Positions 1-45,952 of a stretch of 45,952 nt of DNA are shown one piece after another (position 1 is the first letter of the stretch; every line of letters starts with the position of its first letter). A program made the translations under genes and the position numbers. The notes under the pieces were generated by a model. The model worked only from the letters and a program-made list of their open reading frames with translations, was not told the DNA's origin and did no database searches. The DNA is from Desulfobacteraceae bacterium (GTDB taxonomy: Bacteria > Desulfobacterota > Desulfobacteria > Desulfobacterales > Desulfosalsimonadaceae): contig QZJS01000057.1 of NCBI GenBank assembly GCA_003597945.1, positions 1-45,952 of the forward strand, read 5' to 3'.

Positions 1-743
1 TTGAGGCCCATGGCGTGCGGCTCCATTCGGGACACTGGCTGGAAAAAGTTGAAAAAAAAGGGGATGCTTTTTATGTCGGCTTCGGCGGGGGGCAGATAGA
101 AACGGATATGGTGCTGCTCAGTCTCGGTATCGCGCCCAACAGCGCCCTTGCCAAAAACGCCGGTCTGGATCTCGGCCCGAATAAATCCATAGCCGTGGAT
201 AATAGTCTTAAAACAACTGATGACGATATTTATGCCGCCGGTGATTGCGCGGATGCGTTTCACGTGGTGACGGGCCAGCGGACCTGGATTCCGCTGGGGC
301 TCAGGGCCAACCGCGCGGGATATGCCGCTGCCGACAGCGTCTCCGGCAAGCCCGTTTTTCTTCCCGGGGTGGTGGGAACCGCGGTGTTTAAAGTTTTTGA
401 CTTGCAGGTGGCCCGCACCGGACTGAATCTTTCGGAAGCGAAAAAAGCGGGATTTACGCCGGTGGAAGTGGTGATCGAAAGTCGGTCAAGAGCCCATTCT
501 TATCCCGGTGCTGCGGCTTTATGGGTTCAGATGGTGGGGGACACCAAAACGGGACGTCTGCTGGGGGTACAGATGGTCGGCCGGGAAGGCGTGGCCCATC
601 GAATCAACGCGCCGGCCGTCGCCCTTCACAACAAGATGAGCGTCGCTGATTTCGCCCAGACGGATATGGCTTATGCGCCCCCTTTCAGCCCGGTTTGGGA
701 CCCCATGCTGACGGCGGCCAATCAGTTGTTGAAAAAGATGTGA
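1..743 (+). CDS. CoA-disulfide reductase / NADH oxidase-like FAD-dependent oxidoreductase (C-terminal part, 5' truncated)
   Basis: The reading frame is open from base 3 and enters from outside the window, so only the last 247 or so residues are present. The visible part holds the end of the NAD(P)-binding half, the second FAD-binding motif (DIYAAGDCAD, about 75 residues into the visible part) and the dimerisation domain. The tail contains AYAPPFSPVWDP, a motif in which CoA-disulfide reductases and related NADH oxidases/persulfide reductases carry a conserved Tyr. Known members reduce CoA disulfides, persulfides, oxygen or sulfur with NAD(P)H in the cytoplasm; the substrate cannot be decided because the N-terminal redox Cys lies outside the window. 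It converges on the thioesterase gene with no clear terminator between them. Confidence 0.85.
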   Translation, partial: EAHGVRLHSGHWLEKVEKKGDAFYVGFGGGQIETDMVLLSLGIAPNSALAKNAGLDLGPNKSIAVDNSLKTTDDDIYAAGDCADAFHVVTGQRTWIPLGLRANRAGYAAADSVSGKPVFLPGVVGTAVFKVFDLQVARTGLNLSEAKKAGFTPVEVVIESRSRAHSYPGAAALWVQMVGDTKTGRLLGVQMVGREGVAHRINAPAVALHNKMSVADFAQTDMAYAPPFSPVWDPMLTAANQLLKKM

Positions 744-767
744 GGCGGTTTTCCTATTTTATTTCCA

Positions 768-1526
768 TCAGTCAAATCGTTTCCATACGGTTTGCAGCCG
801 GCTGACTTCTTTTCCGGTGGCCCGGCTCACCTGGGCGTGGAGGAAAGTATTTTCCGGAGCACCGGCTACACGCTGGGTATAGGTCGTAACCTGGTCGCCG
901 TAGAGGGATTCGTCGATATAGTCGATGCTGATTTCCGTGGGCAGGCAGGCGGATATGATATCGGAAGGCACGGATTCCACGGCCCAGACCGCATAAACCG
1001 AATTATTGACATGCTTGTTGAAATCAAGATCATGGAGTCTTACGGCGTGGGATTGATGAAATCCGTCGCGGACGGCCGGCGGGACCGGGATAAAATCATA
1101 TGTAATTTCTTTTATATGATCAGGCGCCAGCAAATTCGGCAGATTGCGGTCCAGACGCATGGGTTTTTTTGATGTCAGGCTGGTCAGGACCCACATGCTG
1201 ATGCCCTCCACCATCAGGTTTCCATCCGCATCCATGATTTCATACCGGCGCAGTTCGTAAAGCTTTTGCTGCGGGCAGCGCCAGGTGCGGATGCTGATGC
1301 GGTCATGCCACCGGGGATAGACATGGATGGCCAGCCGGTAACGAAAGACTACCCATGCCAAATCCAGCGGAAGCAGATCCATGGCCGACACCCCCAGCAG
1401 GGCGGTATGATCGCTGGCCGCGTCCTGAAAATAATTAAAAAGGGTCACCGGCTTGATTCTGCCGTTCACCCCGGTTTCCGCGTACCGGACCTTAAAACTG
1501 TTTTCATGTATGGTTTCTGATCTCAT
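768..1526 (-). CDS. acyl-ACP thioesterase (FatA/FatB-like, double hot-dog)
   Basis: This protein of about 252 residues has two hot-dog halves. The second carries the conserved segment DLDFNKHVNNSVYAVW, with the Asn/His pair expected of plant-type and bacterial acyl-ACP thioesterases, which release free fatty acids from acyl carrier protein. I chose the ATG at 1526 because AAGGA lies about 8 bases upstream; a GTG six codons earlier lacks a comparable site. It is the last gene of a minus-strand run after an AI-2E-type transporter and an LpxR-like protein, so it may belong to an envelope-lipid group. Chain-length preference cannot be read from the sequence. Confidence 0.85.
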   Translation of the reverse strand: MRSETIHENSFKVRYAETGVNGRIKPVTLFNYFQDAASDHTALLGVSAMDLLPLDLAWVVFRYRLAIHVYPRWHDRISIRTWRCPQQKLYELRRYEIMDADGNLMVEGISMWVLTSLTSKKPMRLDRNLPNLLAPDHIKEITYDFIPVPPAVRDGFHQSHAVRLHDLDFNKHVNNSVYAVWAVESVPSDIISACLPTEISIDYIDESLYGDQVTTYTQRVAGAPENTFLHAQVSRATGKEVSRLQTVWKRFD

Positions 1527-1661
1527 CCCGGATGTCCTTTTCACTTAAACCCATACGACATGGCGGCCTTTGTTTTTTCGGCGCCGATAAACTTTACGGG
1601 CCGTCGGGTTAAAGGATACCTGCTTATGCGCATTGTCATGGCATTTTCAAACGTAAACGGA

Positions 1662-2777
1662 TCAATATGAAATTGAAAAACTCAAACTGCCGAATTCCTG
1701 AGGATCCTTTTGTGTTTCAAACTCCGTGGATCGAATGACATAGGCGAAACAGAGCTGGGCTTTTCCTGCCAGGATCCCGATGCCTGCCGCCAGATCCGCC
1801 ACAAGGAGTTTTTTCTCCACGCTGTGGCTGTCGGTAAAGGTATTACCGTCCAGAAAGATATTGCGCAGAACAGCTTGACCTTCAGCCGAGGCGAACAGAT
1901 AAATGCCGAATTTATGTTTGATGGAATATCTCGGATCCCGAGAACCGAATGCCGTATTCATCGATGTGGCGGGACGAATAGGAAAATTTCCGAAATCATT
2001 TGGAATATTATAACCAAATCGGAGGTTGATTCCCAGGTTATAATAGGTGTTGGCATTGCCTAACCCCATGCCGTTGTTAAAGATGCCGTCAATGCCGAAT
2101 CCGGTGCCGTCTCCCAACTGGATTATTTTCATTTTATGTTCGTAAACAATACCTAAAACCGGCTCATTTTTGAGCTGATTATCCCATCCGGCCGGTTCGA
2201 TATCCTTAACGATCTTATGTACGGCCTGCTGACATTCTTCGGCATAGGATTGGGGCCCCACCAGTCCGACATAAAATTCCAGCGTCTTCATCTGCGATTC
2301 AAGGCGGCTGTGGAAGCCCATGGACAGGTAGGTGATGCCGGCATAGGGCCGATCGTCTTCAATAAGATCGGTTTCTTTGATGTCCTCGGGCGTGTAGATA
2401 TTTTGTCCAAAGGAAAGCGTGATGTTTTTTTCCATGGCGCTGTCGAGAAAATCATCAAACGGCAAAATACGGATGACCGGGTAGAACCATCGATGGGGCC
2501 AGACCTCTTTCGGGTAACCGGTGTGGACGGGAGAACTCCATGCGAACTTGAGACCGTTGGTATACTGGCTGTCGTCTCCCACGAAATAATCATTTTCCAG
2601 ATAGAAGCTGAAGGTGGTCAGCTCTTCGGCGGTGTCGGCGGCAATGTCCGCGGAGGCAAAGCAGGGCAGGGCGACATAGAGCACGGCCATGACTACGGTC
2701 CATGACAATACTTGAAGCTTTAGTTTATATAAATTATATAATATATTGTATTTATTGGTTTTGAATTTTATTTGCAT
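1662..2777 (-). CDS. LpxR-like lipid A 3'-O-deacylase family outer membrane protein
   Basis: The product is 371 residues with a Lys-rich N-terminus and a hydrophobic signal segment ending near CFASA, followed by a beta-barrel-like alternating pattern. Family signatures are ENDYFVGDDSQYTNG soon after the signal peptide and DDRPYAG about 120 residues in; both occur in the LpxR/DUF2219 family, whose characterised member removes the 3'-acyloxyacyl group of lipid A in the outer membrane. The start overlaps the end of the upstream transporter gene by 26 bases, suggesting co-transcription. No strong ribosome site precedes this ATG, and a later Met just before the hydrophobic stretch is possible. Whether deacylase activity is kept was not tested. 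Confidence 0.8.
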   Translation of the reverse strand: MQIKFKTNKYNILYNLYKLKLQVLSWTVVMAVLYVALPCFASADIAADTAEELTTFSFYLENDYFVGDDSQYTNGLKFAWSSPVHTGYPKEVWPHRWFYPVIRILPFDDFLDSAMEKNITLSFGQNIYTPEDIKETDLIEDDRPYAGITYLSMGFHSRLESQMKTLEFYVGLVGPQSYAEECQQAVHKIVKDIEPAGWDNQLKNEPVLGIVYEHKMKIIQLGDGTGFGIDGIFNNGMGLGNANTYYNLGINLRFGYNIPNDFGNFPIRPATSMNTAFGSRDPRYSIKHKFGIYLFASAEGQAVLRNIFLDGNTFTDSHSVEKKLLVADLAAGIGILAGKAQLCFAYVIRSTEFETQKDPQEFGSLSFSISY

Positions 2778-3858
2778 CGACAGTCTGAAGTGATTCTTCG
2801 ATATAGGTTTGACGCTTGCTGAACCAGACCTTTAATACCACATGAAAGAGCGTGGCCAGAGGGATGGCAAAGAAAAGACCCAATATTCCCCAAAGCCCCC
2901 CGAAAATCAGGACCGCAACGATAATGGCCACCGGATGCAGATTGACGATTTCGGAAAAAAGCAGCGGAACGAGAATATTGCCGTCCACCATTTGAATGGC
3001 GGAATAGGCGATGATAATATACATGAATTGCGGGCCGATTCCCCACTGAAAAAAAGCGATCAGGCCCACGGGCAGATACATGACGGATGCCCCGATATAG
3101 GGAATCAGGACCGACAGGCCCGTGAAAAATCCAAGCAGCATGGCATAATTTAAACCCAGCAGGGAAAAAGTGACGAATGTGACGGACCAGACGATGATGA
3201 TTTCCCATATTTTCCCGCGGATATAATTGGCAATCTGGCGATTCACCTCACGCCAGACCTCGGTGGAAAGATCCCGGTTCTCCGGGAGAAAACCCGAGAT
3301 CCATTGCAGAATAAGAACTTTGTCCTTGAGAAAAAAAAGGATCAGGAATGGAACGATCAATAGATAGACGATAAGAGTGATGAGATTTTTAACGGATGCC
3401 AGGGAAAAAATCAGGGCGCTTTGCCCCATCTGGGTAAGCTCGGATTTTAAAAATACGATAAATTCGCGGATCTGTATATCGGATATGAATTCCGGGTACC
3501 GTTGCGGCAGTTGCAATAACAGAATCTGTGCGCTGGTGATCATGGCGGGCAGATCCTGGATCAGTTGTCCGATCTGTTGCGACAGCAGGGGCAAAAGCCA
3601 TATGATTAACATCACCATGCAGATCATAAAGAAAATAAATGTCAGCAAAACCGATATAAAACGGGGAATTTTAATTTTTTCGAGCATCCCCACGATGCCT
3701 TCCAGAAGATAGGCGACGATCAGGCCGGCAAAAACCGGGGTGAGCATTTCGCCGAATATATAAATGATCAGAAATCCGGAGATCAGAAAAAACCAGAGGA
3801 TGATGATCTGGGGATCGGAAAAATGTATTCTGAACCAGTCACGCAACATGTTGATCAT
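2752..3858 (-). CDS. AI-2E family transporter (YdiK/PerM-like membrane protein)
   Basis: This 368-residue protein has about eight hydrophobic segments, in the pattern of the AI-2E transporter (UPF0118) family: paired helices near the N-terminus, a long amphipathic region at about residues 80-160, and a hydrophobic C-terminal half with GLNYAMLLGFFTGLSVLIPY and the PVAIIVAVLIFGG segment. Family members have been linked to autoinducer-2 export, Na+/H+ antiport or permease functions; the true substrate of most is unknown. AAGG lies about 10 bases before the ATG. It heads a run with the LpxR-like gene and the thioesterase. Confidence 0.85.
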   Translation of the reverse strand: MINMLRDWFRIHFSDPQIIILWFFLISGFLIIYIFGEMLTPVFAGLIVAYLLEGIVGMLEKIKIPRFISVLLTFIFFMICMVMLIIWLLPLLSQQIGQLIQDLPAMITSAQILLLQLPQRYPEFISDIQIREFIVFLKSELTQMGQSALIFSLASVKNLITLIVYLLIVPFLILFFLKDKVLILQWISGFLPENRDLSTEVWREVNRQIANYIRGKIWEIIIVWSVTFVTFSLLGLNYAMLLGFFTGLSVLIPYIGASVMYLPVGLIAFFQWGIGPQFMYIIIAYSAIQMVDGNILVPLLFSEIVNLHPVAIIVAVLIFGGLWGILGLFFAIPLATLFHVVLKVWFSKRQTYIEESLQTVDANKIQNQ

Positions 3859-4223
3859 CGCATGAACCTTTTCAAGAGAACTTGTTTATTGTGCTGCAAC
3901 AGGCATTCGAAAACAACTCGGTTCGTTTTAAAGGCAAGCCCAAGCCGCCCCCTGTTTTGGTGGCGGTTTGGATCAATAAACCCAAAATCGAATCAGACCT
4001 AAATCTTTCGAGCATAATTAATTGATAACGGTGTCTCATTGTCATTGACACGTTCCGATCACGGCAAAGTCATTTCCGATTTCGTGAATATAAATACCGT
4101 GTCGTCTATCAGATTATTTGGTGAAGATCAAAACGTTTATTTGTTTTGAAACAGCTTCTGATAATATATTCCCCGCATCAGGAATCGATTGACGGCAAAA
4201 AGTTCAATTCGTAAGGTGTCTTC
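3859..4223. promoter_or_regulatory. divergent intergenic region (365 bp) with an imperfect hairpin and a candidate promoter
   Basis: This AT-rich spacer separates the minus-strand transporter gene from the plus-strand Cys-cluster gene. An imperfect hairpin lies at 3940-3971 (arms of 10 bases, one G-U pair, 12-base loop) in what would be the leader of the transporter gene; no T-run follows, so I do not call it a terminator. Upstream of 4224, TTGTTT at 4141-4146 and TATATT at 4165-4170 are 18 bases apart and could be a sigma-70-type promoter. No gene was recognised here. Confidence 0.4.
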
Positions 4224-4499
4224 ATGAACCCATGTGAATCATGCGCAATGGCGGACAAGATCTGCGAATGCTGCGGCCGGTATCCGGATACCGGAGCGTC
4301 CGTTGATTTAGTGTTGGAAAACCATTATCATGTGACAGCCTGCCCTTATCTTGATCCGGAGGGCCGATGCCGGATCTATGATCGCCGGCCGCTGGGATGC
4401 CGGAATCACTTCTGCGGGTCGTTTCACCCTCATTTTATTGCGGCGACGGTCTATGAAGTACTGAACATGTTTCAAGAGATACGCGGTGATGAGGATTGA
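4224..4499 (+). CDS. YkgJ-like small cysteine-cluster protein
   Basis: A 91-residue protein rich in Cys: an N-terminal group (PCESC, CECC) and a second group, CPYLDPEGRCRIYDRRPLGC followed by NHFC. The second group matches the YkgJ-type zinc- or iron-binding cysteine cluster (CxxL....C.iY..RP..C). AAGGTG lies 8 bases before the ATG. The biochemical role of the family is not known. It stands alone between divergent and convergent neighbours. Confidence 0.7.
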   Translation: MNPCESCAMADKICECCGRYPDTGASVDLVLENHYHVTACPYLDPEGRCRIYDRRPLGCRNHFCGSFHPHFIAATVYEVLNMFQEIRGDED

Positions 4500-4593
4500 A
4501 AAAAGTTGATGAGGACCGCACACCGTTTTAAAGGCGGCAATCGCGGTATTGTGCTATAGCGCTGCAGGTATTGTGACGTATAAAAATTAAAAA

Positions 4594-4618
4594 GCCACGC
4601 CTCAAAAAAAGGCGTGGC
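4594..4618 (-). terminator. Rho-independent terminator after the AOR gene
   Basis: A perfect 9-bp stem (4594-4602 with 4610-4618) and a 7-base loop. Read on the minus strand it is followed directly by a T-rich tract (4579-4593), 26 bases past the AOR stop. The plus-strand side lacks a T-run, so it mainly ends the minus-strand operon. Confidence 0.85.
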
Positions 4619-4643
4619 CGCATCTGAGGTTTTAAAACAGCTT

Positions 4644-6533
4644 CTATCCGTTTTTGCCGTCATGTAAAAGCGCGGCAAGGTCTGCCAATCCGACTTTCTC
4701 AAGAATCGCTTTTTTCGGCACGCCGTTGTCGTCAAATTCTCGAAGTGCATAAAATTCAGCCAGCATTTTATCCATATCCGGCAGGCTGCCCGCGGTGGGG
4801 CCGTCTTCCATGCGTGTCATCAGTCGTTTGGGAAGCCGGTCGTCGTCGGCCCGCGCCCCGAAAAGATTGGAAAGCCCGCGTTTGAGATACCAGACCCGCC
4901 GGCCGATATCGATCACTTCTTCCAGGGTGAAATCGAATCCGGTGGCGAAATTGACCATATCCACCGCCTGGGTGGCATTAAGCGGGACGGCGCCCAGGTT
5001 GCAGTATACGGCGCAACTGGAGAAAAACATGCCGTAATCCTGGCAGGCCACATTAAGTTCCGCGCGGTTTTCACTGGAATGATCTTCAAGGACCATGGAC
5101 AGGGTCTCGATTTCCGGAACAAACATGGCACCGCCCTCCACATTGAAATTGAGGCTGGCCTCATGGCAGGCTCCCCGGGGGGAAACGCCATAGGCCAGGG
5201 CATATCCATGGGCGCTTCGTGGGTCATGCATGGGGGCTTCCAGTCCCTTGACGGTGGTGAGGTAATCCGCGGCGTTTTTCCCGATTTTTGCAGCGGCTTT
5301 AGCGCTGCCTTCGGCCAGGACCGCGCCGAAGCCTTCTTTTTTAGCGATTTTTTCCGTCATGGCCACAATGGCTTCCGAATTGCCCCAGGTCAGTTGTAAC
5401 CCGTCGGTATCGGTTTCAGTGATCAGGCCGTTTTCAAAGCATTCAATGGCAAAGGCGATGGTGGCCCCGCAGGTGATGGTGTCCATGCCGTAGCGGTTGC
5501 AGATTTCATTGGCCCTGGCAATGGATTCAAGGCTGTCGTTTAGACACATGGAACCGAAGCTGACCACGGTTTCATATTCCGGAGAGGGACCTTTTGCCAT
5601 CTTGTAAGGTCCATCCTTGACCTCCGCGTCTTTTTTGCACGCCACGCTGCAACCGTAGCAGGTTTTGTTTCCGGCAAAAATTTTTTCCTCGATATTGACT
5701 GGACCGATTTCATTAAAGCCATCCCATTCGGTCATTTGCCAGTTTTTAATGGGAACATCGCCGCTGATGGCGCCCACATCGATGTGCGCGGGCGTGCCAC
5801 TGGCCGTGAGGGCCGCGATATAGATGCTTTCTTCATAAACGGATTTAAGTTCGTTTTTAAGTTCCTTGAGTTTTTCCGGATATGCCGCGGCAACCGTCCC
5901 TGAGCCGGCGGCATATATGGCTTTGAGATTTTTTGCGCCCCATACGGCGCCCATGCCGGTACGTCCGGCAGCATGCCGCTTGTTGTTGATGATGGAGGCA
6001 AAGCAAAGCCGGTTTTCGCCGGCCGGGCCGATGCAAACCACCTGTCCCGTGCGTTTGGACTGGCCTTTAAGGTCTTCGGTCATCCGGTCGTTGGCGTCGT
6101 AGGTGTCGAGTCCCCAATAGACGCCTGCATCCCGGATTTCAACAATATCGTCATTGATGAAAATATAGGAGGGCTTAGCGGCTTGGCCGGTGATGACCAG
6201 ACCGTCGTATCCGGCAAATTTCAGATAAGTGCCGAAAAACCCGCCGACATTGGCATCGCCCCAGAACCCGGTCTGGGGCGATCGGGTCCCCACGGTCCAA
6301 CGGGCCACGCCGTCCATTTTAAGTCCGGTCAGAGGACCGGTCATCAGAACGAAGGGATTTTCCGGAGACAGGGGATCTACATCCGGGTTGTCTTTGATCA
6401 AATCCAGATAGATCCGGGCGCCGAACCCGAGTCCGCCGATATATTTTCTGGCAAAATCCATATCCAGCGGTTTTTTTTCAATAAGGCCCGAGGTCAGATC
6501 AATATAAAGAAGTTGTCCTGCATAGCCGCCCAT
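4644..6533 (-). CDS. tungsten-type aldehyde:ferredoxin oxidoreductase
   Basis: The 629-residue product matches the AOR family over its usual length. The N-terminus (MGGYAGQLLYIDLTSG) is typical; a [4Fe-4S] motif, CYGCSVAC, lies near residue 290, with a further Cys-rich stretch (SSCAVYC) near residue 500 that should hold the fourth cluster ligand; RYGMDTITCGATIAFAIE is the conserved pterin-region helix. AOR enzymes interconvert aldehydes and carboxylic acids with ferredoxin, using a tungsto-bispterin cofactor in the cytoplasm. The ATG at 6533 has GAGG 8 bases upstream and is preferred over a TTG five codons earlier. It is the last gene of the minus-strand acyl-CoA island and is followed by a strong terminator; with the Fe-alcohol dehydrogenase it could link alcohols or aldehydes to acids. 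Confidence 0.93.
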   Translation of the reverse strand: MGGYAGQLLYIDLTSGLIEKKPLDMDFARKYIGGLGFGARIYLDLIKDNPDVDPLSPENPFVLMTGPLTGLKMDGVARWTVGTRSPQTGFWGDANVGGFFGTYLKFAGYDGLVITGQAAKPSYIFINDDIVEIRDAGVYWGLDTYDANDRMTEDLKGQSKRTGQVVCIGPAGENRLCFASIINNKRHAAGRTGMGAVWGAKNLKAIYAAGSGTVAAAYPEKLKELKNELKSVYEESIYIAALTASGTPAHIDVGAISGDVPIKNWQMTEWDGFNEIGPVNIEEKIFAGNKTCYGCSVACKKDAEVKDGPYKMAKGPSPEYETVVSFGSMCLNDSLESIARANEICNRYGMDTITCGATIAFAIECFENGLITETDTDGLQLTWGNSEAIVAMTEKIAKKEGFGAVLAEGSAKAAAKIGKNAADYLTTVKGLEAPMHDPRSAHGYALAYGVSPRGACHEASLNFNVEGGAMFVPEIETLSMVLEDHSSENRAELNVACQDYGMFFSSCAVYCNLGAVPLNATQAVDMVNFATGFDFTLEEVIDIGRRVWYLKRGLSNLFGARADDDRLPKRLMTRMEDGPTAGSLPDMDKMLAEFYALREFDDNGVPKKAILEKVGLADLAALLHDGKNG

Positions 6534-6771
6534 GGTTATTATCCTCAATATTCCGGGTTCAAAAATTCAACCCGGCGTTTTGTTTCAAGCAATTTGAAAA
6601 TAAAACGCCCGGCCTTTTTAACGTTTCCAAATTTAACGTTTCCAAAAACCTCCCTGAAGCTATCTCCCGCAAAAATGGAACACCAACGGGGCAGACAGCG
6701 GTTCCGGAGACGTTTAACATCGATCACAAACAATCGTCGTCATACGAACCCCACCTCTGGATCAGCCGATA

Positions 6772-7209
6772 TCAGGCTGTGGGCGGTCTGTAGGCCCTGG
6801 TAATATTGTACTTCTCATATCCGTTGGCGTCAAGATACTGGGGATACATGGCATAGGCCGGCTGCACCGCGGGAAGGAGCTTAAGGACTTTGGGAATCGG
6901 ACCTTTTGCCACCATTTCCTTGCGGGTCAGAGCGGAGGTCAGGTTGACCTTGCCGAACCAGAAGCGATGGGCGACTTCGGCGGACATGGACATTTCCACA
7001 ATGGCCTTGGTTTCGGTATCATGCGGCCGGACATCGATCTGATCGCCGGAACAGTCCACCACGATGACCAGGTCCGGATCCGTGTAATTAAACCGGATGA
7101 TCAGCTTGGATGCCAGCAGTTTGTCGGCAATGGATTTTGTGGCGCCCATGTGCCGGAAAAAACCGGCCAGTATTTCTTCGAACTTTTCTGCGCTTTCAAA
7201 CATACCCAT
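6772..7209 (-). CDS. stand-alone SCP2 (sterol carrier protein 2-like) domain protein
   Basis: A 145-residue single-domain protein. The order of elements (an early amphipathic helix, beta strands with LVIVVDCSGDQIDV, then VEMSMSAEVAHRFWFGKVNLTSAL and a C-terminal helix) fits the SCP2 fold, which binds fatty acyl-CoAs and other hydrophobic ligands. It is divergent from the SCP2 tails of the two fusion proteins further upstream. A G-rich ribosome site (AAGGGGGAA) precedes the ATG. Lying between Fe-ADH and AOR, it may present a hydrophobic substrate to island enzymes (inference). The 238 bases between it and AOR hold no recognisable gene. Confidence 0.75.
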   Translation of the reverse strand: MGMFESAEKFEEILAGFFRHMGATKSIADKLLASKLIIRFNYTDPDLVIVVDCSGDQIDVRPHDTETKAIVEMSMSAEVAHRFWFGKVNLTSALTRKEMVAKGPIPKVLKLLPAVQPAYAMYPQYLDANGYEKYNITRAYRPPTA

Positions 7210-7348
7210 GATGATTCCCCCTTTTTAATGATAAGAATTGATGAAATCGTAAAATGATTTCTACTCTTCTACTAAACTTACTTGAAAATGTTGCCGCACA
7301 AGAACCGCTAAGCGTCATATTACAGCTTCCTATGATTCCATTTCGGAA

Positions 7349-8524
7349 TTAATAGGCGTTTTGAACATAAGGCAGTAATTCCTCTTCGTCCATGGGACGC
7401 GGGTTATAGAAGGATGAACCGTCATTGAGGGCGCCTTCGGCGATAACAGCCGGTCCGTCTTCAGGAACGCCGGTATCCCTGAGCCGGATGGGAAGGGCGC
7501 CTAATTCATTAAGTTTGCCGGTCATGCTGCGTATGGCGGCAATGACGTTTCTGGCCGCATCTTCATCCGAAATCCCCTGGGCCGCCACCCCCATGACCGG
7601 GGCCAGCCGGGCCAGTTTTTCATAGATGAAATCAAAATTATAGTCCAGACCGTAAGGGAGAAGGATACCGTTAGCCACGCCATGCGGCACCCGGTAATGA
7701 GCGCCGGCGGCATGGGCCATGGCATGGACGACCCCGACCATGGAATGGGTAAACGCGATACCCGCCATGGTGGCGGCAACCAGCATGCCGCCCCGGGCCT
7801 CGATGTCATCGCCGTTTTCCACGGCCCGGACCAGGTTTTTCATGATCAGCTCAATGGCGCCGGCGGCCATGACATCGGATATGGGGGAGGACTGAATGCC
7901 GACATAGGCTTCCACCGCGTGGGTCATGGCATCCATTCCCGTGGCCGCCGTCATTTTTGGAGGCAGGGAAAGGGTCATTTCCGGGTCGAGCACGGCCAGA
8001 TTGGGGAGCAGGAATTTATCCGGAAATGCTAATTTTTCCTTGTTGTCCTCATCATAGATCACGGCCGCCATGGTGACTTCGCTTCCGGTGCCGGCCGTTG
8101 TCGGGATGACGATATGCGGCTTCAACGGCCGGGTCAGGGTATGGGCGCCGGAATAGTCGTCCACCAGATCCCCGCCCTCGGAAAAGAGAATATTGACCGC
8201 TTTTGCCGTATCAATGACGCTGCCGCCGCCGATGGAAATGATGCCCTCCGCGCCGGAAGCTTTGACCAGATCGGCGCATTTTTTTACGTCATTGAGCCGC
8301 GCGTCCTGGGCCACGTCTAAATACCGACCCACGGTTTCAAAGCCGACGTTTGCAAGTCCGTCCGCCACTTTCTGAACCAGTCCCAAATCGGAAATGACAT
8401 GGTCGGAGATGATGAAATATTTTTTAATGCCGATGATGTCGAGTTCAGGCTTTAAGTCTGTTGCAATGCCGATCTGGTAGACGATTTTTGTGGGGTTATA
8501 GAATTCAAAGAATTCGGGCAGCAT
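7349..8524 (-). CDS. iron-containing (group III) alcohol dehydrogenase
   Basis: A protein of 391 residues with the NAD-binding GGGSVIDTAKA motif near residue 100, TTAGTGSEVT near 140, and the metal-binding His region HAMAHAAGAHYRVPHGVANG near 260-280. These are the hallmarks of Fe-dependent alcohol dehydrogenases, which reduce aldehydes or oxidise alcohols with NAD(P)(H). I chose the ATG at 8524 (AAGGAG 6 bases upstream) over the GTG one codon earlier. It sits downstream of the acyl-CoA dehydrogenase terminator and upstream of the SCP2 gene. The alcohol used cannot be inferred from sequence alone. Confidence 0.92.
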   Translation of the reverse strand: MLPEFFEFYNPTKIVYQIGIATDLKPELDIIGIKKYFIISDHVISDLGLVQKVADGLANVGFETVGRYLDVAQDARLNDVKKCADLVKASGAEGIISIGGGSVIDTAKAVNILFSEGGDLVDDYSGAHTLTRPLKPHIVIPTTAGTGSEVTMAAVIYDEDNKEKLAFPDKFLLPNLAVLDPEMTLSLPPKMTAATGMDAMTHAVEAYVGIQSSPISDVMAAGAIELIMKNLVRAVENGDDIEARGGMLVAATMAGIAFTHSMVGVVHAMAHAAGAHYRVPHGVANGILLPYGLDYNFDFIYEKLARLAPVMGVAAQGISDEDAARNVIAAIRSMTGKLNELGALPIRLRDTGVPEDGPAVIAEGALNDGSSFYNPRPMDEEELLPYVQNAY

Positions 8525-8843
8525 CACGCGCTCCTTGTTATGGAAGGGTTACGGTTGAATTGGCTGAATAACTCAAAATTTTTTACATAAAATTGACGAC
8601 AGCGTCAACAGGTTTTTCTAAACAGTGTTCCGGACCTGATGCGTTTTTCTAATCCATATGTTGCAAATACCTGAGGAAAGAGACGGTCCTTGTTGTGCCC
8701 GACGCATCATAAAACCGGCGACCCGGCCAGTTCAGAGGAATAGTGCATGCAAAACAGGATTAACGCCCAGGGGCGTTGGGACGTAAAAAGAAAATATCCC
8801 ATGGGGACGGATTAAAATCGTCCCCATGGGCGTAAGACGTGAT
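8525..8843. promoter_or_regulatory. intergenic region (319 bp) between Fe-ADH and acyl-CoA dehydrogenase genes
   Basis: The region holds the acyl-CoA dehydrogenase terminator (8798-8830) and, further on in the minus direction, a compact palindrome at 8762-8777 (7-bp arms AACGCCC/GGGCGTT separated by 2 bases). The rest should contain the promoter and leader of the Fe-ADH gene, but I could not pick a convincing promoter. No gene is seen. Confidence 0.4.
8798..8830 (-). terminator. Rho-independent terminator after the acyl-CoA dehydrogenase gene
   Basis: A perfect 12-bp stem (8798-8809 with 8819-8830) and a 9-base loop, 13 bases beyond the stop codon. Read on the minus strand it is followed by an ATATTTTCTTTTT tract. 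It separates the beta-oxidation genes from the Fe-ADH/SCP2/AOR group. Confidence 0.9.
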
Positions 8844-10700
8844 TTATATCCCGCCGAAGGATTTTTCCCCCATGGTGACTACAGCGTCAGTGGTGGCGAA
8901 AACGGCGTTCATTCTGCCAAGGGTTACGGGCAGGATGGAATTGATGTAATATGTCGCGGTTTTATAAAGGCCGTCATAAAAGGCCACATCCTTGTTTTTT
9001 TCGGCTTTTTCAGCGATAACGGCCGCATCCAAACCGCCGGCAAGGGTTTTTAGTTTCGGGACCGCAATGGTGGCCCGCCACAGATGCATCCATGCCATGA
9101 TCAAGTCACCCATGGCTTCCATGAAAGGATAGGCATTGGCAAAGGCGGTTTTAAATTCCGCCGACATGGCGGTTTTGCCGATATGCATGGCGGTTTCGCC
9201 GAAGCGGTTGACCGCGGCTTCGAGTTTCGCGGCCATGTCGGCCAGTTCTTCGATGTTTTTGGCGACAGCGATGGTTTTCTGGATTTCACCCAGAAATTCC
9301 ATGACCACGGCCCCTTTTTTCATGCCGAGTTTGCGGCCGAGCAGGTCCATGGCCTGGATGCCGTTGGTACCTTCATAAATGGATGCGATTTTGCAGTCTC
9401 GCGTCAACTGCTCAACGGGATATTCCTTGGTGTAGCCGTACCCGCCATAGACCTGCATGGCCTGGACACAGACATCATAACCCCGGTCGGTGCAGTAGGC
9501 CTTGACCAGAGGGGTGAGCAGGTCGATGAGCCCTTTCCACCGTTCGGCCTCCTCGGGGGTTTTGGCGCACTGTTCCATGTCGAACAGGTATCCCACATAA
9601 TAGATGAAGCTACGCATACCGTCCACATGGGCCTTCATCCACATGAGCATCCGCCGCACATCGGGATGGCGGATGATGGCGGTCTGAGGCGCGTCCGCGT
9701 CCATCATTTTTTCCAGTTCCTTGCCCTGGAGGCGTTCCCTGGCGTAGTTGACGGCATACAGATACGCGGATGAGCCATGATTGAGGCCCTGGAGTCCAAC
9801 GCCCAGACGAGCTTCGTTCATCATGTGAAACATGACCCGGATGCCCTTGTTTTCCTCGCCCAGGAGCAGACCGCGGCATTTGCCTTTGGAGCCGAAAGCC
9901 AGTGAGCAGGTGGGGCTGCCGTGAAGTCCCATCTTTTCCTCGATGCCGGTGCAGGCAACGTCGTTGTACTCGCCTATGGAGCCGTCCTCGTTGACCCAGA
10001 ATTTGGGAACGATGAACAGAGAAATCCCCCGTGTACCGGCGGGCGCGCCTTCGATTCGGGCCAGTACCGGATGGATAATATTTTCCGTTAAATCCTGATC
10101 GCCGTTGGTGATAAAGATCTTGTTGCCGGTAATATTGTAGGTGCCGTCAGGATTTTTGGTTGCCGTGGTGGTCAGGGCGCCCAGGTCCGAGCCCGCGTTG
10201 GCTTCGGTGAGTACCATGGTGCCGGCCCATTTGCCGGTATAGAGATTTTTCAGAAACATTTTTTTCTGCAAATCAGTGCCGTAAAGTTCGATCATTTTGC
10301 CGGTGCCGTGTCCCAGTACGGCGTAGGCCGCAAAGGCAAAATTGGCGCCGATGAGGTATTCCCGGGCGGCCTGGGCGATGAGAATGGGCAGTCCCTGACC
10401 GCCGATTTCCGGATCTTCGCTCAAGGCGATCCATTCGCCGTCCCGGAACAGCTCCAGAGGGCGCTTGAAGGATGGCGGGGCGATGACCCGGCCGTTTTCA
10501 TACCGGACGGGATTTTTATCCCCCTCCGCGTAGGTGGGCAGGATTTCCTTGATGGCGAAATTCCGGGCCTCGTTGACTACCATGTCAAAGGCCTTTTTGT
10601 TGAGATCGCTGTATTGTTCCAGCTTGGTGAGCTTTTCGGCCTCCAGTTGCTCATAGAGCACAAATTCGACGTCCCGTCGATCCGCGATATATTGGGCCAT
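8844..10700 (-). CDS. acyl-CoA dehydrogenase, long (about 600-residue) type with C-terminal extension
   Basis: This 618-residue flavoprotein has the acyl-CoA dehydrogenase order: N-terminal helices, a middle beta domain with TMVLTEANAGSDLGAL (FAD and substrate contacts, about 161-176), a C-terminal helical domain with QVYGGYGYTKEYPVEQL, and IYEGTNGIQ, in which Glu443 is the likely catalytic base. It is some 200 residues longer than the classic enzymes and ends in the extra helical domain seen in the AcdB-like long subfamily. It would catalyse alpha,beta-dehydrogenation of an acyl-CoA and pass electrons to ETF. AAGGAGG precedes the ATG. It follows the thiolase gene by 64 bases and is the last gene before the terminator. 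The long subfamily often handles bulky or unusual acyl-CoAs; the substrate here is unknown. Confidence 0.92.
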   Translation of the reverse strand: MAQYIADRRDVEFVLYEQLEAEKLTKLEQYSDLNKKAFDMVVNEARNFAIKEILPTYAEGDKNPVRYENGRVIAPPSFKRPLELFRDGEWIALSEDPEIGGQGLPILIAQAAREYLIGANFAFAAYAVLGHGTGKMIELYGTDLQKKMFLKNLYTGKWAGTMVLTEANAGSDLGALTTTATKNPDGTYNITGNKIFITNGDQDLTENIIHPVLARIEGAPAGTRGISLFIVPKFWVNEDGSIGEYNDVACTGIEEKMGLHGSPTCSLAFGSKGKCRGLLLGEENKGIRVMFHMMNEARLGVGLQGLNHGSSAYLYAVNYARERLQGKELEKMMDADAPQTAIIRHPDVRRMLMWMKAHVDGMRSFIYYVGYLFDMEQCAKTPEEAERWKGLIDLLTPLVKAYCTDRGYDVCVQAMQVYGGYGYTKEYPVEQLTRDCKIASIYEGTNGIQAMDLLGRKLGMKKGAVVMEFLGEIQKTIAVAKNIEELADMAAKLEAAVNRFGETAMHIGKTAMSAEFKTAFANAYPFMEAMGDLIMAWMHLWRATIAVPKLKTLAGGLDAAVIAEKAEKNKDVAFYDGLYKTATYYINSILPVTLGRMNAVFATTDAVVTMGEKSFGGI

Positions 10701-10764
10701 GATGATTGTTCCTCCTTAATATTTTATGATCTTATGATTGATCGCCGCAATGCGGCTTTTATTT

Positions 10765-11967
10765 TCAGTGCTTTCCGATAATAGATATACTGCAGATATT
10801 CTGGAAGGGAAATCCTCCCAGGTTATGGGTCAGGCCGAGTTTCGGATCTTTGAGCTGGCGTTTGTCGGCCCGTCCGTGCAGTTGCAGATACATTTCATAA
10901 ATCATGCGAAGCCCGGACGCGCCGATGGGATGGCCGAAACATTTGAGTCCGCCGTCGATCTGGCAGGGCACCTGGCCGTCGCTGTCGTAAAACCCGTCCA
11001 TGATATCATTAATGGCTTTACCGCGCGGAGAGATGTGAAGGTCCTCGTATGTCACCATTTCAGTAATGGAAAAACAGTCGTGCACTTCCATCATGGAGAT
11101 CTCCTCCCGCGGGTTCTTGACGCCGGCTTCTTCGTAAGCCTTGAGACTGCATTTGGTGGTGGTCATGAAATGATCGCAGTCCCAGTCGTTAAAGGCGGTT
11201 TCTTCGCCGCTGCTGAGGGCAAGCTGGAGGGCCTTGACCGTGACGAAATCCTTTTTCCCAAGTTTTTTGGCGATTTCAGGCGTGGTGACAATGGCGCAGG
11301 CCGAGCCGTCGCTCACGCCGCAGCAGTCAAACAGTCCCAGTGGGTGGGCGATGATGGGCGATGCCATAATCTGTTCTTCGGTGACGACCTTGCGCAGATG
11401 GGCTTTGGGGTTTAATGCGCCGTTGGCGTGGCTTTTGGCCGAAATGTGGGCGATGGCGCGCTTGATATCGGCATCCTTGACCTTGTATTTGGCGCCATAG
11501 GCGGAAGCCAACTGGGCAAACGATCCCGGAGCCGTGAGATTCGGCCACCACTGCCACAGCAGTGACCCCGCGCTGGAGCCGCCGCCGGGAAGACCGCCGT
11601 AACCGGTATCTTTTAGTTTTTCAACGCCTAAAGCCAGGCAGATGTCATAAGCCCCGGAAGCCACCGCGTAGCAGGCGCCGCGAAACGCCTCGGTGCCCGT
11701 GGCACAGTAATTTTCCACCCGGGTGACCGGGATCATGGGCAGCCGCAGGGTGACGGCCATGGGCATGGCGGTTTTGCCCACATTGACTTCATCCATGCAG
11801 GTGCCAAACCAGGCGGCCCCGATGTCTTTTACGTCCACGCCGGCATCGGCCAGGCATTCTTCGAATGCCTCGAGCATCAGTTCTTCCGCGCCCACGTCCC
11901 ATCGCTCGCCGAATTTGGTGCATCCCATTCCGATGATGGCGACTTTGTCCTTTATTCCTGTAGCCAT
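10765..11967 (-). CDS. thiolase (SCPx/archaeal acetyl-CoA acetyltransferase-like, DUF35-associated type)
   Basis: A 400-residue thiolase-fold protein. The nucleophilic Cys is visible at residue 88 in VENYCATGTEA, and the C-terminal half has EVHDCFSITE and CFGHPIGASG, which supplies an active-site His; the end reads THNLGGFPFQN where classic thiolases have a CxG motif, as in SCPx and archaeal thiolases. Such thiolases commonly work with a DUF35 (zinc ribbon plus OB-fold) partner; here the partner domain is probably inside the next-upstream 912-residue fusion, whose gene ends only 37 bases away. Expected role: CoA-dependent cleavage of a 3-oxoacyl-CoA. AAGGAGG precedes the ATG. Confidence 0.88.
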   Translation of the reverse strand: MATGIKDKVAIIGMGCTKFGERWDVGAEELMLEAFEECLADAGVDVKDIGAAWFGTCMDEVNVGKTAMPMAVTLRLPMIPVTRVENYCATGTEAFRGACYAVASGAYDICLALGVEKLKDTGYGGLPGGGSSAGSLLWQWWPNLTAPGSFAQLASAYGAKYKVKDADIKRAIAHISAKSHANGALNPKAHLRKVVTEEQIMASPIIAHPLGLFDCCGVSDGSACAIVTTPEIAKKLGKKDFVTVKALQLALSSGEETAFNDWDCDHFMTTTKCSLKAYEEAGVKNPREEISMMEVHDCFSITEMVTYEDLHISPRGKAINDIMDGFYDSDGQVPCQIDGGLKCFGHPIGASGLRMIYEMYLQLHGRADKRQLKDPKLGLTHNLGGFPFQNICSISIIGKH

Positions 11968-12004
11968 GGTGTTTCCTCCTTGAATATTATAGCAAACCCG
12001 TCAG

Positions 12005-14743
12005 TTAAGAGAGTTTGAACAGTTTTCCGATGAGCTGCGATTTCATCACGTCGCCATCGATTTTCAGTTTACCCGACGAAAACGCCTGCATGGGATCGAG
12101 TTTTCCGGAAATCATGTCGACAAAATCCGTATCCGCAATGCGCAGGGAGCAGGTCGGCTTGTCGGCTTTACCGGTGTCCACGGTGCAGGTTACATCCTTG
12201 ACCGTCACGGTCCAGTCGCCGCCCATGGGACCGGAAATGTGGTATTGGAACACCACATCCACTCCCTTGGCCTTTTCGGCATTAAACGCCTCGGGCATTT
12301 TTTTGAAAACATCGGCCACCGTCATACCTCCGGCGGCGCCGGCGTCAGCGGGGGCGGGTTGCGCGGCAGCGGGCTTGGGCGGCGCCATCAACTCAAACAG
12401 GGCCGCGTTGAGATCGTCGAATTCTTTTGCGCCGGTCATATCATTGATCTTGTCGATATTTTCGCTGATCTCTTCAGGTGTGGGGAAATTGGTTTCATCG
12501 CCAAGCTGGACCGCGGAGTTGGTCAGTATGGCCACCCGGTTGAAATATCCCATGCCGGTGTTAAAAATCTGTCCGCTGGCCTTACACTCGTCACTGCAAA
12601 GATAGAGCACCAGGGGCGAGACAAACTCGGGTTTCATTTTCTCGAAAATTTCGGGCGGCATGATGTCCTCGGTGAGCCGGGACGCGGCAATGGGCGCGAT
12701 GGTGTTGACCTTGATGTCGTATTTCCGGCCTTCCAGTTTCAAGGTGTTCATCAAGCCCACCAGGGCCATTTTGGCGGCGGAATAATTGGTCTGGCCGAAA
12801 TTGCCGTAAAGCCCGGCCGCCGAGGTGGTCATGATGATGCGGCCGAAACCGTTTTCCCTCATGGCCGTAAAGGCCGGACGGGTCACGTGGTAGGCGCCGT
12901 TGAGATGCACCGCCATGACCGCAGCCCAGTTTTCCGGATCCATTTTGAGAAAACTCTTGTCCCGCAGGATGCCCGCGTTGTTGATCAAAATGTCCACGCG
13001 GCCGAAGGCGTCAATGGCGGTCTTGACGATGTTTTCGCCGCCTTCGGGGGTGGCCACGTTGTCGTAATTGGCCACGGCCTTTCCGCCGAGGGCTTTGATT
13101 TCGTCAACAACCTTGTCGGCGGCCGAGGATGAGCCGCCGCCGGAGCCGTCCCTGGCACCGCCCAGGTCGTTGACCACAACAAAAGCGCCCCGTTTGGCCA
13201 GTTCAAGGGCGTAAACCCTTCCCAGTCCGCCGCCCGCGCCGGTAATGATGGCCACCCGGCCGTTGAAATTGATCTTGTTCATCTCTTCAGCAGCCCCGGG
13301 TACCGGTGCGGCCTTCCAGAAATAATTGACAAAACCGCGTTCCTTGTCTTCGTTGCGCTTGCGAAACACCATCCGGACCGGCAGACCGACTTTAAGGTCT
13401 TCCTGTTTGCAGTCCGTGAAATCCGCCATGAAACGGCCGCCGCCTTCAAACTGGATCATGCCGTACTTGTGGGGCGGTTCCAGGGAAACGGCCAGCAAAT
13501 CGCCGGTGAAGGTTTTGACTTTTGCCGGCACATCGGCGAATTCATAATCATCCTGGCTGTGTTTGGCTGTGCACGCCGGGTTGACGCAGACCTGGGTCTT
13601 GGGAAATTGGGCGGTGCCGCATTCCCGGCATTTGCCGCCCACCAGCCCGAGCAGCATCTTGCGCCGCCGCCAGAGCACGGTCAGGGCCGTCTGGGTAGGC
13701 GATTCGGCCCGGATCCCCATCTCCGGATTGATCAGGTTCCTGAATACAAGAAATTTTGAATAATTATCCGTAGTCTCCTTGAGTTCCAGGGTGTTCTTGA
13801 ATTTATCCCTTTCCGGAAGTTTTTCGATCTTTTCGGTGACCTCGAACAAGAAGGCGTTGCACCCCTGACCGAAGCTTGCCATCAGGATGCGATCTCCGGG
13901 TTTGGCTTCATCTAAAGCCTTTGTCAGCATGAGCATTGGATGGGCGCATCCGGTTTCACCGCAGACTTCATGAAGGTTTTCGATGACTTTTTCCTTGGCG
14001 GCTCCGAGTTTTTTGGCGATATTGGCATGCTCCGCCTTGAAGAAACACGGATAGACCAGCCTGTCCACCTGGTCCATGGTCATGTTGAGTTTTTTAAGCA
14101 GCCCGGTGACCGCTTCGGGAATGATTTTCGAATACCCCTCATCCCGGATCCAGCGCTCCTCCCAGTTGTAATCATATTTTTTCTGGGCGCCCCGGTAATG
14201 GTCCACAAAATCATAGGATACGGAATAGGAGCCCTTGAATTCGGCGATGACGTTCTCATCGCCCACCGTCAGGGAGGCCGCACCGTCGCCGAACCACATT
14301 TCATGGAACCAGGCCGGTTTGGTTTCCCGCATGTCGGATGCCGTAACGAGGATGTTTTTCCTGGCCCCGCCCATGACCGATTCCAGGGCAGTGAGAAGGG
14401 CCGTGGACCCGGCTTTCTGGGACGCGGTGAAATCGGATGTCAGAATATCATCTCTTAGGTTTAATGCCGTGGATACGATGCCCGCGTTCTGCCGGTCCGC
14501 GAAGGGCAGGGAGGTGGACGCCAGAAAACAGGCGTCAAGTTTGTTTTTATCAAGACCCTTGAGGCAATCCCGGGCCGCGGCCACCGCCATGGTGACGGCA
14601 TCCTCGTCCCAGTTGCACATGGACCGCTCGCCCTGGGCCACCATGATCAGGGCCGGGGCGAACCACCCCATGCTCTGGTATATGGCCATCCGGTTTAATC
14701 TTAAGCGGGGGATGTATGCGCCGTAAGATGTGATTCCTATCAT
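12005..14743 (-). CDS. four-domain fusion: HMG-CoA-synthase-like thiolase fold + DUF35 zinc ribbon/OB-fold + SDR + SCP2
   Basis: The 912-residue product reads without interruption through four domains. Residues 1-345 are like archaeal HMG-CoA synthase (DEAKPGDRILMASFGQG near 278-294). Residues 360-470 are a DUF35 module with zinc Cys372, 375, 386 and 391 and an OB-fold. Residues 491-770 are a short-chain dehydrogenase close to the MFE-2 type (TGAGGGLG at 501, Ser641, Tyr654, Lys658). A Pro/Ala linker (787-806) leads to an SCP2 domain (807-912). In the first domain the synthase Cys position reads SQKAG (Gln109), and the usual catalytic Glu motif reads ASTS, so HMG-CoA synthase activity is unlikely. 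It may act as a non-catalytic partner, aldolase or altered acyltransferase with the thiolase encoded downstream, while the SDR should oxidise a 3-hydroxyacyl-CoA. GAGGAG lies 7 bases before the ATG. Confidence 0.85.
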   Translation of the reverse strand: MIGITSYGAYIPRLRLNRMAIYQSMGWFAPALIMVAQGERSMCNWDEDAVTMAVAAARDCLKGLDKNKLDACFLASTSLPFADRQNAGIVSTALNLRDDILTSDFTASQKAGSTALLTALESVMGGARKNILVTASDMRETKPAWFHEMWFGDGAASLTVGDENVIAEFKGSYSVSYDFVDHYRGAQKKYDYNWEERWIRDEGYSKIIPEAVTGLLKKLNMTMDQVDRLVYPCFFKAEHANIAKKLGAAKEKVIENLHEVCGETGCAHPMLMLTKALDEAKPGDRILMASFGQGCNAFLFEVTEKIEKLPERDKFKNTLELKETTDNYSKFLVFRNLINPEMGIRAESPTQTALTVLWRRRKMLLGLVGGKCRECGTAQFPKTQVCVNPACTAKHSQDDYEFADVPAKVKTFTGDLLAVSLEPPHKYGMIQFEGGGRFMADFTDCKQEDLKVGLPVRMVFRKRNEDKERGFVNYFWKAAPVPGAAEEMNKINFNGRVAIITGAGGGLGRVYALELAKRGAFVVVNDLGGARDGSGGGSSSAADKVVDEIKALGGKAVANYDNVATPEGGENIVKTAIDAFGRVDILINNAGILRDKSFLKMDPENWAAVMAVHLNGAYHVTRPAFTAMRENGFGRIIMTTSAAGLYGNFGQTNYSAAKMALVGLMNTLKLEGRKYDIKVNTIAPIAASRLTEDIMPPEIFEKMKPEFVSPLVLYLCSDECKASGQIFNTGMGYFNRVAILTNSAVQLGDETNFPTPEEISENIDKINDMTGAKEFDDLNAALFELMAPPKPAAAQPAPADAGAAGGMTVADVFKKMPEAFNAEKAKGVDVVFQYHISGPMGGDWTVTVKDVTCTVDTGKADKPTCSLRIADTDFVDMISGKLDPMQAFSSGKLKIDGDVMKSQLIGKLFKLS

Positions 14744-14818
14744 TTTTGGTCTCCTCTATAAATGTTTCGCATATCGGTTTATATGTTTTATCATTTTTTT
14801 AATTAATGTTTTTAGCGG

Positions 14819-16924
14819 TTACATTTTAAAAAGTTTCCCGATGAGCTGGGATTTCATGACATCCCCGTCGATTTTCAGCTTGCCCGAGGTGTATGCCTGC
14901 ATGGACGGCAGTGTCCCGCTGATCATGTCCAGAAAATCCGTGTCGGCCATTTTCAGGGTGCAGGTGGGCTTGCCATGGACACCCGCTGAAACAATGCATT
15001 CCCCGTCTTTGATGTCGCAGAACCAGTCGCCTCCGCCGGGTCCCGAAATATGGTACTGGAACACCACCGTGACGCCCTTGGCGGCATCCTTGTTGAACGC
15101 GCCGGGCATGGCGGCAAATACATCGGCCACCGACCCCGTCTTTTTGGCGGCGGACTCGGCGGTGGCGGCCGGCGCGGAAAAGGCGTTGATCATGTCGCCT
15201 ACTTGTTCGTTGAGTTCGAAATATTCCTTTCCGCCTTTAAGGGCGCCGATTTGATCCAGATGGTCCGCGACTGCTTCCACCGCGGGGATGGATTTGCCGT
15301 CGCCAAGCACGATTCCCTTGCCTGTAATCACGGCGGCCCGGTTGAAAAATCCCATGCCCGCGTTGTAGATATAACCGTCGACCTTGCATTTTTCCGAGCA
15401 GAGATAAAGCACCATGGGAGAGACGAATTCGGGTTTGAGTTTTTCAAAGAATTCCTTTGGCAGGATATCTTCGGTCAGCCGGGATGCGGCGATGGGCGCC
15501 ACGGTATTGACCAGAATATTGTATTTTTTTCCTTCGATTTTCAAGGTGTTCATCAGGCCGAGGAGTCCCATTTTGGCCGAAGAATAGTTGGTCTGGCCGA
15601 AATTGCCATACAGACCCGCGGCCGATGTGGTCATGACGATGCGGCCGTATCCCTTTTCCCGCATGACGGCAAAGGCGGGTTTGGTGACGTTGTAAGCGCC
15701 GGTCAGGTGGACATCGATGACCGCCTGCCAGTTTTCGGGGTCCATTTTGAGGAAACTCTTGTCCCGCAGGATGCCCGCGTTATTGATCAGGATATCCACG
15801 GTGCCGAAGGCGTCCATTGCTGTCTTGACGATATTTTCACCGCCTTCGGGCGTGGCCACGTTGTCGTAGTTTGCCACGGCCTCGCCGCCGGCGGCCTTGA
15901 TCTCATCCACCACCTTGTCCGCGGGGCCCTTGCCGGCGCCAGCGCCGTCCCGGCTGCCGCCGAGATCGTTGACTACAACCTTTGCCCCCCGTTTGGCCAG
16001 CTCAAGGGCGTAAACCTTTCCAAGGCCGCCGCCGGCCCCGGTCACAATGGCCACCCGGCCGTCAAAACGAATTTCTTCTTTCAAAATGTCGCCGTATTCA
16101 CAAAGACCGTTGGTGATGACGTCCGCATTGGTTTTTGTATTGGTGACTTTCCAGACCGCCTTGCCGTCTTCGGTTTTCCAGATCTGAATTTTGATGGGAT
16201 CTCCGGGGTAAAGCGGTTTGGAAAAGCGGCATTTCAGGCGTCGAAGCTTTTCGGGTTCGCCGGGGATCAGGTTCTGGATCAATGCCCGGCAGGCATAGCC
16301 ATAAGTGCAGAGTCCGTGCATGATGGGTTTTTCAAACCCGGCCATCTTGGCAAATTCCGGGTCAGCGTGCAGGGGAAACAGATCGCCGGACAAACGATAG
16401 ATCAGGGGCTGGTCCGGCGAGGGCTGGGCGTCGATCTCGAAATCCGGCTTTTTTTCCGGGAAGGCAAAGACTTCCGCGGGCGCGTTCTGGCCGCCGAATC
16501 CGCCGTCCAGCCGACAGAAAATCGACAGCGTGCTGGTGAAAAGCTTTTTACCGGAGGAGTGATACGTTTCACTTTCACCGATGACCAGGGCGCCTTTGCC
16601 TTTGCCCTTGTCATACATATGGGTGATTTTTCCTTCGGTGGTCAGGGTCCCTTCAACGGGAATAGGGTTGTGGAAGATCAGGTCCTGCTCGCCGTGAACG
16701 ATGCCGGCGAGATTGACATTGGCATTGACCCCGATATGAGAAAGGAAATCAAAAATCGTGGCAATGGAAAACGTGGGGATGACTTTCAGATTCTTTTCAT
16801 AGGTGTATTCGGGTTCTGAAAATCCGGCACCCACGCCGAGCGCGTAAAGCACCACATCCTTCCATGTGTAATCTTTGGTGACGGGACCGATTTTCTTCCC
16901 GACGGCATCAAGGTTCAGCGCCAT
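14819..16924 (-). CDS. MFE-2-like fusion in permuted order: MaoC hydratase 2 + SDR + SCP2
   Basis: The 701-residue product carries all three modules of peroxisomal multifunctional enzyme type 2, but with the hydratase first. Residues 1-280 are a double hot-dog hydratase with YRLSGDLFPLHADPEFA: the catalytic Asp181 and His186 are present, but the motif Asn is replaced by Phe183. Residues 285-560 are a (3R)-hydroxyacyl-CoA dehydrogenase-type SDR (TGAGGGLG, Ser434, Tyr447, Lys451), and about 600-701 are SCP2. It should hydrate a 2-enoyl-CoA and oxidise the 3-hydroxyacyl-CoA to 3-oxoacyl-CoA, with SCP2 holding the hydrophobic chain. The ATG at 16924 follows a near-perfect AAGGAGG; a start 22 codons earlier would add an unrelated tail. 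Its SDR-SCP2 half is a close paralogue of that in the next gene. Confidence 0.88.
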   Translation of the reverse strand: MALNLDAVGKKIGPVTKDYTWKDVVLYALGVGAGFSEPEYTYEKNLKVIPTFSIATIFDFLSHIGVNANVNLAGIVHGEQDLIFHNPIPVEGTLTTEGKITHMYDKGKGKGALVIGESETYHSSGKKLFTSTLSIFCRLDGGFGGQNAPAEVFAFPEKKPDFEIDAQPSPDQPLIYRLSGDLFPLHADPEFAKMAGFEKPIMHGLCTYGYACRALIQNLIPGEPEKLRRLKCRFSKPLYPGDPIKIQIWKTEDGKAVWKVTNTKTNADVITNGLCEYGDILKEEIRFDGRVAIVTGAGGGLGKVYALELAKRGAKVVVNDLGGSRDGAGAGKGPADKVVDEIKAAGGEAVANYDNVATPEGGENIVKTAMDAFGTVDILINNAGILRDKSFLKMDPENWQAVIDVHLTGAYNVTKPAFAVMREKGYGRIVMTTSAAGLYGNFGQTNYSSAKMGLLGLMNTLKIEGKKYNILVNTVAPIAASRLTEDILPKEFFEKLKPEFVSPMVLYLCSEKCKVDGYIYNAGMGFFNRAAVITGKGIVLGDGKSIPAVEAVADHLDQIGALKGGKEYFELNEQVGDMINAFSAPAATAESAAKKTGSVADVFAAMPGAFNKDAAKGVTVVFQYHISGPGGGDWFCDIKDGECIVSAGVHGKPTCTLKMADTDFLDMISGTLPSMQAYTSGKLKIDGDVMKSQLIGKLFKM

Positions 16925-17384
16925 TTTGGATCCTCCTTCGTTTGTTTTGGATATGTTGATATCAACAAAAACAGTTAGCCGTTCGTACATTTACAATACA
17001 GGTACCATATTTAAAAACGTCTGCAGAAAACGTTAGCTGGTGTGAGATTCGCATGATTATCCGTCTCAATTTTTTGGGATAATGCGGATAACAGGGAGAA
17101 GATTTTCATTTGATTTTCATGGAATGATCATATCGTCATCCTTAAGAAGGGTCCCCATAGATTGATGAAATTTTTTCAACTCTTTTTCTAATCAATTTGT
17201 TCCATCAAATGATGGAGCCATAATATGCTCTTTCGAAACAGGTGTCAAAAGTTTTTTTTAACAAAGTTTACAAAAATTATTTTACGTTATTGACTTCATA
17301 TGGACGAGCGTTTACAGTTTTCAAACGATTGATGGAAACGATTGATTGAAATACAATGCCGAACACGGAAACAGGAGTGATAAG
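16925..17384. promoter_or_regulatory. divergent control region of the acyl-CoA island
   Basis: This spacer of 460 bases lies between the minus-strand MaoC-SDR-SCP2 gene and the plus-strand AMACR/CoA-transferase gene. For the plus side, TTGACT (17290-17295) and TACAGT (17313-17318), 17 bases apart, form a plausible sigma-70 promoter, immediately followed by a direct repeat of AAACGATTGAT at 17323-17333 and 17336-17346, placed where a repressor would cover the transcription start. Near the minus-strand gene, AACGT-N9-ACGTT (17016-17034) is another possible operator. The TetR gene two genes away is the obvious candidate regulator (inference). Confidence 0.5.
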
Positions 17385-18533
17385 ATGACAAACAAAGGGG
17401 CGCTGGCCGGGTTAACCGTTCTGGATCTGTCCCGGCTGCTGCCGGGACCGTTTTGTTCGATGATTCTTTCGGATCACGGGGCGCGGGTGATCGCCATAGA
17501 GGATAAACGTTTTGCTTCCGAGGCCGGGGCCAATGCCGGGGTATACCGGAACAAAAAACACATGACCCTGAACCTGAAAAAAGAAACCGGCCGCAAGATT
17601 TTTCTGGAAATGGCCCGGCAGGCCGATATTATCCTGGAAGGTTTCCGCCCCGGGGTAACCCGACGGCTGGGCGTGGATTATGATACGGTATCGCAAATCA
17701 ATCCGAAGATCATTTACTGTTCCATTACCGGCTACGGGCAAACCGGCCCGTACCGTGACACGGTAGGACATGATGTTAATTATCTCAGCATTGCCGGCGT
17801 TCTGGATCTGATCGGCGTCAAGGACGGTCCTCCCTGCATCCCCGGTATTCAGATTGCCGATATGGCCGGCGGTGCGCTTTATGCGGTGGTCGGTATTCTG
17901 ATGGCCCTGCACGCCCGACAAACCACCGGCCGGGGGCAGTATATCGACATCTCCATGACCGACGGAAGCATGAGTCTGCTGACGCTGGTACTGAGCCTTA
18001 CCAATCTTACCGGACGGCCGGCACGCCGATCCGATTCATTTCTATCCCATCGGTATGCGTGTTACCATGTATATGAAACCGCGGACCATCGATATCTCTC
18101 CATCGGCGCGGTTGAAAACCGTTTCTGGAAAACCATCTGTGATTATTTCAACGTTCCGGAATATATTCCCCTCCAGTATGATGAGGCGCGGAGACAAGAA
18201 ATTTTTGATTTCATGGAAAATCAATTCCGGCAAAAGACCCTTTCTGAGTGGGAACTTGAACTGGCTGATCTCGAGATCTGCTGGGCCCCGGTGAGAACCG
18301 TGGATGAGGCCATGGCCTCTGAGCTGTTTAAAGCGCGTGAAATGGTTGTAGAGATCAGGGATGACAAGGGGCATGATTCAAAGGGAATCGGCACCCCGGT
18401 CAAGCTGAGCGACACGCCGGGTTCGGTGCGGACGCCGCCGCCTGGCTTTGGTGAAAACACAAAAGAGATCTTAAGATCTTTCGGCTATTCCAATGACAGC
18501 ATTAAAGAATGGGAAGCATCCGGAGTGATCTGA
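17385..18533 (+). CDS. alpha-methylacyl-CoA racemase-like / family III CoA-transferase
   Basis: This 382-residue protein belongs to the CaiB/BaiF family. Its GHDVNY (His129), QIADMAGG (Asp159) and GAVENRF (Glu244) line up with the His/Asp/Glu set of alpha-methylacyl-CoA racemases; family III CoA-transferases share the Asp, so the transferase alternative stays open. A racemase would convert (R)- to (S)-2-methylacyl-CoA, which is needed before dehydrogenation of branched or sterol side chains; a transferase would activate the acid. The ATG at 17385 follows AGGAG by 7 bases; a TTG 13 codons upstream is less likely. It is divergent from the MFE-2-like gene and shares its control region. Confidence 0.83.
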   Translation: MTNKGALAGLTVLDLSRLLPGPFCSMILSDHGARVIAIEDKRFASEAGANAGVYRNKKHMTLNLKKETGRKIFLEMARQADIILEGFRPGVTRRLGVDYDTVSQINPKIIYCSITGYGQTGPYRDTVGHDVNYLSIAGVLDLIGVKDGPPCIPGIQIADMAGGALYAVVGILMALHARQTTGRGQYIDISMTDGSMSLLTLVLSLTNLTGRPARRSDSFLSHRYACYHVYETADHRYLSIGAVENRFWKTICDYFNVPEYIPLQYDEARRQEIFDFMENQFRQKTLSEWELELADLEICWAPVRTVDEAMASELFKAREMVVEIRDDKGHDSKGIGTPVKLSDTPGSVRTPPPGFGENTKEILRSFGYSNDSIKEWEASGVI

Positions 18534-18656
18534 GAGATTTTATAAAGTAACGCATCCTGAGCACGAATCATATTCCAAAAACTGATTATCGGTTTTCCGG
18601 AACCGGTTTGATCGGCCACCAGGCAAAGGCGCGCGATCATTTGAAAGGCAAAACAT

Positions 18657-19274
18657 ATGGCATCATCTCTTGAAAAGGCAAAACAGAACCCGGACTCCAT
18701 GAAGGCGAAAATCCTGACCGCGGCCCGGAGAATCTTCGGCGAATACGGTTTTCACGGCACCACAACGCGCATGATCGCAAAAGCCGTTGATATCGATATT
18801 TCAACGCTCTATTATCACTGGGGGGAGAAAGGGGATCTTTATGAGGCGGTGATCCGGGACATCAGCGAGGGACTGCGCCAGAAGCTCATTGAAGTCGAGA
18901 AAATCGTCAAGGGCCGGCCCCTTGAGGAGCGTCTTGAAATCGCCATCGAGGAGATGTCGGATTATCTGTTCGCCAATCCCGAAATATCCAACATCACCCT
19001 GTTCCGCTATTTCACAAAGACCCGGCACGGCAGCATTTTTGACTTCAAGGTGCCGGAATACATCGGCGACATCGCCTATTCCATGGGGCTTTCCAGCGAC
19101 CGGAAAAATGTCCCCAATGACGCGAAAATGAAAGTGCTGGCCATCATGAACGCCATCCACAACTTTGTTTCCGGAGAAAATTTTTTCCGGCCCATGTTGG
19201 GCGTCGACCGGGAAACCTATATCCGGATGTCAAAAGAGACGCTGAAATTTTTCAACCTGTCGGCGTTTACCTGA
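18657..19274 (+). CDS. TetR/AcrR family transcriptional regulator
   Basis: A 205-residue regulator whose N-terminal helix-turn-helix (about residues 30-60) reads GTTTRMIAKAVDIDISTLYY and is typical of TetR proteins; the C-terminal ligand domain is all-helical and not diagnostic. It lies 123 bases after the AMACR-like gene on the same strand and faces the fusion-protein operon across the shared control region, so an acyl-CoA-responsive repressor of the island is the simplest reading (inference). The ribosome site is weak (AAAGG). Confidence 0.88.
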   Translation: MASSLEKAKQNPDSMKAKILTAARRIFGEYGFHGTTTRMIAKAVDIDISTLYYHWGEKGDLYEAVIRDISEGLRQKLIEVEKIVKGRPLEERLEIAIEEMSDYLFANPEISNITLFRYFTKTRHGSIFDFKVPEYIGDIAYSMGLSSDRKNVPNDAKMKVLAIMNAIHNFVSGENFFRPMLGVDRETYIRMSKETLKFFNLSAFT

Positions 19275-19305
19275 TCCGGTTGAATCAAAAATCCTTTTAT
19301 CTCTT

Positions 19306-19429
19306 GACGGCCTTGTAAAAAGTCCAATATCTGCGTTACGCGCAATCTCTCAGAATTTCACGTACGCTAAGTACGCTGCCTTCTTCGATATTGCGCAAGC
19401 CTTGATCTTGAACTTTTTACAAGGCCGTC
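19306..19429. repeat. palindromic interspersed-type element with 18-bp terminal inverted repeats
   Basis: The element has perfect 18-bp terminal inverted repeats (19306-19323 and 19412-19429), further imperfect pairing inside (shared GCGCAAT cores) and a central CGTAC-N5-GTACG palindrome at 19361-19375. It lies between the convergent TetR and ECI-like genes and carries no coding capacity. The architecture fits a MITE- or REP-like repeat family; as RNA it would fold into a long hairpin that could end transcription from both sides. Only one copy is in the window. Confidence 0.75.
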
Positions 19430-19497
19430 CGATGGCGACTTTCTACGAGACTATCATCTCTTGTCCCATCCGCAAACTCGGATTTGAGGAAAACAAA

Positions 19498-20220
19498 TCA
19501 ATCCAGGACCATCAGATTCAGTGAATCGATGTATTCGGTGTCCTGTGCGTCCATGATCTCTATTATCCGCCGGTGCATCCGCTGTTTATGCTCTCCGAAG
19601 ATGCCCCGTTTCTTCTGAAAGCTCCGGGCGAAGGTAAGGGCTTCTTCCATAAGCGACGCGGCATCCGGGCACGCCTTTTGAATCACATGACTGGTCTCAA
19701 GCTCGGCCGCGGCGGCTCTTTTTCCGGTCAGTTTCAATTCATTGAACTTGTATTCGGGAATGGCCTTGCGCACAAACGCGATCATGCCGGGAAGAAAGGG
19801 GATACCCAGATCGACTTCCGGAAAACAGAAATAACCCCTGTCGGCCTTCATGAACCGGAAATCACACGCGCATGACAGTATGGCCCCGTTTCCGAAAGCG
19901 TGACCGTTGATGGCGGCGATGACCGGCACCGGCAGGGTCAGAATTTTTTTAAATACCGCGTTCATGCCGTACATGAAATCCTTGATGTTTCCAAAAGCCT
20001 GGTTCTGCATCTGGACCCCGAGCCAGTCGATATCGACCCCCAGGGACCAGCAACGGTCGTCCGTGGAAGTGACGACAACGGCCCGGATGTCGGCGTCCGT
20101 CATAATGTCATCAAGGGTCTGAAGCATGATTTTTGAAAATTCAAGATTCTGACGGTTTTCACCGTTGTTCATTGCCACAACGGCGACGGCGCCGTCCTTT
20201 TTCCATTCAACGATCGCCAT
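19498..20220 (-). CDS. enoyl-CoA hydratase/isomerase family protein, ECI (delta3,delta2-enoyl-CoA isomerase)-like
   Basis: A crotonase-fold protein of 240 residues. The oxyanion-hole segment NGHAFGNGAILSCACDFRFM and the following DRGYFCFPEVDLGIPF resemble peroxisomal/plant enoyl-CoA isomerases: the Glu of PEVDLG is present, while the first hydratase Glu position (GNGAIL) has no acid, which favours isomerase over hydratase. Such enzymes shift a 3-enoyl to a 2-enoyl-CoA during oxidation of unsaturated acids. The ATG at 20220 follows AAGGAGG and lies inside the end of the MerR gene (14-base overlap), so the pair is translationally coupled. The gene ends by the palindromic repeat. Confidence 0.82.
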   Translation of the reverse strand: MAIVEWKKDGAVAVVAMNNGENRQNLEFSKIMLQTLDDIMTDADIRAVVVTSTDDRCWSLGVDIDWLGVQMQNQAFGNIKDFMYGMNAVFKKILTLPVPVIAAINGHAFGNGAILSCACDFRFMKADRGYFCFPEVDLGIPFLPGMIAFVRKAIPEYKFNELKLTGKRAAAAELETSHVIQKACPDAASLMEEALTFARSFQKKRGIFGEHKQRMHRRIIEIMDAQDTEYIDSLNLMVLD

Positions 20221-20653
20221 GATGGGCCTCCTTAATAAGTTGCGATGGTTTCCCCGTGCGGATTTCTTCAAGGCGGTTGATGATCTTCTGCTGAATGGCC
20301 AGCAGGTCCTGTTTGAGAATCATCAATTCCTCCATTCGTTCATTGATTTCTTTGAGTTTTCTTTCGCCGAACGCCAGGCTGGTTTTCAACTGTTCGATTT
20401 CATCCTTGTTGAATTCGGCCAGCCCGATCATTTCAGCGATTTCATCCAAGGAATATCCCAGGCGTTTGCCCCTCATGATGAGTTTAAGGCGGGTGCGGTC
20501 CCGTCTGGTATAAACACGGTGATTCCCCTTGGTCCTCCCGGGCAGGATCAAGCCTTTTTCCTCGTAGAAGCGAATGGCGCGGGTGCTGATATCGAGTTGT
20601 TCGGCAATGTCTGAGATGGTCAGCAGGATGTTCTCTTTTGGTTTGTTGTCCAT
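20207..20653 (-). CDS. MerR family transcriptional regulator (LiuR-like)
   Basis: A 148-residue regulator with an N-terminal winged helix (LTISDIAEQLDISTRAIRFYEEKGL...NHRVYTRRDRTRLKLI) and a coiled-coil dimer helix with many Glu/Lys/Leu from about residue 75 to 135. No Cys-rich metal-binding tail is present, so a metal sensor is unlikely. It resembles LiuR-type MerR proteins that control branched-chain and fatty acyl-CoA catabolism. It overlaps the ECI-like gene, its likely target along with itself. Confidence 0.85.
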   Translation of the reverse strand: MDNKPKENILLTISDIAEQLDISTRAIRFYEEKGLILPGRTKGNHRVYTRRDRTRLKLIMRGKRLGYSLDEIAEMIGLAEFNKDEIEQLKTSLAFGERKLKEINERMEELMILKQDLLAIQQKIINRLEEIRTGKPSQLIKEAHHGDR

Positions 20654-20682
20654 GGATGCGGTCCTTTTCGGTTATGGCGTTT

Positions 20683-22020
20683 TTAACATGTCAATTCGCC
20701 GAAAACGGCAAGGGAACTGAGACGACCAACAATACGGCATTTCACCGTGGTGTTTTTGAGCACGTCTTTGCCGTTGATCAACACCCGGATATAATTTTCG
20801 CTGACGCCGGTAAGATGGCCTGTGGCCGGGTCCCGGCGGGATTCAATAACGACGTTTACGGTCTCGCCGATCATTTTTTCATAAAACGCCGCTTTTTTTT
20901 CCAGACCAAGGCGGGTGAGAGTCGCGGCACGGGATTTGATTTTTTGCGGCGACACCTGATCAGAAAAGCGCGCAGCTGGGGCCGGTTCCCGCCGTGAGAA
21001 GGGAAATACGTGAAGATAGGTCACCGGCATGGATTTCAGCAGGGCCAGGGTTTTTTCAAACGCCGCATCGGTTTCCCCGGGAAATCCAACCATCACGTCG
21101 GTGCCGATGGCGGCTTGCGGCATGAGGCGATGGATTTGCATTATCCGCTCGAAAAATATTTCAGAAGAATAGGGCCGGTTCATTTTTTTCAACACGCCAT
21201 TGTCGCCGCTTTGCAACGGGATATGCCAGTGGGGGCAGATGCTCCCTGAATCGACCGCAAATGACAACAGCGCGTCCGTGATTTCAATCGGCTCGATGGA
21301 GCTCAGACGGACGCGCGGGATCAGGTTGTTTTTATGGATATGGGTCAGAAGCTGATGCAGATTCATTGACGGTAAGAAATCGGCGCCCCATCGTCCGATA
21401 TGTATCCCCGTCAGCACCACTTCATGACATCCCTTATCGCCAAAAAATTTAATTTCATCGGCGATGCTTTGCATGGGCCGGCTGCGGCTCGGTCCCCGGG
21501 CATGGGGAACGATGCAGTAAGTGCAGAACTGATCGCAACCATCCTGAATCTTGATAAACGGACGGGAGCGGGCGCCGGTCGCCGGAAATCCGGAATCTCC
21601 AAAAATGCGTTGTGCGCTGATATCGGCGCGGATGATCACCGGTTCGGCGTTTTTAACCGGTAAACCGTTATGGAGGCATTCCGGAAATTTTGTTTTATCC
21701 GCGTTTCCAATGATGTAGTCAATGCCCTCGATCTTTGCCAGTGAACCGGGTTCGGTCTGGGCAAGACAGCCGGTGGCGATAATTACCGCGCCCGGATGGG
21801 CGCGGATAGCGCGGCGGATCATTTGTCGCGACTGCGTGGCGGCTTTTCTGGTCACGGAACAGGTGTTGATGATCACCATGTCCGGGAGGGCGTCCGCTGT
21901 TGTGTTTAACCTTCCGGTTTTGACCCAATCGCCGCGGATCACATCGGATTCATACTGATTAACCTTACATCCAAGGGTTTTTATATGAATCGTTACGGGG
22001 TTGCCCGAGATTTCAGTCAT
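20683..22020 (-). CDS. mtaB: tRNA t6A37 methylthiotransferase MtaB
   Basis: The 445-residue radical-SAM methylthiotransferase starts with the TLGCKVNQYESD motif of the UPF0004 domain; two further Cys (NTCSV, TGCLAQ) complete the auxiliary cluster. The radical-SAM CDQFCTYCIVPHARG motif lies near residue 150, and a C-terminal TRAM-like region follows. MtaB turns t6A37 into ms2t6A37 in ANN-decoding tRNAs. The ATG at 22020 overlaps the mnmA stop by 8 bases (ATGACTGA), favouring it over a GTG four codons upstream. It closes a three-gene sulfur-transfer operon. Confidence 0.9.
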   Translation of the reverse strand: MTEISGNPVTIHIKTLGCKVNQYESDVIRGDWVKTGRLNTTADALPDMVIINTCSVTRKAATQSRQMIRRAIRAHPGAVIIATGCLAQTEPGSLAKIEGIDYIIGNADKTKFPECLHNGLPVKNAEPVIIRADISAQRIFGDSGFPATGARSRPFIKIQDGCDQFCTYCIVPHARGPSRSRPMQSIADEIKFFGDKGCHEVVLTGIHIGRWGADFLPSMNLHQLLTHIHKNNLIPRVRLSSIEPIEITDALLSFAVDSGSICPHWHIPLQSGDNGVLKKMNRPYSSEIFFERIMQIHRLMPQAAIGTDVMVGFPGETDAAFEKTLALLKSMPVTYLHVFPFSRREPAPAARFSDQVSPQKIKSRAATLTRLGLEKKAAFYEKMIGETVNVVIESRRDPATGHLTGVSENYIRVLINGKDVLKNTTVKCRIVGRLSSLAVFGELTC

Positions 22021-23116
22021 TGATAAATCCACCCGCTATGATCAGGTCATCATCATCATAGGCCACCGCAACCTGGCCGGGAGCTACGGCCGGTTGGGGT
22101 TTTAAAAACCGGATCATGGCGGTCTTATCCTCAAGTGGTTCGATTACGGCCGGGACCGCCGTATGCCGGTATCTTATCTGTACCAGAACCGGCATGGAGC
22201 CGGAGGGTTCAGGGAGCATCCAGTTTATATTGACCAGACGGCAATCGGATCGGTAGCGTTCCTCCCTGAATCCCACCGTGACGGTATTTTTTACCGGGTC
22301 GATCCCCAGAACGTAATAGGGCTTTTTTGCAGGACAGTTAAGGCCTTTGCGCTGTCCCACGGTATAGCGGTGAACACCGTTATGTTCGCCGATGATCCTG
22401 CCGGTCGACGTAATGATGGGGCCGGGATTTTCCTGGAACTTCCCGGTGGATGACAGGAAATCAAGATAATCGCCTTCGGCAATAAAACAGATATCCTGGC
22501 TTTCCGACGCGGATAAGGGCTGCAGTCCTTTTTTTCGGGCCAGGTCCCGTACCTGAGTTTTTGTCATCTCCCCGAGGGGAAAAAGGGCAGAAGCAAGTTG
22601 CTGTTGGGACAAAAGAGCCAGGAAATAGGACTGGTCCTTTTCGGCATCCACACCTCTTTTAACGTGATATCGTTTTTGATGGGTTTGCGTGATACGGGCG
22701 TAATGTCCCGAGGCCAGATGGGATGCGCCCAGATCCCTTGCAATATCGGCAACCCGACCGAATTTGATCCGCGCATTGCAGATCATGCAGGGGTTAGGCG
22801 TTTTCCCCGAGATATAATCATCGATGAAATAATCGATAATATGCTGTTGAAAGGCCGGACGACAGTCGACCATCATAATGGGAATGTCGAGCTGCCTGGA
22901 GATGGCCGACATGGGATGGGAGCCGTCCGCATCGAGCTGGAAGCATCCAGCGGAAAGCGTAGCCCCTTGATATAAAAAAGGTGCTTTGGCGTGTGTTTTT
23001 TCATACCCGGTCAGGAAATGGATGCCGATGATGTCTTTGAATTGATGTTTGAGAAGATAAGCGGCCACAAGGGAATCGATGCCGCCGCTGAGCGCAACAG
23101 CTATTTTTCCCGTCAT
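22013..23116 (-). CDS. mnmA: tRNA-specific 2-thiouridylase MnmA
   Basis: This 367-residue protein has the PP-loop SGGIDS at residues 10-15, the catalytic Cys in NPCMICN (about 110) and the second, persulfide-forming Cys in SQDICF (about 210). It makes 2-thiouridine at position 34 of Glu, Gln and Lys tRNAs. A stretch of about 20 residues after GIHFLTGYEK, carrying an extra Cys (SAGCF), looks like an insertion compared with textbook MnmA. Its ATG directly abuts the stop of the NIL-ferredoxin gene and its end overlaps mtaB, so the three genes form a tight unit. Confidence 0.93.
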   Translation of the reverse strand: MTGKIAVALSGGIDSLVAAYLLKHQFKDIIGIHFLTGYEKTHAKAPFLYQGATLSAGCFQLDADGSHPMSAISRQLDIPIMMVDCRPAFQQHIIDYFIDDYISGKTPNPCMICNARIKFGRVADIARDLGASHLASGHYARITQTHQKRYHVKRGVDAEKDQSYFLALLSQQQLASALFPLGEMTKTQVRDLARKKGLQPLSASESQDICFIAEGDYLDFLSSTGKFQENPGPIITSTGRIIGEHNGVHRYTVGQRKGLNCPAKKPYYVLGIDPVKNTVTVGFREERYRSDCRLVNINWMLPEPSGSMPVLVQIRYRHTAVPAVIEPLEDKTAMIRFLKPQPAVAPGQVAVAYDDDDLIIAGGFIND

Positions 23117-23548
23117 TTAAAAAAAGGTTTCGGTTGTGGGTTTGATTTCCATGGCCCGGGTCACACAAGTCGTGATGCACAGCTCGCAGACGCTGCACTT
23201 GTCTTTATCAAAGCCCACGGTCATTTCCGGCCGCTGGACCGCAAGTGCGCCGGTTGGGCAGACCGCCGTGCAGGCGCCGCAGTGGATGCACCGCTCTTCA
23301 TTACGGTTGATCTCTGAAGAGGCGTTTTTAACAATAACGCCCTGATCCTTGAGATACTGGACACCGCTTTTGAAGTTTTTCCGTGATCCCGACAATTCCA
23401 GAACCATGATCCCCTCCTTGCGGGGCAGAATCTTGGCCTTGAGAATATTAAATGTCAGGTCATGAAGCCTGACCAGATTGCAGATCATCGGTTTTTCAAC
23501 CTCTCTGCTCGGAAAATGGAGGACAAGCAGCTTGGAATACAAATTCAT
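23117..23548 (-). CDS. NIL domain plus 2[4Fe-4S] ferredoxin protein
   Basis: A 143-residue protein: a NIL domain (about 1-75) followed by two [4Fe-4S] motifs, CIHCGACTAVCP and CSVCELCITTCV. NIL-ferredoxins are known, together with DUF39 proteins, to convert aspartate semialdehyde and sulfide into homocysteine in methanogens and sulfate reducers; a DUF39 gene lies at the right end of this window. Here it is fused transcriptionally to mnmA (zero spacing), so a role in delivering reduced sulfur or electrons to tRNA thiolation is also possible. GGAGG lies close before the ATG. The 293 bases upstream hold only a terminator and presumably the promoter. Confidence 0.88.
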   Translation of the reverse strand: MNLYSKLLVLHFPSREVEKPMICNLVRLHDLTFNILKAKILPRKEGIMVLELSGSRKNFKSGVQYLKDQGVIVKNASSEINRNEERCIHCGACTAVCPTGALAVQRPEMTVGFDKDKCSVCELCITTCVTRAMEIKPTTETFF

Positions 23549-23772
23549 TCCCTCCGTTGATGAAAAAAATAAATTTCGCTATGGCAATTTATGATGCGCG
23601 TTTTTAAGCCGATCCGAGCCCACAGGAAAATCCGGTCTGAAGCCTCGCCCGACAAGAAGAATGCGGCGCCGCGGTCAGGAAAATGTCTGTCGGCCTGCAC
23701 GGTCTTTCTGTATAGAAATGCATTGGGTATGTCAACAGGAGATCGGAAATCAAGGCTGGCGTCAGGATAAAA

Positions 23773-23807
23773 AGACCGCCGGGAGAGACGGCGCACTCCG
23801 GCGGTCT
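23773..23807 (-). terminator. Rho-independent terminator after the CsgG-like/beta-barrel gene
   Basis: A perfect 10-bp stem (23773-23782 with 23798-23807) and a 15-base loop, followed on the minus strand by TTTTTATCC. It lies about 35 bases past the stop at 23842. The spacer between it and the NIL-ferredoxin gene holds an open frame that I do not believe codes. Confidence 0.8.
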
Positions 23808-23841
23808 GCATAAAGGTAAAAAAGTCAGAGCTTATGCGGTT

Positions 23842-24822
23842 TTAAAACATATACCCGAATGTCAGTTCGCCCACGGGGATGATTTCTTGATCGCTTTTTG
23901 TCGGAGCATTATACTGTTTGTGATCCCAGTCGACATAGGCGGCGCCAAGACCGATGCATACATCCATATTTTCATTTACCACCATCAGGCGATATCCGAG
24001 CATCAGGCCGTAGATCCGTCCAATTTCCGTCAGTCCTTTGTTTTTATCGTCATAATAGGCGCCGGCAACAGCCAGATAAGGGCTGTTTCCCTCTACGTTC
24101 AGATAATAGGAAAGGGCGCCGCCGATACCCGCGTCATTTCCCATGATTTTAACTGACAGATTGTTAAACCGTACTTCAATGCCGCCGCCTAACTCAACAC
24201 CGTCATCACTGGCCACCAGTCCAAGGCGGGGACCAAAACGGAGTGGTTTTTTCGCAACGGCTTTCTTATCGGTTTCTGCATCGCCTTTGACCATGCGTGC
24301 GTAAGCGGCTTCCGCGTCATGGGGAAGAACTGCCATGCCGAGAAGTGTTTTAAGGTTTTCCAGCGGGATTTTTTCAATTACGCCCTGATGATCCCCTTTA
24401 TAATCCGTGACAACATGCTTGATTTCCTGGTTGCTTTCAACGTCGACAAGAATGGTTTCTACGGAATATACGTTATCAATATGACCGTAAATACCATAAA
24501 TCACGTAATCCACGTTGAGCAGTTTTCCATATTCAACCGCGCATGCAAGATTGGTGCATGGCGTCGCGCCGAGTCCTTTTCGCATGGCAATGTTTCTGCT
24601 CATTTCACTGGAAGCCAGAACATCATAGACATCCAACAGATCCAGGGCTTCAGTAAACCGGATGGTAAGGTCTTTGCCTTCGGATTCGCCAATCACGGTG
24701 GAGCCTTCATCCACATGGAGTGATAAGAACGCGCAGCTTGGTTTTTCCGCGCCATATAACGGCACGGTCAGCATAACGAAGCAGCATAAAAATAATAATA
24801 CGGATAGTGGTTTACGATCCAT
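23842..24822 (-). CDS. envelope protein: CsgG/FlgO-like N-terminal domain plus C-terminal beta-barrel-like domain
   Basis: A 326-residue secreted protein. After a signal peptide (hydrophobic core SVLLFLCCFVMLTVPLYGA) comes a domain of about 130 residues with the pattern CTNLACAVEYGKLLNVDYVIYGIYG...VDVESNQEI, as in CsgG/FlgO-like domains that sense or build envelope assemblies. From about residue 185 the pattern changes to alternating amphipathic strands (RFGPRLGLVA, GGGIEVRF, LAVAGAYYD) and ends in Phe, as outer-membrane barrels do. The ATG at 24822 follows AAGGAGAGG. The function is unknown, and no neighbour gives a clue: it stands alone with its own terminator. Confidence 0.65.
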   Translation of the reverse strand: MDRKPLSVLLFLCCFVMLTVPLYGAEKPSCAFLSLHVDEGSTVIGESEGKDLTIRFTEALDLLDVYDVLASSEMSRNIAMRKGLGATPCTNLACAVEYGKLLNVDYVIYGIYGHIDNVYSVETILVDVESNQEIKHVVTDYKGDHQGVIEKIPLENLKTLLGMAVLPHDAEAAYARMVKGDAETDKKAVAKKPLRFGPRLGLVASDDGVELGGGIEVRFNNLSVKIMGNDAGIGGALSYYLNVEGNSPYLAVAGAYYDDKNKGLTEIGRIYGLMLGYRLMVVNENMDVCIGLGAAYVDWDHKQYNAPTKSDQEIIPVGELTFGYMF

Positions 24823-25352
24823 TTCCAACCTCTCCTTGTTGTATAAATTAAGAGTTTGCATGTAATGCCAATCAGGCGATGGTTTTTAACAGTCAAAAGC
24901 GGTTTAGCCGAATGTGAAAAACGTTAATATATTAAATAAATAATCAAGATTTTTCCAAATGCGGTATGTAAATGATTTTTAAAACACGGGTTTGAGAAAA
25001 GTACGAGTTTTGGCTTATATTCTTGTATCATTGTTTCCGGTGCATTTCAATATAATAAAGCTGTTGACGTGGATCTTTTTTAAAAGACAGGCCGTTGGGT
25101 TTAGATAAAAAACTGATATTGATGCTATTATTGATTTAAACGGACCCGAGGCGTGTTGGGAAACCGGTCGAGAATCGTGTATCAAAAAACCGATGATCGG
25201 ATTAGCGAAGGCATGTCAAAGGATTTCAGGAAGGGATGGGTAGAGAAAGGATGGAAAAAAATCAGCGGCAAAGGCTGTTTATTTGCCGCCTTGAGTTGGT
25301 AATTATGCATATGATCCGGCAGGGATCAAGCCGGGTGTCGCATGCAGGAGCT
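24823..25352. other. intergenic region (530 bp), AT-rich, with one terminator
   Basis: This is the longest gene-free stretch of the window. It holds the terminator of the RecA-like gene (25265-25289) and, on the other side, must hold the promoter of the envelope-protein gene, which I could not fix. A minus-strand open frame at 25262-25534 mostly overlaps the RecA-like gene out of frame and has no recognisable content. No RNA gene was recognised, but an unknown small RNA cannot be excluded. Confidence 0.4.
25255..25289 (-). terminator. Rho-independent terminator after the RecA-like ATPase gene
   Basis: A perfect 8-bp stem (25265-25272 with 25282-25289) with a 9-base loop. Read on the minus strand it is followed after a TGA by seven T residues (25255-25261 on the complement). 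It lies about 63 bases past the stop codon at 25353. Confidence 0.85.
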
Positions 25353-26075
25353 CTATTCGGGTGATAGGGAGTTTTCTTCCTGAACCAGCATGGTTGATGG
25401 ATCAAGGCCGACAACGGTTCTCTCCTTCGCATTCGTCTGACCGGTGGTGTATTGCTTGACCAGAATACGCGTTTTTTCCGGAACCATCCCGAGAATCTGA
25501 TCGAAAATGGCGCTGAACTCATCACCGAATTCATCGGCTACGTCAAGGACATCAAATGCTTCCCGGGCATGGCGACCCACCGAAAACCAGAAGTTGATGG
25601 CATTTTCTCCGGCAAATGATTTCAGTCGGTGCAGTTTCGGGTAAATGGCGGCATCTATGGCCAGTCCGTCAATAATGATCATATCGGGGACAAAGACATT
25701 TTGCGTTTTGAGCTCAGTAACGCGATGTTGAAGTTTTTCGAAACCGAAACTTTCGATTTCAAATGTCATGATAAAACGTCGGGTCAGAAGCTCTTCCCAC
25801 AATCCGGCCTGCTGGTCAGCCGGAAACGATGCGGTGAGTTTTTGAAAGAGCTCAATATACCATAAATTCACCTTGTCAACCGGGTCCTGAACGCTGACAT
25901 GAAGAACTTTTTTATCCGTCAGCATCGCGCGCAGGGCCATCTGGACGAGGAAGGCGGTTTTCCCGATCCCGGGCCGTGCGATCACGGCGCCGAAACTGCC
26001 TGTGGCGGCAGCCTGTGTTTCGCTGCTGTTTAAAAATTTTAACGGATCTTTTAAAATAAGTTGTTTTTTAATCAT
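25353..26075 (-). CDS. RecA/DnaB/KaiC-like P-loop ATPase of unknown role
   Basis: A 240-residue ATPase with Walker A ARPGIGKT near residue 35 (compare GRPGMGKT of DnaB-type ATPases) and Walker B DMIIIDGL near 130. A stretch VLHVSVQDPVDKV after the first helix resembles the VLxxSlE strand of DnaB/RadA-like proteins. There is no helicase N-terminal domain, zinc finger or Lon-like domain, so it is a bare RecA core. The ATG at 26075 follows AAGGAG by 7 bases. It lies 76 bases after EF-G on the same strand and ends in its own terminator; the link to EF-G may be accidental. Confidence 0.7.
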   Translation of the reverse strand: MIKKQLILKDPLKFLNSSETQAAATGSFGAVIARPGIGKTAFLVQMALRAMLTDKKVLHVSVQDPVDKVNLWYIELFQKLTASFPADQQAGLWEELLTRRFIMTFEIESFGFEKLQHRVTELKTQNVFVPDMIIIDGLAIDAAIYPKLHRLKSFAGENAINFWFSVGRHAREAFDVLDVADEFGDEFSAIFDQILGMVPEKTRILVKQYTTGQTNAKERTVVGLDPSTMLVQEENSLSPE

Positions 26076-26151
26076 CAAAACGCTCCTTCTCGTCCGTTTA
26101 GTGGAATGCGCCCCTGACGCATGCCGATGGTCAAAACCGGTGGCGGTCGGC

Positions 26152-28239
26152 TTATGAGCCGGTTTTGGCTTTTTTCTCTTCTTTTTCTCGAAGTTTGTCC
26201 AGCACGGATTTCGGGACCTGCTTGTACGCGTCGAATTCCATGGTGAACTGCGCCTTGCCCTGGGTTAAAGATCTCAGGACGGTGGCATATCCGAACATTT
26301 CCGCCAGTGGGACCCGTGCTTCAATAACGGTCGTATACCCCACATCATGGGCACCGATGATGATGCCGCGGCGCTGATTCATGGATCCCATTACATTGCC
26401 CTGGAATTCGCCGGGTGTTTCCACGACCACCTTCATGATCGGCTCCAGCAGAATAGGGGAGGCTTTGACGTAACCCTGTTGAAAAGATCCGCGGGCCGCC
26501 GCCTGGAAAGCGATATCCGAGGAATCAACGGTATGGGAAGCCCCGTCATTGATGACGACCTTTATCCCCGTGACGGGATATTTCATGTAGGGGCCTTTTT
26601 CAAGGCATGCCTTGAATCCTTTTTCACATGCAGGGATGAACTGGGTCGGGATCGATCCGCCGGTGACCTTGTTTTCGAAAATAAAATCCTGATCCGGCGC
26701 CGGTTCCAGATAACCGCTGATCCGGCCATACTGACCGGAGCCGCCGGTCTGTTTTTTATGGGTATAATCAAATTCGCTTCTGGCGGATATGGTTTCCCGG
26801 TAAGCCACGCGGGGTTCGCCGGAAATAATGTCGGACTGGTATTCCCGCTTCATGCGTTCAAGGTAAATTTCAAGATGGAGCTCGCCCATTCCTGAAATAA
26901 TGGTCTCGTTGGTCTCCTCGTTGGTAAATGCCCGAAATGTTGGATCTTCCTTGGTAAACCTGCTCAGCGCCTTGGCCATGTTTTTTTCGGATTGCAGGTT
27001 GACGGGTTTGATGGCCAGGGAGATCACCGGTTCCGGAACAAACATCGATGTCATGGAAAGATTGAGTCCCGGTGCGGCAAAGGTGTCGCCGGACGAACAG
27101 TCGATCCCGAAAAAGGCGCCGATATAGCCCGCCGAGATGCGCTCCACGTCTTCCATCTGATCCGCGTGCATGCGGACAATCCGGCCAACCTTTATTTTTT
27201 GACGGTTGCGCATATTAACGGCGACATCACCTTTTTTCAACATGCCCTGGTACAGCCGGATATAGCTGAGCTGTCCGTAGTGCCCGTCTTCGAGTTTGAA
27301 TGCCAGTGCAACGAGGGGATCATCAGCTTTGCCGGACAGGATAATCTGTTTTTCGGGATCATCGATGTCCATGGCGATATTTGAAACGTCCATAGGAGAG
27401 GGCAGAAAGTGGGTGACGGCATCGAGCAGGGTCTGAATGCCTTTATTTTTATATGCGGAGCCCATCAGAACCGGCGTTATTTCCCGTTTCAGGGTGCCGG
27501 TGCGGACGGCCGACATGAGAAGGCGTTCGGTGATCTCCGTCTCTTCCAGCACGGCTTCGGTAAGTTCATCGGAAAACATGGTAGCGGCATCAATCAGGAT
27601 ATCACGCTTTTCACGGGCAAGATCCAGCAGATCGGCCGGGATGGCTTCTATCCTTACGGCATCGCCGTAATCACCGTCAAAATAGACGGCTTTCATTGAA
27701 ATTAAATCGATGACGCCTTCAAAACCGGCTTCCTGGCCGATGGGAATCTGGAGGGCAACGGCATTATGATGCAATTTTTCCCGGAGCTGGGTGATGACCC
27801 GGAAAGGGTCGGCCCCGCTTCTGTCGCATTTGTTCACAAAGGCGATACATGGCACGCGGTAACGCTTCATCTGCTGGTCCACGGTGATGGACTGGCTCTG
27901 AACACCGCCCACCGCGCACAAGACCAGAATGGCCCCATCGAGCACCCGCAATGCCCGCTCCACCTCGATGGTAAAGTCGACATGTCCGGGCGTGTCGATG
28001 ATATTGACCTCGTGATCCCCCCACTGGCAGTACGTGGCGGCGGATGCAATGGTAATACCCCTTTCTTTTTCCAGTTCCATGGAATCCATGGTGGCGCCGA
28101 CGCCGTCTTTTCCCCTGACCTCATGGATCCGATGGATGCGTCGGGTCATAAAGAGAATTCGTTCGGTCAATGTGGTTTTACCGGAATCGATATGCGCGCT
28201 GATACCAATGTTTCTTACTTTTTGAATATCCGTATTCAT
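26152..28239 (-). CDS. fusA: elongation factor G, spdEFG1/mitochondrial EFG1-like type
   Basis: This 695-residue translational GTPase covers all five EF-G domains. G1 is AHIDSGKT, G3 DTPGH, G4 NKCD. The switch segment [26 protein letters not shown], with its [12 protein letters not shown] wording, is typical of mitochondrial EFG1 and of the spirochaete/delta-proteobacterial spdEFG1 group, unlike standard bacterial EF-G (HRMGEVHDGAATMDWM). It would drive ribosomal translocation; in organisms with this pair, recycling is done by a second paralogue (spdEFG2) not in this window. It is not in an rpsL-rpsG-tuf setting. The ATG at 28239 is preferred to a GTG four codons earlier, though its ribosome site is weak. 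Confidence 0.92.
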
Positions 28240-28366
28240 TTTTTCCAACACATGTTTTGTTTATAATGTCAAAAGTAACTAATCAGAACCCGTGAAAAAT
28301 TTATAAATTTAACTGATTATTTTTTATAAGTCAATAAAAATTATTTTCAGAAGAGATCAATTACCT

Positions 28367-28966
28367 TCAGACCCCGTCGGGCAGAATCAGGCGGTCGATA
28401 ATCAACCCGAAAAAGGAATCATTATGATTACTCGAAAAGATCCAGCCGAGATGCGTTTGGCAAAAACGGCATTCGGTGATTTGCCAGCAATAACCCGGAA
28501 ACCAGCAAAACTCAATGGATGAAGGTCCGATGGGGTCGCATCCGTCCGCGGATTTAAAACAGCCGATTTCAAATACGATGCCATGGGGATTGGCAAATGT
28601 GTGCATGTGCTGCCCTTTGACCTCTATTTGCGCGGAGCAATGAGTAATTATCCGTCGGCATTGGCTGCACAGTATAAAACCGTTTTCATCAGATGATCGA
28701 TCCCTGAGGGTTTGCTTATCTTTTACAGGGGCGGATCCTGATCCTGATTTGTTTTCCGGTGAAATCCTGAATAACGGCAATTTGCTGGATAATGAAATCA
28801 TTTTGAAACAATTCATCCGCATGTTAAATAAAAGTATCTTATTATGTATCATCTGTTTTTTGGAAAAATTTGTCAATCCGGAAAGCCCGACATCCGGCAA
28901 AGGTTTCAGGCCATCAGCACAATTTTTGCAAGCAACCGTTGTTTTATTGAAAAGTTGTGTTCCCAT
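28367..28966 (-). CDS. stand-alone CULT (cereblon thalidomide-binding-type) domain protein
   Basis: This 199-residue frame has a CULT domain at about 97-199. The zinc ligands are CSQC (100, 103) and CRFC (166, 169). The aromatic cage is complete: Trp155 (CWFPG), Trp161 (GYCW), Trp175 (HLGW) and Phe177, matching Trp380, Trp386, Trp400 and Phe402 of human cereblon; NPHG (126-129) also matches the cereblon pocket loop. Bacterial single-domain CULT proteins are known, and they bind uracil- and thalidomide-like ligands in vitro, but their role is unknown. The N-terminal 96 residues are low in conservation and the true start is uncertain: later Met codons (for example at 28801) would give a shorter protein. 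It is divergent from asparagine synthetase. Confidence 0.8.
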   Translation of the reverse strand: MGTQLFNKTTVACKNCADGLKPLPDVGLSGLTNFSKKQMIHNKILLFNMRMNCFKMISLSSKLPLFRISPENKSGSGSAPVKDKQTLRDRSSDENGFILCSQCRRIITHCSAQIEVKGQHMHTFANPHGIVFEIGCFKSADGCDPIGPSSIEFCWFPGYCWQITECRFCQTHLGWIFSSNHNDSFFGLIIDRLILPDGV

Positions 28967-29111
28967 GTAAAAATCTTCGGTTCATATTGACAGGTGATTG
29001 ATCATGAAATAAATTCACACGATTCTGATATGAAGTTTACATCCACCCGTTTCAGCAAAGAAATGATGCATCGGGTGTTTCGATTTCCTTTTTTTCTCGG
29101 GTTATTTCAAC

Positions 29112-31001
29112 ATGTGCGGTATTTGCGGGATTGTCTCCTCCTTGCTGTCTGCAGACGATATTTGCCGTCGGCTTGACGCAATGAATGCTTTACAGGGGCA
29201 TCGGGGTCCGGATGACCGGCGCCAGGAAGTCTTTTCGATTTCAGGGTCAAAAGTTGGACTGGGGTTTGTCCGTCTGTCCATTTTAGATATAGAAACCGGA
29301 ATGCAGCCTTTAAAGTGCATGTCGGATCAGTCCGCCATTGTTTGCAATGGACAAATATATAATTACATCGAACTCCGCGATCAGGTTGTAAATGAGCCCT
29401 TTGTATCCAGAGGCGATATTGAAGTTGCCCTTCATTTGTACCGTATAAAAGGGATTGAATTTTTAAATGATTTAAACGGCATGTATGCGGGGGCCATTTA
29501 TGACCCCGCACACCGGAGGCTGCTGCTCTTCCGTGATCGTTTCGGTATCAAGCCTTTATATTACACATTTGCGCAAGGCGGCTTGGTTTTTTCATCCGAA
29601 ATAAAACCACTGCTGGCCGGCAGCGACATCAGAAAAGAATTAAACCTTGCCCGGCTGAGCACTTATTTTACCTACCGCTACGTACCCGGCGATGAAACGC
29701 TTTTCAAAGGGGTGTATAAATTGCCGCCGGGCAGTTACCTGATTTATGACATCGATACAGGTACTCACCGAATTAGTCGTTACTGGGAATACCGGCTGGA
29801 TAAGGTCGACAGCAGGATATCCATAGATGATGCGGCGGATGCGTTTGAGACGATCTTTTCGGATGCGGTTCGAATCCGCATGCGCTCTGATGTCGAAGTC
29901 GGGTGCCTGATCAGCGGCGGTATCGATTCGGCCGCCGTTTCCGCTTCGGTGGGCCGGATACAGCCGGATGTCCGTCTTTTTACCATCGGTTTTGAGGATA
30001 ATCGTTATAATGAAATTCCCGCCGTTGTTGATTTCACGAAAAGCATGACCGAAACCCTGGGGTCCGCCCGGCTTTTTTCCCGGACATGCCGGAAACAAAA
30101 TCTGGAGCAGCTTCCCGGGATTATTTATTCGCTGGAGGAACCGATTTCTCTTGGAACGGTAATTCCTACCGATATGGTCTGCGATATGGCGGCCCGGCAG
30201 TTGAAAGTCGTCCTCACGGGAGAGGGCGCGGATGAAATATTCGGCGGATACCGTAAATTCGTCATTGAAGCCGCCGTGTCCCGGTTTCCGGAGATGACCC
30301 GTCAGCACCAGGAAGCCTGCCTGAATTCGTATCCGGAGCTGAAACGGTTTTTATCCGACATACCAACAGATCCTGCACAGCGTTATATTCGGACCGAGGC
30401 ACTGTTCTCTTTGGATCAGATCCGGCGGCTGACCGGTTGCGCGATTATGGATGATCCCATGCCCGACGATGTTCGGCCCCTGTTAGCCGGCGTCGAAGAT
30501 CCGGTCAACCAGATGATCGCCTTTGAAGCCCGCATGCGTCTGCCGGAATACGTGGTGTTGCGGCTGGACCGATTGTCCATGCGCCATTCCCTTGAAGCCC
30601 GGACCCCGCTGCTGGATTTCCGCCTGGCGGAATTCGCGGCAACCCTGCCTGTTAATTTCAAAATTGATCTTATAAAACAGCAGGAAAAATTCATCTGCCG
30701 TTTTGCCTATTTAAAACACGGCATCATCGACCGCAAAACCGCGATGCGGGCCAAGCAGCCGTTTACCATTCCCTTAACGGCCTGGCTTCTGGAAAGACAA
30801 AACCTGCCCGATGTCTTTTGCGACATTCTTTACGGCAACATGATCGCCCGTCATGGCATATTAAATCCAAAGGTAGTTAAAACCCTTTTAAAACAGGCAA
30901 CGGCCAATGACGGGGGACCGGATACGCTGGTATCAGCGGCGGATCAATTGTTTTCCATTATTGTTTTTTCCCTTTGGTACCACGCGTTTTTCCTGGAATA
31001 A
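29112..31001 (+). CDS. asnB: asparagine synthase (glutamine-hydrolysing)
   Basis: A protein of 629 residues. Met-Cys-Gly-Ile gives the N-terminal nucleophile Cys2 of the class II glutaminase, with HRGPDD and FNGQIYNY-like (CNGQIYNY) motifs; DRFGIKPLYY ends that domain. The synthetase domain has the PP-loop LISGGIDSAAV near 265-275 and GEGADEIFGGY near 375. It converts aspartate to asparagine with glutamine and ATP; AsnB-like proteins also amidate other carboxylates in biosynthetic clusters. The 92-base gap to the GCS2-type ligase suggests, but does not prove, co-transcription. No strong ribosome site precedes the ATG. Confidence 0.9.
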   Translation: MCGICGIVSSLLSADDICRRLDAMNALQGHRGPDDRRQEVFSISGSKVGLGFVRLSILDIETGMQPLKCMSDQSAIVCNGQIYNYIELRDQVVNEPFVSRGDIEVALHLYRIKGIEFLNDLNGMYAGAIYDPAHRRLLLFRDRFGIKPLYYTFAQGGLVFSSEIKPLLAGSDIRKELNLARLSTYFTYRYVPGDETLFKGVYKLPPGSYLIYDIDTGTHRISRYWEYRLDKVDSRISIDDAADAFETIFSDAVRIRMRSDVEVGCLISGGIDSAAVSASVGRIQPDVRLFTIGFEDNRYNEIPAVVDFTKSMTETLGSARLFSRTCRKQNLEQLPGIIYSLEEPISLGTVIPTDMVCDMAARQLKVVLTGEGADEIFGGYRKFVIEAAVSRFPEMTRQHQEACLNSYPELKRFLSDIPTDPAQRYIRTEALFSLDQIRRLTGCAIMDDPMPDDVRPLLAGVEDPVNQMIAFEARMRLPEYVVLRLDRLSMRHSLEARTPLLDFRLAEFAATLPVNFKIDLIKQQEKFICRFAYLKHGIIDRKTAMRAKQPFTIPLTAWLLERQNLPDVFCDILYGNMIARHGILNPKVVKTLLKQATANDGGPDTLVSAADQLFSIIVFSLWYHAFFLE

Positions 31002-31093
31002 TTTTTTTCTCTATAAAACGCAGAAGATCCTTAACTCAGGTTTTTATTATCTGGTTTAGACGACTATAGCGCATTGGGATTGTAGAAATTTTT

Positions 31094-32026
31094 ATGATGA
31101 GTAAGCCCGATAGATACATCGTTGACGCTCTTGCGGCATCATTTACCCGTCAATATATTGATGTTTTGTTAAAAATTGACGGCACGGGACATCGTACCTA
31201 CGGGATCGAATATGAGTTTTTACCCCATCGTTTTATGACCCTTGATGACATGACCCGATTGTATCGATTTTTGGAAAACACAGGCATGCGCGCCGAGAGC
31301 TCTGAGTTTGTCTCGATTGATGGAATCCATGTTGCGTTTGAACCCGGCGGCCAGATCGAGTACAGCAGTCCGCCTCTAAAAGCATTTGATGCCCGTGGAT
31401 TAGACGATTTTCTTTCTTTTATCACACAAACCAATGCCCTGATCCGGGACCAACTGGATATTGTGTATGAAGCACGCGGTTTTGCGCCCGGCCGCGCGAA
31501 TGCTCCATTGTGCCTGACATCCCCAAGATACCGCCTGCTGCATGACCGGCTGGAGAAAACAGGCACGCGGGGCCTTGAAATGATGAAAGGCACCGCATCC
31601 ATCCACTTGCATGTCAGGATTGCCGGTATTACGGAACTGCTCCACCTTTTCCGGCGTTTGTGCGAAATGGCGACATCCGCTGATTTCAGGATGTCGCCCC
31701 AGCGTCGCGAAATCTGGGACAATACCGATGCCATGCGATGCGGATTACCGCCGTGCTGCAATGAACACCTGAATTCAGCCGAACAGTTGATCGAACGGCT
31801 GGTCCGTTTTGCTCTGGCAGCCGACGTGCTGGGTGAAAACCTTCCATTTTACCTCACGCGTGACCAGTCTTTTAAAGCTTTTTTGTATCATATGACGACG
31901 TTGTTTACGGATGTCCGCTTTAATCTGAAAGGTCCGACCCTGGAACTTCGAACATTAGATAGTATTCCGATCAATCGATTCAGAGAAAAATGGCAAATTT
32001 TTGTTTCCTCACTTGAAAACTTATGA
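31094..32026 (+). CDS. glutamate-cysteine ligase family protein (GCS2 type)
   Basis: A 310-residue protein with the GCS2 pattern: GIEYEFLPHRF near 38 (first metal-binding acids), AFEPGGQIEYSSPP near 86 and MMKGTASIHLHV near 165. Plant-type GshA and EgtA share this pattern and join glutamate to cysteine by a gamma-peptide bond. At 310 residues it is shorter than most (370-450), so another gamma-glutamyl or carboxylate-amine ligation is possible. Its stop overlaps the next ATG (ATGA), coupling it to glutaredoxin, which supports a glutathione-related role. No glutathione synthetase gene is in the window. Confidence 0.72.
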   Translation: MMSKPDRYIVDALAASFTRQYIDVLLKIDGTGHRTYGIEYEFLPHRFMTLDDMTRLYRFLENTGMRAESSEFVSIDGIHVAFEPGGQIEYSSPPLKAFDARGLDDFLSFITQTNALIRDQLDIVYEARGFAPGRANAPLCLTSPRYRLLHDRLEKTGTRGLEMMKGTASIHLHVRIAGITELLHLFRRLCEMATSADFRMSPQRREIWDNTDAMRCGLPPCCNEHLNSAEQLIERLVRFALAADVLGENLPFYLTRDQSFKAFLYHMTTLFTDVRFNLKGPTLELRTLDSIPINRFREKWQIFVSSLENL

Positions 32027-32298
32027 TAATAGAAACATTTATTATGATAATTGAGATTTATTCATCAAAAACATGTCCTTTCTGCCACCGTGCCAAAGCG
32101 CTCCTGAATGAAAAAGGAGTGTCATATACGGAATTTTTTATTGACGATGATCCTGCATTGGCGGCTGAATCAATCCGCAGAAGCAATGGCCGTCGCACGG
32201 TGCCTCAGATATTTATTGAAAGTGATCATATCGGCGGATATGACGACCTGGCTGCTCTTGACAGGCAGGGCAGGCTTGACGCAATACTTCAAATTTAG
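32023..32298 (+). CDS. glutaredoxin (GrxC-like)
   Basis: A 91-residue thioredoxin-fold protein with the dithiol active site CPFC, the cis-Pro segment RTVPQIFI and GGYDDL, which together define class I glutaredoxins. It reduces disulfides or glutathione mixed disulfides. The ATG at 32023 overlaps the stop of the GCS2-type gene by 4 bases; a second ATG at 32044 would give an N-terminus of more usual length (84 residues). Confidence 0.9.
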   Translation: MIIETFIMIIEIYSSKTCPFCHRAKALLNEKGVSYTEFFIDDDPALAAESIRRSNGRRTVPQIFIESDHIGGYDDLAALDRQGRLDAILQI

Positions 32299-32332
32299 AA
32301 GAATAATTTATTGCGCGGAGAGAGGAGAGCCT

Positions 32333-32689
32333 ATGATAAACGGAAATTCTCGTAAAGTGACACGCAGTCCGGTGTGGCCTGAGACCGAGGCGACGGTGAC
32401 ATATACGGATAAATTCAACATGAAAACCCATAACCAGTTGAGCGTAAGGGGAGGGGTCGGCGATCTCGGATCGAGCGGCATGTTTCTACTGACCAAGGAA
32501 GACATTCCGTTAAATACAAAGGTCGAAATCGCCATTAATTTTGATCCGAGTGCGGAATCGTCGGAGTTGTCACTTTCCGCATCCGGCAGAACCGTTCGCA
32601 TCACAAAAGATGGCGTGGGAATTAAATTTACCGCCATTGATCTCAATCAACTCCAGAAATGCATCATTTCAAGGCTTAATTACAAATAA
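32333..32689 (+). CDS. PilZ domain protein
   Basis: A 118-residue single-domain protein. RKVTR near residue 7 fits the RxxxR c-di-GMP motif; the second motif reads DLGSSG, where (D/N)xSxxG is usual, so one Ser is replaced by Gly; GVGIKFTAIDLNQLQKCI is the typical PilZ end. It may bind c-di-GMP, perhaps weakly. GAGGAG precedes the ATG; the gene lies 34 bases after glutaredoxin. Confidence 0.75.
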   Translation: MINGNSRKVTRSPVWPETEATVTYTDKFNMKTHNQLSVRGGVGDLGSSGMFLLTKEDIPLNTKVEIAINFDPSAESSELSLSASGRTVRITKDGVGIKFTAIDLNQLQKCIISRLNYK

Positions 32690-32789
32690 GCGCATGGATG
32701 CGAAAGAGTCTGAAAAAAAGGAGCTTTGAAGAGGTCTGCAACGCGGCCCCGGGCATCCGGCTCCAGATGAGGTTTGAAATGGTTTTATA

Positions 32790-32987
32790 TCAGTTCTTGT
32801 TTCGCATCCGGGCGTCGATGATGCAAAATATAGTGTATGGGAAGGTAATAAGAAAATCAAAAAGAAAACCGACGGGAATGGTAATAAATATTAACGGAAG
32901 TTTAATACTGTAAAATACCAGGTGTTTCCACCAAGTTCTAACGCCCGGAAAGCCATTTTGTCCGGGAATGATCTTGTTTTGAGTCAT
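32790..32987 (-). CDS. possible small membrane protein
   Basis: A 65-residue frame with one long hydrophobic region (LVFYSIKLPLIFITIPVGFLFDFLITFPYTIFCIID) that could form two membrane helices, flanked by charged ends (a basic, Asn-rich C-terminus). There is only a weak GGA ribosome site and no family match that I recognise. It lies past the tRNA terminator, in the spacer between the PilZ gene and the tRNA. Composition favours a real protein over the overlapping plus-strand frame. Confidence 0.4.
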   Translation of the reverse strand: MTQNKIIPGQNGFPGVRTWWKHLVFYSIKLPLIFITIPVGFLFDFLITFPYTIFCIIDARMRNKN

Positions 32988-33016
32988 GATTTGATTCCGG
33001 GCCGTTTAAAGGTAAA

Positions 33017-33056
33017 AAAAGCCGTAATCCAGCATAATGGGTGGATTACGGCTTTT
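33017..33056. terminator. Rho-independent terminator after tRNA-Leu (bidirectional form)
   Basis: A 14-bp stem (33017-33030 with 33043-33056) and a 12-base loop, with A/T tracts on both flanks. On the minus strand it lies 10 bases past the tRNA 3' end and is followed by a run of T; it could also end plus-strand transcripts from the PilZ side. Confidence 0.88.
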
Positions 33057-33066
33057 CTGATATGTA

Positions 33067-33153
33067 TGGTGCCGAAGGCCGGACTTGAACCGGCACGGGC
33101 GTTGCCCACTACCCCCTCAAGATAGCGTGTCTACCATATTCCACCACTTCGGC
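33067..33153 (-). tRNA. tRNA-Leu(GAG)
   Basis: Read on the minus strand the gene starts GCCGAAG (acceptor), pairing with CTTCGGC next to an encoded ACCA end (33067-33070). It has a type II long variable arm, GGTTCAAGTCC in the T arm, and a CTATC/GGTAG anticodon stem with loop TTGAGGG, giving anticodon GAG for CUC/CUU codons. It sits directly downstream of secG, the same order as secG-leuU in E. coli. Confidence 0.95.
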
Positions 33154-33186
33154 AAAATCGTACATCATTTGTTTTTTTACGAAAAG

Positions 33187-33675
33187 TCATTGTCCTGTTT
33201 CCGTTTCGTCCGTATCCGCCGTTGCCTCCGGAGGAGTATCGGTAATAACGTCCGACGGTGAAATCGATTGATCTTCGTCGCTGACATCGGGTGAAGCCGT
33301 ATCCGGAGCAACAGGCGGCATTACTTCCGATGCAGCGTCCGGCGGTGCTGCTGGATCTGCATCGGGGATTGGGACGTCTGGCGCCGGAACCGTTTCAGGA
33401 ATTTGCGGGGCCGTTGTTTTTACATCCGTAACAACTGATCTTTCCGTACTTTTAGACATATACGCCAGGCTGAGCGAAGTGAGCATGAAAACAATCGCCG
33501 CACCGGTGGTCAGTTTTCCCAGAAAGGTCGTGGCACCCGTGCTTCCGAAAAGCGTCTGGCTGCCGGCGCCGCCGAACACCGCGCCCATATCCGCACCCTT
33601 GCCGGTTTGCAGAAGCACGATCATGATCAATGCGAGACATACTATAACGTGAACGGTTCCAATAAGTATAGTCAT
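33187..33675 (-). CDS. secG: preprotein translocase subunit SecG with long acidic tail
   Basis: Residues 1-75 are a normal SecG: two membrane helices around the conserved QTGKGADMGAVFGGAGSQTLFGS loop. Residues 76-162 form a Pro/Ala/Asp/Glu-rich, net acidic, probably disordered tail not needed by the core family. SecG helps SecYEG translocate proteins across the inner membrane. It lies downstream of tpiA and upstream of tRNA-Leu. Confidence 0.92.
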   Translation of the reverse strand: MTILIGTVHVIVCLALIMIVLLQTGKGADMGAVFGGAGSQTLFGSTGATTFLGKLTTGAAIVFMLTSLSLAYMSKSTERSVVTDVKTTAPQIPETVPAPDVPIPDADPAAPPDAASEVMPPVAPDTASPDVSDEDQSISPSDVITDTPPEATADTDETETGQ

Positions 33676-33698
33676 TATTTACTTTCAAATTCGTTTGG

Positions 33699-34454
33699 TT
33701 AAAAGTTAATGATCCTCGTAAATATTTCAGGATCAAGGCTCGCGCCGCCAACAAGCGCGCCGTCAACATCCTGCAGCGACATCAACACGGAAATATTTTC
33801 CGGTTTTACACTTCCGCCGTAAAGGATACGGATGGTACCGGCAATCGCTTCCCCGAATTGTCGGGCGATCAAATCCCTTAAATAGGAATGGACCTCATCG
33901 ACCTGCCCGGGTTGCGCGGTTTTTCCGGTGCCGATGGCCCAGACCGGTTCATACGCGATGACCGGTTCGCGGCCCGCTTCCAGAATCAAGCCTTTTAAAC
34001 CACTTTTTACCTGTTTGTCAAGAATGGAAAATGTTTTTTTTGTTTCGCGCTCGGAATCGGTCTCGCCTACACACAATACAGGTATCAGATCAGCGTCAAG
34101 GGCGGCCTTTACTTTTTGGGCGATAAGATCATCGGACTCGCCAAAAAGGTGCCTTCGCTCCGAATGACCGATAATGACATGCCGACAGCCCACATCGGTC
34201 AGCATGGATGCGGAAATTTCTCCGGTAAACGCCCCTTCGGAAGCCCAGAACATGTTTTGCGCGCCCATGTAAATATCGGAATCCGCAAGAATGGCCGATA
34301 CCGCGGAAAGGGCGGTAAAGGCTGGGGCGATCATTACCTCGGTGTGCGTGACGCCGCCGGCGGCGTCAACCAGTCGCCGGGCCGCGTCTGTCGCCTGTCC
34401 GATGGTTTTATACATTTTCCAGTTGCCGGCGATCAGGGGAGTGCGTTGATTCAT
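33699..34454 (-). CDS. tpiA: triosephosphate isomerase
   Basis: A 251-residue TIM barrel with NWKMYK at the N-terminus (catalytic Lys), GHSERRH (catalytic His near 97), AYEPVWAIGTG (catalytic Glu near 168) and YGGSVKPEN at the phosphate loop. It interconverts dihydroxyacetone phosphate and glyceraldehyde 3-phosphate. AAGGAG precedes the ATG. It follows gap directly (74-base gap); phosphoglycerate kinase, often found between them in related genomes, is absent here. Confidence 0.97.
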   Translation of the reverse strand: MNQRTPLIAGNWKMYKTIGQATDAARRLVDAAGGVTHTEVMIAPAFTALSAVSAILADSDIYMGAQNMFWASEGAFTGEISASMLTDVGCRHVIIGHSERRHLFGESDDLIAQKVKAALDADLIPVLCVGETDSERETKKTFSILDKQVKSGLKGLILEAGREPVIAYEPVWAIGTGKTAQPGQVDEVHSYLRDLIARQFGEAIAGTIRILYGGSVKPENISVLMSLQDVDGALVGGASLDPEIFTRIINF

Positions 34455-34528
34455 TACTCATGCTCCTTGTATCATATGGCATCTTGTCACGGGATTTAAG
34501 TTTCGGCGTGCCGGGCATGCCGAAGATC

Positions 34529-35533
34529 TCAAAGCATGCGGCCGATACGTTCTGCCAGATCCACCATCCGTTCCGAATATCCGGCTTCGTTGTCGTACCA
34601 GGACAGAACCTTGACCATATTATCGATAACATAGGTGGTTGGGGCATCCACAATGGAGGAAAGGGTCGAACCGTTGAAATCCTTGGATACCAGCGGAGCG
34701 TCGCTGTAGCCGAGAATGCCTTTAAGATGGGTTTCGGATGCCTTGCGAAGGGCGCTGTTGATATCGTCGGTGGTCATGCCGGATTCTTTTACATTAACCA
34801 CAAGATCCACAAGGGACACATTGGGCGTCGGTACACGGATGGACAGGCCGTTAAGTTTGCCGTTTAGTTCCGGCAGCACAAGACCTACGGCTTTTGCGGC
34901 GCCGGTGGTGGTGGGAATCATGGAAAGTCCGGCTGCACGCGCACGCCGCAGGTCTTTGTGCGGAGCGTCCAAGAGTCGCTGGTCTCCGGTATAGGAATGA
35001 ATGGTTGTCATCAGGCCGCAGATAATGCCGAATTTTTCGTGGATGACTTTGGCCACCGGCGCAAGACAGTTGGTGGTGCAGGATGCATTGGAAATGATAT
35101 GGTGTTTGTCCGATTCATATGTTTCGGCATTGACGCCAAGAACAATGGTGATGTCCGGATCGGTCGCCGGTGCGGAAATAATAACTTTACGGGCGCCGGC
35201 CTTCAGATGTTTGGACGCACCGGTTCTGTCCCTGAACAACCCGGTGCATTCGGCCACGATATCTGCGCCGAGACTTTTCCAGGGCAGGTTTGCGGGGTCT
35301 TTTTCGGCATAGATATTGATGGTTTTACCGTTGACGATAATGGATTTTTCACCGGGCGTGATGGATATATCGAGTTTTTCATGAACCGAATCATAGGTCA
35401 GCAGGTGCGCAACGGTTTTCGGGTCCATCAGGTCGTTGGCCCCCACAATTTCGATATCCGGCCTTTTCAACGCAGCCCGGAAAACCAGCCTTCCGATTCT
35501 GCCCAGTCCGTTTATCGCAAGTTTTATCGCCAT
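34529..35533 (-). CDS. gap: glyceraldehyde-3-phosphate dehydrogenase, type I
   Basis: A 334-residue enzyme of usual length with the NAD-binding INGLGRIGRL start, the catalytic Cys in SNASCTTNCLAP (near 155) and WYDNEAGYSERM near the end. It oxidises glyceraldehyde 3-phosphate to 1,3-bisphosphoglycerate with NAD+. AAAGGAGG lies just before the ATG. In order it follows rimI by 11 bases and precedes tpiA. Confidence 0.97.
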   Translation of the reverse strand: MAIKLAINGLGRIGRLVFRAALKRPDIEIVGANDLMDPKTVAHLLTYDSVHEKLDISITPGEKSIIVNGKTINIYAEKDPANLPWKSLGADIVAECTGLFRDRTGASKHLKAGARKVIISAPATDPDITIVLGVNAETYESDKHHIISNASCTTNCLAPVAKVIHEKFGIICGLMTTIHSYTGDQRLLDAPHKDLRRARAAGLSMIPTTTGAAKAVGLVLPELNGKLNGLSIRVPTPNVSLVDLVVNVKESGMTTDDINSALRKASETHLKGILGYSDAPLVSKDFNGSTLSSIVDAPTTYVIDNMVKVLSWYDNEAGYSERMVDLAERIGRML

Positions 35534-35544
35534 GGTTTCCTCCT

Positions 35545-36009
35545 TTAAAAAGTTTTTTTCATGATGATCGCGGCTTCCCCTGAATCGGGGTAATAGCCCG
35601 GTCTATTACCAATAGTTTCAAATCCAAGTTTCCGGTACAGGCAAAGTCCGGCGGTGTTGGATGATCGTACTTCCAGAAAGGCGGATTTTATATCCTGGTG
35701 GGCCGTCAGATTCAGGCTGTCCCGTAAAAACCGATACGCGATGCCAAGTCGCCGGCAGGCAGGCGCAACGGCGATTTTTAACAGGTGAATTTCATCTATG
35801 ATCACCCGCATGCTGGTATAGGCGACAATACCCTGCTCATTCACATCCGGCAGCGGCGCGCCGGAAAGCACATAATTGCGGGAATGCGCGCATGCCAGCT
35901 CGCTGAAAAACGCCAGCCTCCCCCAGGGTCTGGAAAAGGAGGATCGTTCAATGGCCAGCACCGGCTCAATATGATCTCCGGTCATGGGTGTAATGGGTAA
36001 TGACTGCAT
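35545..36009 (-). CDS. rimI: ribosomal protein S18-alanine N-acetyltransferase (RimI-like GNAT)
   Basis: A 154-residue GNAT protein; the acetyl-CoA loop reads VAPACRRLGIAYRFL (R/Q-x-x-G-x-A variant) and is followed by LEVRSSNTAGLCLYRKLGFETIGNRPGYY, the characteristic RimI end. It should acetylate the N-terminus of S18 or related proteins. The start lies one base after the stop of the mannose-type EIIA gene. Confidence 0.85.
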   Translation of the reverse strand: MQSLPITPMTGDHIEPVLAIERSSFSRPWGRLAFFSELACAHSRNYVLSGAPLPDVNEQGIVAYTSMRVIIDEIHLLKIAVAPACRRLGIAYRFLRDSLNLTAHQDIKSAFLEVRSSNTAGLCLYRKLGFETIGNRPGYYPDSGEAAIIMKKTF

Positions 36010-36010
36010 G

Positions 36011-36427
36011 TTAACCGCGTTTATTGCCTTTGAGAATGGCGCTGGCCAGGGAAATGCTTTTTTTCCCGTATTCTTCTATGATTTCAGCCATCCGGTGAAG
36101 GTCCGTCTCCTTATGCCGGATATTAATGGCCTTGATCAACACCGGCAGATTGACGCCGGACAGCACTTCGATGCGGCCTTCTTCCAGAAAGGAGTAACTC
36201 AGGTTGGACGGCGTTCCGCCGAACATGTCGGTTAAGATAAGGACACCGTTCTGGGCGCCGACGGTCTTGATGGCGTCATGTATTTTTTTTCTCAGCTTCT
36301 CAGCGTCTTCTTTCAGATCGATGGATACGGAAATCAACGCATCAGGTTTTGTGGTGAAAATGATTTCAGCGGTCTCAATTAATACATCGCCCAATTGCCC
36401 GTGCGTAACAATAATAATACCAGTCAT
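36011..36427 (-). CDS. PTS mannose/fructose-family EIIA protein
   Basis: A 138-residue EIIA-Man-type domain. IIVTHGQLGD gives the phosphorylatable His near residue 9, and LTDMFGGTPSN is the conserved central loop. No EIIB, EIIC or EIID genes accompany it, so it is probably regulatory rather than a sugar transporter part; together with ptsN and rapZ it belongs to the PTS-Ntr setting near rpoN. Confidence 0.9.
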   Translation of the reverse strand: MTGIIIVTHGQLGDVLIETAEIIFTTKPDALISVSIDLKEDAEKLRKKIHDAIKTVGAQNGVLILTDMFGGTPSNLSYSFLEEGRIEVLSGVNLPVLIKAINIRHKETDLHRMAEIIEEYGKKSISLASAILKGNKRG

Positions 36428-36458
36428 TAAAACATCCTTAAAATTTTATATCTTATAT

Positions 36459-37328
36459 TTATGATTTGATTTCAACGTCTCTGTGGGTCAGATACGTCGG
36501 CCGGCCCGGTCTGTTGATGTGCGAATAGACCGCATCGGCCATCACCACCGATCGGTGGCGGCCTCCCGTGCATCCGACGGCGATGGTCAGATACGCCTTT
36601 CCCTCTTTTTCGTACAGCGGCATCAAAAAGTCAATCAATTCAAAAAATTTTCCTAAAAATTCCTGTGAGATGGGATTCGATAAAACAAAATCCCGCACAT
36701 GCCCGTCCCGGCCGTCCAGAGGTTTTAGCTCCGGGATGAAAAACGGATTTTTCAGAAACCGGACATCCATGATCAGATCGGCTTCACGGGGGTTGCCATG
36801 CTTGAATCCGAAGGAAATGATCTCCACCCGCATAACGGTTGTGGACACACTCTGCTGGGCGATTTTAAATATCGTGGATTTAAGATCATGGACATTGTAT
36901 TCCGACGTGTCGATAATAGTAGAAGCAATCTCCCTTAACGGTTCAAGAAGCCTTTTTTCCTCACGGATGCTGTCGACCAGCGGCCGGTCCTGGGCCAGGG
37001 GATGTGTTCGCCGGGTTTCGCTATAGCGTTTGATGAGAACGGCCTGTTGGGCTTCAAGAAAAACAATGTCGAACCAATACCCTTTTTGTCGCAATTCCTC
37101 GAACACGCCGGGATACCCGGTTAAAAAACTTTTTTCCCGAAGATCCATCACAAACGACAGACCCTTGATATCCGTGTCGGTTTTTAAAGGCAGTTCGAGA
37201 AACTTCGGCAGCAGTTGTAACGGCATATTGTCGACGCAGTAAAAACCCGCGTCTTCAAAAGCCGCCAGGGCGATGCTTTTTCCGGAACCTGACAGTCCCG
37301 TGATAATGACGATTTTTAGTTTTTTCAT
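36459..37328 (-). CDS. rapZ: RapZ/YvcJ-type nucleotide-binding regulator
   Basis: A 289-residue protein with Walker A GLSGSGKS (about 10-17), VDNMPLQLLP, and the C-terminal domain with VGCTGGRHRSV. In E. coli RapZ steers RNase E to the GlmZ sRNA and senses glucosamine-6-phosphate; in other bacteria the role is less clear. It sits between ptsN and the EIIA gene, its usual place beside rpoN. Confidence 0.93.
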   Translation of the reverse strand: MKKLKIVIITGLSGSGKSIALAAFEDAGFYCVDNMPLQLLPKFLELPLKTDTDIKGLSFVMDLREKSFLTGYPGVFEELRQKGYWFDIVFLEAQQAVLIKRYSETRRTHPLAQDRPLVDSIREEKRLLEPLREIASTIIDTSEYNVHDLKSTIFKIAQQSVSTTVMRVEIISFGFKHGNPREADLIMDVRFLKNPFFIPELKPLDGRDGHVRDFVLSNPISQEFLGKFFELIDFLMPLYEKEGKAYLTIAVGCTGGRHRSVVMADAVYSHINRPGRPTYLTHRDVEIKS

Positions 37329-37409
37329 GATGTAAGATAATCAGGGCCTGCATGTCGGCCAGGGCCGGCTTTTACAGCCAAACTCAGATGCGGACTTTGT
37401 TTTGGGTTG

Positions 37410-37868
37410 TTAAAAGGTTTCATCTACCGCATCGATACATTGAATCACCTCATCAACGCTTCCGGCTTCAAGCAGGCATGCCGTAAACGATTTTTCCTTG
37501 AGCATTCTCGATATCCGGGCCAGCAGTTTCAAATGCAGGCCCGTGGAATCATTAGGCGCAAGAAGCAGAAAGAAGATCTGGGTCGGTTTTTCGTCTATGG
37601 CGTCGTAATTTACGCCCGTTCGGCGTAGTCCGACCCCCAGTATCAGGGATGTCAGGTTTTCATGTTTACCGTGAGGAATGCCGATGCCGCCGCCGATACC
37701 CGTGCTGCCGAGATGTTCCCTCTGCACAAGGACTTTTACAAGCTCGGCGTGGGGAATGCCGGTAATTTCGGCTACCGGCAGCGACAGTTCTTCCAGCACC
37801 CCTTTTTTATCATTTGATTTAAGATTCGGGATAATTGTTTCCCGGTGAAGAAAATCGAGAATTTTCAT
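37410..37868 (-). CDS. ptsN: PTS-Ntr EIIA protein PtsN
   Basis: A 152-residue EIIA-Fru-type domain; the phosphorylatable His lies in GIGIPHGKHENL near residue 67. PtsN adjusts nitrogen and potassium physiology according to its phosphorylation. AAAGG precedes the ATG. It lies between hpf and rapZ, the canonical order. Confidence 0.93.
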   Translation of the reverse strand: MKILDFLHRETIIPNLKSNDKKGVLEELSLPVAEITGIPHAELVKVLVQREHLGSTGIGGGIGIPHGKHENLTSLILGVGLRRTGVNYDAIDEKPTQIFFLLLAPNDSTGLHLKLLARISRMLKEKSFTACLLEAGSVDEVIQCIDAVDETF

Positions 37869-37929
37869 CGAAACCTTTAGTGACGTCGGGATAAAGACAT
37901 CATGAAATGTTTTTTGTTTTTTCTGATCG

Positions 37930-38475
37930 TTATCCTATGGGTTGAATCAGTCCCAAGTCCCCGTCTTTGCGCTTGTAGAGGACATTGACCCGGTTGGTCA
38001 TTGAATTGGTGAATACGAGAAAGTTGTCCGGGGTCAGTTCGAGCTGCATGCTGGCCTCTTCAACGTCCATGGGTTTGTATTCGATATTTTGGGTCCGGAT
38101 ACGCGGCGCGCCGGCATCGGTGGCTGCCGGCGCAATGAGATCTTCGGTCATTTCCTTTTGTTCCCTTATCTCCGACCGGTCGCCCTTGCGATGCTTCTGA
38201 ATTTTTTGTTTATTCTTTTTAATCTGTTTTTCCAGTTTGTCAAGGGCCATGTCAATGGAAGAATACATATCGTTGGTCTTTTCACGACAGTTGATATTTA
38301 AGCGGTCCCCGGTGAGCTTGATTTCAGCGATATGTCTTATCTTTTCAACGGACAGAACCACATTTGCTTCCGCGGGGTTGTCAAGCAGCTTGTCGAGTTT
38401 ATCCAGTTTGTTTTTAACATAGGTTTTAAGATGTTCGGAGGGGTCAAGGTTTTTAAAGGTAACCGATACTTGCAT
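37930..38475 (-). CDS. hpf: ribosome hibernation promoting factor, long form
   Basis: A 181-residue protein. The N-terminal 100 residues are the HPF/YfiA ribosome-binding domain (basic, with SSIDMALDKLEKQIKK), and the C-terminal 55 are the dimerisation domain that drives 100S ribosome formation (KPMDVEEASMQLEL...FLVFTN...VLYKRKDGDLGLIQP). A strong AAAGGAGG lies 8 bases before the ATG. Confidence 0.95.
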   Translation of the reverse strand: MQVSVTFKNLDPSEHLKTYVKNKLDKLDKLLDNPAEANVVLSVEKIRHIAEIKLTGDRLNINCREKTNDMYSSIDMALDKLEKQIKKNKQKIQKHRKGDRSEIREQKEMTEDLIAPAATDAGAPRIRTQNIEYKPMDVEEASMQLELTPDNFLVFTNSMTNRVNVLYKRKDGDLGLIQPIG

Positions 38476-38489
38476 ATTGCGTGCCTCCT

Positions 38490-39911
38490 TTAAAATTGTT
38501 TGCGTTTGCTTGATGGGAGAATGCCCATTATCTCCCGGTATTTGGCAATGGTCCGCCTGGCGATGTTGATGTCGCAGGCGGCCAGTTTTTCCGCGATCAG
38601 TTGATCGCTGTAGGGTTTTTTTGGTGGCTCATGATCGATGATTTCGCGGATTTTTTCCTGAACACTGGCCGATGCCATGGTTTCGCCGTTTGCGCAATTA
38701 ATGGAACTGTTAAAAAAGAATTTGAGTTCAAAAATTCCTTGCGGGGTGTAGGCATACTTGTTGTTGGTGACACGGCTGATGGTTGATTCATGCATGCTGA
38801 TGTCTTCGGCAACGTCCCTGAGCACCATGGGTTTGAGATGTGAAATACCGTGTTCAAAAAAATCACGTTGAAATTTTACGATGCTGGTCATCACGTTATA
38901 AATGGTTTTTCTGCGGTGATGGATGCTTTTAATGAGCCATTCAGCGGAACGAAGGCGGTCTTTGAGATAGTTTTTTGTATTTTCCTCAATCTTTTCACCC
39001 CGCCTGACAGCCCTGCGATAATAGGAATTGATCTGAAGCCGCGGGATATCATCGTCATTTAGCACCACGATCAATTCATCGCCTTCCTTTAAAACATAGA
39101 CATCGGGTGTGATATAAATGGATTCTTCCGTGTTGAAACGGTCTCCGGGTCTGGGATCAAGACATTTTAGAACATTGACCGCGGCGACAACATGATCTAT
39201 ATCCGTTTTGAGCGCTTTGGCGATGGCATTGTATCGTTTGTTTTCAAGATCCTTGAGGTGATGCAGGATCAGTTCGGTAACCAAGGGATCGCTGATGCCC
39301 AGCAGCTTTACCTGAATCAGGAGGCATTCCACCAGATTTGAAGCGCAGATGCCCGGTGGATCAAATGTCTGCATCAGCGTCAGAACCTGTTCGACCTTTT
39401 CCGGGCGTGTCTGACAGGCAACGGCGATTTCTTCGATTCCCAAATCCAGATAGCCGTATTTATTAATATTGCCGATAATATGGCTGCCGATGAGTTCTTC
39501 GTCAGTATCCGGCTTGGCCATCAGGAGCTGCCATCTCAGGTGATCGGAAAGGGAAGTCCGATTCGTGGTGAATGCCTCTAAGTCGGCTGCTTCTTTTTTT
39601 TCGGATTCAAAATGGATGCGACCGGTGGAATTATACTCATCAATATAGTTTTGCCAGTCAAGAAAGTTGTCGAGCTTATCATCAATGGTGACTTCTTGGG
39701 TTGTCTGGGATTCGGGCGTTTCCACCTGGGTTATTTCATTTGCGCCTGTTTCGGTGGGCTCTTCAAGAGTCGGGTTGCTCTCGATTTCCTGGCGTATCAT
39801 CTCCGCCAGCTCAAGCCGCGAAAGTTGCAGTAGTTTGATGGCCATCTGGAGCTGTGGCGTCATGACCAGTTGTTGTTGAAGTCGGAGCTGCTGTTGTAAT
39901 TCAATCGCCAT
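38490..39911 (-). CDS. rpoN: RNA polymerase sigma-54 factor
   Basis: A 473-residue protein with the Gln/Leu-rich region I (LRLQQQLVMTPQLQMAIKLLQL), the acidic region II, the core-binding part, the helix-turn-helix (MHESTISRVTNNKYAYTPQGIF) and the RpoN box ARRTIAKYRE near the end. It directs transcription from -24/-12 promoters with enhancer-binding proteins. It starts 2 bases after lptB ends. Confidence 0.97.
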   Translation of the reverse strand: MAIELQQQLRLQQQLVMTPQLQMAIKLLQLSRLELAEMIRQEIESNPTLEEPTETGANEITQVETPESQTTQEVTIDDKLDNFLDWQNYIDEYNSTGRIHFESEKKEAADLEAFTTNRTSLSDHLRWQLLMAKPDTDEELIGSHIIGNINKYGYLDLGIEEIAVACQTRPEKVEQVLTLMQTFDPPGICASNLVECLLIQVKLLGISDPLVTELILHHLKDLENKRYNAIAKALKTDIDHVVAAVNVLKCLDPRPGDRFNTEESIYITPDVYVLKEGDELIVVLNDDDIPRLQINSYYRRAVRRGEKIEENTKNYLKDRLRSAEWLIKSIHHRRKTIYNVMTSIVKFQRDFFEHGISHLKPMVLRDVAEDISMHESTISRVTNNKYAYTPQGIFELKFFFNSSINCANGETMASASVQEKIREIIDHEPPKKPYSDQLIAEKLAACDINIARRTIAKYREIMGILPSSKRKQF

Positions 39912-39913
39912 GT

Positions 39914-40636
39914 TTACAGCCTGAAATGAGAACCAAGATATATTTCGCGAGCCACTGGGCTTGACGCGATGACTTCCGGTGAGCCGGATTCAATGACCCG
40001 GCCGTTGTTTAAAATATAGGCCGTGTCGCAGACGCCGAGGGTTTCCCGTACATTATGATCCGATATGAGCACGCCGATGCCGCGTTTTGCCAGATGAAGG
40101 ATGATGTTCTGAATATCAATGACGGCCAGCGGATCAATACCCGCAAAAGGTTCGTCGAGCAGGATGAATTGGGGGTCCGTTGCCAGGGCGCGGGTGATTT
40201 CCAGCCTTCGTCGTTCTCCACCGGAGAGCACCGACGCCTTGGAATCGGCGAGACGCAGGATGCCGAGTTCGCCTAAAAGCATGTCCGCTTTTTGTTTCTG
40301 TTGTTTTTTTGAAAGCGGAAGGGACTCCAAAATAGCCATCAGGTTGTTTCTGACCGTCAGTTTTCTAAAGATGGATGGTTCCTGCGGCAGATACCCGACG
40401 CCCTTGCGCGCACGCTGATACATCGGAAGACGCGTGATTTCAAGGCTGCCAAGAAAGACAGCGCCGCTGTCCGGCCGGATAATGCCGACCGTCATGTAAA
40501 AACTGGTTGTTTTCCCGGCGCCGTTGGGCCCTAAAAGGCCGACGACCTCGCCGCTGTTGATCTCGAGATTTACCGCGTCCACAACACGTCGACCGTTAAA
40601 GGTTTTAACGAGATTATTCAGAGCCAGAGTCGTCAT
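39914..40636 (-). CDS. lptB: LPS export ABC transporter ATPase LptB
   Basis: A 240-residue ABC ATPase: Walker A GPNGAGKT, Q-loop YLPQEPSIF, signature LSGGERRR, Walker B FILLDEPFAGIDP, switch His in ISDHNV. It powers extraction of lipopolysaccharide from the inner membrane with LptFG. Its start overlaps the end of lptA by 23 bases. Confidence 0.97.
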   Translation of the reverse strand: MTTLALNNLVKTFNGRRVVDAVNLEINSGEVVGLLGPNGAGKTTSFYMTVGIIRPDSGAVFLGSLEITRLPMYQRARKGVGYLPQEPSIFRKLTVRNNLMAILESLPLSKKQQKQKADMLLGELGILRLADSKASVLSGGERRRLEITRALATDPQFILLDEPFAGIDPLAVIDIQNIILHLAKRGIGVLISDHNVRETLGVCDTAYILNNGRVIESGSPEVIASSPVAREIYLGSHFRL

Positions 40637-41225
40637 GATCTTCTATGTCGCCGGTTTCGATGGTTTCCGTTTTTTGTTGTGGCGCAAATATCGCGTTGAC
40701 GCGCTTTTCCTGACTTCCGTCAACCGTGATACGGTCGTTGTTTTGATCGATGGTGATTTTTTTCCCGGAAATGTAATCGGTTCCACTTTGAATCCGGGTA
40801 TCTTCACCCGTCAGAACAATGGTTTTGGTTTTCGCCGTGTAGACCGCCTGGTCGCATCGGGCGGTCCGGTCACCAAACTGAATGGAAACATGTCCGGTGG
40901 CCACGATTTTTTGGATGTTTTCCTCCCCCATCCGGTTTTCGCCTTGTTCCATGTTTTCATAATACACTTTCATCTGGTCGGACAAAATTATGGTGTCCTC
41001 ATAGATGGTGGTGACATTTCCGGAAAAAAGAATATAGTTCGCTTTGCCGTCGGAAACAAGCCTGTCGGCGGTAATGCGCAATTCTTTTCCCGCAATGCCC
41101 GCATCCACCCCTGGGTCGGACTCTGCCATGGCATGTGTTGACAGCAACCAGATGAGCACCGGAATGATCCATGCGCTGATATTGGTAAAAAGCGGGTTAA
41201 TCCGGTGTGTTCTGGTTAATATCAC
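40614..41225 (-). CDS. lptA: LPS transport periplasmic protein LptA
   Basis: A protein of about 203 residues with a signal peptide (WIIPVLIWLLSTHAMA) and an OstA-like beta-jellyroll with repeated strand motifs (NYILFSGNVTTIYEDTIILSD, MKVYYEN). It bridges LPS from LptC to the outer membrane. A GTG at 41225 has AAGGA 7 bases upstream, whereas the ATG at 41243 lacks a ribosome site; both would overlap lptC's end. Confidence 0.88.
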   Translation of the reverse strand: MILTRTHRINPLFTNISAWIIPVLIWLLSTHAMAESDPGVDAGIAGKELRITADRLVSDGKANYILFSGNVTTIYEDTIILSDQMKVYYENMEQGENRMGEENIQKIVATGHVSIQFGDRTARCDQAVYTAKTKTIVLTGEDTRIQSGTDYISGKKITIDQNNDRITVDGSQEKRVNAIFAPQQKTETIETGDIEDHDDSGSE

Positions 41226-41802
41226 TGAAAAATCCTTCCACATGGTCCGTGCATGTTATTTCTCCGGTCCGTATGTTGTAGGCCATTTTCCCTGCATTTA
41301 AGCGGAAAGACGGCCCAATAACGTTCACGGGTGAACCGGATTTAATTATATGCAATTGATGGTCATAATGCAAGTTTTCGGTTTTTATATTGTATTCCGG
41401 GGCAGTGATGACCACATTGCCGGAAGCCGATATATTATTGGTGTCGAGCTGCAATACGCCCTGGTCGGCGGTAAGCCTGACAATTTTTCCATTATCTAAG
41501 GAAAAAAGGGCCAGAATATTTTTAAGGCGCGCTTCTGACGGATCGACATGCAGGTGCGCGGAATCCGCTTCAAGGGTCCATTGCTTTTTCCCGTCCTGAG
41601 AGGCGGTATGCCGGAAGCCCTGGATGGCAAGCATGGCGTCCGTCGTTTCCGGCAGGGAAATGATGGGCGTATTGCCGCCATCGAAACGGTGGCGGATAAA
41701 AACCGTCACAATCGATGCGGCAAGAAACAGGATGCAGAAAAATAGAATATATTTGATTTTCCTGGATGAAAAACGAGTCGTCAATCCGTTGATTCCCGGC
41801 AT
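41197..41802 (-). CDS. lptC: LPS export protein LptC
   Basis: A 201-residue bitopic protein with one N-terminal membrane helix (ILFFCILFLAASIVTVFI) and a periplasmic OstA-like fold (GKQKW-type DGKKQWTLEADSAHL, then VVITAPEYNIKTENLHYD). It takes LPS from LptBFG and passes it to LptA. The ATG at 41802 is preferred to a TTG three codons upstream; the start overlaps kdsC by 22 bases. Confidence 0.88.
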   Translation of the reverse strand: MPGINGLTTRFSSRKIKYILFFCILFLAASIVTVFIRHRFDGGNTPIISLPETTDAMLAIQGFRHTASQDGKKQWTLEADSAHLHVDPSEARLKNILALFSLDNGKIVRLTADQGVLQLDTNNISASGNVVITAPEYNIKTENLHYDHQLHIIKSGSPVNVIGPSFRLNAGKMAYNIRTGEITCTDHVEGFFSDINQNTPD

Positions 41803-42305
41803 GCGATGCAATTTTCAAGAAGGCCTTTGGCTGCAAGTATGGCTTCGCAGATTTCCCGCACGGCTCCTTGACCGCCATTTTTTTCGGTAACCCAGTCCGC
41901 GATCTGTTTGACGGCATCATGGGCATCCGCCACTGCAACGGCAAGACCGACCTTTTTCAGCAGGGGGATGTCGGGCAGATCATCTCCTGCAAAGGCAATT
42001 TCATCGGCATTTACACCGATTTGTTTGACAACGGTATCGAGAATCGCCCCTTTGTTTTGAATGCCGTCATAAATCAGATTAATCCCGAGATCGGCGCATC
42101 GATGGAGCAGCGCGTTGGATCGACGTCCGGTGATGATGCCGACGGTAACGCCGGCATCCATAAGGAGTTTGATTCCAAGTCCGTCTTTGACGTTAAAGGA
42201 CTTGGTTTCCGTGCCGGCGTCGGTGTAAACGATCTCGCCGCCGGTCAGCACACCGTCCACATCCAGCAGCAGAACCTTGACTTGTTTGCGCTTGGCTGTC
42301 GTCAT
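41781..42305 (-). CDS. kdsC: 3-deoxy-D-manno-octulosonate 8-phosphate phosphatase
   Basis: A 174-residue capless HAD phosphatase: DVDGVLTGG carries the nucleophile Asp, GIITGRRS is motif II and GDDLPDIPLL is motif IV. It dephosphorylates KDO-8-phosphate. It starts 8 bases after kdsA. Confidence 0.95.
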   Translation of the reverse strand: MTTAKRKQVKVLLLDVDGVLTGGEIVYTDAGTETKSFNVKDGLGIKLLMDAGVTVGIITGRRSNALLHRCADLGINLIYDGIQNKGAILDTVVKQIGVNADEIAFAGDDLPDIPLLKKVGLAVAVADAHDAVKQIADWVTEKNGGQGAVREICEAILAAKGLLENCIACRESTD

Positions 42306-42313
42306 TTTTTCGT

Positions 42314-43138
42314 TTAATCTCTGTTTAGAGCGTTTTCAATATTCTTAAGCTGTAACAAGATGTTTTCCATGTCATCGAGTCGTACGGCATTCGGACCGTC
42401 TGAACGGGCATGATCCGGATCCGGATGCGTTTCCATGAATATGCCGTCCGCACCAACGGCAATGGCGGCTTTTGCCAGAAGAGGCGCGAATTCGCGCTGA
42501 CCGGATGAAACCCCGCCACCGCCGCCGGGCAACTGAACGCTGTGGGTGGCGTCGAAAATCACGGGGCAGCCCGTCTGCTGCATGATGGGAATCGCCCTGA
42601 AATCCGTCACGAGATTATTATATCCGAAGGTGGCGCCGCGTTCCGTGAGCATGACCCGGTCATTGCCGGCGGATCTTGCTTTAGCCACCGCGTTGGCCAT
42701 ATCCCAGGGGGCCAGAAACTGGCCTTTTTTAATATTAACGGGTTTTCCGGTTTTCGCGGCCGCTACGATCAGATCGGTCTGACGGCATAGAAAGGCCGGT
42801 ATCTGTATGACGTCCAGCACCACCGCCGCCGCCGCGATTTCGCTGACTTGATGCACATCGGACATAACGGAGACGCCCAGATCCCGACGGATGGCGGACA
42901 GAACCTCAAGGCCACCATCGAGCCCCGGTCCCCGGAAGGAATCGATTGAGGTCCGGTTGGCTTTGTCATATGATGCCTTGAAAATAAAAGGAATTTTAAG
43001 TCTGTCAGTCAATCTTTTCAGAAATTCGGCGATATCGTAAGCATTTTGTTGATCCTCGATAACGCAAGGCCCCGAAAAAAATACGAAAGGCGCGGGTCGC
43101 CCCAGGATCTGATCGTTAATTTTAACCTGTCGTATCAT
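42314..43138 (-). CDS. kdsA: 3-deoxy-8-phosphooctulonate synthase
   Basis: A 274-residue TIM-barrel enzyme; FFSGPCVIED, FKASYDKANRTS and FDATHSVQLPGG are the KdsA hallmarks. It condenses PEP and arabinose 5-phosphate in KDO synthesis. The ATG at 43138 is preferred to a TTG one codon before. It heads the kds-lpt-rpoN block. Confidence 0.96.
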   Translation of the reverse strand: MIRQVKINDQILGRPAPFVFFSGPCVIEDQQNAYDIAEFLKRLTDRLKIPFIFKASYDKANRTSIDSFRGPGLDGGLEVLSAIRRDLGVSVMSDVHQVSEIAAAAVVLDVIQIPAFLCRQTDLIVAAAKTGKPVNIKKGQFLAPWDMANAVAKARSAGNDRVMLTERGATFGYNNLVTDFRAIPIMQQTGCPVIFDATHSVQLPGGGGGVSSGQREFAPLLAKAAIAVGADGIFMETHPDPDHARSDGPNAVRLDDMENILLQLKNIENALNRD

Positions 43139-43386
43139 CAAAAGGTCGGTCCTTTTTCCAGTGATTAAAAAAAATTGAAGAAATCATTGCGTTGCACGGA
43201 AGATTTTTCGTATCTCCCGTTTTTTAAAAGTGATCCGAATGCTTCAATTCAGTATATCCATCAAATATGTTACGCGACCGGAAAAGTCAAGGAGCGAAAA
43301 TAAGGCCTTGCGTGTCAGTTTTATCCCTGATAAAAATATTTGGATTTCCAATCAACGGTTTTTTTCTTAAAGGGATTTCTGGAAGG

Positions 43387-44775
43387 ATGTTTAAGCAAAA
43401 GGGAAAAAAGAAGAAATTTAAAATCTGGATTATTATTATCGGTCTGCTCCTGATCCTTCTGCTGGGAATCTTGGCCGCTGTTGTCAAATTTGAAGGCGAA
43501 AAACCGGTCATGGAGATAGAGCCGGTCCCCGGATATGTGGGGGCGGATACCACCATTACCGGAAAAGCCATTGATCGCAAAAGCGGAATACGAAAGCTCC
43601 AGGTCGTGCTTCGGCAAAACGATCGGGATGAGCTCCTGCTGGAACAGGAGTATTTATCCGATGCCGGCGAGGAAAAATCACCTCGGCATCAGGTTCCATT
43701 CAGTATTCAGATCGATACCCGGCAATTAAAGATAGACGATGGACCGGCATCGATGCAGATCAGCGCCTGGGACCATTCGTGGCGGCACCGGTTCGAAGGA
43801 AATCGAGCCGATATTGAAGCTGATTTTTTCATTGATACCCGGCCGCCCGATATCGAGGTGCTCAGTACCAGTCATAATATTTATCAGGGGGGCTCCGGGC
43901 TTGTTATCTATCGGTTGTCCGAGGTCTGCGACATCAGCGGCGTCTATGTGGGCGATGATTTTTTCCCCGGGCGTTCCGGATATTATCCGGATGACGATCT
44001 GTATCTGGCGTTTATCGCCCTTGCCAGCCATCACGGCCGGGATACCCAGATGCATGTCCATGCCAAAGACCTTGCTGGAAACACCTCGCGCCGCGGATTT
44101 TATTACCGCGTTCTGGGCCGTTCTTTTAAAACCGATACCATCAATATTTCCGATGCGTTTTTAAATATGAAGCTGTCTGAATTTTATGCAATGGACGGAT
44201 GGCCGGCCGACGCGGACATGGTTGCGCAATTTTTGTTCGTCAACAAGACGCTCCGCGAAAAAAACAACGCCGCCATCCTCGGGCTTGGCCCTAAAAGCGA
44301 ACCCCGGATCTATTGGCAGAATATGTTCGGGCGGTTGCCGAATTCCGCTCAACAGGCCGGTTTCGCCGATCATCGCCTCTACCGATACAATGGTGAAATC
44401 ATTGATGAGGCAACGCATCTGGGCATCGACCTGGCATCCGTTCAACAGGCCCCGGTGCCCGCGGCCAATGCCGGCAGGGTCGTGATTGCCGATTATATCG
44501 GGATTTACGGAAATACCGTCATTATTGATCACGGTTTTGGTCTGTTCAGTCTTTATTCGCACCTCAGCAAAACCATGGTCGCATCCGGGGATATGGTTTC
44601 AAAAGACGATATCATCGGTCATACCGGCACTTCCGGATGGGCCGGCGGAGATCATCTCCATTTCAGCATGATCGTCAATCATGTTTTTGTCAATCCGGTG
44701 GAATGGTGGGATGCGAGCTGGATAAAACATAATATTACGGATAAACTCGACAGCGTGGCATCACAACAGGAATAA
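43387..44775 (+). CDS. M23 family metallopeptidase (membrane-anchored)
   Basis: A 462-residue protein with a basic cytoplasmic start, one membrane helix (IWIIIIGLLLILLLGILAAVV), a large periplasmic region with bacterial Ig-like features, and a C-terminal LytM domain with complete zinc ligands: HLGID (His and Asp) and HLHF (the HxH His). It should cut peptidoglycan cross-links or regulate amidases. I chose the ATG before the Lys-rich start; a frame-compatible ATG 40 codons upstream would add an odd hydrophobic tail. It is divergent from kdsA, and the roughly 250 bases between hold no other gene. Confidence 0.85.
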   Translation: MFKQKGKKKKFKIWIIIIGLLLILLLGILAAVVKFEGEKPVMEIEPVPGYVGADTTITGKAIDRKSGIRKLQVVLRQNDRDELLLEQEYLSDAGEEKSPRHQVPFSIQIDTRQLKIDDGPASMQISAWDHSWRHRFEGNRADIEADFFIDTRPPDIEVLSTSHNIYQGGSGLVIYRLSEVCDISGVYVGDDFFPGRSGYYPDDDLYLAFIALASHHGRDTQMHVHAKDLAGNTSRRGFYYRVLGRSFKTDTINISDAFLNMKLSEFYAMDGWPADADMVAQFLFVNKTLREKNNAAILGLGPKSEPRIYWQNMFGRLPNSAQQAGFADHRLYRYNGEIIDEATHLGIDLASVQQAPVPAANAGRVVIADYIGIYGNTVIIDHGFGLFSLYSHLSKTMVASGDMVSKDDIIGHTGTSGWAGGDHLHFSMIVNHVFVNPVEWWDASWIKHNITDKLDSVASQQE

Positions 44776-44809
44776 TAATTTTCAGGCATAAAAAGGAGCC
44801 TTTACGGCA

Positions 44810-45952
44810 ATGCCCAGAAAAAAGTTTAGAATCAACAAGACTTATCAGGAAATCAACGAGAAGATTAAAGCCGGTAAAGTGGTTGTGGCCACCGCGGAAG
44901 AGATCATTGATATTGTCAAAACCAACGGACCGGTTGAGGCGGCCCGCCAGGTGGATGTTGTGACCACGGCGACCTTTGCGCCCATGTGTTCATCCGGGGC
45001 TTTCATCAATTTCGGTCATCCCGCGCCGCCCATCAAGGCTTCCCGGGTCTGGTTGAACAATGTACCGGCATATGCCGGGCTGGCTGCCGTGGATTGTTAT
45101 ATCGGCGCCACCGAACCGTGCGAAGAAGATCCCTTAAACAAGGTATGGCCCGGGGAATTCAACTATGGCGGCGGTCATGTCATCGCCGACCTTGTGGCGG
45201 GCCGAAAGGTTTTTCTGCGGGCCACCGGCTACGGCACATCCTGCTATCCCAGGCGCGAGTTGGAAAAGGAAGTCCGCCTTGCGGATCTGCCCCAGGCGAC
45301 CCTGTGCAATCCGCGCAATGCCTACCAGAATTATAATTGCGCGGTTAATCTCACCGGTAAAACCGTTTATACCTATATGGGGACCCTCAAGCCCCGGGCG
45401 GGAAACGCCAATTATTCCACTTCCGGTCAACTCAGCCCTCTTTTTAATGATCCGTATTACAAGACCATTGGTTTAGGAACGCGAATATTTTTAGGGGGAG
45501 GGGAGGGTTATGTCACATGGCACGGCACCCAGCATAAGCCTTCTGCCGCGCGGAACAGGAAAGGCATTCCCAAGACGCCGTCCGGAACCCTGTGGGTTAT
45601 GGGCGATCTCAAGGGCATGTCGCCCCGCTGGATCGTGGGGGTAAGCATTCTGGGCTACGGCGTATCCCTTGCCGTAGGCATCGGAGTGCCCATTCCTCTG
45701 CTAAACGAGGAGATGGCGAGATATACCGCCATTTCCGATGAAGATATTGTCACGCAGGTTGTTGATTACGGTCATGATTATCCCCTTGGGATCAATCGGA
45801 ATCTGGGGTTTGTCAGTTACGCGGAACTCAAAAGCGGATTTATCCGGTTAAACGGCAAAGATGTACATACCGTGCCTTTGTCTTCGATCTCCAGAGCCAG
45901 GGAAATCGCCGAAATTCTCAAAGACCGGATAAAAACGGAGATCGGAAGAGCG
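44810..45952 (+). CDS. DUF39 homocysteine biosynthesis protein (aspartate semialdehyde sulfurtransferase type), 3' truncated
   Basis: The frame runs open from the ATG at 44810 (AAAAGGAGCC about 9 bases upstream) to the window end, 381 codons without a stop. The DUF39 pattern is clear: TTATFAPMCSSGAFINFGH with a conserved Cys, YIGATEPCEEDP, FNYGGGHVIADLVAGR, RATGYGTSCYPRRELE and MGDLKGMSPRW. In methanogens and sulfate reducers DUF39 proteins, with a NIL-ferredoxin, make homocysteine from aspartate semialdehyde and sulfide. The NIL-ferredoxin at 23117-23548 is the likely partner. The last four codons probably come from adapter sequence, so the true C-terminus is not seen. Confidence 0.9.
   Translation, partial: MPRKKFRINKTYQEINEKIKAGKVVVATAEEIIDIVKTNGPVEAARQVDVVTTATFAPMCSSGAFINFGHPAPPIKASRVWLNNVPAYAGLAAVDCYIGATEPCEEDPLNKVWPGEFNYGGGHVIADLVAGRKVFLRATGYGTSCYPRRELEKEVRLADLPQATLCNPRNAYQNYNCAVNLTGKTVYTYMGTLKPRAGNANYSTSGQLSPLFNDPYYKTIGLGTRIFLGGGEGYVTWHGTQHKPSAARNRKGIPKTPSGTLWVMGDLKGMSPRWIVGVSILGYGVSLAVGIGVPIPLLNEEMARYTAISDEDIVTQVVDYGHDYPLGINRNLGFVSYAELKSGFIRLNGKDVHTVPLSSISRAREIAEILKDRIKTEIGRA
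45939..45952 (+). other. probable Illumina adapter remnant at the contig end
   Basis: The last 14 bases read AGATCGGAAGAGCG, identical to the first 14 bases of the standard TruSeq read-2 adapter. They sit exactly at the sequence end, as untrimmed adapter would. They should not be counted as genomic. Confidence 0.85.

Follow-up and report, generated by a model that had tools for sequence, protein, structure and literature searches.

A predicted scaffold-dehydrogenase fusion of HMGCS-like, DUF35, SDR and SCP2 domains beside a conserved thiolase in Desulfobacterota

What might a single protein do that joins an HMG-CoA synthase (HMGCS)-like domain, a DUF35 domain, a dehydrogenase of the SDR type and a lipid-binding SCP2 domain, and which of its parts are enzymes? 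Such a gene lies in the window (the whole stretch of 45,952 nucleotides analysed here, on contig 16 of the 3.72-Mb genome, in 137 contigs, of an anaerobic bacterium resembling sulfate reducers), and an initial annotation had suggested that its product, together with a thiolase encoded next to it, brings 3-hydroxyacyl oxidation and thiolysis into one complex. The claimed single uninterrupted frame proved intact: it encodes 912 residues from an ATG start, has no internal stops, follows a clear GAGGAG-type ribosome-binding site and shows a similar GC content in all four domains (0.53-0.59). The thiolase, annotated as lying 37 bases downstream, is exactly there, with its ATG 37 nt past the fusion stop codon and behind a ribosome-binding site of its own. 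The features of the locus are collected in Table 1.

Table 1. Features of the fusion gene and its surroundings, in window positions; residue numbers refer to the protein named in the row, or to the fusion for its domains.
Feature	Position	Strand	Basis
Four-domain fusion gene, 912 aa	12005..14743	-	ORF, domain profiles, predicted model, orthologues
HMGCS-like domain, residues 1-340, catalytically dead (Glu->Thr, Cys->Gln, His->Pro)	13724..14743	-	profiles, alignment, Foldseek 6et9_I TMt 0.91
DUF35 zinc ribbon and OB fold, residues 357-481, four invariant Cys	13301..13675	-	profiles, alignment
SDR, residues 493-775, MFE-2-type (3R)-hydroxyacyl-CoA dehydrogenase; invariant Ser/Tyr/Lys and NAD-type Asp	12419..13267	-	sequence comparison, Foldseek
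Linker, residues 776-803, second half Pro/Ala-rich and of low confidence in the model	12335..12418	-	composition, AlphaFold
SCP2 lipid-binding domain, residues 804-912; nearest solved relative: SCP2 domain of MFE-2	12008..12334	-	profile, sequence comparison
SCP2-thiolase-type thiolase, predicted partner; Cys88, His296, His346, His381 conserved	10765..11967	-	NF004810/PRK06157 702 bits, cut-off 403
MaoC/hydratase-2 - SDR - SCP2 protein, 723 aa; true start probably internal ATG ~16924	14819..16990	-	profiles
Acyl-CoA dehydrogenase, 618 aa, probable operon member	8844..10700	-	ORF, profiles, relatives' neighbourhoods
Fe-dependent alcohol dehydrogenase family, conserved neighbour among close relatives	7349..8527	-	profiles, neighbourhoods
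CoA-transferase family III, divergent neighbour among close relatives	17346..18533	+	profiles, neighbourhoods
TetR regulator, neighbour in many relatives	18657..19274	+	profiles, neighbourhoods
Enoyl-CoA hydratase/isomerase family, neighbour among close relatives	19498..20271	-	profiles, neighbourhoods

The proposed domain order was borne out by Pfam and NCBIfam profiles. Residues 1-338 match HMGCS-like models (NF003274, 6e-62; TIGR00748, 3e-44), both below their equivalog cut-offs, followed by zf-ChsH2 at residues 367-391 (23.1 bits against a cut-off of 23.2), OB_ChsH2_C at 420-461, adh_short at 496-685 (4e-43) and SCP2 at 821-910 (1.5e-18). An AlphaFold model of the fusion (66 aligned sequences; mean pLDDT 82, pTM 0.69) shows folded domains and low-confidence linkers at 348-358 and 789-805. 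In Foldseek comparisons the first domain resembles archaeal HMGCS (6et9_I, TMt 0.91) and PhlA (TMt 0.85), and the SDR resembles the MFE-2 dehydrogenase; the SDR is indeed nearest to MFE-2, with 50% identity to the rat and human proteins.

A chimeric assembly or a frameshift could have merged adjacent genes, the more so as other bacteria carry the same parts as separate neighbours: in some Gammaproteobacteria HMGCS-DUF35, thiolase, acyl-CoA dehydrogenase, SDR, MaoC and CoA-transferase are encoded by separate adjacent genes. Against this, a fused frame (an open frame of >800 aa) was found in 19 of the 395 genomes searched in the phylum, the window's own included; these belong to 10 families, and one of them (G015) is a single-contig genome. 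A one-genome-per-species scan yielded more fused loci in Desulfobacterota assemblies, the genome scan for the fusion having reached close relatives only. In all, 45 distinct fused sequences were collected, from Desulfobacterota genomes that were assembled independently and represent at least 10 families. Since the fusion recurs across so many independent assemblies, and as one clade, a frameshift or chimera is excluded, and we rejected an assembly artefact as having a negligible probability.

The fusion has one evolutionary origin: in a tree of 103 HMGCS-DUF35 sequences all 45 fused members form a single clade (SH-aLRT 99), with a single change between the fused and unfused states. Inside this clade the C-terminal SCP2 was lost about three times (three changes on the tree), and three-domain relatives without SCP2 are found. 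The two-domain HMGCS-DUF35 form (about 490 aa), encoded next to a thiolase, is found widely among other Desulfobacterota and among Alpha-, Beta- and Gammaproteobacteria. As to novelty, the architecture is not confined to one genome and recurs across Desulfobacterota, but our literature searches among open-licence papers found no published description of the four-domain protein. The fusion is built wholly from known parts and is apparently undescribed in the open literature searched.

Is the first domain an enzyme? It had been called a thiolase-fold domain, and this holds for the fold but not for catalysis, every catalytic residue checked being gone. We read the active-site positions by alignment to the archaeal enzyme 6esq, in rows that include some near-identical duplicates. 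Thr stands in place of the catalytic Glu in 109 of 110 rows and Pro in place of the catalytic His in 110 of 111; at the position of the nucleophilic Cys, 89 rows have Gln, 15 have Leu and none has Cys. The domain therefore has the fold of an HMG-CoA synthase and lacks its Glu/Cys/His set, while the four zinc cysteines of DUF35 are invariant (111/111 rows). The replacements are identical in fused and unfused HMGCS-DUF35 members, from which it follows that catalysis was lost before the fusion.

These replacements bear on two readings in which the domain would still be active. In one, it would work as a condensing enzyme of the HMG-CoA synthase or KASIII-like kind, making the chain biosynthetic; the top-scoring curated models are indeed archaeal HMGCS and the HMGCS fold is matched at TMt 0.91, but with Glu, Cys and His replaced family-wide and the profile scores below the HMGCS equivalog cut-offs we give it very little credence. 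The other is a KSQ-like decarboxylase, with Gln for Cys, acting on a malonyl- or methylmalonyl-type CoA ester. The 89 rows with Gln fit this, as do the methylmalonyl-type intermediates of alkane fumarate-addition pathways, a probable cluster for which is present in the genome. However, about 20 rows carry Leu, Ile, Met or Ala at the Cys position and the catalytic His is Pro, so a decarboxylation site is not preserved; moreover PhlA, which is structural, has Gly at the same position. We regard this reading as very improbable, and both are disfavoured because the catalytic residues are lost. PhlA also lacks the Cys and Glu; PhlA and PhlB are thought to be necessary for proper assembly of the PhlABC complex, of which PhlC is the sole catalytic subunit (PMC6392133). 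The HMGCS-like domain is best read as a pseudo-enzyme forming a PhlA-like scaffold, so that of the two enzyme-like domains of the fusion chain only the SDR is predicted to be active.

The catalytic Ser, Tyr and Lys of the SDR and the NAD-favouring Asp after strand 2 are invariant (93/93 rows). In the thiolase, Cys88 and His296 are conserved in 82 of 82 rows, His346 in 81 of 81 and His381 in 80 of 81. It is also the next gene in 69 of the 70 loci with enough contiguous sequence (fused, 23/24; unfused, 46/46), across a gap of -1 to 198 nt. The one remaining locus, L055, we dismissed as an exception without thiolase, its gene being flanked by runs of N in a scaffolded MAG and hence uninformative. 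The intact SDR and the conserved adjacent thiolase support 3-hydroxyacyl oxidation plus thiolysis as the likely joint function, in line with the initial annotation.

Other partners or directions of catalysis were weighed at this point. The thiolase could be a Sal- or Ltp2-like retro-aldolase in a complex that cuts steroid-like side chains, given that DUF35 docking is common to these systems and that a second SCP2/zinc-ribbon/MaoC/thiolase-like cluster occurs in the same genome. However, the thiolase has a nucleophilic Cys and three His, kept in 80-82 sequences, and lacks the aldolase residues of Sal and Ltp2, which use Tyr/Cys or Tyr pairs; in addition, a dehydrogenase precedes the thiolase here, which fits thiolysis, and we hold a retro-aldolase to be highly unlikely. 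Nor do we favour a PhlABC-like acyltransferase, or a complex working in the synthetic direction, over a beta-oxidation thiolase: the closest solved relatives include PhlA, whose site is dead in a similar way, and PhlC likewise retains Cys and His, but acyl-CoA dehydrogenase, hydratase-2 and (3R)-hydroxyacyl-CoA dehydrogenase occur together in the operon, and the thiolase resembles PhlC far less than it does archaeal, BbsB and SCP2 thiolases. This alternative is unlikely.

We thus come to read the fusion, with a probability of about 70%, as the one-chain scaffold-plus-dehydrogenase of a (3R)-specific beta-oxidation complex. In it, a dimer of the dead HMGCS-like domain would, with DUF35, take the roles of PhlA and PhlB (or of archaeal HMGCS and DUF35) and hold thiolase dimers in place. 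(3R)-Hydroxyacyl-CoA would come from the MaoC hydratase-2 encoded upstream and be oxidised by the fused SDR to 3-ketoacyl-CoA close to the thiolase; the latter would then free acetyl-CoA or propionyl-CoA, with SCP2, on its flexible linker, tethering or presenting the hydrophobic acyl chain. Complex formation with the thiolase, stereospecificity and substrate transfer are predictions of this reading. In known systems DUF35 sits between a thiolase-fold enzyme and its partner, as a subunit of its own in PhlABC, the archaeal HMGCS complex and BbsAB; in ChsH2-Ltp2 and Shy-Sal it is established that DUF35 is instead attached to the enzyme of the foregoing step and docks the thiolase-fold protein, and the authors of that work found the long flexible linkers of Shy-Sal hard to square with direct channelling (PMC12329534). 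In the fusion the enzyme of the foregoing step, the dehydrogenase, follows DUF35 in the chain. Since SCP2 likewise sits on a flexible linker, direct channelling is not implied for the fusion, which offers a testable system for substrate channelling in DUF35 complexes, a question left open by that study. Possible but doubtful is a more elaborate, peroxisome-like (3R)-beta-oxidation super-complex, in which two paralogous SDR-SCP2 proteins and the thiolase would be assembled on the pseudo-HMGCS scaffold and SCP2 would serve as a swinging arm delivering a branched acyl-CoA to hydratase, dehydrogenase and thiolase in turn.

The hydratase in this scheme belongs to a MaoC-SDR gene, which stands upstream of the fusion gene in 21 of 22 loci and of the unfused gene in 0 of 38. 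The protein it encodes in the window is a reordered MFE-2 and a paralogue of the SDR-SCP2 half of the fusion (69% identity). The Asn of the hydratase-2 motif contributes to catalysis in MFE-2; in the MaoC domain of this protein and its relatives Asn is replaced by Phe in 23 of 28 sequences, with Asp and His retained, so that hydratase activity is uncertain. In an SDR tree whose root is unsure owing to long-branched eukaryotic references, a single clade (100) unites the SDRs of the fusion gene with those of its upstream neighbour and separates them from free-standing relatives. The two copies are mutual closest relatives in loci L014, L015, L028 and L063, and likewise in L025, where the neighbour gene is cut by the locus end; in L014, L015 and L028 they are 77-87% identical, more than to any copy from another genome. 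This within-genome pairing suggests gene conversion inside the operon, and the simplest reading of the sequences is that a duplicate of the upstream gene's SDR-SCP2 module became joined to HMGCS-DUF35, with occasional gene conversion afterwards. Further out, close relatives have the CoA-transferase III, TetR, enoyl-CoA hydratase and Fe-dependent alcohol dehydrogenase genes in common, and some also the acyl-CoA dehydrogenase. The window also encodes an LpxR-family outer membrane protein at 1662-2777 (PF09982, 1.4e-96, 371 aa).

Known systems resemble the fusion locus in part. Compared by sequence, the locus shares with the PhlABC Friedel-Crafts acyltransferase of Pseudomonas protegens (PDB 5m3k) an HMGCS-like part without Cys and Glu, a DUF35 with its cysteines and an adjacent thiolase-fold catalytic subunit with Cys and His and, as predicted here, a scaffold role for the A and B parts; PhlABC, however, consists of three separate proteins, has neither SDR nor SCP2 and performs biosynthetic C-acylation, whereas the fusion joins the A and B parts. 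The archaeal acetoacetyl-CoA thiolase/DUF35/HMGCS complex (PDB 6esq) is made of the same three folds (TMt 0.89-0.91 for the HMGCS domain), but its HMGCS is active and separate, SDR and SCP2 are absent, and it serves the mevalonate pathway. Peroxisomal HSD17B4/MFE-2 and SCPx offer the 50% identical SDR, a C-terminal SCP2 of the same kind and a thiolase class, that of SCP2-thiolase, to which the thiolase is related; MFE-2 differs in lacking HMGCS and DUF35 and in carrying hydratase-2 in its own chain, which here is part of the upstream MaoC-SDR-SCP2 protein. Benzoylsuccinyl-CoA thiolase BbsAB also pairs a thiolase with a DUF35 subunit in anaerobic beta-oxidation, but there DUF35 is separate and HMGCS absent, and the thiolase of the window does not pass the BbsB model (NF053628, 142 bits against a cut-off of 750). 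In the steroid side-chain complexes Shy-Sal and ChsH1-ChsH2-Ltp2 DUF35 is fused to the preceding pathway enzyme and docks a thiolase-fold partner, with a hydratase and an aldolase in the places taken here by dehydrogenase and thiolase. The fusion illustrates how a condensing-enzyme fold, probably turned dead scaffold, was joined to a dehydrogenase and a lipid-binding arm in one event whose product is kept in at least 10 families of anaerobes.

The weakest step concerns the substrates, which by analogy with peroxisomal MFE-2 and SCPx are likely to be hydrophobic, long or methyl-branched acyl-CoAs. The addition of alkanes to fumarate gives methyl-branched acyl-CoAs, and substrates of this kind are processed by peroxisomal MFE-2 and SCPx. 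The genome encodes a MasD-like alkylsuccinate synthase, a glycyl radical enzyme (1278 bits, full length, against PDB 9o8u), in a cluster (contig 7, 46001-60397) with methylmalonyl-CoA-mutase-type, PrpD-family and activase-like radical-SAM genes nearby. The MasD-like enzyme with the mutase-type and radical-SAM genes beside it indicates that the host probably activates alkanes by fumarate addition, and the fusion is a candidate for carrying out the later steps of beta-oxidation when hydrocarbons are degraded anaerobically. Across the genomes searched the association is modest: the fused gene occurs in 4 of 20 genomes with a synthase and in 15 of 375 others (p = 0.011, relatedness ignored), while any HMGCS-DUF35 gene is enriched with the synthase, in 17 of 20 versus 93 of 375 (p = 7e-8, relatedness likewise ignored). 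A strict link between fused gene and alkane activation is unsupported, as only 4 of the 19 fused-gene genomes have a synthase match and 15 have none. Other 3-hydroxyacyl-CoA dehydrogenases, of the 3HCDH_N type, are encoded in the genome of the window, one of them within an 804-residue open frame, which likewise speaks against exclusivity. In the same genome eight matches to PFL-like glycyl radical enzymes exceed the family cut-off, two of them partial. Finally, the second SCP2 cluster of this genome (contig 9, 7001-19500) encodes an unusual 1006-aa protein in which an acyl-CoA ligase is fused to three SCP2 domains in tandem and a zinc ribbon. Alongside it lie three thiolase-like genes and genes for a DUF35-MaoC protein of 300 aa and an SCP2-zinc ribbon protein of 282 aa.

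Follow-up and report, generated by a model that had tools for sequence, protein, structure and literature searches.

What does a cereblon-type CULT protein do in a bacterium? Bacteria are not known to have cullin-ubiquitin machinery, and the native role of their CULT proteins has been a standing question ever since 2015, when the family was defined. The literature searched establishes no such role, as the first-pass annotation of the present locus had also stated. The nearest relative with a solved structure, cereblon isoform 4 of Magnetospirillum gryphiswaldense (MsCI4, MGR_0879), is a standard tool in cereblon drug design. The gene considered here lies in a 45,952-nucleotide stretch of DNA from a Desulfobacteraceae bacterium (contig QZJS01000057.1, assembly GCA_003597945.1), hereafter the window. 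Our preferred reading, to which we assign a rough probability of 40%, is that its product is a reader of cyclic imides of about 144 residues whose N-terminal tail recruits an effector, making it a two-part adaptor.

The identity of the domain is supported by sequence and by predicted fold. Residues 98–194 of the longest reading frame match MsCI4 (6r0q) with an E-value of 2.8e-21 in a phmmer search against the PDB, and also match human cereblon with E-values of about 1e-12 to 1e-15. An AlphaFold2 model built from an 85-sequence alignment has pLDDT values of 92–98 across the CULT domain, and Foldseek places MsCI4 structures at the top of its matches (E 1.3e-10, TM 0.86–0.92 by target length), among them the complexes with deoxyuridine (4v31) and valerolactam (5ohb), with human cereblon soon below. 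The predicted model thus has the beta-tent fold of MsCI4 and of the cereblon thalidomide-binding domain. Family databases are far less informative. Because Pfam returns a sub-threshold Yippee-Mis18 match alone (PF03226, E 0.021, 15.4 bits against a cut-off of 26.6, over 26 residues) and a search of NCBIfam gives no match, the gene would probably stay 'hypothetical' under family annotation. Neither a LON domain nor a PF04386 (SspB family) domain is matched in the protein by Pfam. The agreement of phmmer, Foldseek and the zinc, NPxG and cage residues bears out the bacterial cereblon-type CULT protein proposed in the first-pass annotation: the gene is real, intact and correctly identified, an ordinary member of the family described in 2015.

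The ligand pocket is retained in full. The three cage tryptophans (W155, W161 and W175), the phenylalanine that follows the third of them, the NPHG loop and the four zinc cysteines all lie where the first-pass annotation had placed them. By the residue correspondence between MsCI4 and human cereblon (PMC8900816, PMC4449219), the tryptophans of the window protein align with W79, W85 and W99 of MsCI4, and the loop is the NPxG motif of CULT described in PMC4449219. The three Trp, the four Cys and the N, P and G are identical in all 61 homologues from a plain protein search in which the motif was not used; they are likewise identical in 118 of 118 sequences of a larger set, an invariance that is partly selected, since some of that set came from a scan whose pattern includes two of the tryptophans. 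Within the same 118 homologues, F153 is kept in 116 and E152 in 104, and the position of F177 holds Phe in 99 and Tyr in 19. With all residues of the cage, the NPxG loop and the zinc motifs retained, the pocket is intact, as had been predicted. Elsewhere in the phylum, a remoter CULT-like protein (L180) keeps the cage tryptophans and is without the NPxG motif.

The start of the protein calls for correction. The window's list of open reading frames gives an intact frame of 199 codons (28367–28966, minus strand), which would add 96 residues ahead of the domain. Homologues start about 37–52 residues ahead of the first zinc cysteine, many of them exactly 44, and many begin with M-I in a register that matches MISxxxxxxxLFRVPPEK. 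M56 of the 199-codon frame, at ATG 28801, is an exact fit to the 44-residue register; M49 (28822) and M51 (28816) are also candidates, several tails of the same family being 49–50 residues long. Residues 1–48 yield only self-matches among the homologous loci of the fetched relatives. Since the homologues' tail register favours 28801 and residues 1–48 are without a homologue, comparison of sequences indicates that 28966 is almost certainly the wrong start and that 28801 (or 28816/28822) gives the protein, of about 144–151 residues. The extension noted in the first-pass annotation, which had asked for its start to be mapped, thereby divides in two: some 48–55 residues are probably not translated, and the last 44 or so are real and carry a conserved motif. 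No clear or strong ribosome-binding site precedes any candidate start, and promoter and terminator scans around the gene gave results near chance.

Table 1. Features of the CULT locus, in window coordinates
Feature	Position	Strand	Evidence or remark
CULT gene, most likely true extent	28367..28801	-	144 aa + stop; ATG 28801; alternatives 28816, 28822
In-frame upstream stretch, residues 1–48 of longest frame, probably untranslated	28823..28966	-	similar to no fetched homologous locus
N-terminal short linear motif LFRISPENK (family form [LF][LF]R-x-P-x-[ED]-[KR])	28748..28774	-	enriched versus shuffles; low pLDDT
CULT domain, C100 to C-terminus	28370..28669	-	phmmer MsCI4 E 2.8e-21; AlphaFold2 pLDDT 92–98; Foldseek MsCI4 E 1.3e-10
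First zinc motif CxxC (C100, C103)	28658..28669	-	118/118 homologues
NPHG loop N126-P127-H128-G129, CULT NPxG motif	28580..28591	-	N, P, G 118/118; H 73/118
Pocket segment E152-F153-C-W155-F-P-G-Y159-C-W161	28484..28513	-	human cereblon E377, H378, W380, Y384, W386
Second zinc motif CxxC (C166, C169)	28460..28471	-	118/118 homologues
Third cage Trp and following aromatic, W175-I-F177	28436..28444	-	human W400, F402; MsCI4 W99, Y101
Elongation factor G, same-strand downstream neighbour of CULT	26152..28251	-	TIGR00484 950 bits
AsnB-type amidotransferase/asparagine synthase, divergent neighbour	29112..31001	+	TIGR01536 383 bits, over cut-off
GCS2-like glutamate-cysteine ligase family protein, travels with asnB	31094..32026	+	PF04107 E 4.1e-8

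The short motif in the tail sits about 34 residues ahead of the first zinc cysteine, at a near-constant spacing. Its loose form occurs at that distance in 16 of 36 one-per-family sequences, where composition-preserving shuffles lead one to expect 0.65, and in 11 of 25 same-family sequences (0.74 expected); sequences from elsewhere in the phylum carry the motif in 4 of 14 cases, and the strict pattern is missing from more than half of CULT sequences. The linker that follows is net negative in 95 of 118 homologues, with a net charge of 0 in the window copy. In two AlphaFold2 runs, one of them led by a strong-motif sequence, the tail of about 44 residues is predicted to be disordered, with pLDDT of about 40–55; neither run predicts packing of the tail back on the CULT domain, an arrangement that we rejected. 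A likeness between the motif and the ClpX-binding peptide of SspB was also set aside, the resemblance being too weak to serve as evidence. Conserved short motifs within disordered tails are usually docking sites. The combination of motif and predicted disorder suggests that this one, too, is most likely a site at which a partner docks.

CULT is a common chromosomal gene in this lineage, and the window copy is one of hundreds among sulphate reducers and allied groups. The gene was found in 66 of the 98 close relatives, in 247 of 390 genomes sampled from the class (140 of the 201 better ones) and in only 29 of 297 drawn from the phylum as a whole, nearly always as a single chromosomal copy. Scanning the genomes of bacteria and archaea gave 349 relatives, and the best 80 of the 349 are overwhelmingly from Desulfobacterales and other Deltaproteobacteria, which agrees with the statement that the CULT proteins of bacteria come mainly from delta-proteobacteria (PMC4287342). 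Carriage on mobile elements was considered and rejected, the phage, plasmid and viral-contig collections giving no CULT match at the sensitivities used. As about 30% of high-quality genomes in the class are without the gene, CULT is not essential. In a poorly resolved tree of 101 columns, the window copy (28370–28669) falls outside its own family despite the same syntenic place and pairs with a long-branch sequence, a grouping that may be an artefact.

The genes that lie beside CULT differ across lineages, so that its surroundings at present offer no hint of function. Downstream neighbours vary with lineage and include a family of about 307 residues without a Pfam match, a 180-residue family without a significant one, an ADP-ribosylglycohydrolase-like protein, a 148-residue family and a metallo-beta-lactamase fold protein; a conserved operon partner was rejected on this ground. 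Two of these families deserve separate mention. The protein of about 180 residues, which begins MGEIKSTLDLVMEKTK, is encoded on the CULT strand, downstream of that gene, in four or more taxonomic families (L107:10502-11041, and L093, L098, L099, L105, L109, L110, L121, L138, L142 and L162), at a distance that ranges from overlap to about 780 bp. The protein of about 307 residues has a signal-peptide-like start and lies between CULT and the gene for elongation factor G in about half of same-family loci (L139:10444-11355, L151, L071 and others); it is absent from the window. On the other side, the AsnB-type and GCS2/EgtA-like genes form a two-gene unit that is conserved across several families of the order (29112–32026 in the window, L174, L175, L176–L179) and that resembles an uncharacterised unit for the ligation of peptides or thiols; glutaredoxin and PilZ genes lie near it in the window's own family.

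How the conserved pocket and the conserved tail might work together is suggested by work on relatives. The ligands of MsCI4 that others have established are thalidomide, deoxyuridine and a cyclic-imide peptide. In the model that we propose, a probably cytosolic, single-domain CULT protein would bind cyclic imides in its aromatic cage, the likeliest natural ligands being the C-terminal aspartimides and glutarimides of damaged or processed proteins, while the disordered tail with its [LF][LF]RxPx[ED]K motif would dock onto a partner; the domain would read the imide and the tail would recruit the effector. The first half of this model is drawn from three reports. Cereblon recognises C-terminal aspartimide and glutarimide, which arise from cyclised Asn and Gln ends (PMC12117711), as the first-pass annotation had stated; the recognition extends to a bacterial CULT protein, MsCI4 having been crystallised with the QcQ degron peptide (PDB 8BC7; PMC10641816); and the protein-repair enzyme PIMT is reported to generate C-terminal aspartimides (PMC13001092). 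Co-occurrence of PIMT and CULT was rejected as support, since PIMT-family genes (PF01135) are matched in all 98 relatives and all 14 control genomes and discriminate nothing. Pocket residues as in cereblon and MsCI4, together with a predicted fold that matches MsCI4, argue for an imide reader, and the motif, far above shuffled expectation in a region predicted to be disordered, with an acidic linker behind it in most homologues, argues for an adaptor. Against the model stand the absence of a conserved CULT neighbour pointing to protein turnover or imides, the lack of the strict motif in over half of the sequences, the dispensability of the gene, and the binding of uracil-type ligands by the same cage in MsCI4 (PMC4287342). 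By analogy with the layout of SspB, the first partner to consider would be an AAA+ protease such as ClpXP or Lon, delivery to a protease being an extension of our own. That bacterial CULT proteins at large are ubiquitin-free degradation adaptors, predating or parallel to cereblon, which use cage and motif to deliver imide-ended proteins to such a protease, we consider distinctly unlikely on present grounds.

A different link to imides was raised by the first-pass annotation, in which CULT would sense Asn/Gln-derived imides in functional connection with the neighbouring asparagine synthetase, and in which conservation of the asnB neighbourhood was named as a check. Within the window's family the association looks strong, asnB lying near CULT in 20 of 24 loci and divergent and adjacent in nearly all of these, as it is in the window. 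Outside the family it vanishes: asnB is near CULT in 0 of 93 loci, 80 of which have at least 2.5 kb of sequence on that upstream side. Elongation factor G, on the opposite side, is near CULT in 20 same-family loci, equal to asnB, with two distant homologues only in the 93 other loci. The constant companion of asnB is instead the GCS2-like gene, which adjoins it wherever that gene was checked (G036, G069, G071, G084, G022 and G023), in four cases in genomes without CULT (G036, G071, G022, G023) and in two where megabases or contigs separate it from CULT (G084, G069). CULT and asnB also part company inside the family. One genome (G006) has the order tpiA-secG-CULT, with asnB and GCS2 missing in between; another (G022) reads tpiA-secG-PilZ-GCS2-asnB and then elongation factor G, has lost CULT, and no remnant of the gene was found. 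Given 0 of 93 outside the family and independent losses in G006 and G022, the adjacency is best read as a family-level synteny block that reflects shared ancestry of this piece of chromosome. This double dissociation, together with the outside-family loci, led us to reject a functional partnership; the idea fails the first-pass annotation's own check of a conserved neighbourhood, and a sensor tied to asparagine synthetase is highly improbable. The gap in G022 (L174:12600-14000) encodes a protein of about 454 residues that by eye resembles a transposase of the IS110 type and could plausibly have brought about the loss of CULT.

A sensor of uracil-type metabolites is a serious rival, if a rather unlikely one: the ligand of the cage would be uracil, uridine or some related lactam or pyrimidine, whose binding would switch one of the protein's interactions. 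In a screen, MsCI4 bound both uracil and uridine, and the authors took the very high conservation of the pocket between bacteria and animals as a sign of a widespread ligand (PMC4287342), and the deoxyuridine and valerolactam complexes among the Foldseek matches point the same way. The surroundings of the gene do not, as CULT has no conserved pyrimidine genes beside it, cytidylate-kinase-like genes occurring in one locus group only (14 of 118), and no regulatory RNA (Rfam element) was found near it. Rather doubtful, too, is a reading in which the cage binds a nitrogen heterocycle or a modified side chain in an unrelated task, for example as a chaperone or a zinc-dependent scaffold, with imide binding incidental. 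In other families, methylated side chains are what cage proteins read, and the beta-tent fold is common to yippee, MsrB and others. The study that defined the family left the physiological ligand as a question (PMC4287342), which is compatible with such a task, whereas the complete conservation of the glutarimide-binding tryptophans and of the backbone hydrogen-bond segment speaks against it.

A large and ordinary family of chromosomal CULT genes is now on hand in which the native role can be tested. The present analysis adds a corrected start, which is useful for cloning, the tail motif, the prevalence of the gene and the removal of a misleading asnB lead. The conserved motif is a new and concrete handle, as a binding partner is to be expected for it; were this a protease, imide-based protein quality control without ubiquitin would exist.

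The comparison with known systems places the window protein closest to MsCI4. Both are stand-alone bacterial CULT proteins, 36–41% identical over about 100 residues in structural alignments, and share the zinc motifs, the NPxG motif and the Trp cage. They differ at F177 and H128, which are Y101 and A52 in MsCI4 and correspond to human cereblon (F402 and H353) in the window, and in the motif-bearing tail of about 44 residues, the matches to MsCI4 starting at about residue 22 of its 124-residue construct. The thalidomide-binding domain of human cereblon is a homologous CULT domain; W380, W386, W400, F402, H353 and E377 are identical in the window protein, whereas H378 is Phe (F153). Human cereblon further has the LON domain and the DDB1-binding region, N-terminal LON and DDB1 binding being what marks a CRL4 receptor; in the window protein of about 144 residues no LON domain is found, no DDB1-binding region is expected and the tail is predicted to be disordered, so that it does not belong with the CRL4 receptors. 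Yippee/Mis18 proteins (PF03226) have the beta-tent superfamily in common with it, and the weak match cited above places it outside their family. The closest likeness in layout is to SspB, a globular degron reader with a docking motif on a flexible tail, to which the CULT protein is related only by analogy: there is no sequence relationship, and it is not a member of the SspB family. The XB peptide of SspB binds the zinc-binding domain of ClpX irrespective of its placement (PMC12373786). No SspB (PF04386) turned up in the 98 relatives searched, while the genome to which the window belongs encodes a ClpX complete with zinc-binding domain, a combination that is compatible with the idea of a protease adaptor but no proof of it.
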